Assembly (NCBI RefSeq): GCF_004341505.2
Contig: NZ_SLYP02000001.1
Span: 2,566,501-2,630,500 of the forward strand
Direction: 5' to 3'
Length of the DNA: 64,000 bases
Source of the DNA: Sphingomonas sp. JUb134
GTDB lineage: Bacteria; Pseudomonadota; Alphaproteobacteria; Sphingomonadales; Sphingomonadaceae
Shown here: in pieces, positions 1 through 64,000 of the stretch
Layout of the letters: every line of letters begins with the position of its first letter
How positions within the stretch are numbered: the first letter of the stretch is position 1
Made by a program: the position numbers and the translations under genes
Notes under the pieces: generated by a model
Told to the model about the DNA's origin: nothing
Databases searched by the model: none
Seen by the model: only the letters and a program-made list of their open reading frames with translations

Positions 1-222
1 GATGCCGATCGTCTCCAGCGGCCCCTCGGCATAGAGCATGCGCGTGAGGTTGCCGTAGCCGTCGCGGCTCTCGCGCAGGCGCGCGTCGCAATCCACGTCG
101 ATCCGCCAGGCGACCACCGTCTGGTTGACCGTGTCGTCCGGGAACATGCGCAGCAACTGTACCACCCGCGCCTGCGGCTCGGTGAAGCGGTAGCGGCTGT
201 GGTGCTCGACCTCGATACGCAT
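1..222 (-). CDS. Transglutaminase-like family protein, N-terminal fragment
   Basis: Only the first 74 codons lie in the window; the rest is beyond the left edge. The protein begins MRIEVEHHSRYRFTEP, typical of the beta-rich N-terminal domain that precedes bacterial transglutaminase-like cysteine peptidase domains. The catalytic Cys-His-Asp part is not visible. Its ATG overlaps the stop of the alpha-E gene (TGATG), so translation is probably coupled. In many proteobacteria this type of gene travels with alpha-E and circularly permuted ATP-grasp genes, as here, which suggests a peptide ligation or hydrolysis pathway whose product is unknown to me. The assignment rests on the N-terminus plus context. 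Confidence 0.8.
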   Translation of the reverse strand, partial: MRIEVEHHSRYRFTEPQARVVQLLRMFPDDTVNQTVVAWRIDVDCDARLRESRDGYGNLTRMLYAEGPLETIGI

Positions 223-1163
223 CAGATGAACCGGAACTGGCGGGCGATCGCGGCGTCCAGCATCGCATTCTCCCGGATGAAGGCGGTCAGATACTCATGG
301 AGACCGCTGACGATGACCTCGTCCGCGCGCGTCTTCTGCATGCGCGCGAGCCGCGTGCGCGCCATGCGATCGGCCTCCCCCTGCAAGCCGGCACGCTTGC
401 CGAGCAGGTTGAGCATCTCCACGGTCTCTGCCACGCAGGCGGCAAGGCTGCGCGGGACCTCGCCGCGCGACAGCAGCAGCTCGATCACCAGGCTCGGCCG
501 CAGCCCTTCGTTGTACAGCCAGCGATAGGCGGTGACGGCCGAGACGGTCTGGAGGATGGTGGTCCACTGGTCGCGATCGACCGGGCCGCCGACCTTCTCA
601 CCTTCCGGCAGCAGCAGGTGGTACTTCACGTCGATCAGCCGCGCGGTGTTGTCGGCACGCTCGATCGCGGCGCCCAGCTGGATGAACCAGGTCGCCTCGT
701 TCTTCATCATGCGGTGAACGGCGCCCTCGAAGCCGCGCGTCTCCGCCTTGATCGCTTCGACCAGGCTCAGCACCTCGGCGGGCGCGTCGCCGCCGGTCGG
801 CGTGTTGAACTGCAACCAGGCGCGGTTGATCGCCGAGAAGGCGTCGCGGGTGAGCGCGGTGCGGACAGCCTTGGCGTTGTTGCGCGCCACATCCAGGCAC
901 CAGAGGATCGAACCCGGGTGGCTGCGGTCGCAGGTGAGGAAGCGGGCGACATGCGCCTGCGTCACCGGCAGGCCGGTCTCGGCGAACGCATCCTCGGTAT
1001 AGGTGACGCTGAGCGCGCTCGCCCAGGCCGCATCGCCCGCCGGGCGGGCGGAGAGCGCGTCGAGGCGGACCGTCGCCTCCACGAGCCGCGCGATGAAGTC
1101 GGCGCGCTCGACATAGCGGCCGAGCCAGTAGAGCGACGCCGCGGTGCGGGAAAGCATCGCCAT
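222..1163 (-). CDS. Alpha-E domain protein
   Basis: A 313-residue protein with the alpha-E family start MLSRTAASLYWLGRYVERAD and an all-helical composition with regularly spaced Arg, Glu and aromatic residues. The family is known almost only by its association with circularly permuted ATP-grasp and transglutaminase-like proteins; no reaction is established that I can name. It starts 4 bp after the ATP-grasp stop and overlaps the downstream transglutaminase start, so the three genes form one transcript read leftwards. Length is normal for the family. Function is inferred only from the cluster. Confidence 0.9.
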   Translation of the reverse strand: MAMLSRTAASLYWLGRYVERADFIARLVEATVRLDALSARPAGDAAWASALSVTYTEDAFAETGLPVTQAHVARFLTCDRSHPGSILWCLDVARNNAKAVRTALTRDAFSAINRAWLQFNTPTGGDAPAEVLSLVEAIKAETRGFEGAVHRMMKNEATWFIQLGAAIERADNTARLIDVKYHLLLPEGEKVGGPVDRDQWTTILQTVSAVTAYRWLYNEGLRPSLVIELLLSRGEVPRSLAACVAETVEMLNLLGKRAGLQGEADRMARTRLARMQKTRADEVIVSGLHEYLTAFIRENAMLDAAIARQFRFI

Positions 1164-1167
1164 CGCG

Positions 1168-2667
1168 TCAGCCCTCGCCCTGCATCTGGGTCATGCCACC
1201 CTGGCCCTGCTGCTGCTGGCTCACACCGGGTGCGGGGTTGTCGGGGAGCAGCACGAAGCTGTCCTTGGTGCCGCCGCCCTGGCTGGAGTTCACCACCAGC
1301 GATCCTTCCCGGAGCGCGACGCGGGTAAGGCCGCCCGGTACGACCTTCACACCCTGGCTTCCGGTGAGAACAAAGGGGCGGAAGTCGACGTGGCGGGGGC
1401 TCAGCCCCTTGTCGGTCATGGTCGGCACGGTGGAAAGCGCGAGCGTCGGCTGGGCGATATAGCGATGCGGCTCGGCGATGAGCGCGGCGCGGAACGCCTC
1501 GATCTCGGCGCGGCTGGCGGTGGGGCCCACCAGCATGCCGTAGCCGCCGGAGCCGTCCACCAGCTTCACCACCAGCTGATCGAGATCGTCGAGCACGTAC
1601 TTCAGCGCCTGCGGCTCGCGGCAGCGCCAGGTCTCGACGTTCGGGAGCAGCGGCTCGCCGCCCGAATAGAAGCGCACGATCTCCGGCATGTAGCTGTAGA
1701 TCGCCTTGTCGTCGGCGATGCCGTTGCCCGGCGCGTTGATGAGGGTGACGTTGCCGGCGCGATATGCAGCCATGATGCCGGGCACCCCCAGCATCGAATC
1801 CGGTCGGAACACCAGCGGGTCGAGGAAGTCGTCGTCGATGCGTCGGTAGATCACGTCCACCTTCACCCGGCCGGCGATGGTCTGCATGTAGACCACGTCG
1901 TCGTCGACCAGCAGGTCGGCGGCCTCGACCAGTTCGATGCCCATCGAATCCGCCAGGAAGCTGTGCTCGTAATAGGCGGAGTTGAAGTGGCCGGGGGTGA
2001 GCACGACGCAAACGGGATTGCGCCCGCAGCCGTTCGGGCTCACCGAGCGCATCGTCTCCAGCAGCAGGTCCGGATAGCTGTCGACCGGCGCAATGCGCAT
2101 CTGGCGGAACAGCTCCGGACACAGGCGGATCATCGCCTCGCGGTTCTCCAGCATGTAGGAGACGCCGGAGGGGGTGCGGGCATTGTCCTCCAGCACCCAG
2201 AACTCGTCTGGCCCGGTGCGCACCAGGTCGATGCCGCAGATGTGCGCCCACACGTCGTGCGGCGGGCGGATGCCGACCACTTCGGCGCGGAACTGGGGAT
2301 TGCCCCAGATCAGCTCGGGCGGAAGGATGTTCTCCTTCAGGATGCGGCGTTCGCCATAGATGTCGTTCAGAAAGGCGTTGATCGCCTCGACCCGCTGGAT
2401 CAGCCCGCGGGAAAGCCGCTCCCATTCGTCGGCCAGGAATGCCCGCGGCACGATATCGAACGGGATGATGCGCTCCGCCGCTTCACTCTCGCCATAGACG
2501 GCGAAGGTGATGCCCAGCTGGCGGAAGGTGGCTTCGGCCGATTGCAGCCTTCGACCAAGGTCGCGCTCCGGCGTCTCCCGCATCCAGCGCGCGAGCGCCT
2601 CCAGTTCCGGCCGTGGCGCCTGTGGTCCGCCATGGCCCCAAATCTCGTCGAATGCCGCCCTCTTCAT
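1168..2667 (-). CDS. Circularly permuted type 2 ATP-grasp protein
   Basis: About 499 residues. ATP-grasp enzymes couple ATP hydrolysis to a carboxylate-amine or similar ligation through an acyl phosphate. Family landmarks are IYGERRILKE (about residue 125), the acidic ATP/Mg stretch around WVLEDNARTPSGVSYMLENR and, late in the chain, VKLVDGSGGYGMLVGP, consistent with the permuted domain order. I start it at MKRAAFDEIW because family members begin this way and a GGGAG lies about 14 bp upstream. A GTG at 2730 would add 21 residues but has no ribosome-binding site. It is first in the operon with alpha-E and transglutaminase genes. Substrate unknown. Confidence 0.88.
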   Translation of the reverse strand: MKRAAFDEIWGHGGPQAPRPELEALARWMRETPERDLGRRLQSAEATFRQLGITFAVYGESEAAERIIPFDIVPRAFLADEWERLSRGLIQRVEAINAFLNDIYGERRILKENILPPELIWGNPQFRAEVVGIRPPHDVWAHICGIDLVRTGPDEFWVLEDNARTPSGVSYMLENREAMIRLCPELFRQMRIAPVDSYPDLLLETMRSVSPNGCGRNPVCVVLTPGHFNSAYYEHSFLADSMGIELVEAADLLVDDDVVYMQTIAGRVKVDVIYRRIDDDFLDPLVFRPDSMLGVPGIMAAYRAGNVTLINAPGNGIADDKAIYSYMPEIVRFYSGGEPLLPNVETWRCREPQALKYVLDDLDQLVVKLVDGSGGYGMLVGPTASRAEIEAFRAALIAEPHRYIAQPTLALSTVPTMTDKGLSPRHVDFRPFVLTGSQGVKVVPGGLTRVALREGSLVVNSSQGGGTKDSFVLLPDNPAPGVSQQQQGQGGMTQMQGEG

Positions 2668-2717
2668 CAACTTAGCTGAAGCTCCCGCAAGCAATATAGT
2701 TCCATGCTGGGACAGGT

Positions 2718-2732
2718 TTGTGCGGCGCACAA
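2718..2732. promoter_or_regulatory. Operator-like inverted repeat upstream of the ATP-grasp operon
   Basis: TTGTGC-GGC-GCACAA is a perfect 6-bp inverted repeat with a 3-bp centre, lying 51-65 bp upstream of the chosen ATP-grasp start. A TATATT hexamer on the minus strand (2693-2698) could be its -10 element, which would put the repeat over the -35 region. No other copy was noticed in the window. The binding protein is unknown, and the role as an operator is inference from symmetry and position. Confidence 0.3.
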
Positions 2733-2802
2733 GACGAAAAGCTTCGTTCTAGTCGGGCGCGGACTAATCCGTGTAAGTTTTAGTTGGTCCGCTGTGGCTG
2801 GT

Positions 2803-4821
2803 TCAGTTCGGCAAGCTGGCCAGCATGTCCGCCGTCAGCAGTTGCGGGAGGACCTTCGGCGCTTCTGCGCCCGGCGTGTACCAGAGGTAGAGCGGCACGC
2901 CGGCGCGGCCATGCGCCTCCAGGAAGCGGCCGAGCGCCGGATCGCCGTCGGTCCAGTCGCCGACCAGAACCTGCACGCCCTTGGCTCGGAAGGCGTCGCG
3001 GACGCGGGCGGTCTCGATCGCCGTCTTCTCGTTGACCTTGCAGGTGACGCACCAGTCGGCGGTGAAATAGGCGAACACGGGCTTGCCCGTCCCGCGGTGT
3101 TCGGCGAGCCGGGCTTCGCTGAACGGTTCGGTGCCGGCGACGGCGGCCTCGGCACGAGCGGGCGCGCGCTGGACGCTCACGATCGCGAGCCCTGCGACCA
3201 GCAGGGCCGGCAGCATCGGCCACCCGGCGCGGGGACGGCCGCTCGCCTGGCGAAGCCCGGTCCACCACAGCGCGAGGCCGAGCAACAACGCGGCGCCGAG
3301 GCCCCAGGCCATGCCGTCCACCCCCGCCTGCTGGCCGAGGATCCAGGCGAGCGCGAGCGCGGTCGCGAACATCGGCAGCGACAGGATGCGCTGGAGCCGC
3401 CCCGTCCAGGCGCCGGGGCGCGGCAGGCGGCGGCGCAGCGCGGGGACGAAGCCCAGCAGCAGGAACGGCAATGCCAGACCCAACCCGAGCCCGGCGAACA
3501 CCGCGAGCGCCGCCAGCGTCGGCAGCACCAGCGCAGCGCCGAGCGCCGCCCCCAGGAACGGACCGGTGCAGGGCGTCGCGACAAAGGCGGCGAGCGCCCC
3601 GGTGGCGAACGCGCCGGCGGCCCCGCTCTCGCCGGCAAACCGCGGCGTCGGCAGGGTGAACAGCCCGGCGAGATTGAGCGCCACGCCGGTCACCAGCAGC
3701 AGCAGCAGCAGAATGACGCGGGGGTCCTGGAGCTGGAACGCCCAGCCGGCAGCGACACCCGCGGCGCGCAGGGCCAGCATCGCCCCGCCCAGCGCCAGGC
3801 ACGTCACCAGCACGCCGGCTGTATAGGCCAGCGCCTCCTGCCGGGCGCCCCGCTCGGACCCGCCCGCCCGCGCCAGATGCAGCGCCTTGAGGCTCAGGAT
3901 CGGGAAGACGCAGGGCATGACGTTGAGGATCAGGCCACCGGTGAGGGCCCCGAGCAGCGCCAGCAGGATGGTGCTGCCGTGCCCCCTTGGCTCCGCGACG
4001 GTGCCGGGTCGGGCGGAGACGGTGAACGCCTGGCCAGTGCCGGTCGCCAGCACGCCTTCGATCCGCTCGGGGGTAGCGCCTTCCGCAGCGTCGGTCTCGA
4101 TCACCAGCAGGTCGCCGTCGCGCGCCACCCTTTGCGGTGCGCTGTAGGAAAGCGCACCCTTCGTGAGCGGATAGAAATAGGCGTCCGCCGCGCTTTGGCT
4201 CGCCGGGAAGGGAATGCCGATGCGGATACGCGCCGCCTGCCCCTCCTGTACGACCGCGAACTGCGCGGGAGAGCCGAGCGGCCGCGGCAGGGCCGCGCGC
4301 CACCGGTCGAACAGGGCGCGACGCTCCGGCGTGATGCGACCGTCGCCCACGGTGAGGTCGATGGCGAGATCGGCATGTTCGGGAACGCACAATTGCTCGG
4401 TGCAGACCAGGTAGTCGCTGCGCACCCGCACCGGCAGGCGGGTGCCGGGCGCAAGTCCCGCCGCCAGCTTCAGCCGCACGAGCTGGGCGAACGGCCCCTC
4501 ATAAACATAGTTCATCAGCCCGGCGACGGTCAGCCGCTGGGGAACCGGGTAGAGCAGCGGCCCCGCCGTCATGCCTGCGGGGAGCGCCCAGTCGAGCCGG
4601 GTGGCGACGCCGGCGTCGCCGGGGTTCTGCCAATAGCCGTGCCAGCCCGGCTGCGGCGTGGAATCGAACGCCAGCGTGACCGTATCGCCAGCGGCAGGCG
4701 TCTCCGTCTCGGCGACCAGCCGGACGGCGATGTGCGGCCCTTGGTTCGGCGCCTGCGCGCGGGCGCCCACCGGGCCGAGCAGCGCCAGCACCGCCAGAAG
4801 CATGAAACAGAAGCGCGCCAT
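2803..4821 (-). CDS. DsbD-family thiol:disulfide interchange protein
   Basis: A 672-residue inner-membrane protein that carries electrons from cytoplasmic thioredoxin to periplasmic thiols. It has a signal peptide (MARFCFMLLAVLALLGPVGARA), a periplasmic N-terminal DsbD-alpha/DsbC-like region, then a multi-helix CcdA-type membrane core with its two redox cysteines in NVMPCVFPIL and VATPCTGPFLG, and a C-terminal thioredoxin domain with WCVTCK. All redox cysteines expected for an active electron relay are present. The start at 4821 is chosen because AAGGAAGG sits just upstream and the signal peptide follows; an in-frame upstream ATG would put 16 polar residues before it. It is divergent from the phosphatase gene across 85 bp that must hold both promoters. 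Confidence 0.92.
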   Translation of the reverse strand: MARFCFMLLAVLALLGPVGARAQAPNQGPHIAVRLVAETETPAAGDTVTLAFDSTPQPGWHGYWQNPGDAGVATRLDWALPAGMTAGPLLYPVPQRLTVAGLMNYVYEGPFAQLVRLKLAAGLAPGTRLPVRVRSDYLVCTEQLCVPEHADLAIDLTVGDGRITPERRALFDRWRAALPRPLGSPAQFAVVQEGQAARIRIGIPFPASQSAADAYFYPLTKGALSYSAPQRVARDGDLLVIETDAAEGATPERIEGVLATGTGQAFTVSARPGTVAEPRGHGSTILLALLGALTGGLILNVMPCVFPILSLKALHLARAGGSERGARQEALAYTAGVLVTCLALGGAMLALRAAGVAAGWAFQLQDPRVILLLLLLVTGVALNLAGLFTLPTPRFAGESGAAGAFATGALAAFVATPCTGPFLGAALGAALVLPTLAALAVFAGLGLGLALPFLLLGFVPALRRRLPRPGAWTGRLQRILSLPMFATALALAWILGQQAGVDGMAWGLGAALLLGLALWWTGLRQASGRPRAGWPMLPALLVAGLAIVSVQRAPARAEAAVAGTEPFSEARLAEHRGTGKPVFAYFTADWCVTCKVNEKTAIETARVRDAFRAKGVQVLVGDWTDGDPALGRFLEAHGRAGVPLYLWYTPGAEAPKVLPQLLTADMLASLPN

Positions 4822-4906
4822 CAACCTTCCTTGCCGCATCGGCTGCGATCGGGGATAGCCCTGTCCCATCCCGGATGCACCCCTGCCATTCTCAGGAGTT
4901 TAGTTC

Positions 4907-6583
4907 ATGCGTCTTGTTCGTCCGCTCGCGTCGCTGATTGCGGCCGGCCTGCTCAGCAGCACCGCGATGGCACCGCTGCGCGCGCAGGAAGCCCCCGCGG
5001 CGCCAGCGGCCCCCGCTGCGGCGCCGACCACGCCCCCCAAGCTGATCGTCGCGATCTCGGTCGACCAGTTCTCCGCCAACCTCTTTGCCGAGTATCGCAA
5101 TCGCTTCACCGGCGGCTTTGCGCGGCTGCTGGACGGTGCGGTGTTCCCCTCCGGCTACCAGAGCCATGCCGCGACCGAGACCTGCCCCGGCCACTCCACG
5201 ATCCTGACGGGCTCGCGGCCCTATCGCACCGGCATCATGGCGAACGACTGGTACGACCAGAAGGCGGCCCGCGCGGACAAGAAGATCTATTGCGCCGAGG
5301 ACGAGACGGTGCCGGGCAGCAACTCCGACGACTATACGGTCTCGGATCGCCACCTGAAGGTGCCGACGCTGGGCGAGCGGATGAAGAACGCCAATCCGGC
5401 CACCCGCGTCGTCTCCGTCGCCGGCAAGGATCGAGCGGCCGTGATGATGGGCGGCCACAAGGTGGACGAGCTGTGGTGGTGGGGCGGCAAGGGCTTCGTG
5501 TCCTATGCCGGCCGCACGATGCCCGCCGTGGTCCAACGGGCCAACGCCGCCGTCGCCGCGCAGATCGCCCGGGCCCAGCCGGCGCTTGAACTGCCGGCGT
5601 TGTGCCAGGCGCGTTCGCAGCCGATCCAGGTCGGCACCCGCACCGTCGGCACCGGCCGTTTCGAGCGGGCTGCGGGCGACACCAACGCCTTCCGTCGCTC
5701 GCCCGAGTTCGACGGGGCCGTGCTGGCGCTTGCCGCCGGGCTGATCCAGGACATGAAGCTCGGTCAAGGCGAGACCACCGACATCATCTCGGTCGGCGCT
5801 TCGGCCACCGACTATGTCGGCCACGGCTTCGGCACCGAAGGCAGCGAGATGTGCCTGCAGATGCTGTCGCTCGACCGCTCGCTCGGCGACTTCTTCGCGG
5901 TGCTGGACGCGACCGGCGTCGATTACCAGGTGGTGCTGACCGCCGACCATGGCGGCCAGGACATCGCCGAGCGCCACGCCATCCACGCCATGCCCGATGC
6001 GACGCGCCAGGGCGGCACGCTGGACGTGAAGGTGATCGGGCAGGAGATCGGCCGGAAGCTCGGGATCGCAGGCCCGGTGCTGCTGGGCGGCGTGAACGGC
6101 GACATCTGGTACGACATCAAGCTGACCGCAGCGCAGCGCGCCGCGGTGGAGCGCGAGGCGATCGCCCGGCTTTCCGCCAATCCGCAGGTGGAGACAGTCT
6201 TCACCCGCGCCCAGGTGCTGGCGACGCGGATGCCGGGCCACACCGACCCGCAGACCTGGTCGCTGCTGGAGCGCGCGCGCGCCTCCTTCGATCCGGAGCG
6301 TTCGGGCGACCTACTGGTGCCGCTCAAGCCGCGCGTCACGCCGGTGCCGCTGCCGGTGGGCTCCACCGTCGCCTCGCACGGCAGCTTCTGGGACTATGAT
6401 CGGCGGGTGCCGATGCTGTTCTGGCGCAAGGGCATGACCCCGTTCGAGCAGCCGCTGGGGGTCGAGACGGTCGACATCCTGCCGACGCTCGCCGCGCTGA
6501 TCCACCTGCCGGTGCCGGCGGGGGAGATCGACGGGCGGTGCCTCGACCTGGACGCGGGTCCGGGCGACAGCTGCCGGCGGTAA
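4907..6583 (+). CDS. PhoK/PafA-type alkaline phosphatase
   Basis: A 558-residue periplasmic zinc phosphatase of the alkaline phosphatase superfamily, closest in motif pattern to Sphingomonas PhoK. It has a signal peptide ending near RAQEAP and an Ala/Pro linker. Metal and substrate motifs in order are ISVDQFSANL (Asp ligand), TETCPGHST (Thr nucleophile), IMANDWYD (substrate Asn), AGKDRAA (Lys and Arg for the phosphate), ATDYVGHGFG, TADHGGQD and ASHGSFWD. The Thr/Asn/Lys-x-Arg set is that of monoesterases rather than phosphodiesterases, so phosphate scavenging from organic esters is likely. A strong terminator follows directly. No pho-box was recognised in the 85-bp divergent promoter region. 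Confidence 0.9.
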   Translation: MRLVRPLASLIAAGLLSSTAMAPLRAQEAPAAPAAPAAAPTTPPKLIVAISVDQFSANLFAEYRNRFTGGFARLLDGAVFPSGYQSHAATETCPGHSTILTGSRPYRTGIMANDWYDQKAARADKKIYCAEDETVPGSNSDDYTVSDRHLKVPTLGERMKNANPATRVVSVAGKDRAAVMMGGHKVDELWWWGGKGFVSYAGRTMPAVVQRANAAVAAQIARAQPALELPALCQARSQPIQVGTRTVGTGRFERAAGDTNAFRRSPEFDGAVLALAAGLIQDMKLGQGETTDIISVGASATDYVGHGFGTEGSEMCLQMLSLDRSLGDFFAVLDATGVDYQVVLTADHGGQDIAERHAIHAMPDATRQGGTLDVKVIGQEIGRKLGIAGPVLLGGVNGDIWYDIKLTAAQRAAVEREAIARLSANPQVETVFTRAQVLATRMPGHTDPQTWSLLERARASFDPERSGDLLVPLKPRVTPVPLPVGSTVASHGSFWDYDRRVPMLFWRKGMTPFEQPLGVETVDILPTLAALIHLPVPAGEIDGRCLDLDAGPGDSCRR

Positions 6584-6589
6584 TGGGAA

Positions 6590-6616
6590 GGGCGGCCCGA
6601 GGGGCCGCCCTTTTTG
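6590..6616 (+). terminator. Rho-independent terminator after the phosphatase gene
   Basis: GGGCGGCCC, a GAG loop and GGGCCGCCC form a perfect 9-bp stem followed by TTTTTG, starting 7 bp after the phosphatase stop. Confidence 0.93.
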
Positions 6617-6672
6617 TTTGCCGGGCCCGCGCGTACGGAAGCAGGCGTCGAGCCCGCCGGTGCGGTGCTTGC

Positions 6673-6770
6673 GGCCCTGGGCTCCTGCCTTCGCAGGAGC
6701 TCTAGTCTTCAGCGGCGGAAGACGTACCCTCCACTAACCCGTGCTCCTGCGAAGGCAGGAGCCCAGGGCC
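6673..6770. repeat. Two hairpin repeats forming a perfect 28-bp inverted repeat
   Basis: The left unit, 6673-6700, and right unit, 6743-6770, are exact reverse complements over 28 bp, separated by 42 bp. Each unit is itself a hairpin (GCTCCTGC, 4-nt loop, GCAGGAGC) with a CCCTGGG-type tail on the outside. The structure lies between the convergent phosphatase and valS genes and belongs to the same intergenic family seen near 30.2, 43.0 and 46.9 kb. It makes short spurious reading frames and no credible gene. Confidence 0.85.
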
Positions 6771-6811
6771 AAGAGCGCTGGCGCCCGTGGCCCTGCTCCC
6801 GCAGCGGGATT

Positions 6812-9490
6812 TTAGCCGAGCCGGCCGAGTGCCGCCTGGAGGCGGGTTGCTTCCGCCTGCTTGTCCGCGTGGTCGGCGCGGGCCTTTTCCACCGCCTCCG
6901 GCTTGGCGCGTCCCACGAAGCTCGGGTTGTCGAGCCGGGCGGCAAGCGAGTCCCGCTCCTTCTCCGCCGCGGCGATCGCCTTGGTGAGGCGGGCGCGCTC
7001 GGCCTCCAGGTCGACGACGCCCTCCAGCGGCAGCACGAAGGTCGCCTCGTCCACCACGATCTGCAACGCGCCGCCGGCGGGAACCGCACCGGTCGCCACA
7101 TCGACGCGGGCAAGGCGCGCGAGCACATTCCCCTGGGCCGCCAAGCGCTCGGCCGTCAGCGGCGAGGCATCGCGGACGTGGATCGGCAGGCGGGCACCCG
7201 GCGGCACGTTCAGCTCGGTGCGCGCGGCGCGCACTTCGCTCACCAGGCGGATCACCCAGTCGATCTCCTGGCTCGCCGCCGGATCGAGCGCGCGGGCGTC
7301 GGCGATCGGCCAGCGCGCGACGATCAGGTCGTTCGAGCGGGTGCCCATCGCATGCCACAGCTCTTCGGTGATGAAGGGCATGAACGGGTGGAGCATCACC
7401 AGGATCTGGTCGAGCACCCAGCCCGCGACCGCACGGGTCTCGTCGGCACCCTCGGCACCCTCGCCCTGCAACACCGGCTTGATGAGCTCGAGATACCAGT
7501 CGCAGAAGCGGCTCCACACGAACTGGTAGATCGCGTTGGCCGCGCCGTCGAAGCGCAGGTCGGCAAAGGCGAGGTCGACCGCCTGCACGCAGGCCACCGC
7601 CTCCGCCACGATCCACTTGTTGACCGCGAGCGTCGCTGCCGGCGGCTCCAGCGTGGTTGAGGCCCCAATGCCGTTCGCCTGAGCGAAGCGCGACGCGTTC
7701 CAGAGCTTGGTCGCGAAGTTGCGGTATCCCTCGACCCGCTTCTCATCCATTTTGATGTCGCGGCCCTGGCTTTCCATCGCCGCCATGAAGAAGCGCAGCG
7801 CGTCCGCGCCATAGCGGTCGATCAGGCCGAGCGGATCGACGGTGTTGCCCTTGGACTTGGACATCTTGGCGCCGTCGGCGGCGCGTACCAGCCCGTGCAG
7901 GTAGAGCTTGCGGAACGGCACATCGCCCATGAAGTGCAGCCCCTGCATCATCATGCGCGCATCCCAGAAGAACAGGATGTCGAAGCCCGAGATCAGCACG
8001 TCGTTGGAATAGCGCCCGCCGAGCGTCGGATCGGTGTTCTCCGGCCAACCCAGCGTCGCGAACGGCCACAGCGCCGAGGAGAACCAGGTGTCGAGCACGT
8101 CGGGATCGCGGGTGAGCGCGACGCCCTCACCCGCTTCCGCCTGCGCCGCTTCCTCCGTCTCGGCGACGAACACGCGGCCGTCTTCGGCAAACCACGCCGG
8201 GATACGGTGGCCCCACCACAGCTGGCGCGAGACGCACCACGGCTGGATGTTCTCCATCCAATTGAAATAGGTCTTTTCCCAGCTCTTGGGCACGATCTGG
8301 GTCTTGCCCGAGCGCACCGCCTCGATCGCGGGCTGGGCGAGAGTCTTGGCGTCGACATACCATTGGTCGGTCAGCCACGGCTCGATCACCACGCCCGAAC
8401 GGTCGCCATAGGGCGTCTGGATCGTGCGCGGCTCGGCGTCGTGCTCGTTGCCGTCCTTGTCGACGTGGGGAACGAGGAAGCCCTCTTCCTTCAGCCGGGC
8501 GACGATCGCCTTGCGCGCCTCGAACCGGTCGAGGCCGAGCAGATCGGAGGGGATCAGCCCGTCGGCGGTCTGGGTGACCTCCGCCTTCGCATCGAGCATG
8601 TTGAGCATGTCGCGCGCCTCGATGCCGGCGCGGCGGCCGACCTCGAAGTCGTTGAAGTCGTGGCCCGGCGTGATCTTGACCGCGCCCGAGCCCAGCGCCG
8701 GATCGGCATGCTCGTCGCCCACGATCGGCACCAGCCGGCCGGTGATCGGCAGCCGCACCTGCTTTCCGATCAGCGCGGTGTAGCGCGGGTCCTCGGGATG
8801 CACCGCCACCGCCATGTCGGCGAGCAGCGTCTCCGGCCGGGTCGTGGCGACGCGGATCTCGCCCGATCCGTCCGCCAGCGGGTAGCGCAGGTGCCAGAAG
8901 CTGCCCTGCACTTCGCGCGTCTCGACCTCCAGGTCGCTGATCGCGGTGCCGAAATGCGGGTCCCAGTTCACCAGCCGCTTGTCGCGATAAAGCAGTCCGT
9001 CGCGGTGCAGCTGGACGAAGACCTTGAGGACGGCCTTCGAAAAGCCCTCGTCCATGGTGAAGCGCTCGTTGGCCCAATCCATCGAGCAGCCCAGGCGCCG
9101 CAGCTGGCCGGTGATGGCGCCGCCGCTCTCCGCCTTCCACTCCCAGACCTTGTCGACGAACGCCTCGCGGCCGAGATCGGTGCGCTTCACGCCTTCCTTG
9201 GCGAGGTTGCGCTCGACGACCATCTGCGTGGCGATGCCGGCGTGGTCGGTGCCGACGACCCAGCGTGCATCCTTGCCCTGCAACCGCGCGTGGCGGACCA
9301 GAATGTCCTGCAGCGTGTTGTCGAGCGCGTGGCCGATGTGGAGGCTGCCGGTAACGTTGGGCGGCGGGTTGACGATCGTCCAGGGCTCGGCGCCGGGCCG
9401 CTCGGGGCGGAACAGCCCCTGCTCTTCCCAATGCGCATACCAGCGCGTTTCGATGGCGGCGGGATCGAAGGTCTTTGCAAGCTCGGTCAT
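6812..9490 (-). CDS. valS: Valyl-tRNA synthetase
   Basis: An 892-residue class I aminoacyl-tRNA synthetase that charges tRNA-Val in the cytoplasm. It shows the HIGH-type motif in [16 protein letters not shown] near the N-terminus, a large editing (CP1) insertion, the KMSKS motif in [14 protein letters not shown], an anticodon-binding helical domain and a C-terminal coiled coil rich in Arg, Glu and Ala. The start at [10 protein letters not shown] matches the family; upstream in-frame ATGs would only add low-complexity Arg/Gly residues and none has a convincing ribosome-binding site. It is the last gene of a leftward block pcm - tolC - DUF2497 - valS. Confidence 0.97.
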
Positions 9491-9547
9491 GGCCGAGCGC
9501 ATGGCGCAGCCACCGCGCGGACGCAAGCGCGCCCGCACGGGAGCGGC

Positions 9548-9988
9548 TTACTCGCGGCCGCTGATGCGGGCGATCTCGCGCGCGACCATCGCCTCGACGA
9601 TCGCGGGCAGCTTTGCGTCGAGCCAGTCGCTGAGCATCGGACGCAGCATCTCGCGCACCAGGGCTTCGAGCGAGTCGGCGCCCGGGGCCTCGGGCTTCAC
9701 CACCATCCGCGACAGGGCCTCGAGCGCGCCGCGGCTCGCCTCGGCAGCGCGCTCGGACAGGATCGTGGGGTCCGGTTCCGGAGCCGGGGCAGCCGGAGCG
9801 GCGGCGGCACGCTGGGGCAGCGGATCGCTCACGGCGTCCTTCAGCTCCAGCACCTCGTCCTCGTCGTCCTCGTCATAGACCGGGGTACGAACCGGCTTGC
9901 GGACGCGCGAGACGGGACCGTCGCCTTCCTCGGCGATGATCCGTTTGATCGACGAGAGGATGTCCTCCATCGACGTCTCGGTACTCAT
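9548..9988 (-). CDS. DUF2497 (PopZ-like) protein
   Basis: A 146-residue acidic protein with the DUF2497 architecture: a short conserved N-terminal helix (SMEDILSSIKRIIAEEG), a Pro/Ala/acidic disordered middle, and a conserved C-terminal helical region (LVREMLRPMLSDWLDAKLP ending in REIARISG). Caulobacter PopZ, the polar scaffold that self-assembles and recruits chromosome and cell-cycle proteins, has this plan; whether this protein forms polar foci is inference. The start at 9988 follows GTGGGGG; an upstream start would add 7 residues. It sits 57 bp upstream of valS and downstream of tolC. Confidence 0.82.
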   Translation of the reverse strand: MSTETSMEDILSSIKRIIAEEGDGPVSRVRKPVRTPVYDEDDEDEVLELKDAVSDPLPQRAAAAPAAPAPEPDPTILSERAAEASRGALEALSRMVVKPEAPGADSLEALVREMLRPMLSDWLDAKLPAIVEAMVAREIARISGRE

Positions 9989-10030
9989 GTCCCCCACCGC
10001 GAACCTCATGGTTACCGTCTTCCTGACCGA

Positions 10031-11599
10031 TCAGCTGTCGGGGTTTGCGCGATTGGTGTCAACGGGGCGCGTCGCTGCATCGCCACCCCTACGATTGGCG
10101 GCGTCGGCGCCGTCCGTGATGCCATAGGGGTTCACGTCGTGCCGCAGTTCCGGCTCGAGCTCGCGGGTGACGACCGGCGTCTGGGCGGGCGTGCCGACCG
10201 TCGTGGTGGCGACGGGCTTGGGCGCCGGATCGCTGTCCCAGTCCCAGATGCGGTTGCGTACCCGGCTGTAGTTGGTGGTGGGATCGTAGAGCGCGCCGCC
10301 GTCAAGCCCCAGGTCCTGCGCCTCCGCACGGCCCATCGCGGCCAGCAGCGCGAAGCCGGCGACATAGGCATCGCGCCGCGCCGACACGAGCTGGACCTGC
10401 GAGTTGAGCAGTTCCTGCTCGGCATTGAGGATGTCGAGGATGGTGCGCGTGCCGACGCTGTTCTCGGCGCGGACGCCCTCCAGCGACAGGCGGTTGGCGG
10501 AAACCTGCACTTCCGAGGACTCGATCACCCGCAGCGACGATTGCCAGGCGGCGAAGGCGGAGCGCGCGTCGGAAACGACTGCCCGCTCGACCTGCGTCAC
10601 CCGCTCGATCGCGGAGCTCTCCACCGCCTGCGCGCGCCGGACCTGCGCGGCGGGGCCACCGCCCTGGAACAGCGGCACCGACAGTTGCAGGCCGGCCGTG
10701 ACGGACGCGCCGTCCGGCGAGATGCGGATGCCGTTGATGTCGGGGATCGAGTTGAGGACGGTCGAATAGCTGCCGCCGCTCACCGCGGCCACCCGCGGAA
10801 GGCGGCTGGCGCGCGCGACGCGCACGTCGAAGCCGGCGGCGTCGCTCTCGCGCTGGGCCGCCTGGAGCGAGGGATTGTTGTCGACCGCGACCGACACCGC
10901 GCCCTGCGGGTTCCCCGGCAGGTTCGGCAGCTCGGGCGGGGGCGCCAGCGTGCCGGGAGGGGCACCCGTCACCTCGACGTAGTTTTCGCGGCTGGTGATC
11001 AGCTGTGCCTCGGCACTGCGAAGCTGCGACTGGGCCGAGGCGAGCCGTGCCTCCGACTGAGCGACGTCCGTACGGGTCAGGTCCCCGACCTCGAACCGGT
11101 CGCGCGAGGCCTGGAGGTTCACCTCCAGCACGCGGAGGTTCTGCTGGTTGAGGCGCACGATCGCCTCGTCCCGCAGCACGTCGTTATAGGCGGCGACCAC
11201 CTGGGTGAACACGTTCGCCTCGACGCTGCGCAGGTTCGCGCGCCCCGCCTCCACCCGTCGCTCGGCCGCACGCACCGAGTTGCGCACCGCGCCGCCGCTG
11301 TAGAGCGGCACCGACAGGTTGACCCCCGCTGCCGCCGTCCGCTGCGGCTGGGCGATGCTGTTGTTCGCCGTGTTGAGCACGTTCTCGCTATACGAGCCGT
11401 CGGCGCTCAACTGCGGAAGGCCGGAGGCACGCGCCAGCGGCACCCCCTCGTCGGTGGCGCGCAGGTTTGCGCGCTCTCCGGTCAATTGCGGGTTGCTGCT
11501 GTAGGCGCGCACCAGCGCCTCGCGCAGCGTCTCCGCCTGGGCGGACGACGCCGCACAGGCAATGAGACTGACCCCGGCGATCCAACGAAACGCGCGCAT
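10031..11599 (-). CDS. TolC-family outer-membrane channel protein
   Basis: A 522-residue outer-membrane efflux and type I secretion channel. It has a signal peptide (MRAFRWIAGVSLIACAASSAQA) and the duplicated TolC layout of long helices: the first half includes NLRATDEGVPLARASGLP and the second half repeats the pattern at ESDAAGFDVRVARASRLP. The C-terminus, after DLGLDGGALYDP, is a low-complexity periplasmic tail. The ribosome-binding site is a run of eight G's ending GGAG just before ATG. The pcm - tolC order is common in sphingomonads. Partner membrane-fusion and pump genes are not adjacent, so it probably serves several systems. Confidence 0.93.
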   Translation of the reverse strand: MRAFRWIAGVSLIACAASSAQAETLREALVRAYSSNPQLTGERANLRATDEGVPLARASGLPQLSADGSYSENVLNTANNSIAQPQRTAAAGVNLSVPLYSGGAVRNSVRAAERRVEAGRANLRSVEANVFTQVVAAYNDVLRDEAIVRLNQQNLRVLEVNLQASRDRFEVGDLTRTDVAQSEARLASAQSQLRSAEAQLITSRENYVEVTGAPPGTLAPPPELPNLPGNPQGAVSVAVDNNPSLQAAQRESDAAGFDVRVARASRLPRVAAVSGGSYSTVLNSIPDINGIRISPDGASVTAGLQLSVPLFQGGGPAAQVRRAQAVESSAIERVTQVERAVVSDARSAFAAWQSSLRVIESSEVQVSANRLSLEGVRAENSVGTRTILDILNAEQELLNSQVQLVSARRDAYVAGFALLAAMGRAEAQDLGLDGGALYDPTTNYSRVRNRIWDWDSDPAPKPVATTTVGTPAQTPVVTRELEPELRHDVNPYGITDGADAANRRGGDAATRPVDTNRANPDS

Positions 11600-11626
11600 A
11601 CTCCCCCCCCATGGTTTTGCGCGGCT

Positions 11627-12292
11627 TTAGAACTGGAAGGTGGGCGGTTTGGAAAACCCCGGCAGCACAACACAGTCCACATCCGCAAAGTCGACCAAGC
11701 CGAAACCGCCTTCGCTGCGGCGCCCGGCCGCAAGCCGGCTGACGCCCCGGTCGATCACGCCCGTCGTCACCCGGCCGTCGATCTTGGCCTGGTGCACGAT
11801 CGCGTCCGGCACGAACTCGACGGCGCCGTCGATCACGATCGCGTCATAGGGCGCGCCCTGCGCCCATCCCTCGACCAGCGGCCCTTCGACCACCGTGACA
11901 TTAGCCATGCCGGCAAGTGCCTCGCGCGCCTGGGCGGCGAGCGTCGCATCTTCCTCGAGCGCGACCAACGAGCCGGCGAGCTCCGCGAGCACCGCTGCGG
12001 TATAGCCGGTCGCCGCACCGATCAGCAGCACCCGGTCGGTCGAGGCGATCTCCGCCTCGTTGATGAGGCGGGCGGAAGCGAGCGGCGCGTTCATGGCGCG
12101 GCCGTTCCCCAGCGCGATGTCGCGATCATAATAGGCGATCGGAAGCGCGGCAGCGGGCACGAAGCGCTCCCGCGGGACCTCGCCCATCACCTTGATCACC
12201 CGCGAGTCGTCGACAGCGGTGGTGCGAAGCTGGCTCGCCACCATCGCCGCGCGCATTTCGTCGAACCGAAGGGTATCTGCCGAACCGTCCAT
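11627..12292 (-). CDS. pcm: Protein-L-isoaspartate O-methyltransferase family protein
   Basis: A 221-residue SAM-dependent methyltransferase of the family that methylates isoaspartyl residues to repair aged proteins. The N-terminal motif FDEMRAAMVASQLRTTAVDD and the RERFVPAAALPIAYYDRDI region match the family, and the SAM-binding loop is the slightly unusual LIGAATGYTAAVLAEL. The late motifs YDAIVIDGAVEFVPDAI and GRVTTGVIDRG are present. A good ribosome-binding site (AGGAG) precedes ATG. It starts the leftward block and lies 27 bp upstream of tolC, so co-transcription is likely. This short alphaproteobacterial subgroup may have a narrower role than classical Pcm. Confidence 0.88.
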   Translation of the reverse strand: MDGSADTLRFDEMRAAMVASQLRTTAVDDSRVIKVMGEVPRERFVPAAALPIAYYDRDIALGNGRAMNAPLASARLINEAEIASTDRVLLIGAATGYTAAVLAELAGSLVALEEDATLAAQAREALAGMANVTVVEGPLVEGWAQGAPYDAIVIDGAVEFVPDAIVHQAKIDGRVTTGVIDRGVSRLAAGRRSEGGFGLVDFADVDCVVLPGFSKPPTFQF

Positions 12293-12474
12293 GATGCTCC
12301 TGTCGCACGTCTGTATTATTCGTGCAATACACTAGTTGAGAACGCTGCTATGTACTTCGCACGCGCGATGCCGCCAAGCGACCGCGGCCATTTTCTGGCC
12401 CACAGTGGAGCGAGGGCGGAAACCTGGTTGACCGCGAGCCGAAAACCGAGCAAGTGCCCGCCTCCCGACGTCGA

Positions 12475-12548
12475 GGCCCGATGGCGGAGTGGTGACGCAG
12501 AGGACTGCAAATCCTTGCACCCGGGTTCGATTCCCGGTCGGGCCTCCA
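12475..12548 (+). tRNA. tRNA-Cys (GCA)
   Basis: A complete 74-nt cloverleaf. The acceptor stem GGCCCGA (12475-12481) pairs with TCGGGCC (12538-12544), followed by T and an encoded CCA. The D-arm region, an anticodon loop CTGCAAA with anticodon GCA, and a T-arm with GGGTTCGATTCCC are all present. It is read rightwards, divergent from pcm. Short reading frames across it are artefacts. Confidence 0.97.
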
Positions 12549-12715
12549 TCTTCTGCACGCGCAAGGCTGCACGGCGTTAGGGGGACCCCAACATCTTCTG
12601 CCCAGGCTTCCAAGCGGAACGACGGAGGCAGGATGATCCCCTTCACGATGCGAACCGCGAGGCTTAGCGGCGTCGCGATGCTGGCGCGGTGCCAGGCACG
12701 GGACGCCGCCGGCGC

Positions 12716-14356
12716 TCAACTCCGGTAGCGCGCCTCCAGCAGGTCGAGCTCGCGGACCAGCTTGCTGGACGTGGCGCTGCCGATGCGTCGTTCGCGTGCG
12801 CTGCGGAAGATGGCGGCGCGTTCCGCCTTGAGACCCGCGAGGCGCAGTTCGCGTTCGATGCCATCTTCGCGGCGCGCCGCCTCCGCCGCCTCCCCTTCCT
12901 GGCTGCGCGCCTCGATGCGCTCGCGGTAGAGGTCCATGATGCGGGCTCCGGCGGACGCGTACAGGTCCGCGTCGCTGCGGCCGGCGGCTAGGTCGTGCTG
13001 GACGCGCTCGATCTCGCGGATCGCAGCCTCCGCAGCGGCGACGCGCGCGGCATCCTCCTCCGCCTGGACGGACGCGTCCGCCGGCATCTTCAGGCCCCGC
13101 AGCAGCAGTGGAAGCCCGATGCTGGCGACCACCAGCGAGGTGACGATCACCCCTGCGGCAAGGAAGATGGCGAGGTCCCGTGCCGGGAACGGCGTTCCGT
13201 TCGCGGCGAGCAGCGGCAGGGTGAGCACACCCGCCAAGGTGATCGCCCCGCGCACCCCTGCAAAGGACATGGCGGCGACGAGCCGCCACTCCGGGCTCTG
13301 CCCGGCGTCGCCCCGGCGCAGCAGCGTAAGGCGCAGGGATATCCACACCCAGACGAACCGCAATGCGGCGAGCCCGACGTTGATCGCGAGCACGTACAGG
13401 GCCAGCCACCAGACATTCTGGTGGCCGGTAAGCGCGACCGTCTCTCGCGCGCCGTGGAGGATTGCCGGCAGCTGCTCGCCCAGGAGCACGAAGATGATGC
13501 CGTTGGCGGCGAACTGGATCGTGTCCCAGACGGAATTGCGACGAACGCGCGTCGCGGGGAGCGCCTGCCGGGAGATTTCGGCAAAGCTCATCGTCACGCC
13601 GGCAGCGACGGCCGCCAGGATGCCGGAACAGTGGAAATGCTCCGCCAGCAGGTAGGAGCCGAACGGGATCAGCAGGCTGACCAGGATCTGCGAGCCGATC
13701 TCCTCGCCGAAACGCCTGGACACGCGATACTTGGCCCAGGTCACGGCCATGGTGACGGCAACACCGATCGCGAGCCCGCCGAACGCCACCCAGAGGAAGT
13801 TGAGCGCAGCGCTGGAGGCAGAGAAGGTGCCGGTGAGCGCGGCGGCGATGGCGAAGCGCAGGCACACGAGGCCCGAAGCGTCGTTGAGCAGCGACTCCCC
13901 CTCCAGGATGTGCATCATCCGCTTGGGGATCGGCACGCGCGCGGCGATGGCGGAGACCGCGATCGGATCGGTCGGCGACACGACGGCTGCGAGCGCGAAG
14001 GCGACCGCGAGCGGCATGGCCGGGATCATCCAGTGGATGAACAACCCCATTCCGAGCACCGTGATCACGACCAGGCCAAGCGCCAGCTCGACCACGGTCG
14101 GCAGATCCTTGAACAATTCGTCCTTGGGGATGCGCCAGCCATCCAGGAACAGCAGCGGTGGCAGGAACAGGAAGAAGAACAGTTCCGGATCCAGTGCGAC
14201 CCGCCAATCGCCCGCCAGCCCAATCGCCGCGCCGAGCGCGATCTGGACCAGCGGCGCCGGCACCGCAAAAGGCACCATTCGCGAGACGGCACCGCTGACC
14301 ACCACTGCCAGCAGCAGCACAAGAACGATCGTTACTGATTCCAACAGCCACTCCAA
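12716..14356 (-). CDS. CPA1-type Na+/H+ antiporter
   Basis: A 546-residue inner-membrane cation/proton antiporter. About twelve hydrophobic segments span the first 400 residues, with the CPA1 core motifs FFFLFLPPLLFLDGW, AAVVSPTDPIAV, GESLLNDASGLV and FAGVRGAITLAGVL, including the paired acidic residues of the ion site. A cytoplasmic Arg/Glu-rich coiled-coil tail of about 140 residues follows. No ATG is available at the 5' end: the frame opens with TTG at 14356, but a second TTG at 14344 (four codons in) has GGAG 6 nt upstream and is at least as good a start. It handles pH and sodium homeostasis. No operon partner. Confidence 0.92.
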   Translation of the reverse strand: MEWLLESVTIVLVLLLAVVVSGAVSRMVPFAVPAPLVQIALGAAIGLAGDWRVALDPELFFFLFLPPLLFLDGWRIPKDELFKDLPTVVELALGLVVITVLGMGLFIHWMIPAMPLAVAFALAAVVSPTDPIAVSAIAARVPIPKRMMHILEGESLLNDASGLVCLRFAIAAALTGTFSASSAALNFLWVAFGGLAIGVAVTMAVTWAKYRVSRRFGEEIGSQILVSLLIPFGSYLLAEHFHCSGILAAVAAGVTMSFAEISRQALPATRVRRNSVWDTIQFAANGIIFVLLGEQLPAILHGARETVALTGHQNVWWLALYVLAINVGLAALRFVWVWISLRLTLLRRGDAGQSPEWRLVAAMSFAGVRGAITLAGVLTLPLLAANGTPFPARDLAIFLAAGVIVTSLVVASIGLPLLLRGLKMPADASVQAEEDAARVAAAEAAIREIERVQHDLAAGRSDADLYASAGARIMDLYRERIEARSQEGEAAEAARREDGIERELRLAGLKAERAAIFRSARERRIGSATSSKLVRELDLLEARYRS

Positions 14357-14456
14357 TGCGCAGGGAAAGGCGTGGGCACATCCATGCGCCCACCTCCTTC
14401 CCCTCCCCTAGCGGCCGGGGGGCGCCCGATGCAAACCGCTGGGGCGCCGGTGTGGC

Positions 14457-15185
14457 TCAGCGCGACGCGACGCGCACCCCCTTGGCCAGCGTCACTTCGT
14501 TGGAGCCGAGCAGCACGACCGGGTCCACGCCAAGTCGGGGCACGGGCGACTGCTGGCCCGACTTCCAGGCCGCAAGTTCGACCCGGTACAGATCGTAGCG
14601 GCGGTAGAAGTCCACGAACGGCTGATCGAGTTGCTCCAACGCGCCTGCGGCGAAGCTCTCGAACGCGCCGGCCGGAAGGGCGGCGGCGGTCGCGATCATC
14701 GGCACGGCGCGGGCGCAGAATTCCTTCTGCACCGGCGGCTGCGCGAAGAAGTTGTACAGGCGCGTCATGGAATCGTCGAAGCGGTCCTGCCAGTCGCCGC
14801 CGGCCGCACGATATTCGGCGGACAGCGTCTTGTGGGCGGCAGCGAAGCTCTTCGTCTGCGTCTTGATGAGCGCGTTATAGTGGGCGACGATCGTCGGGTC
14901 CGAGACGTTGCACTGGAGCGCGGCGACGTTGAGCGCGCTGCGCAGGTGCCACACCTTTCCGGCCGTCGAAAGCGCGCGATTGGGCGTCGGGTAGCCGCCG
15001 TCGGGCAAGGCCGTCGGCGTGCTCAGCCCCGCGGCGCTGCCGGCGGGAGGCACGGGCATGGGCGCGGGCGTCGGCGTGGGAGTGGGCGCTGGCGGCGGCG
15101 GCGCCGGCTCCGGCTTGCGGGCGCAGCCGGCGATGGCGAGCGCGCCAACGGCGACGAGCAGCTGCAGCTTATGGGCTTTGTACAT
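14457..15185 (-). CDS. Proline-rich lipoprotein of unknown function
   Basis: A 242-residue predicted lipoprotein not recognised as a named family. It has an N-terminal signal with a lipobox (ALAIAGC, cysteine at about residue 21), then a Pro/Ala/Thr linker of about 30 residues, and a globular domain of about 190 residues with Trp, Tyr and Phe-rich helical stretches (KVWHLRSALNVAALQCN, YNALIKTQTKSF, DDSMTRLYNFFAQPP). Start at 15185 chosen because the signal peptide begins there and GGAAG precedes it. It is followed by the antiporter 100 bp further on, but no functional link is evident. Likely periplasmic, anchored to a membrane. Confidence 0.8.
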   Translation of the reverse strand: MYKAHKLQLLVAVGALAIAGCARKPEPAPPPPAPTPTPTPAPMPVPPAGSAAGLSTPTALPDGGYPTPNRALSTAGKVWHLRSALNVAALQCNVSDPTIVAHYNALIKTQTKSFAAAHKTLSAEYRAAGGDWQDRFDDSMTRLYNFFAQPPVQKEFCARAVPMIATAAALPAGAFESFAAGALEQLDQPFVDFYRRYDLYRVELAAWKSGQQSPVPRLGVDPVVLLGSNEVTLAKGVRVASR

Positions 15186-15509
15186 GATACGCTTCCATTT
15201 CCCTGAACCCCTGCCGGCTTCGCAGGTCAAGGTAACTCAGGAGTTAACGATGCGATGAGCCGCGGTCCCGGACGCACTACCTCCTTTCCGAGCTGGGGAT
15301 CCCGCGCTTGACAGCCTGTGGGGAGCCACGGATGCTGCCGAGGACCACATAACCGGCGGCAGGAGAGGATGCTGCAGACCCGCCGCACTGCTGCGGCCGC
15401 ACGCCCCCCCCCCCCGCCGACAAAGAGGCCTTCACCCGGTGATCTCCACGTCTTTTGCTTATCCTTCGCTCCTCGCGCCGCTTGGCGCACGCCGCGTGGA
15501 GGCGCTGTG
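15186..15509. other. Intergenic region with a C12 tract and no gene seen
   Basis: No credible gene is present. It contains a homopolymer of 12 C at 15404-15415 and a TTGACA at 15308-15313 with GATGCT 17 bp downstream, which is at best a weak promoter for the lactonase. The region separates the divergent lipoprotein and lactonase genes. Confidence 0.5.
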
Positions 15510-16397
15510 ATGGCGGTCCAGCGCAGCGAGCCCGTCAGCATCGTCCAGCTCGGCGCCCCGCTGGGCGAAGGGCCGGTGTGGGTGGAGCGCGACGCCGCGC
15601 TCTGGTTCGTCGACATCAAGAGCTACCGCATCTACCGGCTCGATCCGGAAACAAACGCGATCCAGAGCTGGCAGACGCCGGGCCAATGCGGCTTCGTGCT
15701 GCCCTGTGCGGACGGAGGACTGATCGCAGGCCTCCAGAGCGGGCTTGCCCGCTTCGATCCGACCACGGGGGCGTTCGTGCCGCTGGTGGATCCGGAGCCG
15801 CAGCATCCGGGCAACCGGCTCAACGACGGCACCGTCGATCCGCATGGCCGGCTCTGGTTCGGCACCATGGACGATGGGGAGACCGCGGAGAGCGGCACCA
15901 TCTATCGCCTGGGCGCGGACGGGCGCTGCGTCGCCTCCACGCCGTCGTGCGCGATCACCAACGGCCCGGCGTTCAGCCCCGACGGCCGCACGATTTATCA
16001 CGTCGATACCGGCAAGGGCCTGATCTACGCGTGCAGCGTGGACGAGGACGGGACGCTCAGCGACGCGCGGCTGTTCGCCCAGATCCCCAATTCGGAAGGG
16101 CATCCGGACGGCCCCACCGTCGACGCCGAAGGCTGCATCTGGGTCGGGCTCTACAACGGCTGGGGCGTGCGCCGCTATTCGCCGAAGGGCGAACTGCTGG
16201 AGCAGATCCGCTTCCCGGTCAGCGCCATCACCAAGGTCGCGTTCGGCGGGCCGGAGCGCAAGACGCTCTATGCCACCACCGCCTCCAAGCACCTGTCGGC
16301 AGCGGAACGCGCCGAGCAGCCGCATGCGGGCGACCTGTTCGCGTTCGAGGTGGACGTGCCCGGCATCCCCGGCGTCGAGATCCGTCACGGGATCTGA
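15510..16397 (+). CDS. SMP-30/gluconolactonase-family lactonase
   Basis: A 295-residue six-bladed beta-propeller hydrolase. It shows the family signatures LGEGPVWVERDAALWFVDI at the N-terminus (metal-ligand Glu), NRLNDGTVDPHGRLWFGTMDD in the middle (Asn and Asp metal ligands) and SPDGRTIYHVDT later (catalytic Asp region). Members open sugar lactones such as gluconolactone or arabinonolactone in oxidative sugar pathways, but the substrate cannot be read from sequence. Start at 15510 is preceded by GTGGAGG. It is monocistronic here: the next gene is the FNR regulator with its own promoter. Confidence 0.9.
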   Translation: MAVQRSEPVSIVQLGAPLGEGPVWVERDAALWFVDIKSYRIYRLDPETNAIQSWQTPGQCGFVLPCADGGLIAGLQSGLARFDPTTGAFVPLVDPEPQHPGNRLNDGTVDPHGRLWFGTMDDGETAESGTIYRLGADGRCVASTPSCAITNGPAFSPDGRTIYHVDTGKGLIYACSVDEDGTLSDARLFAQIPNSEGHPDGPTVDAEGCIWVGLYNGWGVRRYSPKGELLEQIRFPVSAITKVAFGGPERKTLYATTASKHLSAAERAEQPHAGDLFAFEVDVPGIPGVEIRHGI

Positions 16398-16408
16398 ACG
16401 AAAAGCGG

Positions 16409-16436
16409 CGGGCTGTCGGAAGGCTCCGGCAGCCCG
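16409..16436 (+). terminator. Possible terminator hairpin after the lactonase gene
   Basis: CGGGCTGTCGG and CCGGCAGCCCG form an 11-bp stem with one G-T pair and a 6-nt loop, 11 bp after the lactonase stop. No T-tract follows, so it may stabilise the 3' end rather than terminate. Confidence 0.5.
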
Positions 16437-16523
16437 TCGAAGGCGGGAGGATCATCGGGCGACGGGCGCCATGCCGCTGCCCGGCGACACCTCCCCTATC
16501 CTCCCGTGCAGCCCGCCCGCGCC

Positions 16524-16537
16524 TTGACCCGCATCAA
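16524..16537. promoter_or_regulatory. FNR-box upstream of the FNR-type regulator gene
   Basis: TTGACCCGCATCAA matches the FNR/Anr consensus TTGAT-N4-ATCAA at nine of ten specified bases. Its centre is 64.5 bp before the ATG at 16595; a class II promoter centred at -41.5 would start transcription near 16572, giving a 23-nt leader. Autoregulation is inferred. Confidence 0.7.
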
Positions 16538-16594
16538 CGCGCACGCCGGCGCGTTTCGCGCGACAAACCAATCCATGTTACGTATAGGCCCTGC

Positions 16595-17305
16595 ATGGCA
16601 GCGATTGAGATTTGCGCCGACTGTTCGGTGCGGGACCTGGCTTTGTGCGGCAGCCTTACCGACCATGAACTGGAAGCGCTGAACGCGCTCGGTCGGCGGC
16701 AGCGACTCTCCAAGGGCGAGACGGTGATCTGGGCGGGGGATGAGAGCATCATCTGCGCCAACCTCTTGTCGGGCGTGCTCAAGCTTAGCGCCTCCACCGC
16801 GGATGGGCGCGAGCAGATCGTCGGCCTGCACTATCCCGCCGACTTCATCGGCCGCCCTTATGCGGACGCAGCCGACTTCACCGTCACCGCGCTCACCGAC
16901 GCCGAGCTGTGCGTCTTCCCGCGCAAGCAGTTCGAGCAGGTGCTGGAAGACCATGTGCGCATGGAGCGGCTGCTGCTCCAGCGCACCTTTGCCGCCCTCG
17001 ACGAGGCGCGCGGCCGCATGCTGATGCTGGGCCGCAAGTCCGCGGAGGAAAAGATCGCCGGCTTCCTGCTCGACATGGCGGACCGTGCCGGCAGCAGCGC
17101 CTGCCGCGCGAGTGCCGAAGGGCCGATCACCTTCGACCTGCCGCTGACCCGGGGGCAGATCGCCGATGTGCTGGGCCTCACCATCGAAACGGTGAGTCGG
17201 CAGATGACCAAGCTGAAGGCCTCCGGCGTGATCGGCCTGCCCGGCGGCCGCGCAGTGACGCTGCGTGACCGGTCGGCGCTGGAGGAACGGGCGGAACCGG
17301 CCTGA
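16595..17305 (+). CDS. fnr: FNR/FnrL-type oxygen-sensing regulator
   Basis: A 236-residue Crp/Fnr-family transcription factor. Cysteines at positions 7, 10 and 18 (CADC then LALC) and Cys106 in DAELCVFP match the four [4Fe-4S] ligands of FNR, so oxygen should disassemble the cluster and inactivate it. A cyclic-nucleotide-type beta domain and dimerisation helix (HVRMERLLLQRTFAALDEARG) precede the helix-turn-helix, whose recognition helix TIETVSRQ carries the E-xx-SR trio that reads TTGAT half-sites. FNR boxes occur in front of its own gene and in the next promoter region. It converges with the hemerythrin-like gene, 9 bp away. Chosen start is the first ATG giving the cysteine motif. Confidence 0.92.
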   Translation: MAAIEICADCSVRDLALCGSLTDHELEALNALGRRQRLSKGETVIWAGDESIICANLLSGVLKLSASTADGREQIVGLHYPADFIGRPYADAADFTVTALTDAELCVFPRKQFEQVLEDHVRMERLLLQRTFAALDEARGRMLMLGRKSAEEKIAGFLLDMADRAGSSACRASAEGPITFDLPLTRGQIADVLGLTIETVSRQMTKLKASGVIGLPGGRAVTLRDRSALEERAEPA

Positions 17306-17314
17306 GCCCGGCGC

Positions 17315-17860
17315 TCAGGCGACGCGGCAGCGGGCCTGGAGCCGGTTGTCGAGCAGCAGGCGCGCGGCCGGCGTGAGCCTGGCTTCCGCCAGCGTGCGGA
17401 TCGCCAGCTCCTCGAACGCCATGGCAGCGCGGCAGCCGTCGAAGAAGCAGCGCAACATGTAGCCCAGGGTCGCCGCGCACGGCCCGCGATCGACGGCATG
17501 GGGGCGCAGCACCGCGAGCAGGTCCTGCGCCTGCACCGCAAAGGTGACGTGCTGGGCGCAGACGTACGCCAGCAGCGTGTCTGCCAGCGGCTCGGCTTCC
17601 GCGCCGAACAAGGCGTCCAGCAGCGCATCTTCGCGGCTCGCCTGCTCGACGGCCTGCGCATCGAGCGCGTCGCAGAGCGCCTCGATCTCTTCCGCGTCCG
17701 GCAGCTCCGGCAGCGCGTCCGCACATTTCTCGAGCCGGCGGCAAAGCTGTTCGCTGCGCACATGCTCGGAAAGCAGCGGGACGAGATCGATCTCGTCAAT
17801 GACGTGCCAGCGGCGGGCGGCCGGACGCTTGGGTTCGAACAGGTGCTGGATGTCAGTCAT
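17315..17860 (-). CDS. Hemerythrin-like helical protein in the FNR island
   Basis: A 181-residue, almost entirely helical protein. SEHVRSEQLCRRLEKCADALP resembles the first histidine helix of bacterial hemerythrin-like proteins (pattern EH..LC..LE..AD.LP), QHVTFAVQAQDLLAVLRPHA could be a middle helix pair, and MAFEELAIRTLAEARL resembles the last helix, although the histidine normally a few residues before the Glu pair is absent (CRAAMAFEE). It may therefore bind a modified di-iron site or none. GGAGG lies 5 bp before the ATG. It is divergent from hemN and shares a promoter region holding two FNR boxes, so low-oxygen expression and a role in O2, NO or iron handling are plausible. Family call is tentative. 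Confidence 0.6.
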   Translation of the reverse strand: MTDIQHLFEPKRPAARRWHVIDEIDLVPLLSEHVRSEQLCRRLEKCADALPELPDAEEIEALCDALDAQAVEQASREDALLDALFGAEAEPLADTLLAYVCAQHVTFAVQAQDLLAVLRPHAVDRGPCAATLGYMLRCFFDGCRAAMAFEELAIRTLAEARLTPAARLLLDNRLQARCRVA

Positions 17861-17905
17861 TCAGGCCTCCAGCCTGCCTTGTGCGGTCGAACGTCAGCGG
17901 CGGCG

Positions 17906-17919
17906 TTGACCGGTATCAA
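17906..17919. promoter_or_regulatory. FNR-box 1 in the hemerythrin-like/hemN divergent promoter
   Basis: TTGACCGGTATCAA, nine of ten consensus bases. Centred 71.5 bp before the hemN ATG, it would place a class II hemN start near 17954 with a 30-nt leader. Confidence 0.75.
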
Positions 17920-17935
17920 ACGGCCGCGACCGAGT

Positions 17936-17949
17936 TTGACGCGCGTCAA
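17936..17949. promoter_or_regulatory. FNR-box 2 in the hemerythrin-like/hemN divergent promoter
   Basis: TTGACGCGCGTCAA, a perfect palindrome with eight of ten consensus bases. It lies exactly 30 bp (about three helical turns) from box 1, so both sites face the same side of the DNA. For the leftward gene a class II start would fall near 17901, giving a leader of about 40 nt. Confidence 0.7.
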
Positions 17950-17983
17950 CGTGCCCGCGCGCGCGGGAGCAGAAAGGGGCGAC

Positions 17984-19294
17984 ATGCACCGCTACCTGCC
18001 CGATCTCGCGCGCCGCTCCGTGCCCCGCTACACCAGCTATCCCACGGCTGCGGAATTCCACACCGGCGTTGGCCCGGCCGAACAGGCGGAGGCGCTTGCG
18101 GCCATCGCGCCAGAGACGCCGGTCTCGCTCTACGTCCACATCCCCTACTGCCACGAGATCTGCTGGTATTGCGGGTGCAACACTGGGGCGATCGGCCGCG
18201 CCTCCCGCCTCGATGCCTATCTGGTGGCGCTGGAGCAGGAAATCGGCGCGGTAGCAGCCCGCATGCGCGGGCGGGTCGTCGCGATCCATTTCGGCGGCGG
18301 CAGCCCCAACGCCCTGCCTCCGGAAGACTTCGTGCGGCTGACCGAGTTGCTGCGCCGGAGCTTTGCCTGCGCAGGGCGGTTGGAGATCGCGGCGGAGCTC
18401 GATCCCCGGACGCTGGACGCGACCTATGCAGAGGCGCTCGCGCGCGCCGGCGTGACCCGGGTGAGCCTGGGTGCGCAGTGCTTCGCGCCGCATGTGCAGC
18501 GCGCGATCAACCGCATCCAGCCGTACGAGATGGTGCGCCAGGCGGTGCTGGACCTGCGCGCCGCCGGCATCGCCGCGGTGAACCTGGACCTGATGTACGG
18601 CCTGCCGCACCAGACCTCCGAGGACCTGGCCGAGACGCTCGCCGCCGCGCTCGATCTTGCGCCCGATCGCATCGCCATGTTCGGCTATGCGCACATGCCG
18701 CGATTGCTGCCGCGCCAGCGGATGATCCCGGACGAGGCGCTGCCGGATGCGGCGCAGCGCTTCGCCCAGAGCGCGCTCGCCTATGACATCCTGGTCGCGG
18801 CGGGATATGCGGCGATCGGCTTCGACCATTTCGCGCGACCGCACGACAGCCTCGCGCAAGCGGCGGCCGCGGGGACGCTGCGCCGCAACTTCCAGGGCTT
18901 CACCGACGAGCCGGGTGAGGCGATCATCGGTCTGGGGGCGTCCTCGATCAGCCAGTACGACGGGCTGCTGGTGCAGAACGAGAAGCACGTCGGCCGCTAC
19001 CGCATGCGCGTCGCGAACGGCGGCCTGGCGGCGGTGCGCGGTGTCGCGCGATCGGCCGACGACCGGCTGCGCTCGGACCTGATCGAACGGCTGCTGTGCG
19101 ACGGGAGCGTCGACGCGGCCCCGGCCCCGGACGCGCTGCCGGCGCTCGCCAGCTTGGCCCAGGAAGGGCTCGTTCGGATCGACGGCACTCGTGTGACCGT
19201 GCTGCCGGACGGCAGACCCTATGCGCGCCTCGCGGCGGCAGCGTTCGACCGCTATCGCCAGCCCGACGCGCAGCGCTTCAGCAAGGCGGTCTGA
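17984..19294 (+). CDS. hemN: Oxygen-independent coproporphyrinogen III oxidase
   Basis: A 436-residue radical SAM enzyme that decarboxylates coproporphyrinogen III to protoporphyrinogen IX without oxygen in heme synthesis. The N-terminal PRYTSYPTA motif is diagnostic of true HemN, and VHIPYCHEICWYCGCN holds the CxxxCxxC cluster plus the extra cysteine. HFGGGSPNAL, RVSLGAQCF, DLMYGLPHQT and the C-terminal HemN domain (GLGASSISQYDG) follow. ATG at 17984 has AAGGGG upstream. FNR boxes upstream match the usual anaerobic induction of hemN. Length is slightly below the roughly 450 typical. Confidence 0.96.
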   Translation: MHRYLPDLARRSVPRYTSYPTAAEFHTGVGPAEQAEALAAIAPETPVSLYVHIPYCHEICWYCGCNTGAIGRASRLDAYLVALEQEIGAVAARMRGRVVAIHFGGGSPNALPPEDFVRLTELLRRSFACAGRLEIAAELDPRTLDATYAEALARAGVTRVSLGAQCFAPHVQRAINRIQPYEMVRQAVLDLRAAGIAAVNLDLMYGLPHQTSEDLAETLAAALDLAPDRIAMFGYAHMPRLLPRQRMIPDEALPDAAQRFAQSALAYDILVAAGYAAIGFDHFARPHDSLAQAAAAGTLRRNFQGFTDEPGEAIIGLGASSISQYDGLLVQNEKHVGRYRMRVANGGLAAVRGVARSADDRLRSDLIERLLCDGSVDAAPAPDALPALASLAQEGLVRIDGTRVTVLPDGRPYARLAAAAFDRYRQPDAQRFSKAV

Positions 19295-19345
19295 TCGGGA
19301 AAGCCTCGGCCACTTGCGCGTTGAGGGGACGCAAGGAGATCGCCC

Positions 19346-19630
19346 GTGGCCACCAACCAGCCGAGCAACGCCCCCGAGACACCCCAGAACGACCCGCGCG
19401 ACGACGCGACCGCGGCCGCCGTGCTGACCGACGCACGATTGGACGAAGCCCCGGGCGGCGGCGGCCTGGGCGGCGCCGCCGCGGCGGAGACGGACCCGCA
19501 ACGTGCGCGCCCGGCACAGGCCGCCACGCCGCAAGCGGGAGCCGCCGACACGGCGACGATGCCGGGCCATCCGGAAGCCGAGGCACGCACCCAGTCCTCC
19601 ACCGCGGAGCCGCACCCGCGCGCGCAATGA
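19346..19630 (+). CDS. Small disordered protein upstream of an FAD oxidase
   Basis: A 94-residue protein starting at GTG with AAGGAG 8 bp upstream. It is made almost entirely of Ala, Pro, Gly, Thr, Asp, Glu and Gln with no hydrophobic core (MATNQPSNAPETPQNDPRDD at the start), so intrinsically disordered. No family recognised. Its stop overlaps the start of the following oxidoreductase (ATGA), which with the ribosome-binding site makes a real coupled gene more likely than a chance frame. Composition alone could also arise from a GC-rich leader, so confidence is moderate. Confidence 0.55.
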   Translation: MATNQPSNAPETPQNDPRDDATAAAVLTDARLDEAPGGGGLGGAAAAETDPQRARPAQAATPQAGAADTATMPGHPEAEARTQSSTAEPHPRAQ

Positions 19631-20850
19631 CCGACGTCGACGTTGCCATCATCGGCGCCGGTGCTGCCGGCATCGGCGCGGCGCGCCGGCTGCACCGGCG
19701 CGGCCTGGATGTGTTGGTGCTGGAGGCGAGCGACCGCATCGGCGGGCGCGCATGGACCTTGGGAGCCCAGGGCATGCCGCTCGACATGGGCTGCGGCTGG
19801 CTCCACTCCGCGGACCGCAACCCCTGGGTGAAGATCGCCGAGCATGCGGGTTTCGCGATCGACCGCAGCGAGTCCGCCTGGGGCAAGCAGCTGCGTGACC
19901 TGGGCTTCCCGCCCGAGCAGCGCGAAGCGGCGAACCGGGCGTTCGCGGCGTGGGATGCGCGGCTGCGCAGCGACCCGCCGCCAAGCGATCGTGCCGCCGA
20001 TGCGCTGCCGCCCGAGGGCGAATGGAACGCCTATGTCGAGGCGCTGAGCGGCTACATCAACGGAACCGGGCTCGCCGACCTGTCGGTGGCCGATTACCTT
20101 GCCTATGACGATGCCGCGACCGACGAGAATTGGCGCGTGCCCGACGGCTACGGCACGCTGGTGGCGTCGCAGCTGCCGCGGGTGGCGGTGGCGCTCGGCA
20201 CCCCCGTCCGGCGCATCCGCGACGAGGGCGGCCATCTGGTGCTGGAGAGCCCGCGCGGCGCCGTGCGCGCGCGGACGGCCATCGTGACCGTCGCGACGCC
20301 GGTGCTCGCCCGCGGAGGAATCGCGCTTCCGGCCCGCTACGACGCCCGCTGCCATGCCGCTGCGCAGTTGCCGCTGGGGCTCGCCAACAAACTGTTCCTG
20401 CGATTGAACGAGCCGGAGGCGGTGCCGCCGGACAGCCACCTGCTCGGCAACCCGCGCGCGAGCCATACCGGCAGCTATTACCTGCGCCCGTTCGGGCGGC
20501 CCGTGGTGGAGTGCTTCTTCGGCGGCAGCGGCGCTGCGGCGCTTGAGAGGGCCGGCGCGGACGCCACCGCGGGGTTTGCCCGGGAAGAACTTGGGGCGCT
20601 GCTCGGCGCGGACTTCCCACGCGGGCTGCGGCTGATCGCCGCCTCCGCCTGGGGACAGGCGGACGGCTTCGGCGGATCGTACAGCCATGCCCTCCCCGGC
20701 CATGCCGATGCCCGCGCCGTTCTCGCGGGTCCAGACGATCGGCTGTTCTTCGCGGGCGAAGCCTGTTCGGCGAGCGACTTCTCCACCGCGCACGGCGCCC
20801 TCGCCAGCGGCGAAGTTGCTGCCGAAGCGGCACTCGCCGCGCTGGGCTAA
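19627..20850 (+). CDS. FAD-dependent amine-oxidase-family oxidoreductase
   Basis: A 407-residue flavoprotein of the monoamine oxidase/polyamine oxidase superfamily. The N-terminus carries the dinucleotide-binding motif VAIIGAGAAGIGAARRL followed by VLEASDRIGGRAWT (the GG-doublet of amine oxidases), and the C-terminus has the FAD-binding DRLFFAGEACSASDFSTAHG. In between is a substrate domain with GWLHSADRNPWV. Such enzymes oxidise amines, polyamines or carotenoid-like substrates; the substrate is not determinable. Start at ATG 19627 is translationally coupled to the small disordered gene. Probably cytoplasmic, as there is no signal peptide. Confidence 0.85.
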   Translation: MTDVDVAIIGAGAAGIGAARRLHRRGLDVLVLEASDRIGGRAWTLGAQGMPLDMGCGWLHSADRNPWVKIAEHAGFAIDRSESAWGKQLRDLGFPPEQREAANRAFAAWDARLRSDPPPSDRAADALPPEGEWNAYVEALSGYINGTGLADLSVADYLAYDDAATDENWRVPDGYGTLVASQLPRVAVALGTPVRRIRDEGGHLVLESPRGAVRARTAIVTVATPVLARGGIALPARYDARCHAAAQLPLGLANKLFLRLNEPEAVPPDSHLLGNPRASHTGSYYLRPFGRPVVECFFGGSGAAALERAGADATAGFAREELGALLGADFPRGLRLIAASAWGQADGFGGSYSHALPGHADARAVLAGPDDRLFFAGEACSASDFSTAHGALASGEVAAEAALAALG

Positions 20851-20948
20851 AGTCACCCCAGCTTTCGAACCGCACGCCTGCGCAGGCAGGCCAGGCGCGC
20901 AGTGTTGGCAGGCTGAGGGCCGGCGCGCCGAAGCGCGCCGGCCTTCCG

Positions 20949-23900
20949 TCAGTAGTTCTTCGAGTAGCGTACGCTGACGTTCGATCCACCGAACGACCCG
21001 GTCTGCGAGAGCACGCTCAGCGCCTTGGTCAACGCCACCTCGAGCTGGGTGGCGGTGAAGCCCCGCGCGTCGGTGATGATCTCGATATAGATGTCGTCGG
21101 TCAGGTACTGGCCGGCAGCCAGCGCGGTGCCGCGGCCCGTCGCCTCGTCGCTTCCCAGGATCCGCAGCCGGTCGATGCCGGTCGCCGAGCGCAGCTTGCC
21201 GAGCGGGTTGAGCCCGCCGCCGCCCGAACCGCGCAGCGAGTTGAGCGCCGCCGCCAGCTGGATCGCCTCGGTCGCCGACAGGTCGGTCACCGAGCGGCCG
21301 AACAGCAGCCGTGCCAGCACCTCGTCCTGCGCGAGCGCGGGGGTGGAGGTGAAGGAGATGCGCGGCGCCTGCGCGGTACCGGCGACCAGGATCGTCGCGG
21401 TCACGTCCTCGACGGTGGTGTTCGCCTCGATGTCGATCACCGGGTTGGTGAAGTCGTCGCCTTCGAAGCTGATCTTGCCCCGGTCGACGTCGAACTCCTT
21501 GCCCGCGAAGGAATAGGTGCCACGGATCAGGTCGAGGCCGCCGGCGATGCGGGGCGCCGCCGAGGTGCCGCCGATCCGCAGGTCCGCCTTCCACTCGGAC
21601 TCCAGGCCCATGCCCGACACGTAGAGCTGGTTCTGCGCGCGCACCCGCAGGTCGAGCTTGAACAGCCCCACCGGTGCCGCGCGAGCCGCCGGCTGCGGGT
21701 TGGCCGCGGCCGCGCGGATCTCGCTCTTGCGGCGAATGCCGGTGAGCTCGGGAACCTCCGACGCGCCCTGGAACGCGATCTGGTAGCGCGCCTCGGGGAT
21801 GTTGAGCTGGCCCGTGATCGAGCCGCCCTGCGCATTGTTGAGCACGCGGATCTGGCCGCTGGCCGACGCGCCGAGCGCATCGCTGCGCGCAAGCTGGGCA
21901 TTGTCGAGCGTCGCCTGCACGTCGATCGGGAAGCCGCTGTCGGCGGCGAGGCCGACGCTGCCTTTGGCCGAAAGGCTGCCCTCGCCCGCCCGCGCGTTGA
22001 GCGTCACCAGCTCGAAGCGGTCGTTGTTGAACCGGCCGTCGATCTGCATCCGGGTCAGCCGCGTCCCGAGCGCCTCATTCTCGTAGGTGAGATTGTTGGC
22101 GCGCACGACGCCGGTAAGCCGCGGCGCCTGCACGCGCCCGCTGAAGTCGGCGGCGATGCCGATCGGCCCCGACAGCTGCTGGTCGGTCAGGCCCGCGAAG
22201 GAGAAGAGCACGCCTGCCGGGCCGTTGTAGCGGATGCCGCCCGACAGGGGCGCCGCCATCAGGCGGGTCGTCCACGATCCGGCACCCGGCGCGAGGGGAC
22301 GCAGGTTCGCGACCATGCGCCCCACGGTGGTGGTGCCGCGGCGGATCAGCGCGCGGCCGCTGCCGCCCTCCGGCCGCAGATCACCCGCGAAGACGACGTC
22401 GACCGGATCGGAGACCGCCGCGAGGCTGGAGCGGGTGAAGTTACGCACGGTCAGCCGGGCATCCGCCTGCGGGAAGCTCGCGCCGCTCGGCTGTGCGAAG
22501 TCCAGGCTGCCAGTGGCCGTGCCGCCGAGGCCCAGGCCCGGCACGAACGCGTTGAGCAGGCTCACGTCGAGGCTGTCGAGCCGCGACTGGAGCGTCATGC
22601 CGGCGCCGTAGGAGCCCGCGATCCGCATCGATCCGCGATCGAAGTTGATGCGCGTCGGGTAGAGGCGATAGCCGCCCGAGCCCGGCACGATGCGCGCAGG
22701 GTTGGCGGTGCGGAAGTTGACGTTGTTGCCCACGCCCTGCAGCGCCACGAGATACTCGTTCGGGCTCAGCCGCGCATTGGCGGCCACGCGGAACGGCACG
22801 CCCGAGGAGCCCTCTGCCAGCAGCTGCGCGGTGCCGTTGCCGCCGCGGTAGTTCACCTTGGCGCGGGCCCGGGTCACGACCATCTCGCCGCTGCGGAAGT
22901 TGCCGAGCTGCGCGTCCGCCACGATCTGGGGCTGGTCGTAGAGCACCGCCGAGGCGGTGACGATCGCCTGGCCGATGGTGATGCCGTCCTGGCCGGGGAT
23001 GCGGGCGTTGTAGGCGCGTGCGTTCAGGTCGGCCCGCTGGTACTTGCCGACGGCGCCGAGGTTGGCGAAGCCGTTGATGCCCGAGCCTGAGAAGTTCAGG
23101 CGGCCGGCGAACGGACCGGCATTGGTCGCCTGCACGCGGCCGTTGATGTCGACGCCCGCAAAGCGCGCCGAGCGGATGTCGGCCGTCAGGCGCGGCGCCG
23201 TGCTCAGCAGGACGTTCGCGTTGAACGGGCCATAGTTGGTGCCACCGGACGCAACGATCGCATAGCGATCCCCCTGCCCGCGCACGTCTGCCTTCAGGTC
23301 GACCAGGCCGATGCCGACGCCGGGGCGCGGCGCCCGCAGCGACACCACCGGTGCCGCCATGGAGCCGGACACGCGCGCGGTGAGCGGCCCATATTGCGTC
23401 GAATAGGCGTCTGCGTTGACCAGCAGCGGCCCGGCCGGATCGTAGCGGCCCGAGCCGCGCAGGATGCGGAACTGGGGCGCGCTCAGCTTCAGGTTCGAAA
23501 AGCTGATGATGCCTTCGGGGCTGTAGGCGATGTTCGCCGAGGTGGTCGCATTGCCGCCCAGGAAGTTGCGGATACCCTCGTTGAACAGCTGCTTGGTCTG
23601 CGCGACCACGCGGCCGCGGATGCCGTAGCCGCCGTTGGCCGCGGTGTAGAGATCCGCATCGGTCTGCAGGTTGATGATGCCGATGCTGGCGATCTCGTAA
23701 TTGTTAATCCGCCCCTTCAACGCGCCCGTGTAGCGGCCGGTCGAGAGGTTGGCAGCGATGATCGCGGTCGCGTCGATCCGGTCGGAGCGCAGGCGCAGGT
23801 TGTCGGAGAGCACCTGGTCGCCGTTGCTGATCGCCAGATCACCGTTGATCGCGACGTTCGTCACCAGTCCACCGACCGCGGCGTTGAGGCCGGAGATGCG

Positions 23901-25193
23901 CCGTGCCTTGGCGTTGATCGGGATCAGGATGCGTTCGCTGTCGATGGTCGCCTTGCCCTCGGCATAGAGCTGCTCGACGACGGTTTCGCCGAAGCCGAGG
24001 GCAGCGGCCTGGACCTTGTAGTCGACGGTGGGCGTGCGGAACGGGCCGTCGAGGACGACGGCGGCGCGCACCGAGCGACCGTTGAGGTTGGGCGCGATCG
24101 AACCGGGGGTGAGCAGCATCGCCTCGACCCGGAAGTCGCCGAAGCGGCTATTGCCGAGGTCGACCTTGCCGTCGGTCGCGACCGAAAGCGCGTCCGAACG
24201 CAGGCGGAGCTTGGCATCCACGACGCGCTCATTGAGCGCGGTGTCGAGCGCGATCTGCAAGCGCGGCGCGGTCAGACGTTCGACCGGACCCTCGAGGTAA
24301 AGCCCCGGACGCGCGAAGCCGCGGACCTGGAAATTGCCCGAGCGGCCGAGGACGTTGAGGTCGACGAGCGGCTGCCCACCGAGCGTGCCGGCGGCGCGAC
24401 CGCGCCAGTCGCTCCAGGCACCACGGCCGTCGACGTTCAGCACCAGCGGCGCCTTCAGCCCGGCGAGACCCGCGACCAGGCCGTTGCTGGGCGCGGTCAC
24501 GCGCAGGTCGACGTCGAGCTTGTTGTCGTCCGGCACCGCGTCCAGGCGCAGCACCAACCGGTCCCCGCCGGCAAGCCCGCCGCCGGCGATGGTGCCGGCG
24601 TTCGCCTGGATCTGCGCGCGTCGGTCCGCGATGTGCGCCTGGCCGTCGATCTTTGCGACATAGCGCTGGCCCGCGACCGCCGGCCCGATCTCCAGGCGGC
24701 CCACCGACAGCTTGTTGACGTCGATGTCATAGTCCGGGAGCAGCGGGCCTTGGTCCTCGCTCGGCGGGGTGGCGAGCAGCACGGGATTGCGATCGTAGCG
24801 GATCAGCGGGCTGGTCAGCGAGCGCACGTCGACATGGCTGCGGACGAAGGCGAACGGGCGCCAGTCGATGGCGACCTGCGGCGACGAAGCGAAGACGCCC
24901 TTGGTGTCGCGCAGTTGCAGGTCGTGGATCACCATCGCGCCGTAGAGCGACCCCTCGATCCGGCCGACATGGACCTTCAGGCCCGAGGCGGTCGAGAAAT
25001 TGTTGATCTGGCGGACCAGGATACCCTGGCCAGAGCGGGTGTTCAGCCCGATCACCAGCACGACCAGCAGCAGCACCAGCCCTGTCAGGACGATGGCGAC
25101 CCATTTGGCGATGCGCTGCCACAGCGGACGACGATCGACCACGACGACGCGCTCTTCGCCGACGCCGGGTTCGCGGATCACTTCCTCGGCCAT
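20949..25193 (-). CDS. tamB: TamB-type translocation and assembly module protein
   Basis: A 1414-residue inner-membrane-anchored protein of the AsmA/TamB bridge family. One transmembrane segment lies near residues 30-52 (WVAIVLTGLVLLLVVLVIGL). A very long repetitive beta-structured region follows, and the conserved C-terminal TamB domain contains DVDRGKISFEGDDFTNPVID, FTSTPALAQDEVLARLLFG and GLNPLGKLRSATGID. It spans the periplasm to its partner TamA and supports outer-membrane protein or phospholipid transport. Its ATG overlaps the tamA stop (TGATG), so the two are translationally coupled. Confidence 0.95.
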   Translation of the reverse strand: MAEEVIREPGVGEERVVVVDRRPLWQRIAKWVAIVLTGLVLLLVVLVIGLNTRSGQGILVRQINNFSTASGLKVHVGRIEGSLYGAMVIHDLQLRDTKGVFASSPQVAIDWRPFAFVRSHVDVRSLTSPLIRYDRNPVLLATPPSEDQGPLLPDYDIDVNKLSVGRLEIGPAVAGQRYVAKIDGQAHIADRRAQIQANAGTIAGGGLAGGDRLVLRLDAVPDDNKLDVDLRVTAPSNGLVAGLAGLKAPLVLNVDGRGAWSDWRGRAAGTLGGQPLVDLNVLGRSGNFQVRGFARPGLYLEGPVERLTAPRLQIALDTALNERVVDAKLRLRSDALSVATDGKVDLGNSRFGDFRVEAMLLTPGSIAPNLNGRSVRAAVVLDGPFRTPTVDYKVQAAALGFGETVVEQLYAEGKATIDSERILIPINAKARRISGLNAAVGGLVTNVAINGDLAISNGDQVLSDNLRLRSDRIDATAIIAANLSTGRYTGALKGRINNYEIASIGIINLQTDADLYTAANGGYGIRGRVVAQTKQLFNEGIRNFLGGNATTSANIAYSPEGIISFSNLKLSAPQFRILRGSGRYDPAGPLLVNADAYSTQYGPLTARVSGSMAAPVVSLRAPRPGVGIGLVDLKADVRGQGDRYAIVASGGTNYGPFNANVLLSTAPRLTADIRSARFAGVDINGRVQATNAGPFAGRLNFSGSGINGFANLGAVGKYQRADLNARAYNARIPGQDGITIGQAIVTASAVLYDQPQIVADAQLGNFRSGEMVVTRARAKVNYRGGNGTAQLLAEGSSGVPFRVAANARLSPNEYLVALQGVGNNVNFRTANPARIVPGSGGYRLYPTRINFDRGSMRIAGSYGAGMTLQSRLDSLDVSLLNAFVPGLGLGGTATGSLDFAQPSGASFPQADARLTVRNFTRSSLAAVSDPVDVVFAGDLRPEGGSGRALIRRGTTTVGRMVANLRPLAPGAGSWTTRLMAAPLSGGIRYNGPAGVLFSFAGLTDQQLSGPIGIAADFSGRVQAPRLTGVVRANNLTYENEALGTRLTRMQIDGRFNNDRFELVTLNARAGEGSLSAKGSVGLAADSGFPIDVQATLDNAQLARSDALGASASGQIRVLNNAQGGSITGQLNIPEARYQIAFQGASEVPELTGIRRKSEIRAAAANPQPAARAAPVGLFKLDLRVRAQNQLYVSGMGLESEWKADLRIGGTSAAPRIAGGLDLIRGTYSFAGKEFDVDRGKISFEGDDFTNPVIDIEANTTVEDVTATILVAGTAQAPRISFTSTPALAQDEVLARLLFGRSVTDLSATEAIQLAAALNSLRGSGGGGLNPLGKLRSATGIDRLRILGSDEATGRGTALAAGQYLTDDIYIEIITDARGFTATQLEVALTKALSVLSQTGSFGGSNVSVRYSKNY

Positions 25194-27385
25194 CAGAACG
25201 CCTGCCCGATCGAGATGTAGAGGGCCACCTTGGACTCGCCTTCGCGCCGCTTCAGCGGCGTTGCGACGTCCACGCGGAGCGGGCCGAAGTTGGTGTAGAA
25301 GCGGCCGCCGATACCGGCGCCGAAGCGCAGGTCGGAAGCGTCGGGCATCGTTCCTTCATAGACCTGCCCTGCATCCAGGAAGGGCACGATCCCGAAGTTG
25401 CCGAAGCGGTAGCGCGCCTCGATCGCGAACTCGTTGAGGCTGCGGCCGCCGATCGGATCGCCGTCCGGCGCGCGCGGCCCCAGTTCCTGGTAGCCGAAGC
25501 CGCGGACCGAACCGCCGCCGCCGGCATAATAGCGCCGCGAGGGCGCGAGATCGTCGCGATCGATGCCGAAGATGCTGCCGGCGCGTGCCCGGCCGGCCAG
25601 CACGATGCTGGACGTCACGGGATAATAGGCCGTGCCCTCGACCATGAAGCGGCCATAGGGCCTGACGTCGCCGCGCACGGAGGTTTCCGGGCTTGCGTTC
25701 AGCTTCAGGCGGAAGCCCTTGGTCGGGTTGAGCAGGTTGTCGGAGGTGTCGAACCCGCCGAACAACGGCAGCGCCGCGACGAAATAAGTGCCGCGGTCGC
25801 GCTTGTTCTTCTCGAAGCTCCAAACGTCCTCGTTCGTGCCGGTCAGCTCGAAGCCATAGGAATAGGTGAAGCGCTTCTGCCAGATCGGCGTCGAGTCGTA
25901 AGAGATCTTGCCGGCAAGGGTGCCGGTGAACGCCTCATACGCCTCATAGTTGGAGTGGTTGGCCGCTGCGGTCAGGCTGACGGTACGATCGCGCTTGCCC
26001 GCGTTCTGGCGGCGGAAGGTCGCGCTCAGGCCCTGTTCCTGGGTACCGGCGACGCCGGCGATGATCAGCGCGCCTTCGGGCGGGAAGAGGTTGCGGTGCG
26101 TCCAGGAGCCCTCGACGCGCACACCCTGGCCGGTGCCATAGCCCGCCTCGGCCGCCAGCGTGCGGGCCGGTCCGGCCGTCTGGTGCACGGCGAGGTCGAC
26201 GTATTCGGTTCCGTCCGGCGCAAGCTGCCCTGTACGCTTCGGCTCCACCGAGACGCTGGAGAAAAGCCCCGTGCCCACCAGCGCGTCGCGCAGGTCGTCG
26301 ACCTTGCGCGTATCGTAGAGTTCCCCCCGCTCGAAGCGCGCCAGCACGCCGACATGCTCGGCGTCGAAGGCGAGCTTGCCGTCCGTCGTATAGCCGCCGA
26401 ACGAGGAGCGCGGGCCGGTGTCGACCGGCAGGGTATAGTCGCCGGTCACCGTCTGCTCGTCGAGCAGGATGTCGCGCTCGCCCACCTTGACGAAGGGATA
26501 GCCCTGCTGCGGCAGCTTCAGGCTGACGTTGGCCTCCGCTGCCTGCACCCGTTCCGCGATGATCGGCTCGCCGACCTTGAGCGGCAGTTCCTTGTCGACC
26601 AGGTTCGGCGGCGTCGTGGGCGGCGCGTCCACCTTGATCGAGGCGAGCTTGTACTGTGGGCCGGGCGTGGCGTTGATCGTCACCTGGACGGTGCCGCCCT
26701 CTTGCTGCTCGACCGTCGAAACGGCGGTGCCGTCGTAATATCCCTCGGCATGAAGAATCCGGACTGCGAGCTGCTCGTCCTCCTTGGCACGCGCGGTGAT
26801 CATCGCCGCGTTCGCCGCCTTCGTACCGTCCTTCTTGAGCGAGGACAGCGCGTCGAAGCGATCGAGTGTGTCGATGTCGTCGAGGCCGTTGACCGCCACC
26901 TTGTAGCGGATCTCGGTGCCTTCCTTGTCGTCGACGCCCGCGACCTCGACTGGGTTAGCGTCGAACGTCGCGATCGGCGGCAGCGGCTGCGCGAGCTCCG
27001 CCTCCTCGGCCAGCGGCGCGTCCGGGATCGCTTCGCCCGCGGTTGCGCCGGTCTGGGGCGCAGCCGTCGCCGGCGTGGCTGCCGGCGGGTTGGCCTGGGC
27101 GGACGGCGTGGCGGAAGGCATCGCCTCCAGCGGGGCATTGATGTCGCCGCTGAGGGGCGGAAGCGAGCTGTCGAACTCTGCCTCGGGAACGATGTCGCCC
27201 TGCGGCTGGGCGGCAGCGGGCTGCCCAGCCTGGGTGCGCGTATCCGCGGGCCCCGCCGCAGGAGCGCCGCCGGCTGCGGTTGCAGGCGGTGCGGAGAGCT
27301 GGGCGACCGGAGCAGCGATCGCGGACGGCATCACAAAGGCACTGGCCAGCAGGCTCCAGTACAGCTGTCGACGAGAATCCCCCAC
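25193..27385 (-). CDS. tamA: TamA-type outer-membrane assembly barrel (Omp85 family)
   Basis: A 730-residue outer-membrane protein. GTG at 27385 starts a signal peptide (SLLASAFVMPSAIAA) with AAGGGGAG just before it; the frame is open further upstream but without a signal. An unusually long Ala/Pro/Gln-rich disordered segment (about 110 residues) precedes three POTRA domains (for example YKVAVNGLDDIDTLDRF, YKLASIKVDAPP), then a 16-strand barrel ending in KVALYISIGQAF with the conserved RYYAGGGGSVRGFGYQ lid-lock motif. It works with TamB, encoded immediately after. Confidence 0.93.
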   Translation of the reverse strand: MGDSRRQLYWSLLASAFVMPSAIAAPVAQLSAPPATAAGGAPAAGPADTRTQAGQPAAAQPQGDIVPEAEFDSSLPPLSGDINAPLEAMPSATPSAQANPPAATPATAAPQTGATAGEAIPDAPLAEEAELAQPLPPIATFDANPVEVAGVDDKEGTEIRYKVAVNGLDDIDTLDRFDALSSLKKDGTKAANAAMITARAKEDEQLAVRILHAEGYYDGTAVSTVEQQEGGTVQVTINATPGPQYKLASIKVDAPPTTPPNLVDKELPLKVGEPIIAERVQAAEANVSLKLPQQGYPFVKVGERDILLDEQTVTGDYTLPVDTGPRSSFGGYTTDGKLAFDAEHVGVLARFERGELYDTRKVDDLRDALVGTGLFSSVSVEPKRTGQLAPDGTEYVDLAVHQTAGPARTLAAEAGYGTGQGVRVEGSWTHRNLFPPEGALIIAGVAGTQEQGLSATFRRQNAGKRDRTVSLTAAANHSNYEAYEAFTGTLAGKISYDSTPIWQKRFTYSYGFELTGTNEDVWSFEKNKRDRGTYFVAALPLFGGFDTSDNLLNPTKGFRLKLNASPETSVRGDVRPYGRFMVEGTAYYPVTSSIVLAGRARAGSIFGIDRDDLAPSRRYYAGGGGSVRGFGYQELGPRAPDGDPIGGRSLNEFAIEARYRFGNFGIVPFLDAGQVYEGTMPDASDLRFGAGIGGRFYTNFGPLRVDVATPLKRREGESKVALYISIGQAF

Positions 27386-27548
27386 TTGCTCCCCTTCACT
27401 CCCAGGCGCCCGCGCGCGCCCGTCCCCGGACCGCTCTAAACCCGTAACGAAGCAGCTTGGTTCCCGCCCGTGCCGGCATCGTTTCGGGTGCATCCAGATC
27501 GCGGCGGCGCGCGTTGCAGCCGGGACGATCGAAAGCGAGGAATGACAG

Positions 27549-28619
27549 ATGACCGACGCCGCGACCCCTTCCGGCAGCGCGCCTGCCGCCGGCCCGAGCG
27601 CACCCGACGTCGATCCGACCGAGACCAAGCTCCACCCGGAACCCCATGAAGTCCCGGGGGTGGAATCGACTCACCCGTGGCAGCATCCCTGGGCCGCGTG
27701 GAAGTCCATCCTGAAACGGGTCTACACGATGGACGGTTATCACAACCTGTCGCTGATGGCGGCAGGGGTCGCCTTCTACTGCTTCCTCTCCTTCGTGCCC
27801 CTGCTCGGCGCGATCGTGATGACCTACGGCCTGGTCGCCGACCCGAGCACCGTTGCCGAGCACATGAAGACGATCTTCGAACTGGTGCCGGCGGATGCGG
27901 CGCGGCTGATCTCCGACCAGCTGATCTCGGTCGCGACCACTGCCGCCTCCAAGGCCGGGCTGGGTCTCGCCATCGCGCTGTTCTTCTCCATCTATGGCGC
28001 GATGCGCGCGTCGAGCGCGATCATCCAGGCGCTGAACGTGATCTATGAGGAGGAGGAGAGCCGCAACATCATCCAGACCACCCTCGCCTCCGCGCTGCTG
28101 ACGGTGGGCGCGGTGCTGGCGGCGCTGGTGGGCCTCTTCTCGGCGGGTGCGCTCGGCTACCTCCAGACCGCGGTCGACGTGCTGGGGCGCGCGGGAGTCA
28201 TCACCATCCAGATCCTCACCTGGCTGGTCGCGATCGCCATCGCCAGCAGCACCTTCGCCTTCATCTATCGCTACGCGCCGGACCGGGCGCGAGCGCAGTG
28301 GCAATGGCTGTCGATCGGCTCCGTCGCCGCGACGCTGCTGTGGGGCATCGCGACGCTGGGGTTCGGCGTCTATGCCGCGAACTTCGCCAACTACAACGCG
28401 ACCTATGGGGCGCTGGGTGCCGTCGTGGTGCTGCTGATGTGGCTCTATGTCTCGTGCTACGCGGTGCTGATCGGTGCGGAGATCAACGCGGAGTCCGAAC
28501 GCCAGACCGGCGTGGACTCCACGACCGGCCGCCCGCGCCCGCCGGGCCGTCGCGGTGCCACCATGGCCGACCAGCTGCCGAGCAAGCGCCAGCACAAGCC
28601 GCGCCGCGACAAATATTGA
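27549..28619 (+). CDS. YihY/virulence factor BrkB family membrane protein
   Basis: A 356-residue inner-membrane protein with a Pro-rich cytoplasmic N-terminus of about 60 residues and six hydrophobic segments. Family motifs GYHNLSLMAAGVAFYCFLSF near the start of the membrane core, NVIYEEEESRN and the late VVVLLMWLYVSCYAVLIGAE are clear. The tail is basic (KRQHKPRRDKY). Members are sometimes mis-annotated as ribonuclease BN; true function is unsettled. GAGGAA precedes the ATG. Divergent from tamA across 163 bp. Confidence 0.92.
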   Translation: MTDAATPSGSAPAAGPSAPDVDPTETKLHPEPHEVPGVESTHPWQHPWAAWKSILKRVYTMDGYHNLSLMAAGVAFYCFLSFVPLLGAIVMTYGLVADPSTVAEHMKTIFELVPADAARLISDQLISVATTAASKAGLGLAIALFFSIYGAMRASSAIIQALNVIYEEEESRNIIQTTLASALLTVGAVLAALVGLFSAGALGYLQTAVDVLGRAGVITIQILTWLVAIAIASSTFAFIYRYAPDRARAQWQWLSIGSVAATLLWGIATLGFGVYAANFANYNATYGALGAVVVLLMWLYVSCYAVLIGAEINAESERQTGVDSTTGRPRPPGRRGATMADQLPSKRQHKPRRDKY

Positions 28620-28714
28620 GTGGCCCGCCGCCACCCCGGCCGCATCGCCCGGGTGGCGGAACTCTACTCGGGTGCCGGGCGTAGTGGCCGCTCGAAGGGA
28701 TCAAATCCAAACCT

Positions 28715-29398
28715 ATGTTTAGCTGGAAGCACGAGGCGCAGGAGCGCCTGGAAGCGATGATGTTCGCCCATGTCGGCGAGCGCGACTTTCCGTGCGTCGG
28801 CGCCAAGGCCGCCCTCGCCAAGGGTACGCTGGAAGTGTTCGGCTGCACCCGCATCGACAGCGCCTGGGACGACGTGCGCATCCACGACGCGCTGCTGCGC
28901 TTCGCCCAGGCCTATCGCCGCGACAAGACCATGTACCGCAGCTTCGCCGTCGTCTTCGACGGCCCCGACGACCTGTCCGAGGCGGCGTTCGAGCGTGCGC
29001 TGTGGCAACGCGTCCAGTCGCTGTCGGACAAGGACGTGTGGCGGGGCCAGGAGTATGACACGCGCGTCAGTCCGGACCCCGAGAACCCGCACTTCTCGCT
29101 GAGCTTCGGCGGCGAGGCCTTCTTCGTGGTCGGCCTTCATCCCAACTCCAGCCGCCCTGCCCGGCGGTTCGAGCGGCCGGCGATGGTGTTCAACCTCCAC
29201 GACCAGTTCGAGCGGCTGCGCGCGGAGGGCAAGTACGAGAGCATGCGCGAGAAGATCCTGGTGCGCGACGAGGCGCTGGCAGGATCGCGCAACCCGATGC
29301 TGGCCCCCCACGGCACGTCCAGCGAAGCACGCCAGTACAGCGGGCGCGAAGTCGACGCGGGCTGGCGCTGCCCGTTCCATTATTCCGGAGACTCCTGA
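28715..29398 (+). CDS. YqcI/YcgG family (GntA-type) heme N-hydroxylase homologue
   Basis: A 227-residue protein of the YqcI/YcgG family. The N-terminal FPCVGAKAAL, the central YRSFAVVFDGP and HFSLSFGGEAFFVVGLHPNSSR, and the C-terminal GWRCPFHYSGDS match the family, whose characterised member GntA is a heme enzyme that N-hydroxylates a cyclic guanidino amino acid in guanitoxin synthesis. No other guanitoxin genes are nearby, so the substrate here is probably another guanidine or amine. Its stop overlaps or abuts the start of the DUF1989 gene, making a tight two-gene unit. Only AAGGGATC, at a long 24-bp spacing, resembles a ribosome-binding site. Confidence 0.82.
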   Translation: MFSWKHEAQERLEAMMFAHVGERDFPCVGAKAALAKGTLEVFGCTRIDSAWDDVRIHDALLRFAQAYRRDKTMYRSFAVVFDGPDDLSEAAFERALWQRVQSLSDKDVWRGQEYDTRVSPDPENPHFSLSFGGEAFFVVGLHPNSSRPARRFERPAMVFNLHDQFERLRAEGKYESMREKILVRDEALAGSRNPMLAPHGTSSEARQYSGREVDAGWRCPFHYSGDS

Positions 29399-30000
29399 TT
29401 TCGACCCAAGTCATTCCCGAGCGCAGCGGCACCGCCTTTCGACTGGCGAAGGGCGAGACGCTGACGGTGATCGATCCGCGCGGCGAGCAGGTCGCCGACC
29501 TGCTGGCGTTCAACGCGCATGACCTGGACGAGGTGATCTCCTCCGGCCGGACGCTGGACTACGCGGAGACGATCTACCTCACCACCGGCCACCGGCTCTA
29601 TTCGAACCGGTCGCAGGTGATGCTGGAGATCGTCGAGGACACAGTCGGGCGGCACGATTTCCTGCTCACGCCGTGCTCGTACGACACCTTCCACCATTTC
29701 TACCCCAAGCTGCCGCCGCATCGCGGCTGCTTCGGCAACCTGGCCGCAGCGCTGGAGCCCTATGGGGTCGCGCCCGATCGCATCCCGGTGGCGTTCAACT
29801 GCTTCATGAACGTGCCGATCGACGGCGAGACGGGCAAGCTCAAGGTGCTGCCGCCGATCAGCAAGGCGGGCGACTTCATCCGCTTCCGTGCGCACATGGA
29901 CCTGGTGATCGGCCTCACCGCCTGTTCGGCGCCGGATTCCAACGGCGGCACGTTCAAGCCGATCCACTATCACCTGGAGCCGGCGGGATCGGAAAGTTAG
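29398..30000 (+). CDS. DUF1989 (urea carboxylase-associated type) protein
   Basis: About 200 residues. DUF1989 proteins include the urea-amidolyase-associated proteins now linked to carboxyguanidine deimination. Family pattern is clear: GTAFRLAKGETLTVIDPRG, ADLLAFNAHD, LTPCSYDTF, NCFMNVPIDGETG and DLVIGLTACSAPDSNGG near the end. The conserved domain starts before the first canonical start codon (GTG 29467). In the true frame, going upstream, there is only CTG 29395 and ATT 29398 close by; ATT overlaps the GntA-like stop (TGATT) and has GGAG 7 nt upstream. I therefore take ATT at 29398 as the likely start, as an inference. No urea carboxylase gene is adjacent. Confidence 0.75.
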   Translation: MSTQVIPERSGTAFRLAKGETLTVIDPRGEQVADLLAFNAHDLDEVISSGRTLDYAETIYLTTGHRLYSNRSQVMLEIVEDTVGRHDFLLTPCSYDTFHHFYPKLPPHRGCFGNLAAALEPYGVAPDRIPVAFNCFMNVPIDGETGKLKVLPPISKAGDFIRFRAHMDLVIGLTACSAPDSNGGTFKPIHYHLEPAGSES

Positions 30001-30170
30001 TCTAAGGTTAGGCCAACGCAGCACGCTGGACCTCCGGTTTTGACAGGCGCGACGATGGGCTGAGAGCGGTGCGGCGGCCATGTCGCGACTGAAGCAGCTT
30101 GGGCGCGTGTAGGACAGGTCCGGCACACGCGGGTCGAGCGCCCAGCAGGAAACGAGTTGCGGCGCCTGGG

Positions 30171-30197
30171 GCCCTGGGCTCCTGCCTTCGCAGGAGC
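30171..30197. repeat. Single hairpin repeat of the CCCTGGGCTCCTGC family
   Basis: GCTCCTGC, loop CTTC, GCAGGAGC at 30178-30197, preceded by GCCCTGG. It is identical in core to the units at 6681-6700. It lies in the 240-bp space between the convergent DUF1989 and prepilin peptidase genes, where I see no gene. Confidence 0.8.
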
Positions 30198-30240
30198 ACG
30201 AGAGAGGCATGCGTGAGGGGGAGCCTCCGAGTGCTGAGGC

Positions 30241-30993
30241 TCAGGGAGCTGCTTGTGCGATCAGCCACAGGAGGAAGGCGGCTGGCGCCAGCAGGGTGCC
30301 CAAGGGCAGCCTGTCGGTGGCGGCGAGCGGGCGGCCGAGGATGCGGGTGACCAGCACCACCGCCAGCCCCAGCAGGCAGGCGAGCAGCAGCACCATCGGC
30401 AGCGCGTGCCAGCCGAGCCAGAGGCCGATGGCGCCGAACAGCTTGGGATCTCCCCCGCCAAGGCCGACCCGGCCGCGCAGGCGGCGATAGACGGTTGCGA
30501 CGAGCCACAGGGCCGCAAAGCCGGCGGCGCCTCCGATCAGCCGATCCGGAAGCGACGGCGGGATGCCGAGCAGCCCGGTTCCTAGCCCGAGGAGCGCCAG
30601 CGCAGCGGTGAGCGGATTGGGCAGCCAGAAGGCGCGCAGGTCGATTGCCGCGAGCGTGAGGAGCAGCCAGCCGAACACCGCCCCGGCGATCGCGGGAAGC
30701 CCCGGAGCGGCGAGCCCGCTCGCGACCCCGATGACGAGGCCGAGCAGCTCCACCACGAGATGGCTGGGGGCGATGCTGGCGCCGCAGCTTCGGCAGCGGC
30801 CGCGCTGGGCGACGAAGCTCGCCACCGGTACCAGCTCGATCGCGCGGAGCGTCCGCCCGCAACCGTCGCAGGCGGACCGGCCGACGAGGCTCGAACGCCC
30901 CTCCGGCCAGCGGATCGCCAGGGTGGCGATGAAGCTGCCGAACACCAGCCCGAGCAGCCCCAGGGCGGCGGGCCAGATCCAGGGATCAACCAT
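30241..30993 (-). CDS. A24 family prepilin peptidase
   Basis: A 250-residue polytopic membrane aspartyl protease that cleaves and N-methylates type IV pilin-like leader peptides. N-terminal GLVFGSFIATLAIRWPEG is the family start, followed by a cytoplasmic zinc motif with two CxxC pairs (CDGCG and CRSCG). The catalytic aspartates are in AAIDLRAFWLPN and GGGDPKLFGAIG. Seven or eight hydrophobic segments cover the rest. No pilin or type II secretion genes are in the window, so it must act on substrates encoded elsewhere. It lies 18 bp downstream of the SH3 gene and may be co-transcribed. Confidence 0.93.
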   Translation of the reverse strand: MVDPWIWPAALGLLGLVFGSFIATLAIRWPEGRSSLVGRSACDGCGRTLRAIELVPVASFVAQRGRCRSCGASIAPSHLVVELLGLVIGVASGLAAPGLPAIAGAVFGWLLLTLAAIDLRAFWLPNPLTAALALLGLGTGLLGIPPSLPDRLIGGAAGFAALWLVATVYRRLRGRVGLGGGDPKLFGAIGLWLGWHALPMVLLLACLLGLAVVLVTRILGRPLAATDRLPLGTLLAPAAFLLWLIAQAAP

Positions 30994-31011
30994 GGGAAGT
31001 CGCGCCGGGGC

Positions 31012-31500
31012 TTACATATCCTCGCCGGGATCGACGCCCCACAGGCGGGACTGCTCGACATAGCCGCCGCGCCCCTTCACGTCGAAATAGCACCAGCCGG
31101 CCGAACAGCGGCTGAGCCGACCGACGACGCCGGGTGCGGCGCGCCAGTCGACGTGCGCCGAGCCATTGGGTGCGGAGCGAAGCTCGACGAGCCCGCCGTT
31201 CACATAGCCGGTGCGCTGATCGGAAAGCAGGCCGACCTGCATCCAGCCCTGGGTCCCGTCCGGGTCCTCGACCTTGCGCCAGTCCTGGTAGATGTCGACC
31301 ACCTTGATCGGCAGGTCGGCGCGGCGGAAGGTCCAGCTGACCGGATAGTTCTTGCCGGGACCGGTGCGCATCCGTGCCTCGCCCGCGGCGATGGAGGCGT
31401 AATAGGGCGGCTTGCGCTTTTGCGCGGCTGCCTCGCCGGCGGGAAGCACCGCCGCGGCCAGCATCGCCGCTCCGCCAAGCCAAACCACCGAATGCCGCAT
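31012..31500 (-). CDS. Periplasmic SH3-domain protein
   Basis: A 162-residue secreted protein. A signal peptide (GGAAMLAAAVLPAGEAAA) is followed by two bacterial SH3-like repeats: ARMRTGPGKNYPVSWTF with WRKVEDPDGTQGWM, and LRSAPNGSAHVDWRAAPG with CSAGWCYFDVKGRGGYV. Such SH3b modules often bind peptidoglycan or mediate protein contacts in the periplasm. Start at 31500 is set by the signal peptide and a GAGG upstream; an in-frame upstream start would add Arg-rich residues. No specific role can be named. Confidence 0.88.
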   Translation of the reverse strand: MRHSVVWLGGAAMLAAAVLPAGEAAAQKRKPPYYASIAAGEARMRTGPGKNYPVSWTFRRADLPIKVVDIYQDWRKVEDPDGTQGWMQVGLLSDQRTGYVNGGLVELRSAPNGSAHVDWRAAPGVVGRLSRCSAGWCYFDVKGRGGYVEQSRLWGVDPGEDM

Positions 31501-31649
31501 GTGTCGTCCTCTGTTGTCCCCCGGCACACCGTAGTGCGTTCGGGCCGCCGGCTTCAACCGCCGTGCGCGCCGCCGGGCGAACATCTGGACGGAACCTCAG
31601 CGCGGCCTGTGCTTTGGTCGGATACCCCCAACGAACCGGAGAAGCTGCC

Positions 31650-31844
31650 GTGAAGAAGCTCATTGCCCCTGCCCTGCTGCTCGTCTGCGCGATGCCGCTG
31701 GGTGCCTGTTCCACGCTGGCCGGTGCCGGCATCGGCGCGGCGGGCGGTGCCGGCGTTGCTGCGGCGACGAATGGCGATGTCGAGAAGGGTGCTGCGGTTG
31801 GCGGCGTCGGCGGCGCGGTCGTCGGCACGGTCGTGGACGACTGA
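31650..31844 (+). CDS. Small glycine-zipper lipoprotein
   Basis: A 64-residue protein starting at GTG with CGGAG upstream. It has a lipoprotein signal (LLLVCAMPLGACS, Cys at residue 20) and then glycine-zipper stretches (AGAGIGAAGGAGVAAA and GGVGGAVVGTVVDD). Similar small lipoproteins are abundant in sphingomonads and resemble YMGG or OmpA-associated glycine-zipper segments that pack into membranes. Function unknown. It stands alone, divergent from the SH3 gene. Confidence 0.8.
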   Translation: MKKLIAPALLLVCAMPLGACSTLAGAGIGAAGGAGVAAATNGDVEKGAAVGGVGGAVVGTVVDD

Positions 31845-31880
31845 GCCCGCACGGGCGTCTCTTGCGCCCAAAAGAAACGA

Positions 31881-31909
31881 GGGCACGGTCGCAATCGGCG
31901 GCCGTGCCC
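31881..31909. terminator. Terminator-like hairpin between convergent genes
   Basis: GGGCACGG (31881-31888) and CCGTGCCC (31902-31909) form an 8-bp stem with a 13-nt loop, followed by TTGTT. It lies between the glycine-zipper gene and the convergent nitronate monooxygenase gene and could end transcription from the left. Confidence 0.6.
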
Positions 31910-31918
31910 TTGTTCGTA

Positions 31919-33322
31919 TCAGTCGCCGGTCAGGATGCGATCGACCAGCTGCTTCACCGACGGCACGAAGCCGTTCGAATAGAAGGGATCGCGCTTGAAG
32001 TTATAGGCGGCGTGGCCGGCGAACATCAGGTTGTTGTCGACGGGACCGCCATGGGCGATGTCCTGCAGCGTCTTCTGGATGCAGAAGCTGCGCGGATCGG
32101 CGAGGCGCCCGGTCGAGTTGGTCTCGGTATCCGCCCAGGACGAGAAGCTGCACTGGCTGAGGCAGCCCATGCAGTCCGCCTGGTCCTTGCGGATGATCTG
32201 CTTCTCTTCCGGCGTCACGAACACCAGCGTGTTGTCCGGCGTCTTGAGCGCATCGGTGAAGCCGGCGCCGAACCATTCGCGGGCGCGCAGCAGGTCGTTG
32301 CGCGTCACCCAGAAGTTCTTGCCCTTCACGCCGACGTCCAGCTGGAAGCTGTGGTCGCCGGCTTCCTGCGTGGTGAAGGCGATCTGCCGGTCGGAACGCG
32401 CTTCCAGGCTGCGCAGGAAGGGGTTGCGGACGGCCGACGAATAAAAGCCGGTCGGCGAGAAGCGGTGGAGAAGGACGTCACCCTCCTCGATCTGCATCAG
32501 GCGCTGCTTCCACTCTTCCGGGATCGGGCTTTCCTGGGTCAGCAGCGGACGCGTGCCGAACTGGAAGGCGATCTTGCCGAGCTCGGGATTGTCGATCCAG
32601 TCGTTCCAGTCGCGCAGGTACCAGACGCCGCCCGCCATCACGATCGGCACGTCGTCGGAAATGCCGCCCTCGCGCATCGTGTCGCGCAGCGCCTTCACGC
32701 GCGGATAGGGGTCCTGGGGTGCGAGCGGGTCCTCGGCATTCGACAGGCCATTGTGGCCGCCGGCGAGCCAGGGATCCTCGTACACGACCGCGGCGAGCCA
32801 TTCGGCCGCCTTGGAATAGGCGCGCTTCCACAGCGCGCGGAACGCGCGGCCGGAGCTGACGATCGGCAGATAATGGACGTTGTGCTCGGCGGCGATCTCG
32901 CTGAGCTTGTACGGCATGCCCGCGCCGCAGGTGACGCCTGCGACCATGCCGCGGGTGCGCTCCAGCACGCCCTGGAGGACGCGCTGCGCGCCGCCCATTT
33001 CCCAGAGCACGTTGATGTTGATCGCGCCCTTGCCGCCGGCGATCTCCCAGGCGCGCTTCACCTGCTGGACGGCGCCCTCGATCGCATATTCGACCAGTTC
33101 CTCGTGGCGTTCGCGGCGGGTGAGCGCGCGATAGACCTGCGGGATGATCTTGCCCTCGGCATCATAGCTGTCGGCGTTCACTGCCGAGACGGTGCCGATG
33201 CCGCCGGCTGCCGCCCAGGCACCCGCAGACGCGTGGTTGGTGGCGGCAACGCCCTTCCCTCCCTCGACCAGCGGCCAGACCTCACGGCCGTTGTAGCTGA
33301 TGGGGGACAGACCTTTGAACAA
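31919..33322 (-). CDS. Nitronate monooxygenase-family flavoenzyme with a cysteine motif
   Basis: A 467-residue FMN-dependent TIM-barrel protein of the nitronate monooxygenase/2-nitropropane dioxygenase family. Barrel motifs include GVTCGAGMPYKLSEIAAEH, YLPIVSSGRAFRALW, VPIVMAGGVWYLRDW (FMN phosphate site) and IAFQFGTRPLLTQESP. It is about 100 residues longer than typical members, with a C-terminal region holding CMGCLSQCSF, a CxxCxxxC that could bind a metal or Fe-S cluster. The start is TTG at 33322 with GGAGG 5 bp upstream. Cytoplasmic. Actual substrate is unknown. Confidence 0.85.
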   Translation of the reverse strand: MFKGLSPISYNGREVWPLVEGGKGVAATNHASAGAWAAAGGIGTVSAVNADSYDAEGKIIPQVYRALTRRERHEELVEYAIEGAVQQVKRAWEIAGGKGAININVLWEMGGAQRVLQGVLERTRGMVAGVTCGAGMPYKLSEIAAEHNVHYLPIVSSGRAFRALWKRAYSKAAEWLAAVVYEDPWLAGGHNGLSNAEDPLAPQDPYPRVKALRDTMREGGISDDVPIVMAGGVWYLRDWNDWIDNPELGKIAFQFGTRPLLTQESPIPEEWKQRLMQIEEGDVLLHRFSPTGFYSSAVRNPFLRSLEARSDRQIAFTTQEAGDHSFQLDVGVKGKNFWVTRNDLLRAREWFGAGFTDALKTPDNTLVFVTPEEKQIIRKDQADCMGCLSQCSFSSWADTETNSTGRLADPRSFCIQKTLQDIAHGGPVDNNLMFAGHAAYNFKRDPFYSNGFVPSVKQLVDRILTGD

Positions 33323-33410
33323 ACCAACCTCCGAATGATGCCCGACGAACCTGCGCGGCGGACCAGCGATGCCGCGCCTTTACTGCCCAAATTCCTGGCG
33401 CGCGAGAGAA

Positions 33411-34550
33411 TTACGCTTGGGGGGACAACGCCCCCGGCTTGCCCATCGCCTGCTCGTAGAGCGCGGCATAGGCCGCAATCATCGTCTTCTCGTCGAACAA
33501 CGCACGAGCGCGCGCCTGGTTCGCGGCGCCCACGCGGCCGCGCGCGGCCGGGTCCTGCGCCAGCACCTGGAGCCGGTCGCGCAGGTGCACCTCGTGCCGG
33601 TCGATGCCCATGTAGGGGGTGTTCTCCTCGGCCACCATCTGCGGGATGTCGCCGACCGGCGGCGCCACCACCGGCAGGCCGGCGGCCATCGCCTCCATGA
33701 CCGAGATCGGCTGCTGCTCGCTCCTGGACGACAGCGCGAAGATGTCGAACAGGCCCATGTAGCGATGCGGCTCGGGCAGGAAGCCCGGCAGGTGGACGCG
33801 GTCCTCGATCCCCATCGCCTCGGCCGCGTCCAGGATCGCCTGGCGCTCCGGGCCGTCGCCGACCAGCACCAGTTGCACGTCCTCGACGATGCCGCCGACG
33901 GCACGCACCAGCAGCGGCAGGTCCTTCACGTCGCGAAAGCCCGCGAGCGAGCCGATCACCACCTCGCCGGGCTTGCGGCGGAAGCCGGGGATCGCGTCCG
34001 GCGCGCAGCCTGCGGCGTATTTCTCGACCGGGATGCCGTTGCCGATGCGGTGGACGCGTGCGCGCGGCTGGCGCCAGGTGTCGAGCGCGATCGTCTCCAG
34101 CGCGTGGCTCGGCACCACCAGCGCGTACGCAGCGCCGAGCGCGAAGCGGCGGTACATGTTGCGCACGGGGCTGAGCCGTCGGGCTTCGTCCTCGTTGAAA
34201 CCGTCCTCGTGATGGACGACGGGGGGCATGTTCTTGCCGAACGCCCGGCGCGCCATCACCCCGTCGATCGCGCCCCAGTTATAGGTGAGCACCAGGTCGA
34301 AACGCGACGCATAGCGGGCGATCGCCTCGTAGCGGGCAACCGAGGGCTTTCCGGTGAGCGGCGGCGGGTTCTGCGCGATCTCGTAGCGGATGCCGCGGGC
34401 GATCCAGTCGCGCGCGCCGGTCTGCTCGGGCACGCCCGAGACGATGGTGTGCACGGCGCGGTCGCCCCAGGCGTTCATCAGCCGGACGGCGCGCTGTTCC
34501 TTGCCGCCGGGCGCGAAGCTGGAGTGGAGGTGGAGGATACGGACGGGCAT
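33411..34550 (-). CDS. GT4-type glycosyltransferase
   Basis: A 379-residue GT-B fold glycosyltransferase of the group 1 (GT4) type. The N-terminus ILHLHSSFAPGGKEQRAVRL carries the GGKE acceptor-side loop, GSLAGFRDVKDLPLLVRAV begins the nucleotide-sugar domain, and FALSSRSEQQPISVMEAMAAGLPVVAP contains the E-x7-E motif of retaining enzymes. It probably acts in surface polysaccharide synthesis; donor and acceptor are unknown. It ends 88 bp from the nitronate monooxygenase start and is 10 bp downstream of the hydrolase gene, suggesting co-transcription with it. Confidence 0.9.
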   Translation of the reverse strand: MPVRILHLHSSFAPGGKEQRAVRLMNAWGDRAVHTIVSGVPEQTGARDWIARGIRYEIAQNPPPLTGKPSVARYEAIARYASRFDLVLTYNWGAIDGVMARRAFGKNMPPVVHHEDGFNEDEARRLSPVRNMYRRFALGAAYALVVPSHALETIALDTWRQPRARVHRIGNGIPVEKYAAGCAPDAIPGFRRKPGEVVIGSLAGFRDVKDLPLLVRAVGGIVEDVQLVLVGDGPERQAILDAAEAMGIEDRVHLPGFLPEPHRYMGLFDIFALSSRSEQQPISVMEAMAAGLPVVAPPVGDIPQMVAEENTPYMGIDRHEVHLRDRLQVLAQDPAARGRVGAANQARARALFDEKTMIAAYAALYEQAMGKPGALSPQA

Positions 34551-34560
34551 CGGGGGACCT

Positions 34561-35445
34561 TCAGGCGAGGCGGGCGAGGAGGCGGTCGATCGCGGCGGCG
34601 GCCCCCGGCTCCTCCAGCGTCGGCGCGTGGCCGGTGTTCGGGACGGTGACCAGCTCCGCGTCGGGCAGGCGCTCGGCCATGCGCTCGGCGACCTCGGCCG
34701 AGAGGATGTCGGAGCGGTCGCCGCGGATCAGCGTCACGGGCTTTCCACGCAGCGCGTCGAGCGCGGGCCACAGGTCCGGACCGGCTTCGTTGCCGGGCAC
34801 GCGGAAGGGCTCGGCGATCTTCATGTCATAGTCGAGCAGGATCCGGCCCGAGGAATTGAGCCGGTAGAGGCGCTTGGCCATCACCAGCCAGTCGGCGATG
34901 CCATAGGTCGGGTAGGTATCCCCATGCGCCTCGGCGAGCGAACGCGCCGCGTGCATCCAGGTCGGATGCCACAGCTGGCGGCCGACATAGCTGCGGATGC
35001 GGCCGAGACCCGCCGGGGACAGTTCCGGCCCCACGTCGTTGAGAAGCGCGCCCGCCACGCGCTCGCGCTCGGTGGCCGCGAGCAGCATGGTGAGGATGCC
35101 GCCCATCGAGGTGCCGAACAGGATCACCCGGTCGAGCTGGAGCTGGCCGAGCAGCGCGTCGATGTCCTGCAGGTAGGTGAGCGGGACATAGGTCATGGGA
35201 TCGCGGGCATAGGCGCTCTCCCCGCGGCCCCGCATCTCCGGCACGATCACCCGCCAGTCCCCGGACAAGCGGGCCGCCACGCCCTCGAAATCGCGCGCGT
35301 TGCGGGTGAGGCCGTGGAGGCAGAGGATCGGCGGGCGGTCGGCACGGCCTGCGTAATCGCGGAAGTGCAGCCGGAGCCCGTCGTTGGACCACCAGAAATC
35401 ATCCTGCCAGGCGCCGGCACGGGGCGGGTTGCGTCTGTCGGTCAT
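34561..35445 (-). CDS. Alpha/beta hydrolase
   Basis: A 294-residue serine hydrolase. The oxyanion HG motif is in ILCLHGLTRNARDFEG, the nucleophile elbow is FGTSMGGILTML (Ser), and the catalytic His is in VPNTGHAPTLEEPG; RGDRSDILS probably supplies the Asp. No signal peptide, so cytoplasmic. Start at 35445 has GGGGAG only 2 nt upstream. It is divergent from selO, with 18 bp between the two ATGs, and runs into the glycosyltransferase gene. Substrate unknown. Confidence 0.9.
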   Translation of the reverse strand: MTDRRNPPRAGAWQDDFWWSNDGLRLHFRDYAGRADRPPILCLHGLTRNARDFEGVAARLSGDWRVIVPEMRGRGESAYARDPMTYVPLTYLQDIDALLGQLQLDRVILFGTSMGGILTMLLAATERERVAGALLNDVGPELSPAGLGRIRSYVGRQLWHPTWMHAARSLAEAHGDTYPTYGIADWLVMAKRLYRLNSSGRILLDYDMKIAEPFRVPGNEAGPDLWPALDALRGKPVTLIRGDRSDILSAEVAERMAERLPDAELVTVPNTGHAPTLEEPGAAAAIDRLLARLA

Positions 35446-35463
35446 CGCTCCCCATATCGCCGT

Positions 35464-36852
35464 ATGGCCAATCGCTCGCAACCCAATCCGTCGCCCGTCC
35501 CCTATCGGCCCGAACAGGCGATCCTGGAGCTTGGGCCTGAATTCTACGATCCCGTTGCGGCGGCGGACTTTCCCAAGACGATCCTGCGGTTCCGCAACGA
35601 TCGTGCGGCGGCGAGCGTCGGGCTCGAGACGCTCGACGATGCCGAATGGATCGCGCATTTCGGGCGCTTCCAGCCATTGGCCGACAACCTGCAGACGCCG
35701 CTGGCGCTGCGCTACCACGGCCACCAGTTCCGGTCGTACAACCCGGACCTGGGCGACGGGCGCGGCTTCCTGTTCGCGCAGATGCGGGACGACCGCGACC
35801 GGTTGATGGACCTGGGCACCAAGGGATCGGGGCAGACGCCGTGGAGCCGGTTCGGCGACGGGCGGCTGACGCTGAAGGGCGCGGTTCGCGAGATCCTGGC
35901 GACCGAAATGCTGGAGGCGTTGGGCGTCGAGACCAGCCGTACCTTCTCGGTGATCGAGACCGGCGAGGAACTGACACGGGGCGACGAGCCCTCCCCCACC
36001 CGCTCTGCGGTGATGGTGCGGCTGAGCCACGGGCATATCCGCATCGGCACCTTCCAACGGCTCGCCTACCACCAGGACGCGGACTCAATGGAGCGGCTGG
36101 TCGGCTATGTGCTGCGCCACTTCTATCGCGAGGAACCGGGCGAGGATGGTCCGGTACGACTGCTCGACCATGTGGTCAGCCGCACCGCTCGGCTGGCCGG
36201 GCAGTATATGGCGGCGAGCTTCGTCCATGGCGTGCTCAACACCGACAACATCAACGTGTCGGGCGAGAGCTTCGACTATGGCCCGTGGCGCTTCGCCCAG
36301 ACGTGGGACCCGGCGTTCACGGCCGCCTATTTCGACCATGCCGGGCTCTACGCCTTCGGGCGCCAGCCGGAGGCGATCTATTGGGATGCGATGCAGCTGG
36401 CGGTGTCGCTGCGCACGCTGGTGGATTCCGAGCCGCTGATCGCGGTGCTGGAGGAGTTCGCGCCGCGCTACCAGGAGGCGGTGCGCCAGGCGATGCTGTG
36501 GCGGCTGGGCGTGACGCCGCGCGGAGAGACCGAGGATCGCACGCTCGTCGGGCAGATGGAGCTTGCCCTGCGGGAGACGAGCGCGCCGGTGGACGCCTTC
36601 TTCCACGACGCGTTCGGGGGCACGCTGCCGGACGAGCCCCGCTATGGCGAGGCCTTTGCCGCGGTGCGCGCGGCGCTCGCGGGCTATGCGCCGCGCAAGC
36701 CGCGCGACCATCCGCATTGGGACGCGGCGCCGTGCAAGCTCTCGATCGAGGAAGTGGAAGCGATCTGGGCGCCGATCGCCGAGGCGGACGACTGGTCGGT
36801 GCTCCATGACAAGGTGGCGCAGATCCGGCAGCTGGGCGAGGCGCTGCGCTAG
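35464..36852 (+). CDS. selO: Protein adenylyltransferase SelO (YdiU/UPF0061)
   Basis: A 462-residue pseudokinase-fold enzyme that transfers AMP to Ser, Thr or Tyr of target proteins, linked to redox stress. Key motifs are LALRYHGHQFRSYNPDLGDG, DLGTKGSGQTPWSR (nucleotide site), SRTFSVIETGEEL, FVHGVLNTDNINVSGE (metal-binding Asn) and the following DYGPWRF, with the conserved Asp in SFDYGP. It lacks the C-terminal redox Cys motif of longer SelO proteins. No Shine-Dalgarno sequence precedes the ATG at 35464, and the opposite gene begins 18 bp away, so it could be leaderless. Confidence 0.93.
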   Translation: MANRSQPNPSPVPYRPEQAILELGPEFYDPVAAADFPKTILRFRNDRAAASVGLETLDDAEWIAHFGRFQPLADNLQTPLALRYHGHQFRSYNPDLGDGRGFLFAQMRDDRDRLMDLGTKGSGQTPWSRFGDGRLTLKGAVREILATEMLEALGVETSRTFSVIETGEELTRGDEPSPTRSAVMVRLSHGHIRIGTFQRLAYHQDADSMERLVGYVLRHFYREEPGEDGPVRLLDHVVSRTARLAGQYMAASFVHGVLNTDNINVSGESFDYGPWRFAQTWDPAFTAAYFDHAGLYAFGRQPEAIYWDAMQLAVSLRTLVDSEPLIAVLEEFAPRYQEAVRQAMLWRLGVTPRGETEDRTLVGQMELALRETSAPVDAFFHDAFGGTLPDEPRYGEAFAAVRAALAGYAPRKPRDHPHWDAAPCKLSIEEVEAIWAPIAEADDWSVLHDKVAQIRQLGEALR

Positions 36853-36931
36853 GCGCGGCGCCCGGGCTGGCGAACTGGCGTCGGCCGCAGCTTTGGGGCA
36901 CACAGGTTCTCGCGCTTCACCACGAGGGCCA

Positions 36932-38347
36932 ATGAGCGACATCGAACTCGTCTCGACCGAACCCGCGACCGGCGCCTTTCTGTGGCGCGGCGCCTGCGGC
37001 AACGTCGACGCGGAAGTCACCGAGGCGCGGGCGAGCTGGCCGGCCTGGGCAGCGCAGCCCCTGTCCTATCGCGCGGAAGCCTTGCGCCGCTTCGCCAACG
37101 TAGTGCGTGCGCGTGGGGAGGACTTCGCCGACCTGATCGCGCGCGAGACCGGCAAGCCGCTGTGGGAAGCACGCGGCGAGGTGGAAGCGGTGATGGCGAA
37201 GGTCGACACCTCGATCTCCGCCTTTGCCGAGCGCACCGGGCAGCGCCGGCTCGACGCGCAGATGGGTTCGCGCCTTGCGCTGCGGCACAAGCCGCACGGG
37301 GTGCTGGCGGTGCTGGCGCCGTACAATCTGCCTGCCGACATTCCCAACGGCCACATCGTGCCCGCGCTGCTGGCGGGCAATGCGGTGGTGTTCAAGCCTT
37401 CGGAAAAGACGCCGGCGACCGGCGCCTTCCTGGTCGACTGCTATCGCGCGGCGGGCATTCCGGAAGGCTGCGTGCGGCTGCTGATCGGCGGGCCGGAGAC
37501 CGGCCGGGCGCTGTCGGAGCACCCGCTGATCGACGGGCTGCTGTTCACCGGATCGGCGCGCACCGGCCTTGCCCTCAACCGCCGCTTTGCCGAGCATCCG
37601 GAGAAGATCCTGGCGCTGGAGATGGGCGGCAACAATCCCATCCTGGTGTGGGACACGCCCGATCTCTACACGGCCGCGGTGCTGGTGGTGCAATCCGCCT
37701 TCCTGGGCGCGGGGCAGCGCTGCACCGCCGCGCGCCGGTTGATCGTCGACCAGCGGCTTGCCGATCCGCTGCTGGAACAGATCAATGCGCTGATCGACCG
37801 GATGATCATCGACGCGCCCCATGCCGATCCCGCCCCGTTCATGGGCCCGATGATCGACAATGATGCCGCCGATCGCCTCACCGAGCGGTTCCTGAACCTG
37901 TCGGGCAAGGGCGGCCGCCCGATCCGCTACCTGGAGCGGCCGGTCGAGGGGCGTCCCTTCGTCACCCCCGCATTGGTGGACATGACCGAGGCGGGCGAAC
38001 GCCCGGACGCCGAGTTCTTCGGGCCGCTGCTCCAGGTCATCCGCGCCGAAAGCTTCGAGGCCGCGGTCGCGGAGGCGAACAACACCCGCTACGGCCTGTG
38101 CGCCGCGCTCGTGAGCCAGGACCCCAGGCGCTACGACGCCTTTTGGGCGAACATCCGAGCCGGCGTCATCAACTGGAACCGGCCGACCACCGGCACCTCG
38201 CCAAAGGCGCCGTTCGGGGGCCTGGGCTGGTCCGGCAACCATCGGCCCGGCGCCTTCTACGCAGCGGATTACTGCGCCTATCCGGTGGCGTCGTCGGAGG
38301 CCGAGCAGGCGCGCGCGTCTATCGGCGTCGGGTTGCGCGACGGCTGA
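36932..38347 (+). CDS. astD: N-succinylglutamate 5-semialdehyde dehydrogenase
   Basis: A 471-residue aldehyde dehydrogenase. It resembles AstD of the arginine succinyltransferase pathway: the start VSTEPATGAFLWRG, PHGVLAVLAPYNLPADIPNG, VFKPSEKTPATGA, the catalytic Glu in LALEMGGNNP and the Cys in GAGQRCTAARR. The NWNRPTTG and GGLGWSGNHRP stretch near the end is AstD-specific. It would oxidise succinylglutamate semialdehyde with NAD+. No astA, astB, astC or astE is in the window, so the rest of the pathway, if present, is elsewhere. GAGGG precedes the ATG. Confidence 0.87.
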   Translation: MSDIELVSTEPATGAFLWRGACGNVDAEVTEARASWPAWAAQPLSYRAEALRRFANVVRARGEDFADLIARETGKPLWEARGEVEAVMAKVDTSISAFAERTGQRRLDAQMGSRLALRHKPHGVLAVLAPYNLPADIPNGHIVPALLAGNAVVFKPSEKTPATGAFLVDCYRAAGIPEGCVRLLIGGPETGRALSEHPLIDGLLFTGSARTGLALNRRFAEHPEKILALEMGGNNPILVWDTPDLYTAAVLVVQSAFLGAGQRCTAARRLIVDQRLADPLLEQINALIDRMIIDAPHADPAPFMGPMIDNDAADRLTERFLNLSGKGGRPIRYLERPVEGRPFVTPALVDMTEAGERPDAEFFGPLLQVIRAESFEAAVAEANNTRYGLCAALVSQDPRRYDAFWANIRAGVINWNRPTTGTSPKAPFGGLGWSGNHRPGAFYAADYCAYPVASSEAEQARASIGVGLRDG

Positions 38348-38431
38348 GCGCAAGGCTCGCAAAGTTTCGCTAGGGACAGGCGAAGCAAGGGTGGCGTTGC
38401 GGCCGCGCGCGCGAACCGCCATCTGCCCAGC

Positions 38432-39220
38432 ATGCCGACGCTACTCGATCCGCACGCGCGTGGGCGCGTCATCCTGGTGGGCGCAGGACCCGGCGATCCG
38501 GGCCTGCTGACGGTGCGTGCAGTGGAGGCGCTGAAAAGCGCCGACGTGGTGGTGCACGACGGGCTGGTGGACGCGCGGGTGCTCGACATCGCCCCCGCCG
38601 CCGCCCAGCGCATCTCCGTCGCCAAGCGCCGTTCGCGCCACACGCTGCCGCAGGAATCGATCAACGCGCTGATCGTCGCGCATGTGAAGACCGGTGCCAT
38701 TGTCGTGCGGCTGAAGGGCGGCGATCCGTTCATCTTCGGCCGCGGCGGCGAGGAAGTGGAAGCGGTACGTGCCGCAGGCCTGCCGGTGGAGGTGATCCCC
38801 GGCGTGTCGGCAGCGCTTGGCTGTGCGGCGGGCGCGATGCTGCCGCTCACCCATCGCGACTGGTCTTCGGCGGTGAGCTTCGTCGCCGGCCAGTGCAAGG
38901 GGCTGACCGACCAGGACTGGTCGGGGCTGGCCGGCAAGGGCCGCACGCTGGTGATCTACATGGGCGTCGCCACGGCCGAGGCGATCGCGGACAAGCTGAT
39001 GGCCGACGGTGTCGCGCCGGACATGCCCGTGGCGGTGCTGGAGCGCGGGACGCTGCCGGGCGCACGCGCGCTGCGCACGTTGCTGGCGGATCTCGGCCCG
39101 ATGGTCGGGCGCGAGGGCGTGCAGAGCCCGGCGGTGATCGTGGTGGGCGAAGTGGTCCAGCTGGCGGATGCAGAGGACAAGCTGGGCGCCTGGGCGACCG
39201 CAGCGGAGGCAATGGCGTGA
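38432..39220 (+). CDS. cobA: Uroporphyrinogen-III C-methyltransferase
   Basis: A 262-residue SAM-dependent enzyme that makes precorrin-2, the precursor of siroheme. Motifs: VILVGAGPGDPGLLTVRA at the start, VVHDGLVD, VRLKGGDPFIFGRGGEE, VIPGVSAALGCAAGA and THRDW. It is the first gene of the sulfite reduction operon, supplying siroheme to the sulfite reductase two genes on. Its stop overlaps the GTG of the DUF2849 gene. The precorrin-2 dehydrogenase/ferrochelatase part is not fused here. Confidence 0.94.
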   Translation: MPTLLDPHARGRVILVGAGPGDPGLLTVRAVEALKSADVVVHDGLVDARVLDIAPAAAQRISVAKRRSRHTLPQESINALIVAHVKTGAIVVRLKGGDPFIFGRGGEEVEAVRAAGLPVEVIPGVSAALGCAAGAMLPLTHRDWSSAVSFVAGQCKGLTDQDWSGLAGKGRTLVIYMGVATAEAIADKLMADGVAPDMPVAVLERGTLPGARALRTLLADLGPMVGREGVQSPAVIVVGEVVQLADAEDKLGAWATAAEAMA

Positions 39221-39513
39221 AGATCCTGACGGGCAATGATCTGGCGAGCGGCGACGTGGTGTGGTGGACCGGCAATGGCTGGTCCCGGCACCTGGAGGAC
39301 GCGGTGGACGTCGGCAGCAATGGCGAGGCGATCGCCCATGTCGAGGAAGCCGCGCTGCGCGTGAACGTGCCTTACGTGATCGACGCGGAAGCGACCGCGG
39401 AAGGCCCCCGCCCCGCCCATATCAAGGACCGCATCCGGGCGCTCGGCCCGACGGTGCGGCCCGACCTGACGCTGAAGCCTGCCGATCCCGATGCGGGAAG
39501 CTGGGTGATCTGA
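39217..39513 (+). CDS. DUF2849 protein of the sulfite reduction operon
   Basis: A 98-residue protein starting at GTG that overlaps the SUMT stop (GTGA). It begins VKILTGNDLASGDVVWWTG and contains YVIDAEATAEGPRPAHIKDR, matching DUF2849. In alphaproteobacteria this gene is typically found between cobA and the sulfite reductase gene, so a helper role in sulfite reduction is inferred; no mechanism is known to me. Cytoplasmic. Confidence 0.88.
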   Translation: MKILTGNDLASGDVVWWTGNGWSRHLEDAVDVGSNGEAIAHVEEAALRVNVPYVIDAEATAEGPRPAHIKDRIRALGPTVRPDLTLKPADPDAGSWVI

Positions 39514-39574
39514 ACAACTGCCGCGGCGCCAACTGGCGCGCGATCCCGGCGGATGCCGGTGTGACGAGGGTAGC

Positions 39575-41206
39575 ATGTACAAGTACGACGAATATGACCG
39601 CTCCATCGTCGAGGGCCGGATCGCCGAGTTCAGCGATCAGGTCGCACGGCGCCTGTCGGGCCAGATCACCGAGGACCAGTTCAAGCCGCTGCGGCTGATG
39701 AACGGGCTCTACCTCCAGCTGCACGCCTATATGCTGCGGGTCGCCGTCCCCTATGGCACGATGGACAGCCGCCAGATGCGGATGCTGGGCCATATCGCGC
39801 GGACCTATGATCGCGGCTACGGCCACTTCACCACGCGCCAGAACCTGCAGTTCAACTGGATCAAGCTGGAGGATACGCCCGCGATCCTGCGCGAGCTGGC
39901 GACCGTCGAGATGCATGCCATCCAGACCAGCGGCAACTGCATCCGCAACATCTCGTCGGACCAGTACGCCGGTGCCGCCGCCGACGAGGTGACGGACCCG
40001 CGCCCCTGGGCGGAGCTGCTGCGCCAGTGGTCGACCTTCCACCCCGAGTTCACCTACCTGCCGCGCAAGTTCAAGATCGCGGTGATCGCGGCCGACGAGG
40101 ATCGCGCGGCGATGCGGCTGCACGACATCGGGCTGCAGATCGTGGAGCGCGACGGCAAGCTGGGCGCGGCGGTGTATGTGGGCGGCGGCATGGGCCGGAC
40201 GCCGATGATCGCCTCGCTGATCCGCGACTTCGTGCCGTTCGAGGATTTCGTCAGCTATTTGGAGGCGTGCCTGCGGGTCTACAATCGCTACGGACGGCGC
40301 GACAACATCTACAAGGCGCGGATCAAGATCCTGCTCCACGAGATCGGCGCCGACGAATATCGCCGCCAGGTGGAGGAAGAGTTCGTGGCGGTGAAGGCGC
40401 TGGGGATCGACCCGCCGCAGGCCGAGTTCGACCGCATCGCCGCGCATTTCGCGCCGCCCCCGTTCGAGGAAGGCCTGTCGGACGAGCTCGACCGCAGCGA
40501 TCCCGACTTCGCGGTGTGGCTCGACCAGAACGTCAAGGCGCACAAGCAGCCGGGCTATGCGATCGTCAACATCAGCCTGAAGCCGACGAAGGGCATTCCG
40601 GGCGACGCCACGGCCGACCAGATCGACCGCATGGCCGCGCTTGCCGAGCGCTACAGCTTCGACGAGCTGCGCGTGACCCATGCGCAGAACATCGTCCTTC
40701 CGCATGTCCGCAAGGCGGACCTCTATGCCGTGTGGCAGCAGCTGGTGGAGGCGGGTCTCGCCGAGGCGAACCTGGACCTGATCGGCGACATCATCGCCTG
40801 CCCGGGGCTCGATTATTGCAGCCTCGCCAATGCGCGCTCGATCCCGCTCGCGCAGAAGATCGCCGGACGCTTCGCCGACCTGGGCCGCCAGCGCGACTTG
40901 GGCGAGCTGAAGCTCAAGATCTCGGGCTGCATCAACGCCTGCGGCCACCATCATGCCGGGCACATCGGCATCCTGGGCGTGGACCGGAAGGGTACGGAGA
41001 ATTTCCAGCTGCTGCTGGGCGGATCGGGTGCGGAGGACGTGAGCCTGGGCAAGATCACGGGCCCCGGCTTTTCCGAGGACGGCGTGGTCGACGCGATCGA
41101 GCGCGTGACCGACCGCTATCTTGCCGAGCGCCAGGAGGGCGAGCGCTTCGTCGACACTTATCGGCGCATCGGCATGGAGCCGTTCAAGGAGGCGATCTAT
41201 GGCTGA
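39575..41206 (+). CDS. cysI: Siroheme sulfite/nitrite reductase (assimilatory, likely sulfite)
   Basis: A 543-residue siroheme and [4Fe-4S] reductase. The cluster cysteines are in ACPGLDYCSLAN and SGCINACGHHHAG, the siroheme-binding surround includes GYGHFTTRQNLQFNW, and the ferredoxin-like half-domains repeat before and after. The operon with SUMT and CysH argues for sulfite to sulfide rather than nitrite reduction. No CysJ flavoprotein gene is adjacent, so the electron donor may be ferredoxin. It overlaps the DUF934 start by 8 bp. Confidence 0.9.
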   Translation: MYKYDEYDRSIVEGRIAEFSDQVARRLSGQITEDQFKPLRLMNGLYLQLHAYMLRVAVPYGTMDSRQMRMLGHIARTYDRGYGHFTTRQNLQFNWIKLEDTPAILRELATVEMHAIQTSGNCIRNISSDQYAGAAADEVTDPRPWAELLRQWSTFHPEFTYLPRKFKIAVIAADEDRAAMRLHDIGLQIVERDGKLGAAVYVGGGMGRTPMIASLIRDFVPFEDFVSYLEACLRVYNRYGRRDNIYKARIKILLHEIGADEYRRQVEEEFVAVKALGIDPPQAEFDRIAAHFAPPPFEEGLSDELDRSDPDFAVWLDQNVKAHKQPGYAIVNISLKPTKGIPGDATADQIDRMAALAERYSFDELRVTHAQNIVLPHVRKADLYAVWQQLVEAGLAEANLDLIGDIIACPGLDYCSLANARSIPLAQKIAGRFADLGRQRDLGELKLKISGCINACGHHHAGHIGILGVDRKGTENFQLLLGGSGAEDVSLGKITGPGFSEDGVVDAIERVTDRYLAERQEGERFVDTYRRIGMEPFKEAIYG

Positions 41207-41654
41207 GCTGACCACCAATCCGGCCGACGCCGGCTTCCTGCGCTTTCGCGACGATGCCCCGCATGACGAGCCGGCGGTGACGCTGGACGCGTTCCTGGGC
41301 CAGTCCAACGCCACGGCGGTGCGGCTGGAGGCGGGCGACGATGCGCGGGCGCTGCTCCCCTATCTCGACCGAATCGCGCTGGTGGAAGTGAGCTTCCCCA
41401 AGTTCCGCGACGGGCGCGGCTATTCGTCGGCGCGGGTGCTGCGCGAGGCAGGGTACGAGGGCGAGCTGCGTGCACAGGGCGACGTGCTGGTCGACCAGCT
41501 GCTGCCGATGCGACGGTGCGGGTTCGACAGCTTCGCGCCCGAGGCGCCGATCGATCGGGCGACGGCGGAGGCAGCGCTGAGCCGCTACGCGCACTTCTAC
41601 CAGCGGGCGGCCGATCCGGTGCAACCGGTGTGGAAACTGCGTCATGGGCAATAG
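41199..41654 (+). CDS. DUF934 protein of the sulfite reduction operon
   Basis: A 151-residue protein with the DUF934 core FPKFRDGRGYSSARVLREAGY and GDVLVDQLLPMRRCGFDSF. These proteins are encoded with sulfite reductase and CysH in many proteobacteria and are presumed accessory factors in sulfur assimilation. The ATG overlaps the reductase stop, and the 3' end overlaps the cysH start by 11 bp, so the three are tightly coupled. Confidence 0.9.
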   Translation: MAELTTNPADAGFLRFRDDAPHDEPAVTLDAFLGQSNATAVRLEAGDDARALLPYLDRIALVEVSFPKFRDGRGYSSARVLREAGYEGELRAQGDVLVDQLLPMRRCGFDSFAPEAPIDRATAEAALSRYAHFYQRAADPVQPVWKLRHGQ

Positions 41655-42411
41655 CGCGCTGCGCATCATCGACCGGCTGGACGTCGCACCCCGCTTCACG
41701 CTGGCGGATGCGGCGCAGCTGAACGAGCGGTTCCGGGGCGTCGACACGCAGGAGATGCTGCGCGTGGCGCTCGGCGAAGGGCTGCTGGGCGAAGTGGCGG
41801 TGGTGTCGTCGTTCGGGGCGGAGTCGGCGGCGCTGCTGCACCTGGTGGCGAGCGTCGACCGGTCGGTGCCGGTGCTGTTCCTCGATACCGGCAAGCATTT
41901 TGCCGAGACGATCGCCTATCGCGACGAACTGGTGCGCTTCCTGGGGCTCACCGACCTGCGCATTCTCCAGCCCGATGCCGAGCGGCTGGCGGCGCGCGAC
42001 GAGAGCGGGTTGCGCTGGTCCTACGATCCCGACGGCTGCTGCGAGATCCGCAAGGTCGAGCCGCTCGCCCGCGGGCTCGCCGGGTTCGACGCGAGCTTCA
42101 CCGGGCGCAAGGCGTTCCAGGCGGCGACGCGCGCGAACCTGCCGCGCTTCGAGCTGGATGGCGACCGGCTGAAGGTGAACCCGCTGATCACCTGGTCCAA
42201 GGAAGAGCTCGACGCCTATTTCGCCGCGCACGACCTGCCGGTGACCCCGCTGGTGGCGATGGGCTATCCGTCGATCGGCTGCCAGCCGTGCACCAACAAG
42301 GTAGCGCCGGGCGAAGACCCGCGCTCCGGCCGCTGGAGCGGCTGGAACAAGACCGAATGCGGGATCCACACCCCCATTCCCGACGGCGACCCCAACCAGC
42401 CCGTCTTCTGA
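41644..42411 (+). CDS. cysH: [4Fe-4S] phosphoadenylyl/adenylyl-sulfate reductase
   Basis: A 255-residue enzyme that reduces activated sulfate to sulfite. SSFGAESAALLHLVA is the ATP-pyrophosphatase-like P-loop, CCEIRKVEPL and GCQPCTNKV supply the four cluster cysteines, and the C-terminal TECGIH has the catalytic Cys. The CC..CxxC set indicates the iron-sulfur class usually specific for APS rather than PAPS. Last gene of the operon. A 779-bp non-coding region follows. Confidence 0.93.
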   Translation: MGNSALRIIDRLDVAPRFTLADAAQLNERFRGVDTQEMLRVALGEGLLGEVAVVSSFGAESAALLHLVASVDRSVPVLFLDTGKHFAETIAYRDELVRFLGLTDLRILQPDAERLAARDESGLRWSYDPDGCCEIRKVEPLARGLAGFDASFTGRKAFQAATRANLPRFELDGDRLKVNPLITWSKEELDAYFAAHDLPVTPLVAMGYPSIGCQPCTNKVAPGEDPRSGRWSGWNKTECGIHTPIPDGDPNQPVF

Positions 42412-42564
42412 CCGGCCGCGGCTTAGCCGCGCTGCGTCTCCCCCTCGCGCCCTCGGTGCTCTTGCCAAAGCGGGAGACCGGGGGCGTTTGCGTATCGCCC
42501 TGGAAGTCTGGCGCTCTCGTGGTTGCGGGAGGGCTTTTGCGCGCCTGGGGCATGTGGGCGGGGC

Positions 42565-42776
42565 TGTGGATAAGTTGTTGGCGGGCGGTGGGTGGGGCGT
42601 TGGCTCGGGGTGGATCGGGCCTTGAATGTGGCGGTGGACAGGCTGTGGGCAGCTTGTGGACGGTATGTGGACAGGATGTGCAAGGGGCTGTGGATAAGCT
42701 GTGGATAGTGCGTGCATGAATACGTGCACCGATCGGTGAATGGTCGCTTCACAAGCTGTGGATAAGTTGTGGAGGG
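42565..42776 (+). other. Cluster of DnaA-box-like sequences (candidate replication or titration locus)
   Basis: Within 212 bp, all on one strand, there are three perfect TGTGGATAA boxes (42565-42573, 42689-42697, 42757-42765) and five near matches: TGTGGGCAG 42644-42652, TGTGGACGG 42655-42663, TGTGGACAG 42666-42674, TGTGGATAG 42700-42708 and TGTGGAGGG 42768-42776. A 12-bp palindrome CACCGATCGGTG lies at 42727-42738. No gene is seen between cysH and the DUF3088 gene (42412-43190). There is no obvious AT-rich unwinding element, so this could be oriC, a DnaA titration site, or a regulatory cluster. Confidence 0.6.
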
Positions 42777-42957
42777 ATACCACCGCAGCGGTCGAGAATT
42801 GCCGGTGATTGTGGCGCAGCCGACGGATGTCACAAGCGAGAAGGCGTAGCCCGGCAAAGGTCCGAACCAGTTGGGAGGATGGTGTGGGGGCGCGCGGACT
42901 TCGACAACACCGCGCCTGATCCCCGGTTTCAGGGACCTTCGCCCAGACCCTCGCCGT

Positions 42958-43042
42958 GCTCCTGCGCAGGCAGGAGCCCAGGGTTCTGGAACGCCGCAAG
43001 CGGTTGTTCTGCTTGGCCCTGGATTCCTGCTTGCGCAGGAAT
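42958..43042. repeat. Paired hairpin repeat (composite element A)
   Basis: Hairpin 1 at 42958-42977 (GCTCCTGC, loop, GCAGGAGC, then CCAGGG) and hairpin 2 at 43023-43042 (ATTCCTGC, loop, GCAGGAAT), joined by a 45-bp linker ending TCTGCTTGGCCCTGGAT. The same architecture and the same 17-bp linker motif recur at 46942-47025. It lies between the DnaA-box cluster and the DUF3088 gene. Confidence 0.8.
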
Positions 43043-43132
43043 ACGGCGGGATCGGGGAGCTGTTGTGGGTTTCGCAGCAGTCCCGTTGGAGGGCGGCCGG
43101 AACGGTGGTGCGCCTACGCCCGATGGCGCCGC

Positions 43133-43162
43133 AACTGGGCCCCCGGTCTTCGCCGGGGTACG
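43133..43162. repeat. Hairpin repeat of the CCCCGG..CCGGGG type
   Basis: AACTGGGC followed by CCCCGG-T-CTTC-G-CCGGGG-TACG. Near-identical to the element at 46868-46896, differing in the stem next to the loop. It lies 28 bp from the 3' end of the DUF3088 gene. Confidence 0.75.
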
Positions 43163-43190
43163 TGGTATATGAGGGTGGCGCCGTCGCGGG

Positions 43191-43556
43191 TTACGGGTGC
43201 CGGCGCGGGATGCCGTGCCGCGCCGCCAGCGCCTCCAGGATCGCGTCGCGGGTGCCGGCGAAGCGCAGGCCGTTCGCCTCACCGGTCGCGAGCGCCGCGG
43301 GCGCATCGTCGGCCAGGATCAGCAGGGGAAGCGACTGGTGCGCCTCCCCTACCAGCGCGACTACCCGCCCGCGCGGGCGGGCCCAGGCGACGTGCTCGAT
43401 GTCGAGGCGCTCGCGTAAGCCTGGATAGGCGGCGAGGACGCCTTCGATCACGATGCAGTCGAAGCAGAAATAATGCGCGTCCGGGTAGGCAGTATCGGTG
43501 CTTGCCGGGTCGATCAGGATCAGCCGGTCGCGCGTGCCCTGCCCCGCCTCACTCAT
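43191..43556 (-). CDS. DUF3088 protein
   Basis: A 121-residue protein with the DUF3088 features RDRLILIDPASTDTAYPDAH, YFCFDCIVIEGVLAAYPGL, ARPRGRVVALVGEAHQSLPLL and ADDAPAAL, a thioredoxin-like fold with a CxxC-like FCFDC. Function unknown. ATG at 43556 overlaps the dnaB stop by 8 bp, so it is translated from the dnaB transcript. The coupling to a replicative helicase is probably incidental. Confidence 0.82.
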   Translation of the reverse strand: MSEAGQGTRDRLILIDPASTDTAYPDAHYFCFDCIVIEGVLAAYPGLRERLDIEHVAWARPRGRVVALVGEAHQSLPLLILADDAPAALATGEANGLRFAGTRDAILEALAARHGIPRRHP

Positions 43557-45063
43557 TGTCGAAGCTGCCATAGCCTTCGCCGACATAGTCGCTGAAGCGC
43601 GTGATGGTCGGCTCGAACTTCATCGTGACCTTGCCGGTGGCGCCGTGGCGCTGCTTGGCGATGATGAGCTCGGCCAGACCATAGACGCGCTCCATGTCCA
43701 CCGCCCATTTCGCGTGATCCTCGAACACGCGGGCGTCGTCGCCGTCGCGCGGGCGCTTGGGCTCCTTGGCGGCGACGTAATAGTCCTCGCGGTACACGAA
43801 CCACACCATGTCGGCGTCCTGCTCGATCGAGCCGGATTCGCGAAGATCGGACAGCTGCGGGCGCTTGTCCTCGCGCTGCTCCACCGCGCGGCTGAGCTGG
43901 GAGAGCGCGATCACCGGCACGCCAATGTCCTTTGCAAGCGTCTTCAGGCCGCGGCTGATCTCCGAGATTTCGTTCACGCGGTTGTCGGAGCGGCCGGTGC
44001 CCTGCAGCAGCTGGAGATAGTCGACCACCACCAGGCCGAGCTGGTCGTCCAGGCGGCGGTGGAGACGGCGCACGCGCGTGTGCAGGCCGCTGATCGAAAG
44101 ACCGGCGGTGTCGTCGATGTAGAGCGGCAGCGATTCGAGATCGGCGGCGGCGTCGGCGAGCTTCACGAACTCCGCCTTGCTGATCTTGCCCATGCGCAAC
44201 GCTTCGGAACTGATGCCGGACTGTTCGGCGAGCACGCGGGTGGCGAGCTGGTCGGCCGACATTTCGAGGCTGAAGAACGCGACCTTCGCGCCCACCGACT
44301 TGCCCTTTTCAACGCCGGCGCGCTGGTCGTCCATGAAGCGGCGCGCGGCGTTGAAGGCAATGTTGGTGGCAAGCGAGGTCTTGCCCATGCCGGGACGGCC
44401 GGCGAGGATGATCAAGTCGGAATGGTGGAGACCACCGATCCGCGAGTTGATGCTGTCGAGGCCGGTGGTGACGCCCGACAGGCCGCCGCCCGAGTTGAGC
44501 GCGCGGTCGGCCATCTGCACGGCCATGGTCGTCGCCTGGGCGAAGCTCTTGACCGTGTTGGCGGTGGTGCCCTCGGCGGCGACGCGGAACAGCGCTTCTT
44601 CGGCCTGCTCGATCTGCTTGCGGGGATCGATCGTCTGGCTGGTGTCGAGCGCGTTCTCGACCAGCGTCGTGCCGACCGTGATCAGCGCACGCAGCTGGGC
44701 GAGGTCGTAGATCTGCTCGGCGAACTGCTTGGCGCCCAGGAGGCCCGCGCCGCTGCCGGTGAGCTGGGCGAGATAGCCGGGGCCACCCAGCTCGCGCATG
44801 CCGGAGTCGTCCTCGAACAGCGGGCGCAGCGTGACCGGGTTGGCCAGCATGTTCTGCCGGCGCACGTCGCGGATCTTTTCAAAGATGCGGGCGTGGACGG
44901 GCTCGAAGAAATGATCCGGCTCGAGTCGCTCGACGATGTCGTCGGCCAGCCGGTTGTCGATCATCATCGCGCCCAGCAGTGCCGCTTCCGCCTCGACGTT
45001 CTGGGGGAGGCGCGCAGCCGGGGACGGAGCGGACGAGCCGCCGATATGTGCAAGTGTGGCCAT
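43549..45063 (-). CDS. dnaB: Replicative DNA helicase DnaB
   Basis: A 504-residue hexameric helicase that unwinds DNA at the replication fork. The N-terminal domain (NVEAEAALLGAMMIDNRLAD) is followed by a linker and the RecA-like ATPase with Walker A GRPGMGKTSLATNIAF, FSLEMSADQLATRVLAE and LVVVDYLQLLQG (Walker B). The C-terminus is normal. ATG 45063 has AGG upstream. Divergent from UPF0262 over 125 bp, where one TGTGGACAG (45120-45128) repeats the variant seen in the DnaA-box cluster. Confidence 0.97.
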   Translation of the reverse strand: MATLAHIGGSSAPSPAARLPQNVEAEAALLGAMMIDNRLADDIVERLEPDHFFEPVHARIFEKIRDVRRQNMLANPVTLRPLFEDDSGMRELGGPGYLAQLTGSGAGLLGAKQFAEQIYDLAQLRALITVGTTLVENALDTSQTIDPRKQIEQAEEALFRVAAEGTTANTVKSFAQATTMAVQMADRALNSGGGLSGVTTGLDSINSRIGGLHHSDLIILAGRPGMGKTSLATNIAFNAARRFMDDQRAGVEKGKSVGAKVAFFSLEMSADQLATRVLAEQSGISSEALRMGKISKAEFVKLADAAADLESLPLYIDDTAGLSISGLHTRVRRLHRRLDDQLGLVVVDYLQLLQGTGRSDNRVNEISEISRGLKTLAKDIGVPVIALSQLSRAVEQREDKRPQLSDLRESGSIEQDADMVWFVYREDYYVAAKEPKRPRDGDDARVFEDHAKWAVDMERVYGLAELIIAKQRHGATGKVTMKFEPTITRFSDYVGEGYGSFDNE

Positions 45064-45188
45064 GGACCTGCTTTTCCCAGACGCGGCGGCCAAGCTCAAG
45101 CGACCCCAAGCGAAACATCTGTGGACAGGTGCGTTTTGCCGGCTTGGGCGTTGCCAAGGCGCGCCAAACGGCTAAGCGCTGCTCCACC

Positions 45189-45671
45189 ATGGCCGATCCG
45201 CGGATCATCGACGTCTCGCTCGACGAGCGCACCATTCTCTGGCGCAACGCGGACGTCGAGCAGGAACGGCGGATCGCGATCTACGACCTGCTGGAGGGCA
45301 ACCGCTTCGCGCCGCAACGGGTGCATGCCGACGGCTATGCCGGGCCGTACCGCGTGCGGCTACGCGTAGAGGACGGGCGGTTGGCGATCGACATCCGCCG
45401 CGCCGACGACAGCCCGCTGGAGACGCTGGTGCTGGGCCTTGCCCGCTTCCGCCGGCCGATCCGCGACTATTTCGCGATCTGCGACAGCTATTACCAGGCG
45501 TTGCGCCAGGCGACGCCGCAGCAGATCGAAACCATCGACATGGCGCGCCGGGGTCTCCACAACGAGGCGGCCGAGCTGCTGATCGAGCGGCTTTCCGGCA
45601 AGATCGAGATCGATTTCGATACGGCGCGCCGCCTTTTCACGCTCATCTGCGTGCTGCACATCAGGGGTTGA
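45189..45671 (+). CDS. UPF0262 family protein
   Basis: A 160-residue protein of the alphaproteobacterial UPF0262 family, shown by ERRIAIYDLLEGNRFAP, GPYRVRLRVEDGRLAIDI, FRRPIRDYFAICDSYYQA and the C-terminal DFDTARRLFTLICVLHIRG. No known function, soluble, no signal. It precedes the GH25 gene by 9 bp, so they are probably co-transcribed. Start at 45189 is the ATG at the family N-terminus. Confidence 0.92.
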   Translation: MADPRIIDVSLDERTILWRNADVEQERRIAIYDLLEGNRFAPQRVHADGYAGPYRVRLRVEDGRLAIDIRRADDSPLETLVLGLARFRRPIRDYFAICDSYYQALRQATPQQIETIDMARRGLHNEAAELLIERLSGKIEIDFDTARRLFTLICVLHIRG

Positions 45672-45680
45672 ATTCAGGGA

Positions 45681-46355
45681 ATGCGGGTTTTGAAGGCGGT
45701 GCTCGCCATCGCGGCGGCGCTGTGCCTCGCGGGGGCCGCGGGCTGGCACTATGCGACCGACTGGCGGCCCTCGACGGGCGAATATCCGGTGCAGGGCATC
45801 GACGTATCGGAGGAGACCGGGCCGGTCGACTGGCTTACGGCGCGCGCCCGCGGCGTCGACTTCGCCTATGTCCGCGCGATCGGCGACGGCACGCGGCGCG
45901 ACCGGCTGTTCCAGTCCAACTGGGCGGCACTGGGGGAAGCGGGCATCCGCCGCGGCGTGATCCACCAGTTCTCGCTGTGCCGGCCGGCGGAGGCGCAGGC
46001 GGACGCGTTCGTCACCTTCGTGCCCCGCGCGATTGATGCCTTGCCGACGGTGCTGGAGCTGGAACTGGACGAAGGCTGCGCCCGTCGCCCGGAGCGCGCG
46101 CAGGTCCTTGCCGGCATTCGCCGCTTCCTGGAGGTGGTGGAGCACCACACCGGTTCGCCGATGCTGCTCAAGGTCTCCGAGCCGTTCGAAAAGGCCTATG
46201 CGGTGAGCGGCGCGGTCGAGCGGCCGCTGTGGGCCGCCCAGGAGTTCTTCGCGCCCCTCTATCTGGCACGTCCGTGGCGGATGTGGCAGGCGAGCACCAT
46301 CCGGCGGATCGACGGCGTCGACCGCCCCGTCCATTGGGATGTCGTAGCACCATGA
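45681..46355 (+). CDS. GH25 lysozyme-family protein with altered acidic pair
   Basis: A 224-residue exported or membrane-anchored protein. One N-terminal hydrophobic segment (AVLAIAAALCLAGAAGW) is followed by the GH25 start VQGIDVSEETGPVDW, DFAYVRAIGD, and VIHQFSLCRPAEAQADAF. The usual active-site D-x-E after the fourth strand reads LPTVLELELDEG, so the Asp is replaced by Glu; activity may be altered or lost. WQASTIRRIDGV is the closing family motif. Its stop overlaps cdd (ATGA). Predicted to act on peptidoglycan. Confidence 0.85.
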   Translation: MRVLKAVLAIAAALCLAGAAGWHYATDWRPSTGEYPVQGIDVSEETGPVDWLTARARGVDFAYVRAIGDGTRRDRLFQSNWAALGEAGIRRGVIHQFSLCRPAEAQADAFVTFVPRAIDALPTVLELELDEGCARRPERAQVLAGIRRFLEVVEHHTGSPMLLKVSEPFEKAYAVSGAVERPLWAAQEFFAPLYLARPWRMWQASTIRRIDGVDRPVHWDVVAP

Positions 46356-46792
46356 CCGATATCGAAGCCCTGATCGCGGCGGCACGCACCGCCGCCCGCA
46401 ATGCCCACGCGCCCTATTCGCGCTTCGCCGTCGGTGCCGCCCTGCGCATGACCGACGGCAGCGTCATCACCGGCGCCAATTTCGAGAATGCGAGCTACGG
46501 CCTGTCGCTGTGCGCGGAGACGGTGGCGGTTGCCACTGCGAGCGCGCAGGGACGGCTGGGCGAGATCGCCGAGGTGGCGGTGATCGGCGGCATGATGGTC
46601 GACGGCGTCGCGACCGGGGACGTGCCGGTGCGGCCGTGCGGGCGCTGCCGGCAGGTGCTGAACGAGGCGGCGCAGATCGGGCGGCGGGACTTGCGGGTAT
46701 TCTGCGCAGGTGCGGAGGGCGATGCCGTCGAGGAGCATCGGCTGTCGGAGCTGCTGCCGCATGCGTTCGGGCCGGCGGATCTGGGGCTGTAG
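46352..46792 (+). CDS. cdd: Cytidine deaminase
   Basis: A 146-residue zinc enzyme that converts cytidine or deoxycytidine to uridine forms in pyrimidine salvage. Zinc motif residues are in LCAETVAVA (Cys and catalytic Glu) and VRPCGRCRQVLNE (PCxxC). The start AHAPYSRFAVGAALRMTDG is typical, and length is that of tetrameric bacterial forms. Translationally coupled to the GH25 gene. Confidence 0.96.
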   Translation: MTDIEALIAAARTAARNAHAPYSRFAVGAALRMTDGSVITGANFENASYGLSLCAETVAVATASAQGRLGEIAEVAVIGGMMVDGVATGDVPVRPCGRCRQVLNEAAQIGRRDLRVFCAGAEGDAVEEHRLSELLPHAFGPADLGL

Positions 46793-46867
46793 GGGCGCCG
46801 CGAGCGTACCCCGGCGAAGGCTCAGGTGGGGTGATCGAGCCGGATCATGCCTCACGGCGGCCTTCCC

Positions 46868-46896
46868 AACTGGGCCCCGGCCTTCGCCGGGGTACG
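46868..46896. repeat. Hairpin repeat CCCCGGC-CTTC-GCCGGGG
   Basis: Perfect 7-bp stem 46875-46881 with 46886-46892, preceded by AACTGGGC-like sequence and followed by TACG. A degenerate half copy (GTACCCCGGCGAAGGCTC) sits at 46806-46823. The 250-bp gap between cdd and the HerA-like gene holds no gene. Confidence 0.75.
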
Positions 46897-46941
46897 GGTT
46901 TGGGTGACGGGGTCAGGCGCTGCTCCTGACACATTCTCCGT

Positions 46942-47025
46942 GCTCCCGCGAAGGCGGGAGCCCAGGGCACCAGGCATTATCAGCCGTTTCTCTGCTTGGC
47001 CCTGGATCCCCGCCTTCGCGGGGAT
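46942..47025. repeat. Paired hairpin repeat (composite element B)
   Basis: Hairpin 1 at 46942-46961 (GCTCCCGC, GAAG, GCGGGAGC, then CCAGGGC) and hairpin 2 at 47006-47025 (ATCCCCGC, CTTC, GCGGGGAT), with a linker ending TCTGCTTGGCCCTGGAT (46991-47007). CCAGGGC and GCCCTGG also form an inverted repeat across the linker. Homologous in layout to 42958-43042. Confidence 0.8.
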
Positions 47026-47042
47026 ACGACGGAGCGTGGGCG

Positions 47043-48497
47043 TTACGCCGCGACTTCGGACGCTTCGGTTGTCCAGCCGAGGTGCGGCAGCGTGATCGAT
47101 CTCCGGCCGGACAGGTCGGTGCGGCACACGAACAGCTCGCGGCTTTCGATATAGGCGACCAGCCGCTTCACCCGCCCCATCGAGCTGGTGCCATAGGTGC
47201 GCGCGATCTCCTCGTCGCTCGGGCAGGGTTCACCCGCGCGGGCGGCGCGGGCGATCAGCAGGAAGGGGCCGAGCATGTCGTCGGGCAGCGAGGCGGCGAG
47301 TTGGAGCGCGTCGCCCCACTCGCCTTCGGGCGATTCGAAGATGCCGGCGCGCGCGCACGACAGGCGGCGGGTGAAGCCCGGCAGGTCGAGCGGCGGGCGC
47401 GACAGCCCCGCCATGCGGCAGCGCACGCCGAAGTCTTGGTAGAGCATCGCCGCCGGGCGCTGGGCCGCGTCGTCGTCCGACAGGATCGCGCGCAGCACGT
47501 CGGCGATGATCGTGTCGGTCTCCTCCTCCGAACGCTCTGGCAGCGCCGGAGTCGCGATCGGACCGGCCGGGCGCTCGATCGCGGCCATCACCTCTTCGGG
47601 AGGCGGCGCCGGGCGAACCGGCATCGGCAGCGGCAGCATCTCCTCCACAGGGGCGAGCAGCAGGTCCTTGATGTCGGCGACCTGGCCGGAGGGGAGCGGC
47701 GTCAGCTTGGGGCTGCCGCTGCGCGCCGAGGTCTCGACCGCACCGATCCGCACCGCCACCGGCCGGCGCGTAACGGCCGGGCCGAGCGCCAGGAAGGTGC
47801 CGCGCTGAAGGTCCCGGATCTGCTCGGCCTGGCGCCGCTCCATGCCGAGCAGATCGGCCGCGCGCGCCATGTCGATGTCGAGAAAGGTGCGGCCCATCAG
47901 GAAGTTGGACGCCTCGGCCGCGACGTTCTTGGCGAGCTTTGCCAAGCGCTGGGTCGCGATCACGCCGGCAAGGCCGCGCTTGCGGCCGCGGCACATCAGG
48001 TTGGTCATCGCCGACAGCGACGCGCGACGGACCTCCTCGGCGACTTCGCCGCCGGTGGTGGGGGCGAACAGCTGCGCCTCGTCCACCACGACCAGCGCGG
48101 GATACCAGTGCTCGCGCGGCGCATCGAACAGCGCCGAGAGGAAGGCGGCGGCGCAGCGCATCTGTCCTTCGGCCTCCAGCCCTTCCAGGCTGAGCACGAC
48201 GGAGGCGCGATGTTCGCGCGCCCGGGCGGCGAACTTCGCCACCTCGCGTTCGCTGTGGTCGACCGCATCGATGACGATGTGGCCATAGGCGGCGGACAGG
48301 GTAACGAAGTCCCCTTCCGGGTCGATGACGACCTGCTGGACGTGGCGCGCACTGCGTTCGAGCAGGCGGCGCAGCAGGTGCGACTTGCCCGAGCCCGAAT
48401 TGCCCTGAACCAGCAGGCGGGTGGCGAGAAGTTCTTCGAGATCAATCGGAACCGGCTTGCCGGCCGGATCGGTTCCCATGTCGACGGCAACGGTCAT
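47043..48497 (-). CDS. HerA-like (DUF87) ATPase
   Basis: A 484-residue P-loop ATPase of the HerA/FtsK superfamily. Walker A GNSGSGKSHLLRRL, Walker B-like WYPALVVVDEAQLFAP, and a glutamine-arginine motif region CRGRKRGLAGVIATQRLAKLA are present, followed by a C-terminal part (from about residue 300) with regulatory or DNA-binding helices (PSDEEIARTYGTSSMGRVKR). HerA homologues translocate DNA, often with NurA; no nuclease gene is adjacent here. It is a chromosomal singleton of unclear role in alphaproteobacteria. Confidence 0.86.
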   Translation of the reverse strand: MTVAVDMGTDPAGKPVPIDLEELLATRLLVQGNSGSGKSHLLRRLLERSARHVQQVVIDPEGDFVTLSAAYGHIVIDAVDHSEREVAKFAARAREHRASVVLSLEGLEAEGQMRCAAAFLSALFDAPREHWYPALVVVDEAQLFAPTTGGEVAEEVRRASLSAMTNLMCRGRKRGLAGVIATQRLAKLAKNVAAEASNFLMGRTFLDIDMARAADLLGMERRQAEQIRDLQRGTFLALGPAVTRRPVAVRIGAVETSARSGSPKLTPLPSGQVADIKDLLLAPVEEMLPLPMPVRPAPPPEEVMAAIERPAGPIATPALPERSEEETDTIIADVLRAILSDDDAAQRPAAMLYQDFGVRCRMAGLSRPPLDLPGFTRRLSCARAGIFESPEGEWGDALQLAASLPDDMLGPFLLIARAARAGEPCPSDEEIARTYGTSSMGRVKRLVAYIESRELFVCRTDLSGRRSITLPHLGWTTEASEVAA

Positions 48498-48608
48498 GCC
48501 GGCGCGTTTGGACGATGGCAGGGGGCTGCGGCAAGGGGGAAGCGACGGTTTTCGCGGGTGGCCCTACTCCCTGCCCGCCTCTCCCTTCCCGTTCGCCTCG
48601 AGTGCCGT

Positions 48609-48680
48609 CGAGCTTGTCGAGACGGCGTATCGAGAGGTCGGCGCCCGCGGCTCTCTCGATACGGGCTCTCGACAAGCTCG
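48609..48680. repeat. Long imperfect inverted repeat upstream of the HerA-like gene
   Basis: Arms 48609-48636 and 48653-48680 match at 25 of 28 positions as reverse complements, with a 16-bp centre; each contains CGAGCTTGTCGAGA and TATCGAGAG-like sequence. No T-tract follows. It sits in the 230-bp gap between the HerA-like start and the end of the beta-lactamase gene, where no gene is seen. Confidence 0.7.
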
Positions 48681-48727
48681 ATCCCTACTCGAGACGAACG
48701 GGGTGGAGTGGAGCGTAGGATAGCGGC

Positions 48728-49603
48728 TCAGGCGAACAGCTGTCCCACGAGCGACCCCACCGAGGCGATCGCCTGGTCCGCCTTCTCGGGCGCAATGCCC
48801 GGCGCATCCAGGTAGCAGGCGATCAGGATCGGCTTGCGGCTCGGAGGCCAGGCGATGGCGATGTCGTTGGCCTGCCCGTTGCCGCTGGTCCCGGTCTTGT
48901 CGCCGACTCGCCAGCTCTTGGGCAGGCCGGCGCGCAGCCGCTTGTCGCCGGTGCGGCAGCCGATCATCCAGTCGGTCAGCTGCTTGCGCGACGCCGGCTC
49001 CAGCACGTCGCCGGTGAGCAGCGCCGCGAGCAGCGTCGTCATCGCCATCGGCGTCGTCGTGTCGCGCAGCTCGCCGGGCTTATAGTCGTTGAGCTCGGGC
49101 TCCACGCGGTCGAGCCGGGTGATCGTGTCCCCTGCGGAGCGCAGGAAGCGCGTCAGGCCGGAGGGACCCCCGAGCTGCGGCAGCAGGAGGTTGGCGGCGG
49201 CATTGTCGCTCCACTCGACGGCAGCGGCGCACAGCTCCGCCAGCGTCATCTGCCCGCGGGGCAGGTTCTCACGCACCACCGGGGCATAGTCCAGGAGATC
49301 GCCTTGCGTGAACCGGATCGGGCGCTGGAGGTCGAGCTCGCCGCGATCGGCGCGCGCGAGGATCGCGGCGGCAAGCGGCACCTTGAAGGTCGAGCACAAG
49401 GGGTAGCGGGCCAGCGGGTCGAGCCACAGGCGGCGCCCGGTGCCCGTGTCCAGCACGGACACGCCGAGCCGGCCGCCCGCCTCGCTGGCGATTGCCGCGA
49501 GCGGATCAGCGGGCGCGGCAAAGGCGGCGCTGCCCAGCGCCTCCAGCCAAGTCGGCAGCAGCACTGCGGCCGCGGCGCCGGCGACGAACTCGCGCCGCCG
49601 CAT
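48728..49603 (-). CDS. Class A beta-lactamase
   Basis: A 291-residue periplasmic serine beta-lactamase. It has a Tat-type signal (MRRREFVAGAAAAVLLPTWL), the nucleophile motif CSTFK (Cys before the Ser), SDN in EWSDNAAANLL, the deacylating Glu in EPELN, and the KTGT triad. The Cys preceding the Ser recalls CTX-M and L2-type enzymes; the partner Cys of the carbapenemase disulfide is absent after KTGTS. Its ATG overlaps the ferredoxin stop (TGATG), so it is the last gene of the desulfurase-ferredoxin operon. Spectrum is not predictable from sequence. Confidence 0.93.
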   Translation of the reverse strand: MRRREFVAGAAAAVLLPTWLEALGSAAFAAPADPLAAIASEAGGRLGVSVLDTGTGRRLWLDPLARYPLCSTFKVPLAAAILARADRGELDLQRPIRFTQGDLLDYAPVVRENLPRGQMTLAELCAAAVEWSDNAAANLLLPQLGGPSGLTRFLRSAGDTITRLDRVEPELNDYKPGELRDTTTPMAMTTLLAALLTGDVLEPASRKQLTDWMIGCRTGDKRLRAGLPKSWRVGDKTGTSGNGQANDIAIAWPPSRKPILIACYLDAPGIAPEKADQAIASVGSLVGQLFA

Positions 49604-49932
49604 CAGCGCCGCCTCGCGTCGGCCTGCTGGCCGGGCATACGGACGGTGAGGCCATCGAGCGCGTCGGTGAGCGTGATCTGGCAGGCAAGCCGGCTGGTGC
49701 GGGTGGCACCGGGGGCGAAATCGAGCATGTCTTCCTCTTCCTCCGACGGCGGCGGCAGCAGGTCGGCGAATTCCGGCGCGACGATCACGTGGCAGGTCGA
49801 GCAGGCCATCTGCCCGTCGCACGTGCCCTCCAGCGGCTGGCCATAGGCTTGGGCGAGATCGAGCAGCCGGTCGCCAGCGGCGCCGCGGGCTTCCTCGACC
49901 GCGCCGTCCACGCCGATGAAGCGGACGATCAT
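49603..49932 (-). CDS. [2Fe-2S] ferredoxin (adrenodoxin type)
   Basis: A 109-residue ferredoxin with the plant/vertebrate-type CX5CX2C...C motif in CDGQMACSTCHV and LACQ. It carries the acidic interaction helix region (PPPSEEEEDMLDF) of ISC-type adrenodoxin-like ferredoxins. Start overlaps the stop of the upstream desulfurase (ATGA). It would donate electrons in Fe-S assembly or to oxygenases; the adjacent desulfurases favour the former. Confidence 0.92.
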   Translation of the reverse strand: MIVRFIGVDGAVEEARGAAGDRLLDLAQAYGQPLEGTCDGQMACSTCHVIVAPEFADLLPPPSEEEEDMLDFAPGATRTSRLACQITLTDALDGLTVRMPGQQADARRR

Positions 49933-51020
49933 GCCGCCACCTTCTGCGCACGCGCTGCTGCGTCGATCCGGGTGATGGCGTTCAACAATTCCTCCTCGCT
50001 GGTGGTGCGGCCGAAGCCGATGCGGATGCTCGACCGCGCCTCCGCGTCCGACAGGCCGATGGCGCGAAGCACGTGGCTCGGCCGCCCCGAGCCGCTGGCA
50101 CAGGCGGAGCCCGCGGAAAAGGCGATGTCGCGCAGGTCGCTCATCAACCGCGCCACGTCGAGCCCTTCGCGCCGCAGGTTGAGGTTGCCGCGGTAGCGGT
50201 GCTCGGTCGAACCGTTCACCCGCCAATCGGGGCCGAGCGCGGCCAGCGCCGCCCGGGCGAGCTGGGCGACGTGCGCCGCGTCGTCGTCGTGCCGCTCGAC
50301 CGCTAGCCGCGCGGCGGCGCCGAAGCCGGCGCACAACGCGGGCGAGAGCGTGCCGGAGCGTCCCGGCACCTCCTGTCCGCCGCCGTGGAGCAGCGGTGTG
50401 AGCGGCACGCCGTCGCGGACCCACAGCGCGCCTATGCCCTTGGGCCCATGGATCTTATGGGCGGAGACGGCGACCAGATCGCAGCTGTCGGGGATGGGCA
50501 CGCGGCCATAGCCCTGCACCGCATCGCACAGGAACCGCGCGCCGGCGGCGTGGGCGAGTGCGGCGAGCTCCGCGATCGGCTGGATCACGCCGATTTCGTT
50601 GTTGACCAGCATCGCCGCCACCAGGCCGGTGCCGGTCAGGATCGCGCGCGCGGCCTCGTCCAGGGCAACGCGGCCGTCGGCGCCGACCGGCAGGATGGTG
50701 ACCGGGCGACCGTTGCGCGCCTCGGCAGCGACGGTGTCGAGCACGGCGGCGTGCTCGGTCGCGAGCGTCACGATCGGGCCTTGGGTGCCCTGGATCGCCC
50801 AGTTGAGGGCCTCGGTGGCGCCGGAGGTGAAGGCGACGCGGCCGCCCTCCGGCAGCAGCTTAGCCACCTGTCCGCGCGCTACTTCCACCGCAGCGCGGGC
50901 GGCGCGGCCCTCACGATGGGGAGAATGCGGGTTGGCGTGCTGGCGCTCCAGCCAGGGGAGCATCGCGGCGAGTGCTTCGGGCGCGAGGGGTGTGGTCGCC
51001 TGATAGTCGAGGTAGCTCAT
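49929..51020 (-). CDS. Cysteine desulfurase (second of two)
   Basis: A 363-residue PLP enzyme of the NifS/IscS class that removes sulfur from cysteine. It shows YLDYQATTPLAPEAL, the HSPHREGRAARAAVE substrate loop, PLP lysine in AVSAHKIHGPKG, and the catalytic Cys in SAGSACASGSGRPSHVL. It overlaps the first desulfurase by 4 bp and ferredoxin by 4 bp. Having two tandem desulfurases suggests duplication with specialisation, for example Fe-S assembly versus tRNA thiolation. Confidence 0.94.
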   Translation of the reverse strand: MSYLDYQATTPLAPEALAAMLPWLERQHANPHSPHREGRAARAAVEVARGQVAKLLPEGGRVAFTSGATEALNWAIQGTQGPIVTLATEHAAVLDTVAAEARNGRPVTILPVGADGRVALDEAARAILTGTGLVAAMLVNNEIGVIQPIAELAALAHAAGARFLCDAVQGYGRVPIPDSCDLVAVSAHKIHGPKGIGALWVRDGVPLTPLLHGGGQEVPGRSGTLSPALCAGFGAAARLAVERHDDDAAHVAQLARAALAALGPDWRVNGSTEHRYRGNLNLRREGLDVARLMSDLRDIAFSAGSACASGSGRPSHVLRAIGLSDAEARSSIRIGFGRTTSEEELLNAITRIDAAARAQKVAA

Positions 51021-52072
51021 GCCGCCCGCGCCCGCGCTTCGCGGGCGATCGCGATCCAGGCGTCGGCGAAGCGGCGGACGTCCTCGGCTCGTGTGTTCCA
51101 GCCGAAGCTCACCCGCACCACTTCCCGCGCCGCCTGCGCCTCCCAGCCCATCGCGCCCAGCACGTGGCTGGGCTTGAGGCTGCCGGACGAGCAGGCGCTG
51201 CCGGCGGACACCGCGATGCCGCTGCCGTCGAAGCGGATCAGCTGCGCGGCGGAGGCGACACCCGGCATGCGATAGGCGGCGATGGTGGCGATGCGGGGTG
51301 CCTCCCCAGCGACGACTTCCCCGCCTTCTGCGATCACCTCCGCGTCTAGGGTCGCGCGCCATTCGGTCGCCTGCTCCAGCCAGTCGCGCGACGCTTCCAA
51401 CGCGGCCGCGAAGCCGAGCACTCCCGGCAGGTTCTCCGTCCCGCCGCGATAGCCCTGCTCCTGCCCGCCCGTGGGTTCGAGGGTCGCGAAGTCGCGCACC
51501 AGCAGCGCGCCGATGCCCGGCGGGCCGCCCAGCTTGTGCGCCGACACCGCGATCAGGTCGGCGTCGGGCAGCGGAAGCTTGCCCGCCGATTGCGCACAGT
51601 CCGCGAACAGCAGGTCCCCGCGTGCGCGGAGCTCGGTGGCGAGCGTGTCGAGCGGCTGGAGCACGCCCGTTTCCGAATTGGCCGCCTGGATCGCGAACAG
51701 CCGCCGCTCGCCGGTGGGTTCGGGCAGCGAAGCCCGGCCTGCCGCGTCGACCGGCAGCCGTTCCGCGTCCCCGGCGGCGCGCAGCACCGCGTCGTGCTCG
51801 GTGGGCGACACGGCGATCCGCACGCCCTTTGCCCGCCCGAGCGCCAGCGCGATCGCCTCGCTCGCGCCGCTGGTCAGGATCACCTCGTGCCGCCAGCCGA
51901 GCGCCGCGGCGATGCGGGCGCGGGCGTCCTCCAGCATGCGGCGAGCGGCGCGCCCCTCGGCATGGGGGGACGAGGGATTCGCCCAGCGCGCCATGCCTTC
52001 TGCCACCGCGGCGATCGCCTCGGGTCGCATCGGTGTCGTCGCGGCGTGATCCAGATAGAGTCGTTCGGCCAA
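51017..52072 (-). CDS. Cysteine desulfurase (first of two)
   Basis: A 351-residue paralogue of the downstream gene, with RLYLDHAATTPMRPEA, NPSSPHAEGRAARRML, PLP lysine in AVSAHKLGGPPGIG and catalytic Cys in [17 protein letters not shown]. The start is TTG at 52072 (TTG GCC GAA), with only a weak GGA upstream. It heads the operon desulfurase - desulfurase - ferredoxin - beta-lactamase and is divergent from the alpha/beta hydrolase over 94 bp. Confidence 0.93.
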   Translation of the reverse strand: MAERLYLDHAATTPMRPEAIAAVAEGMARWANPSSPHAEGRAARRMLEDARARIAAALGWRHEVILTSGASEAIALALGRAKGVRIAVSPTEHDAVLRAAGDAERLPVDAAGRASLPEPTGERRLFAIQAANSETGVLQPLDTLATELRARGDLLFADCAQSAGKLPLPDADLIAVSAHKLGGPPGIGALLVRDFATLEPTGGQEQGYRGGTENLPGVLGFAAALEASRDWLEQATEWRATLDAEVIAEGGEVVAGEAPRIATIAAYRMPGVASAAQLIRFDGSGIAVSAGSACSSGSLKPSHVLGAMGWEAQAAREVVRVSFGWNTRAEDVRRFADAWIAIAREARARAA

Positions 52073-52166
52073 GAATCGTTCCGATTGCGCGGGAAAGCTT
52101 GCCGCCTATATAGCGCGCAGCTTGCTGCGCCCAACCGCGCGCCCCATTTCTCTCGGCAGGAAGCCC

Positions 52167-52823
52167 ATGCCCGAAGTCATCTTTCCCGGCCCGGAAGGGC
52201 GCCTCGAAGGTCGTTTTGCCCCCGCTCCGCGCCCGCGCGCACCCGTGGCGATGATCCTCCACCCGCATCCCAACGCCGGGGGCACGATGAACAACCGCAT
52301 CGTGCAGGAGCTCTACAAGACCTTCCAGCGCCGCGGCTTTGCGACGCTGCGCTTCAACTTCCGCGGCGTCGGCAAGAGCCAGGGCACGTTCGACAACGGC
52401 GTCGGCGAGCTGTCGGACGCGGCTTCCGCGCTCGACTGGGTGCAGAGCTTCCATCCCGAAGCGCAGACGACCTGGGTCGCAGGCTTCGGTTTCGGCGCAT
52501 GGATCGGCATGCAGCTGCTGATGCGCCGTCCCGAGATCCGCGGCTTCATCTCGATCGCGCCGCCGGCGAACATGTTCGACTTCACCTTCCTGGCCCCCTG
52601 CCCCTCCTCGGGCATCATCATCCAGGGTGAGGCGGACGAGGTTGTGACGCCGGCTGCGACCCAGAAGCTGGTGGACAAGCTGCGCACCCAAAAGCACATC
52701 ACCATCCACCACGACGTGATCCCCGGCGCGAACCACTTCTTCGAGCACGAGATGCCGGAGCTGATGGGCAGCGTGGACCGCTATCTCGACATGCGGCTCG
52801 ATCCGAACTCGCCGATCCGCTGA
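52167..52823 (+). CDS. Alpha/beta hydrolase-fold protein lacking the nucleophile Ser
   Basis: A 218-residue protein of the COG2945-like alpha/beta hydrolase type. HPHPNAGGTMNNRIVQELY and LRFNFRGVGKSQGTFDNG are typical, and the Asp (GEADEVVTPA) and His (PGANHFFEHEM) positions are kept, but the nucleophile elbow reads AGFGFGAWIG, with Gly where Ser should be. It may therefore be catalytically dead or use another residue. AGGAAG lies before the ATG. Confidence 0.87.
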   Translation: MPEVIFPGPEGRLEGRFAPAPRPRAPVAMILHPHPNAGGTMNNRIVQELYKTFQRRGFATLRFNFRGVGKSQGTFDNGVGELSDAASALDWVQSFHPEAQTTWVAGFGFGAWIGMQLLMRRPEIRGFISIAPPANMFDFTFLAPCPSSGIIIQGEADEVVTPAATQKLVDKLRTQKHITIHHDVIPGANHFFEHEMPELMGSVDRYLDMRLDPNSPIR

Positions 52824-52912
52824 CCTGCAAGCCCGGGGGCGCCACGCGTCCCCGGGGGCCGCTTCCAACACATGATTGCGGCGCCTGCGCGCGCGGTGTA
52901 GGCGCGCCTGCA

Positions 52913-53692
52913 ATGCGCGCGGCGTCCGATCCCATTTCGTCGTATCGCGCGTCCCGCCGGCCCCGCACGATCGCGTTGCTGCTGGCGGTCGGGATCAACG
53001 TCCTGATCCTGATCATGCTGCTGACACTCGCGCCGCGGCTGTTGCCGCCCCCGCCGCCCGAGGCTGTGCCCCCCGTCTTCGACATCACCCCCGATCCGCC
53101 CCAGACCCAGGCCGCCGGCGACCCCGAGGTGCCGAAGACCGGCGGCGGCGCGACAGCACGCAGCCGCCCCAAGGACGCGGTGACGGCACCGCCACCGCCG
53201 CCCAGCGCCCCACCCGCGCCGCAGCCCACCCCCAGCATGCTGGTCCTGAGCAGCGAGGATTTCGCCGCCTCCGACATCGGCGCGATCCGATCGAAGCAGG
53301 GTGCCGAACTTGCCGACAGCGGTGCGGCGAACGACGGCGGCGATGCTGCAGACAGCGGTGCAGCCTATGGTCCGGGCGAAGGACCCGGCGGCGAGCGGCT
53401 GTACCGGGCGGAATGGTATCGCCGGCCGACCGACCGGGAGCTCGGCGCCTATATGCCGCCGCAGGGCGCGCCTGCCGGCGCCTGGGCGGAAATCGCCTGT
53501 CGCACCCTCGCCGACTATCGCGTCGAGGACTGCCGCGAACTGGGCGACTCTCCGCGGGGATCGCGGCTGGCGGGCGCCATCCGCCAGGCCGCATGGCAGT
53601 TCCGCGTCCGCCCGCCACGGGTCGGCGGAAAGCCGATGATCGGCGCCTGGGTCCGCATCCGCATCGACTTCACCCAGCGTCCCCAGCCCTAG
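52913..53692 (+). CDS. TonB-like proline-rich periplasmic protein
   Basis: A 259-residue protein with one N-terminal transmembrane helix (TIALLLAVGINVLILIMLLTL), a Pro-rich periplasmic spacer (PPPPPEAVPPVF and PPPPPSAPPAPQPTP), and a C-terminal domain (ADYRVEDCRELGDSPRGS to GAWVRIRIDFTQ) similar to TonB C-terminal folds. TonB transmits proton-motive force to outer-membrane receptors; no ExbB or ExbD genes are adjacent, so it may act with distant partners or have another role. Confidence 0.78.
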   Translation: MRAASDPISSYRASRRPRTIALLLAVGINVLILIMLLTLAPRLLPPPPPEAVPPVFDITPDPPQTQAAGDPEVPKTGGGATARSRPKDAVTAPPPPPSAPPAPQPTPSMLVLSSEDFAASDIGAIRSKQGAELADSGAANDGGDAADSGAAYGPGEGPGGERLYRAEWYRRPTDRELGAYMPPQGAPAGAWAEIACRTLADYRVEDCRELGDSPRGSRLAGAIRQAAWQFRVRPPRVGGKPMIGAWVRIRIDFTQRPQP

Positions 53693-53740
53693 CGTCGCTC
53701 CGGCGTTGTGCCGGCGGCGGGCGCCGCATAGACTGGGGGA

Positions 53741-54529
53741 ATGGAAAGCCTGCTCGCACTCTTCTCCGACCCGACGGCCTGGGCCGCGCTGATCGCGCTC
53801 GTGGTGATGGAGGTGGTGCTCGGCATCGATAACCTCGTCTTCATCTCGATCCTCTCGAACAAGCTGCCGGAGGAGCAGCGCGCCCGCGCCCGCAAGGTCG
53901 GCATCGGCCTCGCGCTCGGCATGCGGCTCCTCCTGCTTTCGATGATCGCCTGGCTGGTCGGCCTGACGGCGGTGGTCTTCGACCTCGGCATCACCGGGCC
54001 GCTCAACGACTATGGCCAGCCCGCGTTCGAGACCGCCTTCTCCTGGCGCGACCTGATCCTGGTCGCCGGCGGGCTTTTCCTGATCTGGAAGGCGACCAAG
54101 GAGATCCACCACAATGTGGACGCCACGCCGAGCGACGACCTGCTCGACAAGAAGCAGGTGGCGGCGATCACCTTCGGATCGGCGATCGTCCAGATCATCC
54201 TGCTCGACATGGTGTTCTCGATCGATTCGATCCTGACCGCGGTCGGCATGACCGACAATCTCGCGGTGATGATCATCGCCGTGCTCGCCGCCGTCGGCGC
54301 CATGGTGCTGGCGGCCGATCCGCTGGCCAACTTCATCGCGCGCAACCCCACGGTCGTGATGCTCGCGCTCGGCTTCCTGCTGATGATCGGCGCGGTGCTG
54401 ATCGCCGACGGCTTCGGCGTCCATGTGCCCAAGGGGTATATCTACGCGGCGATGGGCTTCTCGGTGCTGGTCGAGCTGCTGAACATGCTCTCGCGCCGTG
54501 CGCAGCAGCGGAAGGGCGAGAAGCACTAG
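53741..54529 (+). CDS. TerC family integral membrane protein
   Basis: A 262-residue inner-membrane protein with about seven to eight hydrophobic segments. Family signatures [15 protein letters not shown] and [17 protein letters not shown] hold the paired acidic residues. TerC homologues are linked to tellurite resistance or to manganese export and metalation of exported proteins. A short Arg/Lys tail ends the protein. It appears monocistronic. Confidence 0.93.
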
Positions 54530-54585
54530 GGCCGGTCTCCGCCGGGGCGGGCGGGCTGGGTCGTGGACTCTTTAAGCCGCCGTCT

Positions 54586-54610
54586 GGAAACGCCCAGTTG
54601 TTGCCGTTCA
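54586..54610 (+). repeat. Imperfect 25-bp direct repeat, left copy
   Basis: GGAAAC..CCAGTT....GTTCA pattern, 19 of 25 bases identical to the copy at 55772-55796 in the same orientation, flanking the second nitronate monooxygenase gene. Confidence 0.5.
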
Positions 54611-54668
54611 CTCAAATCACTGACGCGCATACAAGCGGACGATCGTTCACGAGGGGAGGTCGGCACTC

Positions 54669-55757
54669 ATGTCCATCATCGACCGGCTCCGGCTCGCTAC
54701 TCCCATAGTTCAAGCGCCGATGGCGGGAGTGGCCACACCTTTGCTGGCAGCGACAGTGTCGAACGCCGGAGCACTCGGATCGATTGGTGTGGGCGCAACC
54801 GACGCGGCCGGTGCACGAATGATGATCGAGGAGGTGCGTGGCCGCACGTCCTGCGCCTTCAACGTCAACCTGTTCGTCCACGGTCGAGCGAAGCCGGATT
54901 CCTCTCGGGAGGCGACGTGGCTGAATTGGCTCGCCCCGTTGTTCGCGGAGTTCGGCGCAGAACCCCCGGCAGCCTTGCGAACCATTTACAAGAGCTTCGC
55001 CGACGATCCCGACATGCTGACGATGCTGCTCGCGCTCGCGCCGCCTGTGGTCAGCTTTCACTTCGGCTTGCCGCCCGCGGACGTGCTGGCGGCGCTGCGA
55101 GCACGGGGTGTCTACCTGATGGCGACCGCTACCAGCCTTGAAGAAGCACGCGCGATCGAGGCGGCAGGAATAGACGCCGTGGTTGCGCAAGGAATCGAGG
55201 CTGGCGGCCATCGTGGCATCTTCGATCCCAACGCGCCCGATGACGCGCTCGGCATGGTCGCGCTGACGCGGCTGCTGGTGCGGAACACGGGGCTGCCGGT
55301 TATCGCTGCCGGGGGGATGATGGACGGGGCGGGCATCGCTGCCGCGCTCGATCTGGGTGCGGCGGCAGCGCAGCTCGGGACGGCGTTCGTGCCATGCCCG
55401 GAGTCCGCCGCCGACGCTGCGTATCGGGCGGCGCTCAGCGGTCCGGGCGCATATCACACGGTTATGACATCGCTTATTTCCGGTCGCCCCGCGCGCGCGC
55501 TGGCCAATCGCTTCACCGCTTTGCGCGAGGAGGTGGGCAATCACAGGCCGCCCGACTACCCCATCGCCTATGATGCCGGAAAGGCTCTTCACGCGGCTGC
55601 TAAGGCTCGGGGCGAGCATGGTTTCGGTGCGCAATGGGCGGGGCAAGGTGCGCCGCTCGCCCGCGCAATGCCCGCCGCTGATCTGGTTCGCACCCTGCGG
55701 GAGGAACTCGCAAGTTGTAGGGCCGGAAACCGTCTGCATTCGCCGGATGCCGTTTAG
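54669..55757 (+). CDS. Nitronate monooxygenase-family flavoenzyme
   Basis: A 362-residue FMN enzyme of the class I nitronate monooxygenase type. PIVQAPMAGVATPLLAATV, FNVNLFVHG, VSFHFGLPP, DAVVAQGIEAGGHRG (catalytic His) and PVIAAGGMMDGAGIAAAL are present. It oxidises alkyl nitronates. Codon usage seems less GC-biased than the neighbours (frequent GGA, GCA, CGA, ATT) and imperfect direct repeats flank it, so gene transfer is possible. GGGGAGG lies 10 bp before the ATG. Confidence 0.9.
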   Translation: MSIIDRLRLATPIVQAPMAGVATPLLAATVSNAGALGSIGVGATDAAGARMMIEEVRGRTSCAFNVNLFVHGRAKPDSSREATWLNWLAPLFAEFGAEPPAALRTIYKSFADDPDMLTMLLALAPPVVSFHFGLPPADVLAALRARGVYLMATATSLEEARAIEAAGIDAVVAQGIEAGGHRGIFDPNAPDDALGMVALTRLLVRNTGLPVIAAGGMMDGAGIAAALDLGAAAAQLGTAFVPCPESAADAAYRAALSGPGAYHTVMTSLISGRPARALANRFTALREEVGNHRPPDYPIAYDAGKALHAAAKARGEHGFGAQWAGQGAPLARAMPAADLVRTLREELASCRAGNRLHSPDAV

Positions 55758-55771
55758 AAACCGGACTGACC

Positions 55772-55796
55772 GGAAACCACCAGTTTCGGTCGTTCA
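55772..55796 (+). repeat. Imperfect 25-bp direct repeat, right copy
   Basis: Right partner of 54586-54610. Its own AAAC..GTTT core can form a small hairpin. It starts 14 bp after the stop of the nitronate monooxygenase gene. Confidence 0.5.
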
Positions 55797-55834
55797 ATGC
55801 TCGCCCGAGAAGCGGTCGTGGATGGTTTCACGCC

Positions 55835-56803
55835 CTAGCCTTCTTCCGCCAGCACCGCCGCATAGGCGTGCGGGTCGACGTTCCCGCCCGACAGCAGCAC
55901 GAGCATGCCTTCCGACGGCGCCAGCTTGCCGGCGAGCAGCGCCGCAAGCCCAACCGCGCCGCCGGGCTCCACCACCAGGCGTAGCTGGCGCGCGGCCCAG
56001 CGCTGGGCGTGGCGGACCTCGGCTTCGCTGACGGCGACGCCGGTCGCGCCGCGGCGCGCGATCACCTCGAAGGTGAGCGGCGACACCCGCTGCGTCTGGA
56101 GCGCGTCGCATGCGGTGTCCGGCGCGTCCGGCGCCACCGGTTCGATCCAGCCGGCCTCCAGCGAGGCACGCATGTCGTCCCAGCCCTCCGGCTCGACCAC
56201 CGCCAGTTCCGCGTCCGGCAGGGCAAGCGCGAGGCCGGCGGCCAGGCCGCCACCGCCGCAGGGCGTCACCACGTGGCGCACGGACCCTAGACCCTGCGCC
56301 TCCATCTGCTGCGCGGCCTCGATGCCGGCGCTCCCCTGCCCCTCGATCACCCAAGGATCGTCGAAGCTCGGCACCAGCGTCGCGCCGCGCGCGGCGGCGA
56401 GTTCGCCCGCGATCCGCTCGCGGCTTTCGCTGCGGCGGTCGTAGCGCACCACCTCGGCACCGAGCGCCAGCGTCGCCTCCCGCTTCACCTCCGGCGCGTC
56501 GGCCGGCATGACGATCGTCGCCGGCATCCGCAGCCGCCGCGCCGCCCAGGCGACTCCCTGCGCGTGATTCCCCGACGAGAAGGCGACGACACCCCGCGCG
56601 CGAGCCGCTTCGTCGAGCGCGGTCAGGCGATGCCAGGCGCCACGGACCTTGAACGCACCGATCGGCTGAAGCGATTCGGCCTTGAACGCGACCCGGCGCC
56701 CGCGGATTTCGGCCATTAAAAGCGGTGTCGGGGGAAGGATTTGGGCGATCTTTGCAGCCGCGTCCCGCACTCCGGCGCGTGTGGGCTGTCGCACGATGGT
56801 CAC
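55835..56803 (-). CDS. PLP-dependent threonine/serine dehydratase
   Basis: A 322-residue fold-type II PLP enzyme. PLP lysine is in PIGAFKVRGAW, followed by VAFSSGNHAQGVAWAA, the glycine phosphate loop CGGGGLAAGLAL and the late SGGNVDP. It deaminates threonine or serine, or racemises serine; it lacks a C-terminal ACT domain, so is probably a catabolic form. Start is GTG at 56803 with GGAG 8 bp upstream. Divergent from the ODC gene across 144 bp. Confidence 0.92.
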   Translation of the reverse strand: MTIVRQPTRAGVRDAAAKIAQILPPTPLLMAEIRGRRVAFKAESLQPIGAFKVRGAWHRLTALDEAARARGVVAFSSGNHAQGVAWAARRLRMPATIVMPADAPEVKREATLALGAEVVRYDRRSESRERIAGELAAARGATLVPSFDDPWVIEGQGSAGIEAAQQMEAQGLGSVRHVVTPCGGGGLAAGLALALPDAELAVVEPEGWDDMRASLEAGWIEPVAPDAPDTACDALQTQRVSPLTFEVIARRGATGVAVSEAEVRHAQRWAARQLRLVVEPGGAVGLAALLAGKLAPSEGMLVLLSGGNVDPHAYAAVLAEEG

Positions 56804-56841
56804 ATTTCGTCTCCGCAGCGGCCGTGATGCGAGTCAGGCGC

Positions 56842-56870
56842 TTTACACGCCGGTTCACCGACCCTATGTG
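56842..56870 (+). promoter_or_regulatory. Sigma-70-like promoter for the ornithine decarboxylase gene
   Basis: TTTACA (-35) and TATGTG (-10) separated by 17 bp; a start near 56877 would give a leader of about 70 nt. The leader can pair GCTGCC (56879-56884) with GGCAGC (56906-56911). Confidence 0.5.
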
Positions 56871-56947
56871 CGCCATCCGCTGCCCCATGGGACTTCCAAC
56901 CGCAAGGCAGCTCTTGTGTCGAACTACCCCGTTGGAGGTCCCTTGAA

Positions 56948-58177
56948 TTGGCCGAACACCATAGCGCGCTGGGGCTAGCAATCGCCCACTCTGACGTCGT
57001 CCGCGGCGTCGACATCGCCCAGCGTGCCCCGGTCCAGCCGGTAACGCTCGTCCGTCCGCACGCCGCGCGTCGGGCCGCCCGATTCTTCGTCGAGAAGTTT
57101 CCGGGCCGGTCGATGTATGCGGTGAAGGCGAACCCGTCGCCGGATCTGCTGCAGATCCTGTGGGACAGCGGCATCACGCATTTCGACGTCGCCTCGATCG
57201 CCGAGGTGCGGCTCGTCTCGCGCACGCTTCCGGAAGCGACCCTGTGCTTCATGCACCCGGTCAAGGCCGAGGAAGCGATCGCCGAGGCGTATTTCACCCA
57301 CGGCGTGCGCGTCTTCTCGCTCGACACGACCGAGGAGCTGGAAAAGATCGTCCGTGCGACCCGCGGCGCCGAGGACCTGACGCTGTGCGTCCGGCTGCGC
57401 GTGTCGTCGGATCACTCGAAGCTGAGCCTCGCGTCGAAGTTCGGCGCGGCGCCGCACGAGGCGAAGGAACTGCTGTTCGCGGCACGCCAGGCGGCGGACG
57501 CGCTCGGCATCTGCTTCCATGTCGGCAGCCAGGCGATGTCGCCGGAAGCCTATGCCAATGCGATGGAGCGCGTGCGCGCCGCTATCGTCGAGGCAGCCGT
57601 GACGGTGGACGTGATCGACGTGGGCGGCGGTTTCCCTTCGACCTACCCGGGCATGGAGCCGCCGCCGCTGGAGCGCTATTTCGAGACCATCCACCGCGCG
57701 TTCGAAAGCCTGCCGGTGTCCTATTCGGCCGAGCTGTGGGCCGAGCCGGGCCGGGCGCTCTGCGCCGAGTACAGCTCGCTGGTGGTGCGCGTCGAGAAGC
57801 GCCGCGGGGCCGAGCTCTACATCAACGACGGTGCCTATGGCGCGTTGTTCGATGCGGCGCACATCGGCTGGCGCTTTCCGGTGCAGCTCCTGCGCGAGCC
57901 GGAGTCGGACGCCAAGGACGTGGGCTTCAGCTTCTACGGGCCGACCTGCGACGACATGGACCACATGGCGGGTCCGTTCGAGCTGCCGGCGGACATCCGG
58001 GCGGGCGACTATGTCGAGATCGGCATGCTCGGCGCCTATGGCTGTGCGATGCGGACGGCGTTCAACGGCTTCGGTTCGGAAGAGACGGTGATCGTCACCG
58101 ACGAGCCGATGGCCTCGCTCTACGTCGCGCTGGAAGCGGCCGAACGCGCGAAGCGCTCGAACGTCATCAAGCTTTAA
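56948..58177 (+). CDS. Ornithine/lysine decarboxylase (fold III PLP enzyme)
   Basis: A 409-residue decarboxylase making putrescine (or cadaverine). PLP lysine is in MYAVKANPSPDLL, with HVGSQAMSPEAY, DVIDVGGGFPSTYPGM, WAEPGRALCA and the active-site GPTCDDMDHM (Cys and Asp across the dimer). The start is TTG at 56948 with GGAGG nine bases upstream. It is followed by the DHS-like gene, so the two probably form a polyamine pathway. Confidence 0.92.
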   Translation: MAEHHSALGLAIAHSDVVRGVDIAQRAPVQPVTLVRPHAARRAARFFVEKFPGRSMYAVKANPSPDLLQILWDSGITHFDVASIAEVRLVSRTLPEATLCFMHPVKAEEAIAEAYFTHGVRVFSLDTTEELEKIVRATRGAEDLTLCVRLRVSSDHSKLSLASKFGAAPHEAKELLFAARQAADALGICFHVGSQAMSPEAYANAMERVRAAIVEAAVTVDVIDVGGGFPSTYPGMEPPPLERYFETIHRAFESLPVSYSAELWAEPGRALCAEYSSLVVRVEKRRGAELYINDGAYGALFDAAHIGWRFPVQLLREPESDAKDVGFSFYGPTCDDMDHMAGPFELPADIRAGDYVEIGMLGAYGCAMRTAFNGFGSEETVIVTDEPMASLYVALEAAERAKRSNVIKL

Positions 58178-58199
58178 CGGCCGCAAGGCCTACCTATAT

Positions 58200-58230
58200 G
58201 GGCGGCGGGCGCTGACGGCCTCCGCCGCCC
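58200..58230 (+). terminator. Hairpin between ODC and DHS-like genes
   Basis: GGGCGGCGG and CCGCCGCCC form a perfect 9-bp stem with a 13-nt loop, followed by TTGACGGG rather than a T-run. Could be partial terminator, attenuator or mRNA stabiliser. Confidence 0.4.
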
Positions 58231-58286
58231 TTGACGGGTTTCGTGCGTCCCCTTGAACGACGCCGGTCCTGACTATTGGGAACATC

Positions 58287-59345
58287 ATGACCGACACCAA
58301 GATCAACGACAAGCGCAAGGCTGAGCTGCTCTCGTCCGTCGTCGAGCACATCGACATCAAGAGCTTCGACGCGCGTCCGATCATCGATTCGATGCAGAAG
58401 ATGAGCTTCACCAGCCGCGACCTGGCGCGCGCGACCGGCATCTACAACCAGATGCTGGAAGACCCGAACTGCTCGATTTTCCTGGTGATCGCGGGCTCGA
58501 CCTCGGCCGCCGGCTGCATGGACCTCTATGCCGAGCTGGTGCGCAACAACATGGTGGACGGCATCGTCGCGACCGGCGCGACCATCGTCGACATGGATTT
58601 CTTCGAGGGCCTCGGCCACAAGCACTATCAGGCGCTGGAGATCCCCGACGACGACACGCTGCGCTCGCTCTACATCGACCGCATCTACGACACCTACATC
58701 GACGAGGAAGACCTCCAGAACGTCGACCACACGATCTTCGAGATCGCCGAGACGCTGGAGCCCCGCGCCTACAGCTCGCGCGCGTTCATCCGCGAGATGG
58801 GCAAGTATCTCGTCGAGCACGGCAAGAAGGAGAACAGCCTCGTCAAGCTCGCCTACGAGCATGACGTGCCGATCTTCTGCCCGGCGTTCACCGATAGCTC
58901 GGCGGGCTTCGGCCTCGTGAAGCACCAGGTCGACGCGATGAAGGCGGGCAAGCCCTACCTCACCATCGACTCGATCGCGGACTTCCGCGAGCTGACCGAC
59001 ATCAAGATCGCAGCCGGCACCACCGGCCTGCTGATGATCGGCGGCGGCGTGCCGAAGAACTTCATCCAGGACACGGTCGTCTGCGCGGAAATCCTGGGCC
59101 ACGACGACGTCGAAGTGCACAAGTACGCGGTGCAGATCACCGTCGCCGACGTGCGCGACGGCGCCTGCTCGTCCTCGACCCTCCAGGAGGCGGCGAGCTG
59201 GGGCAAGGTCAACACGGGCATCGAGCAGATGGTGTTCGCGGAAGCGGGCTCGGTCATGCCGCTGCTGGCGTCCGACGCCTATCACCGTGGCCACTGGAAG
59301 AACCGTGCGAAGCGCGGCTGGGCCAAGCTGTTCGGCGGCAAGTAA
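58287..59345 (+). CDS. Deoxyhypusine synthase-like protein (probable homospermidine synthase)
   Basis: A 352-residue member of the deoxyhypusine synthase family, which in bacteria lacks eIF5A as target. The NAD and spermidine motifs VIAGSTSAAGCMDL, GIVATGATIVDMDFFEGL, CPAFTDSSAGFG and the catalytic-Lys motif EAASWGKVNTG (Lys equivalent to the DHS enzyme-imine lysine) are present. Next to ODC this suggests transfer of an aminobutyl group to putrescine, giving homospermidine; an alternative is a guanidinated polyamine synthase. A strong terminator follows. Confidence 0.83.
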   Translation: MTDTKINDKRKAELLSSVVEHIDIKSFDARPIIDSMQKMSFTSRDLARATGIYNQMLEDPNCSIFLVIAGSTSAAGCMDLYAELVRNNMVDGIVATGATIVDMDFFEGLGHKHYQALEIPDDDTLRSLYIDRIYDTYIDEEDLQNVDHTIFEIAETLEPRAYSSRAFIREMGKYLVEHGKKENSLVKLAYEHDVPIFCPAFTDSSAGFGLVKHQVDAMKAGKPYLTIDSIADFRELTDIKIAAGTTGLLMIGGGVPKNFIQDTVVCAEILGHDDVEVHKYAVQITVADVRDGACSSSTLQEAASWGKVNTGIEQMVFAEAGSVMPLLASDAYHRGHWKNRAKRGWAKLFGGK

Positions 59346-59368
59346 GCCGGTCCGACTGGAAGGAACGA

Positions 59369-59399
59369 ACCCGCCCGGGCATGTCCCGGGCGGGTTTTT
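59369..59399 (+). terminator. Rho-independent terminator after the DHS-like gene
   Basis: CCCGCCCGGG (59370-59379) pairs perfectly with CCCGGGCGGG (59385-59394) around CATGT and is followed by TTTTTC. Confidence 0.95.
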
Positions 59400-59449
59400 C
59401 TTTGGGCTTCGTCGCGGTACCTGTCGTTCCAAAGACAGGGAGAGGCACC

Positions 59450-60433
59450 ATGACGATCGACCGCCGCACGCTGCTCGGCACCGCACTCGCGCTGCCGGTC
59501 GCCGCCGCCGCCAGCCAGGGCGCGCAGGCACAGACCCGCACGGGCATGACGCCGTGGCCGCCGGCGGAGCACTTCCGGCTGTGGCCCGGCAAGGCACCGG
59601 GCGCGCCGGCCAAGCTCCCTACCCCCAGGCCCGAGATGAGCGGCAACCCGGCGCAACCGGAACTGTGGATGCGCGGCACCGCCGATCCGATCGTGGCGGT
59701 GTTCCGGCCGGAGCGGCCGGATGGTCGCGCGGTGCTGTCGATCCCGGGCGGCGGCTATGGCTTCGTCTCGCTGGAGAACGAAGGAATCGACGTCGCCAGC
59801 GTGCTCAATCCGCTGGGCGTCACCGTGTTCGTGCTGAGCTATCGCCTGCCGGGGGACGGCTGGGCCAACCGCGCGGACGTGCCGCTGCAGGACGCGCAGC
59901 GCGCGATGCGGCTGATCCGCGCCAATGCCGGGCGCTATGGGATCGATCCCGCCAAGCTCGGCGTGCTCGGCTTTTCGGCGGGCGGGCACCTGGCCGCATC
60001 GCTGACCGTCGGCCATAACGACCGGATCTACACGCCGGTGGATGCGGCCGACCGCCAGTCCGCTCGCCCGGCCTATTCCGGCCTCGTCTATCCCGTGACC
60101 AGCCTCTCCAGGCCGGGGACCCATAGCGGGTCGGGCAATAACCTGCTCGGGCCGAACCCGGACGAGGCGACCCGCCGCCGCTATGACACGCCGCCGCGCA
60201 TCACGGGCGCGACCCCGCCCCTGTTCCTGGTCCATGCCATCGACGACCCGCTGGTGCCGCTGGAGCAGAGCCTGGACGTGCTCGCCGCCGCCCGCGCCGC
60301 CAAGGTGCCGGTGGAGGTGCATTTCTTTGAAAAGGGCGGGCACGGCTTCGGCGCGAAGCACCTGCCGGAAACAGCGCCCGGGCGCGGCTGGCTCCGATTG
60401 TTCGACCTTTGGATGCAGCCACACCTCAGCTGA
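59450..60433 (+). CDS. Exported alpha/beta hydrolase (esterase/BD-FAE type)
   Basis: A 327-residue predicted Tat-exported esterase. The signal (DRRTLLGTALALPVAAAAS) precedes a catalytic domain with oxyanion loop IPGGGYGFVSLEN, nucleophile elbow LGFSAGGHLAASL, Asp in HAIDDPLVPLEQS and His in FFEKGGHGFGA. Similar enzymes deacetylate xylan or cleave feruloyl esters. ATG 59450 has AGGGAGAGG upstream. No carbohydrate operon nearby. Confidence 0.9.
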   Translation: MTIDRRTLLGTALALPVAAAASQGAQAQTRTGMTPWPPAEHFRLWPGKAPGAPAKLPTPRPEMSGNPAQPELWMRGTADPIVAVFRPERPDGRAVLSIPGGGYGFVSLENEGIDVASVLNPLGVTVFVLSYRLPGDGWANRADVPLQDAQRAMRLIRANAGRYGIDPAKLGVLGFSAGGHLAASLTVGHNDRIYTPVDAADRQSARPAYSGLVYPVTSLSRPGTHSGSGNNLLGPNPDEATRRRYDTPPRITGATPPLFLVHAIDDPLVPLEQSLDVLAAARAAKVPVEVHFFEKGGHGFGAKHLPETAPGRGWLRLFDLWMQPHLS

Positions 60434-60549
60434 AGTGCGCGTGGGCCTGGGTCCCAAGCTGGCACAGCCGCGCCGTGCACAGCGTAAACCGCTCGTTTAC
60501 TCGATTTCTTCGTCGCTGGTATTCCGCCGGAAACGACAGGGGAATCGAG

Positions 60550-60819
60550 ATGAAGCTTTCGACCATGATCTGCGTGGCGCTGATCGCTACCGCAAGCACC
60601 CCGGCATCGGCCACCGGTTGGTGGTGGTGGGGTGGTTCCAGCGGCGGCCACACCGGTTCCAGCGGCGGCAACACCGGCTCGACCGGTGGCCACAGCTCCA
60701 CCGGCGGCACTGGTTCGTCGGGCGGCACGCCGGCACCGGTCCCCGAGCCGGCCACCATGCTGCTGCTGGGCGGCGGTGCGGCAGCGCTCGCCTTCGCCCG
60801 CAAGCGCCGCGCGAAGTAA
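60550..60819 (+). CDS. Very small PEP-CTERM protein
   Basis: An 89-residue exported protein with signal peptide (STMICVALIATASTPASA), a WWWWGG segment, a Gly/Ser/Thr/His-rich repeat region, and a classic PEP-CTERM tail: VPEPATMLLLGGGAAALAF followed by basic ARKRRAK. The tail is processed by exosortase, here XrtA, encoded two genes downstream on the opposite strand. Mature protein would be only about 45 residues. Function unknown, perhaps extracellular matrix. Confidence 0.88.
   Translation: MKLSTMICVALIATASTPASATGWWWWGGSSGGHTGSSGGNTGSTGGHSSTGGTGSSGGTPAPVPEPATMLLLGGGAAALAFARKRRAK
60634..60696 (+). repeat. Tandem 21-bp repeats within the PEP-CTERM gene
   Basis: Three 21-bp units (60634-60654, 60655-60675, 60676-60696), the first two differing at a single base. 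Each encodes a seven-residue GSSGG[HN]T- or GSTGGHS-like unit. Confidence 0.8.
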
Positions 60820-60825
60820 TCGGTG

Positions 60826-60843
60826 GGGCGGCTGCGGCCGCCC
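60826..60843. terminator. Hairpin between convergent PEP-CTERM and amidotransferase genes
   Basis: GGGCGGC and GCCGCCC form a 7-bp stem with a TGCG loop. No T-tract, so termination is uncertain. Confidence 0.4.
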
Positions 60844-60849
60844 TGCCCC

Positions 60850-62736
60850 TCAACCGAACAGGCGCCGCATCGACCGGTCGAGCATGACCAGCTGCCAGAG
60901 GGTACGGCCATGCTCCGCCCGGCCGGTACGATGATCGGCGGCGAGCCGCTCGACCGCGACCGGATCGAACCAGTTCGCCAGCACCGGTGAGCGCGCAAGC
61001 GTCGCCGCCTCGGCCGCGAGCGCGTCGCGGAACCAGGCGCTGACCGGAGTCACGAACCCCATCTTGGGCCGATAGAGGATCTCCTTCGGCAGCCAGGGTT
61101 CGAGCGCCTTCTTCATCAGCCACTTGCCCTGCCCGCCGCGCAGCCGAAGGGCTGGCGTCAGCGTGGCCGCGAACGCCACCAGCCGATGATCGAGCAGCGG
61201 CTCGCGCGCCTCCAGGCTTACCGCCATGCTGGTGCGATCGACCTTGGTGAGGATGTCGCCGGGCAGCCAGTGCTGGATGTCGGCATATTGCGCGGCGTCC
61301 AGCGCGTCGCGCGCCGGGGCTCCGCGCATCGTCGCCACATAGCGCTGCTCGCCGCGGTAGCCGCCGAGCGCCTTGCGGGTCGCCCCCGTGTAGAGCCGGT
61401 CCCGCGTTGCTGGTGTCGTGACCCCGACCGCCCGCGCGTAGGCGGTCGCGCCATCGTCGGCGAGCGCGAGCAGCGTCGTCTTGGCGCGCAGCGGCCGCGG
61501 GGCCCAATCGGCTTTTGGGTAAGCGCTGCCGAGGGCACCGAAGAGCCGCGAACGCCAGTGCGCCGGAAGCATCCCGCGCACCCGCTCCTCGGCGGAGTGG
61601 AAGCGATAGCGGCGGTAGCCGGCGAACGCCTCGTCCGCACCATCACCGGACAGCGCCACCGTCACCGTCTCCCGCGCCAGCGCGCAGACCTGGTAGGTGG
61701 CGAGCGCCGAAGCGTCGGCGAAGGGCTCGTCGAACGCATCGACCAGCGTGTCGATCAGGCCGAAGTCGTCCGAGGCGACGGCGCGGGTCCGGTGCTCGGT
61801 GGCGAAGCGGCGGGCGACCAGATCGGCATGGGTCCGCTCGTCGTGATCGGCCTCGTCGAAACCGATGGTGCAGGTCTTGACCGGCTGGCGGCTGGCCTCC
61901 GCCATCAACGCGACGACCGCCGAGCTGTCGACGCCGCCGGAGAGGAATGCGCCGAGCGGCACGTCGGCGACCATGCGCGAGCGCACGGCCTCGCGCAGGT
62001 GGTGCACCAGCTCCGCGGTCAGGTCGCGGGTCGAGCCCTTGGCGCGCTGCGAGAAATCCACGTCCCACCAGCGCACCGGCTCCGGCACCCGCCGGCCGCG
62101 CTCCAGCAGCAGGAAGTGGCCGGCAGGCAGCTTGCGCACGCCCGCGACGATGCTCGCGTCGTCGGGCACATAGCCGAGCGCCATGTAATCCTCGATCGCG
62201 CCCAGATCGGGTGCACGACGGACCAGCGGATGGGCGAGCAGGCCCTTCAATTCCGACGCGAACGCGACCGCGCCGTCCGACAGCTCGACATAGTGGAGCG
62301 GCTTCACGCCCAGCCGATCGCGGGCGAGGAACAGGCTGCGCGCCTCGGCATCGTAGAGCGCGAAGGCGAACATGCCGTTCAGCCGCGACAACAGCCCCGG
62401 TCCCCAGGCGCGCCAGCCGTGGAGCAGCACCTCGGTATCGCCATCGGTGGTGAAGCGGGCGCCGAGGCCCGCGAGTTCGGCGCGCACCTCGCGGTAGTTG
62501 TAGATCTCGCCGTTGAAGACGACGACGTGGCTTTCACCGGGCGTCGCCATCGGCTGCGGGCTTCCGGCAACGTCGATGATCGAGAGCCGCCGGTGGCCGA
62601 GCCCGACGCCGGGTGCCGTCCAGATGCCCGATCCGTCGGGACCGCGATGCGCGAGCGCGTTGGTCATGGCCGTGATCCGCGCGGGCTCGATCGGCTTGGG
62701 AAGCGCGGGATAATAGAGGCCGGCGATGCCGCACAT
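60850..62736 (-). CDS. XrtA/PEP-CTERM system asparagine synthase-like amidotransferase
   Basis: A 628-residue AsnB-type enzyme. The glutaminase Cys is residue 2 (MCGIAGLYYPA), followed by NALAHRGPDGSG, VVFNGEIYNYRE and the ATP-pyrophosphatase domain PLGAFLSGGVDSSAVVALM. The C-terminal CPKMGF-like region reads RPKMGFVTPVSAWF. Encoded beside exosortase A, it is the XrtA-associated amidotransferase that probably modifies exopolysaccharide precursors. Its ATG overlaps the xrtA stop (TGATG). Confidence 0.93.
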   Translation of the reverse strand: MCGIAGLYYPALPKPIEPARITAMTNALAHRGPDGSGIWTAPGVGLGHRRLSIIDVAGSPQPMATPGESHVVVFNGEIYNYREVRAELAGLGARFTTDGDTEVLLHGWRAWGPGLLSRLNGMFAFALYDAEARSLFLARDRLGVKPLHYVELSDGAVAFASELKGLLAHPLVRRAPDLGAIEDYMALGYVPDDASIVAGVRKLPAGHFLLLERGRRVPEPVRWWDVDFSQRAKGSTRDLTAELVHHLREAVRSRMVADVPLGAFLSGGVDSSAVVALMAEASRQPVKTCTIGFDEADHDERTHADLVARRFATEHRTRAVASDDFGLIDTLVDAFDEPFADASALATYQVCALARETVTVALSGDGADEAFAGYRRYRFHSAEERVRGMLPAHWRSRLFGALGSAYPKADWAPRPLRAKTTLLALADDGATAYARAVGVTTPATRDRLYTGATRKALGGYRGEQRYVATMRGAPARDALDAAQYADIQHWLPGDILTKVDRTSMAVSLEAREPLLDHRLVAFAATLTPALRLRGGQGKWLMKKALEPWLPKEILYRPKMGFVTPVSAWFRDALAAEAATLARSPVLANWFDPVAVERLAADHRTGRAEHGRTLWQLVMLDRSMRRLFG

Positions 62737-64000
62737 CAGCGCGCACTCCCAGCGACCGAGGCGACTAGCCGGTCGATCGGACCTGCTGCAGCGAGGAAGT
62801 CTTCGGCCACTGCGCGTGCCGCCGGACCGCCGCCATGCGCCGACACCAGCACGGCGACGGCAAGCGGCGAGCCGCCGAGCAGCTTCACCTTGAGCGTCTC
62901 CAGCTTGACGCGGCGGGCGCTGCCGGTCGTGACGTCGCCCAGCCGGTACCAGGTGAAGGTCTGGCGTTCGACCGGACCAGGCGCGGTCATGCGCACGCCA
63001 CTGCTGCCGGCGAGCGGCGGCAGGTCCTCGATGCGGACCCAACGATCGTTCTCGCGGATCGCGCCCTGGCCGAAGCCGACCAGTTCCTTGCCCTCGTGCT
63101 GGCCCGCATAGATCGCCACCGCCAGGTCGACCCGGCGGCCTTGCGCGTCGGCATAATGGCCCAGCAACAAGCGATCCGCTCCCGGATAGTTGGGCGCCCA
63201 GGCGGGTGCGTCGTCGGCCGCCACCTGGCGCCAGCCGGGCACCGCCGGCAGGGCCGAGCGGGCCGGCAACGGCGCCGCTCTGCCCTCGCCGGCCCAGCCC
63301 CAGCCGGCGAACAGCAGCGCGATGGCCAGTACCAGCGCGGTTGCGAGCGGCAGCCGTAGCGTCCAAGTGACCGGCGCCTGCAGCGCGGCGGGATCGAACC
63401 TGGGTGCGTCGGGGTCGCGATCGAACCAGTGCCAGCCGATCGCCATCACCGCCGCCATCACCAGCGCGAAGAAGACCCAGCCATAGACGATGTGGTCGAA
63501 GCCGGTGGCCGCCTCCACCGAGGTCAGGTGCGCGGCATAGATGGTGCCCGCCGCGCGCACGCCGTTCGCGAGCACCGGCACGATCAGCGCCATCGCCAGG
63601 AACGCCGCGCGCCGCTGCCAGCGGACGTAGCAGACGTTGGCGACCAGCACGCCGTACGCCGCCATCGCGATCACGAACTTCGTGCCCGAACAGGCCTCCG
63701 CCACTTCGAAATAGCCGTTCGGGATGGTGATCAGCACGCCATCGACGACGGCGGGCACGTTCAGCAGGTGGAGCAGCCCCATGGTCTGGCGGACGGTCAG
63801 CGCCTGGAGCGGCATCTCCAGGAAGTCGCCGAACGGCACCAGGAACGCCATGTAGCCGAGCGGAAAGGCGAGCCCTCGCGCGACGTTCGGGCCGAGCAGC
63901 GCCACCACCGCGCCCGCGAGCATCGTCACCAACCCGGCGTGGCGGAACAGCGCGACGGCCGCTGCGTCGCCGACGAGCCAGACGAAGGCGCCGACCGCCA
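62736..64000 (-). CDS. xrtA: Exosortase A with EpsI domain (5' end beyond window)
   Basis: At least 421 residues; the reading frame remains open to the right edge, so the start is outside the window. A multi-helix membrane protein with exosortase catalytic residues: Cys in VAEACSGTKFVIA, Arg in LANGVRAAGTIYAA and His in GFDHIVYGWVFF. The C-terminal part (from about 240 residues before the end) is a periplasmic EpsI-like domain (VPGWRQVAADDAPAW, WYRLGDVTTG). It processes PEP-CTERM proteins such as the one at 60550. Internal TTG/GTG codons near 63932 are not the true start. Confidence 0.93.
   Translation of the reverse strand, partial: AVGAFVWLVGDAAAVALFRHAGLVTMLAGAVVALLGPNVARGLAFPLGYMAFLVPFGDFLEMPLQALTVRQTMGLLHLLNVPAVVDGVLITIPNGYFEVAEACSGTKFVIAMAAYGVLVANVCYVRWQRRAAFLAMALIVPVLANGVRAAGTIYAAHLTSVEAATGFDHIVYGWVFFALVMAAVMAIGWHWFDRDPDAPRFDPAALQAPVTWTLRLPLATALVLAIALLFAGWGWAGEGRAAPLPARSALPAVPGWRQVAADDAPAWAPNYPGADRLLLGHYADAQGRRVDLAVAIYAGQHEGKELVGFGQGAIRENDRWVRIEDLPPLAGSSGVRMTAPGPVERQTFTWYRLGDVTTGSARRVKLETLKVKLLGGSPLAVAVLVSAHGGGPAARAVAEDFLAAAGPIDRLVASVAGSAR

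Follow-up and report, generated by a model that had tools for sequence, protein, structure and literature searches.

Between cysH and dnaB, an intergenic gap of the Sphingomonas chromosome carries an array of about 220 bases made up of DnaA boxes that all point the same way. What is such an array doing there? An earlier note on this DNA, which had drawn attention to the cluster, offered three readings: a replication origin, a DnaA titration site such as datA, or a DnaA-regulated locus. These readings are weighed below against the architecture of the array, its place in the chromosome and its occurrence in relatives. The window is the whole stretch of DNA analysed, 64 kb long (C1:2566501-2630500), within an own genome of 4,115,562 bases (4.1 Mb) in 4 contigs; coordinates given without a contig refer to the window.

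Box scoring and motifs

The box matrix was set by hand, its weights being the author's own and derived from the consensus TGTGNAWAA; passages of the literature also give the DnaA motif in the form TTWTNCACA. General consensus motifs were used for DnaA, KOPS, IHF, CtrA, GANTC and dif. One matrix and one division of the boxes into core (the first six bases) and rest (tails and spacers) were tried.

Architecture of the array and its gene neighbourhood

The array occupies part of a non-coding gap that indeed measures 779 bp (42412-43190). It is bounded by the stops of two convergent reading frames, cysH on the plus strand and a DUF3088 ORF on the minus strand, the latter overlapping the 3' end of the likewise minus-strand dnaB. 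The ATG start of dnaB lies at 45063; the listed ORF begins at a TTG at 45099. Feature coordinates are collected in Table 1.

Table 1. Features of the cysH-dnaB region, in window coordinates
Feature	Position	Strand	Remarks
cysH, phosphoadenylyl-sulfate reductase; stop forms left gap boundary	41644..42411	+	PRK02090, 276 bits
Unidirectional DnaA-box array	42553..42776	+	14 boxes scoring at least 9.5, period ~11.3 bp; hand-set weights from TGTGNAWAA
Strong box 1, perfect TGTGGATAA	42565..42573	+	Identical in PL-96
Core, eight successive boxes 11-12 bp apart	42633..42719	+	PL-96 has one extra 12-bp unit here
Tandem pair TGTGGATAA-GC-TGTGGATAG, strong box 2 and neighbour	42689..42708	+	Pattern TGTGGATARNNTGTGGAYAR in 2 of 295 genus genomes
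Strong box 3 TGTGGATAA, then TGTGGAGGG 11 bp on	42757..42776	+	Identical in PL-96
DUF3088 ORF; stop forms right gap boundary	43191..43586	-	PF11287, 122 bits
dnaB, replicative helicase	43549..45063	-	PRK09165, 674 bits for 43549-45099
DnaA box TGTGGACAG upstream of dnaB	45120..45128	+	Same-orientation box in 19 of 19 testable relatives

The three perfect 9-bp boxes described earlier were found again on the plus strand (TGTGGATAA at 42565, 42689 and 42757), and the claim of close variants in a single orientation turned out to be an understatement, given that the matrix finds 14 sites at a score of at least 9.5, every one of them on the plus strand. With the same matrix, no match on the minus strand of the gap exceeds 9.6 of 16. 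The core boxes start at 42633 (GGTGGACAG), 42644 (TGTGGGCAG), 42655 (TGTGGACGG), 42666 (TGTGGACAG), 42677 (TGTGCAAGG), 42689, 42700 (TGTGGATAG) and 42711, and a further variant, TGTGGAGGG, follows the third perfect box at 42768. The tandem pattern TGTGGATARNNTGTGGAYAR occurs in two of 295 genus genomes, the own genome counted.

The regular phasing of the boxes, 11-12 bp apart, adds to the earlier description. The best period is about 11.3 bp, with a phasing of R=0.967 that none of 5000 random placements reached, the period being fitted in both. The 12-bp palindrome that had been pointed out is present (CACCGATCGGTG, 42727-42738) and is probably irrelevant, since the sister genome, Sphingomonas sp. 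PL-96, has not retained it. Two other kinds of element were considered and rejected: as RNA, the array gave two miRNA-family matches far under their gathering scores, and as coding sequence it showed substitutions distributed over the codon positions as 12, 9 and 12, without bias.

Enrichment over chance and uniqueness in the genome

The best 250 bp of the gap reach a box score of 70.9, whereas 300 dinucleotide shuffles of the gap gave a mean of 12.0 (sd 3.6) and a maximum of 23.8, which bears out the claim of a density far above chance. The detail is less striking when boxes with 0-1 mismatch are merely counted over the 64-kb window: five were found where 1.86 would be expected, a count that was also reached in 5 of 100 shuffles. 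Across the whole genome, a count that the note had proposed, TGTGGATAA occurs six times, three of them in the array, compared with 13 occurrences of the reversed pattern; similarly, there are 20 occurrences of TGTGGAYAR and 60 of its reversed control. Since box words are thus rarer than their reversed controls, stray boxes may be costly to the cell.

Comparable density at many intergenic sites, which would have spoken against a special locus, was not encountered in the sampled own DNA (808.5 kb in 39 pieces, the 64-kb window among them). There the array is the top-scoring 250-bp window, its 70.9 being more than twice the second-best score of 30.1, which falls at the hemE oriC. No second array of the same pattern was found in the own genome.

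Position relative to the origin and terminus

The reading as a replication origin is not supported, for several features instead mark a hemE locus 1.38 Mb away. In most Sphingomonadaceae recorded in DoriC, oriC lies near hemE, according to a passage of PMC4741004. In the own genome, an oriC of the hemE/rho type is located at C1:556.6 kb; hemE itself (C1:555403-556422) is flanked by rho on one side and by a PpsR-type regulator and coaE on the other, with DnaA boxes at 556596 and 556718 between hemE and the regulator. This neighbourhood spans about C1:553-557 kb, whereas the array neighbours cysH and dnaB. GC skew, another check that had been suggested, is negative in the samples from 200 to 545 kb and positive at 600 kb and from 800 to 1400 kb, with an exception at 700 kb, and becomes weak and mixed from 1.4 to 2.7 Mb. 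Both GC skew and KOPS (GGGNAGGG) polarity switch between the 0.545- and 0.600-Mb samples, away from the array. Moreover, the previously reported lack of an AT-rich element holds: the AT-richest 30-mer has 57% AT in the gap and 70% at the hemE locus, where there are also seven GANTC sites compared with one in the gap.

Measured from oriC toward its antipode, the array lies at 81% of the half chromosome. A position at the terminus was also considered. From 2.30 Mb through 0 to 0.56 Mb the sampled KOPS favour the minus strand, as do those of the 64-kb window (3 on plus, 15 on minus), except that the 2.9-Mb sample has 3 on each strand; between 0.60 and 2.2 Mb they favour the plus strand. The array is probably not the terminus, since the second switch in polarity lies between the sample that begins at 2.20 Mb and the one that begins at 2.30 Mb. 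A first dif-like pattern yielded nothing convincing on C1. A dif-like 18-mer was found at C1:2240844-2240861, within the second KOPS switch interval and about 0.37 Mb from the array; its left half is presumably not a good XerC arm, and it is taken here as a dif candidate only.

Some further observations concern the contigs rather than the array. The 411-kb contig carries two identical dif-like words, TTCGATAATAGTTCTTATGTTAA, at C2:8317-8339 and C2:397020-397042, which are possibly XerCD sites. At C2:164567-164682 (L041, L006), two of the few DnaA boxes in the genome are found near RepA-like and ParB-like partition genes, in what is probably the origin region of this contig. In addition, nineteen equal-scoring AAA+ matches were obtained in ORFs of 309-326 aa on contigs C1 and C2, one of them at L036:2090-2971. 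These ORFs probably encode IstB of an IS21-type element, and inversions between the copies could have disturbed the GC skew.

Conservation at the cysH locus

A search for cysH in the named genomes returned 80 loci, of which 78 had at least 1 kb behind the gene. An array was found behind cysH at only one of these 78, in Sphingomonas sp. PL-96 (L045), with a score of 64.6 against 22.1 for the next best. A DNA search with 42412-43000 against 295 genus genomes, the own genome included, likewise found a single further match over nearly the full length (G079, 86%), which is taken to be PL-96. A further 150 genomes match the query and, among the matches listed, all map from 42910 on, near a REP-like repeat. 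This inverted repeat (42952-43048) consists of two 32-nt arms that are 84% complementary and has a second copy in the own genome at C1:2643527-2643580; among the matches listed, the genus genomes other than G079 map to or beside its left arm.

Conservation of the box positions in other genomes, which the note had proposed to check, is therefore confined to one relative: the three strong boxes are unchanged in PL-96, several weak boxes differ, and the other 77 cysH loci lack the array. Within this pair, 82 of 84 core positions are identical compared with 116 of 140 in the tails and spacers (Fisher p 0.0004), and from this excess conservation of the cores it follows that something probably binds the boxes.

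Similar arrays at other loci

A three-box pattern, defined as boxes exactly 11 bp apart with up to two mismatches, was found in 9 of 295 genus genomes and its reversal in none; the remaining 286 do not contain it anywhere. Besides the cysH/dnaB gap of the own genome and G079, the loci are upstream of a tldD/pmbA-like gene (G172 and G277), upstream of alr (G059 and G130), about 1.2 kb from alr (G231) and between a sensor-kinase gene and ccoN (G218), and G237 is the ninth genome. In the tldD/pmbA-like array, cores are again better conserved than the rest between G172 and G277 (54/66 vs 50/88 identical, p 0.0008), and in the alr arrays of G059 and G130 core conservation is marginal (p 0.055 and 0.025). 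In six genomes, array and hemE share a contig, which was treated as the complete circular chromosome; their distance was 0.13-0.20 of the half chromosome in four, 0.81 in the own genome and 0.95 in G218.

Extending the scan to the family gave 29 of 397 genomes, in 15 of 96 genera, against two for the reversed pattern. The 28 loci outside the own genome comprise eight between pssA and rpsB, seven before an SDR oxidoreductase gene, five before dnaB, where phased arrays stand directly upstream of the gene, three just past the 3' end of dnaA, three inside the rluD coding sequence, which are to be discounted, and two left over (L260, L261). Three TGTGG words 11-12 bp apart occurred in 46 of 295 genomes, with the reversed control also often positive; a recurring match of this kind, inspected in G077, lay inside an SDR gene, and other similar matches were assumed to be alike. 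A wide-gap version of the three-box pattern occurred in 3 of 201 genus genomes, the own genome not among them.

Taken as a family-wide pattern, these loci tentatively suggest that Sphingomonadaceae might control DnaA through phased unidirectional arrays outside oriC that have no fixed address. Under this proposal, which is possible but has the odds somewhat against it, each clade would have its own intergenic site (the cysH/dnaB gap, tldD, alr, rpsB, the SDR oxidoreductase gene, dnaB or past the dnaA 3' end), and selection would keep cores and phase as the site itself is replaced.

A separate observation was made in G096 (L211, G096:C7:121000-130000), where a dense DnaA-box cluster at about 4489-4708 spans two strands and is unphased. 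It is situated where a Cupin_5 gene and a 2'-5' RNA ligase-like gene converge, in the gap between them, and in part overlaps the end of the second gene.

Proposed function and comparison with known systems

Sites that titrate or inactivate DnaA have been described chiefly in E. coli and Bacillus, and a literature search by titles and abstract openings found no description of such a site in sphingomonads. The remaining reading of the array, for which the chances are judged to be about even, is that it binds a DnaA oligomer and thereby titrates or inactivates DnaA, in the manner of datA or the Bacillus DnaA-box clusters (DBCs). The own genome has dnaA, and phasing and core conservation favour binding, with DnaA as the putative bound protein. 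Several DnaA molecules would assemble head to tail along a single face of the helix, the three perfect boxes nucleating binding and the weaker boxes, about one helical turn apart, filling cooperatively. The complex would start no replication because the gap lacks an unwinding element, a conclusion to which its GANTC count relative to the hemE locus also points; rather, it may hold DnaA off oriC and perhaps promote ATP hydrolysis, thereby acting as a sink or inactivator. Such a role would be the simplest that needs no promoter.

The head-to-tail oligomer is predicted from the geometry that the array shares with E. coli oriC, with the strong boxes as anchors. There, as described in passages of PMC4451416, weak boxes form one-direction arrays with 2-bp gaps, which place them on one helix face, and are filled cooperatively by DnaA. 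The present array resembles the left and right arrays of E. coli oriC in its one-way boxes, 2-bp gaps and flanking strong boxes (PMC4451416, same passages). However, it lies off the origin, no unwinding element was found in it, and it has about 14 one-way sites instead of two facing sets of four.

Clusters of DnaA boxes outside oriC are already known. E. coli datA, as described in passages of PMC5295017, groups several strong DnaA boxes in a non-coding region distant from oriC and works with IHF. The array likewise has a number of boxes in a non-coding region that is not the origin, but it is far from oriC, has more boxes and is strictly phased. With the IHF motif, no box-independent site was found in the gap: two 1-mismatch matches both overlap boxes, and there is one 2-mismatch match. 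datA lies nearer oriC and needs an IHF site for its activity, which consists in hydrolysing DnaA-ATP and delaying initiation.

The Bacillus clusters are called 'oriC-proximal' in a title cited in PMC5295017. One passage of that source states that B. subtilis lacking all six DBCs initiates early, and another denies the Bacillus DBCs a significant role. Like the DBCs, the array is a cluster of DnaA boxes outside oriC, in its case one predicted to bind DnaA; unlike them, it is lineage-specific, origin-distal and the single array of its pattern in its genome. E. coli DARS1 and DARS2 are also non-coding loci outside oriC and bind DnaA, as the array is predicted to. DARS require a head-to-head box pair according to a passage of PMC10380432; since all 14 array boxes point one way and head-to-head boxes I and II are absent, a DARS is excluded. 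In the literature searched, no description was found of a sphingomonad array that is phased, one-way and so long, or of a change in its place from clade to clade.

Against titration stand the restriction of the array at cysH to two sister genomes, its position far toward the antipode when the precedents lie nearer oriC, the failure to find a box-independent IHF site, the weak boxes that differ in PL-96, the marginal alr pair and the many genus genomes without the pattern. If the array does bind DnaA, it offers a small deletable element whose removal is predicted to cause earlier or more frequent initiation; PL-96 would be a natural variant with an extra unit, and the wider pattern would trace how such sites move.

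Alternative explanations

It is unlikely, although there is evidence for it, that the array controls nearby transcription, either in concert with the dnaB-promoter box, at a distance of 2.3 kb, or by blocking convergent read-through between cysH and dnaB. The dnaB-promoter box, TGTGGACAG at 45120-45128, is present as claimed and is conserved. Among 21 cysH loci with a dnaB match, 19 were testable (L048 and L065 are partial), and all 19 of these Sphingomonadaceae loci have a same-strand box scoring at least 13 upstream of dnaB, compared with 7.3% of random 380-bp windows from the same loci and 0-7 of 19 with 30 column-shuffled matrices. Furthermore, a passage of PMC8203912 counts dnaB of Caulobacter in the DnaA regulon and gives DnaA boxes predicted for it, and the five family genomes with phased arrays directly upstream of dnaB point the same way. 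From sequence, we read this as dnaB being under DnaA control separately from the array, and the promoter box as a second testable DnaA target. For the array itself, the idea of a DnaA-regulated locus does not carry over: lying between convergent genes, it is not an ordinary promoter, and a simple sigma-70 scan of 42300-43300 found no promoter-like site. Related species of the genus have their arrays at tldD, alr and ccoN rather than dnaB, and the 18 other loci with a dnaB box lack an array behind cysH.

Alternatively, the array could bind DnaA without measurable effect, as a tolerated decoy. Its narrow phylogenetic range and sporadic occurrence in the genus would fit this explanation, which is nevertheless considered improbable, as cores are conserved in two species pairs and box words are rarer than reversed controls in the own genome.

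A neutral 11-12-bp minisatellite that resembles DnaA boxes by chance is a doubtful explanation as well. A repeat search does detect degenerate direct repeats, and the extra 12-bp unit in PL-96 is what such an element might gain. However, spacers differ from unit to unit, unlike those of a young minisatellite, at two unrelated loci the cores are better conserved than the spacers, and the motif recurs at unrelated loci when the reversed pattern does not.

Finally, a secondary or relic replication origin is very improbable: the boxes are phased and one-way as in oriC arrays and the cluster is denser than the hemE oriC, but plasmid and phage collections contain no match, which also disposes of a plasmid or phage derivation, the gap has no AT-rich element and fewer GANTC sites than the hemE locus, and skew and KOPS polarity switch at 0.545-0.600 Mb.
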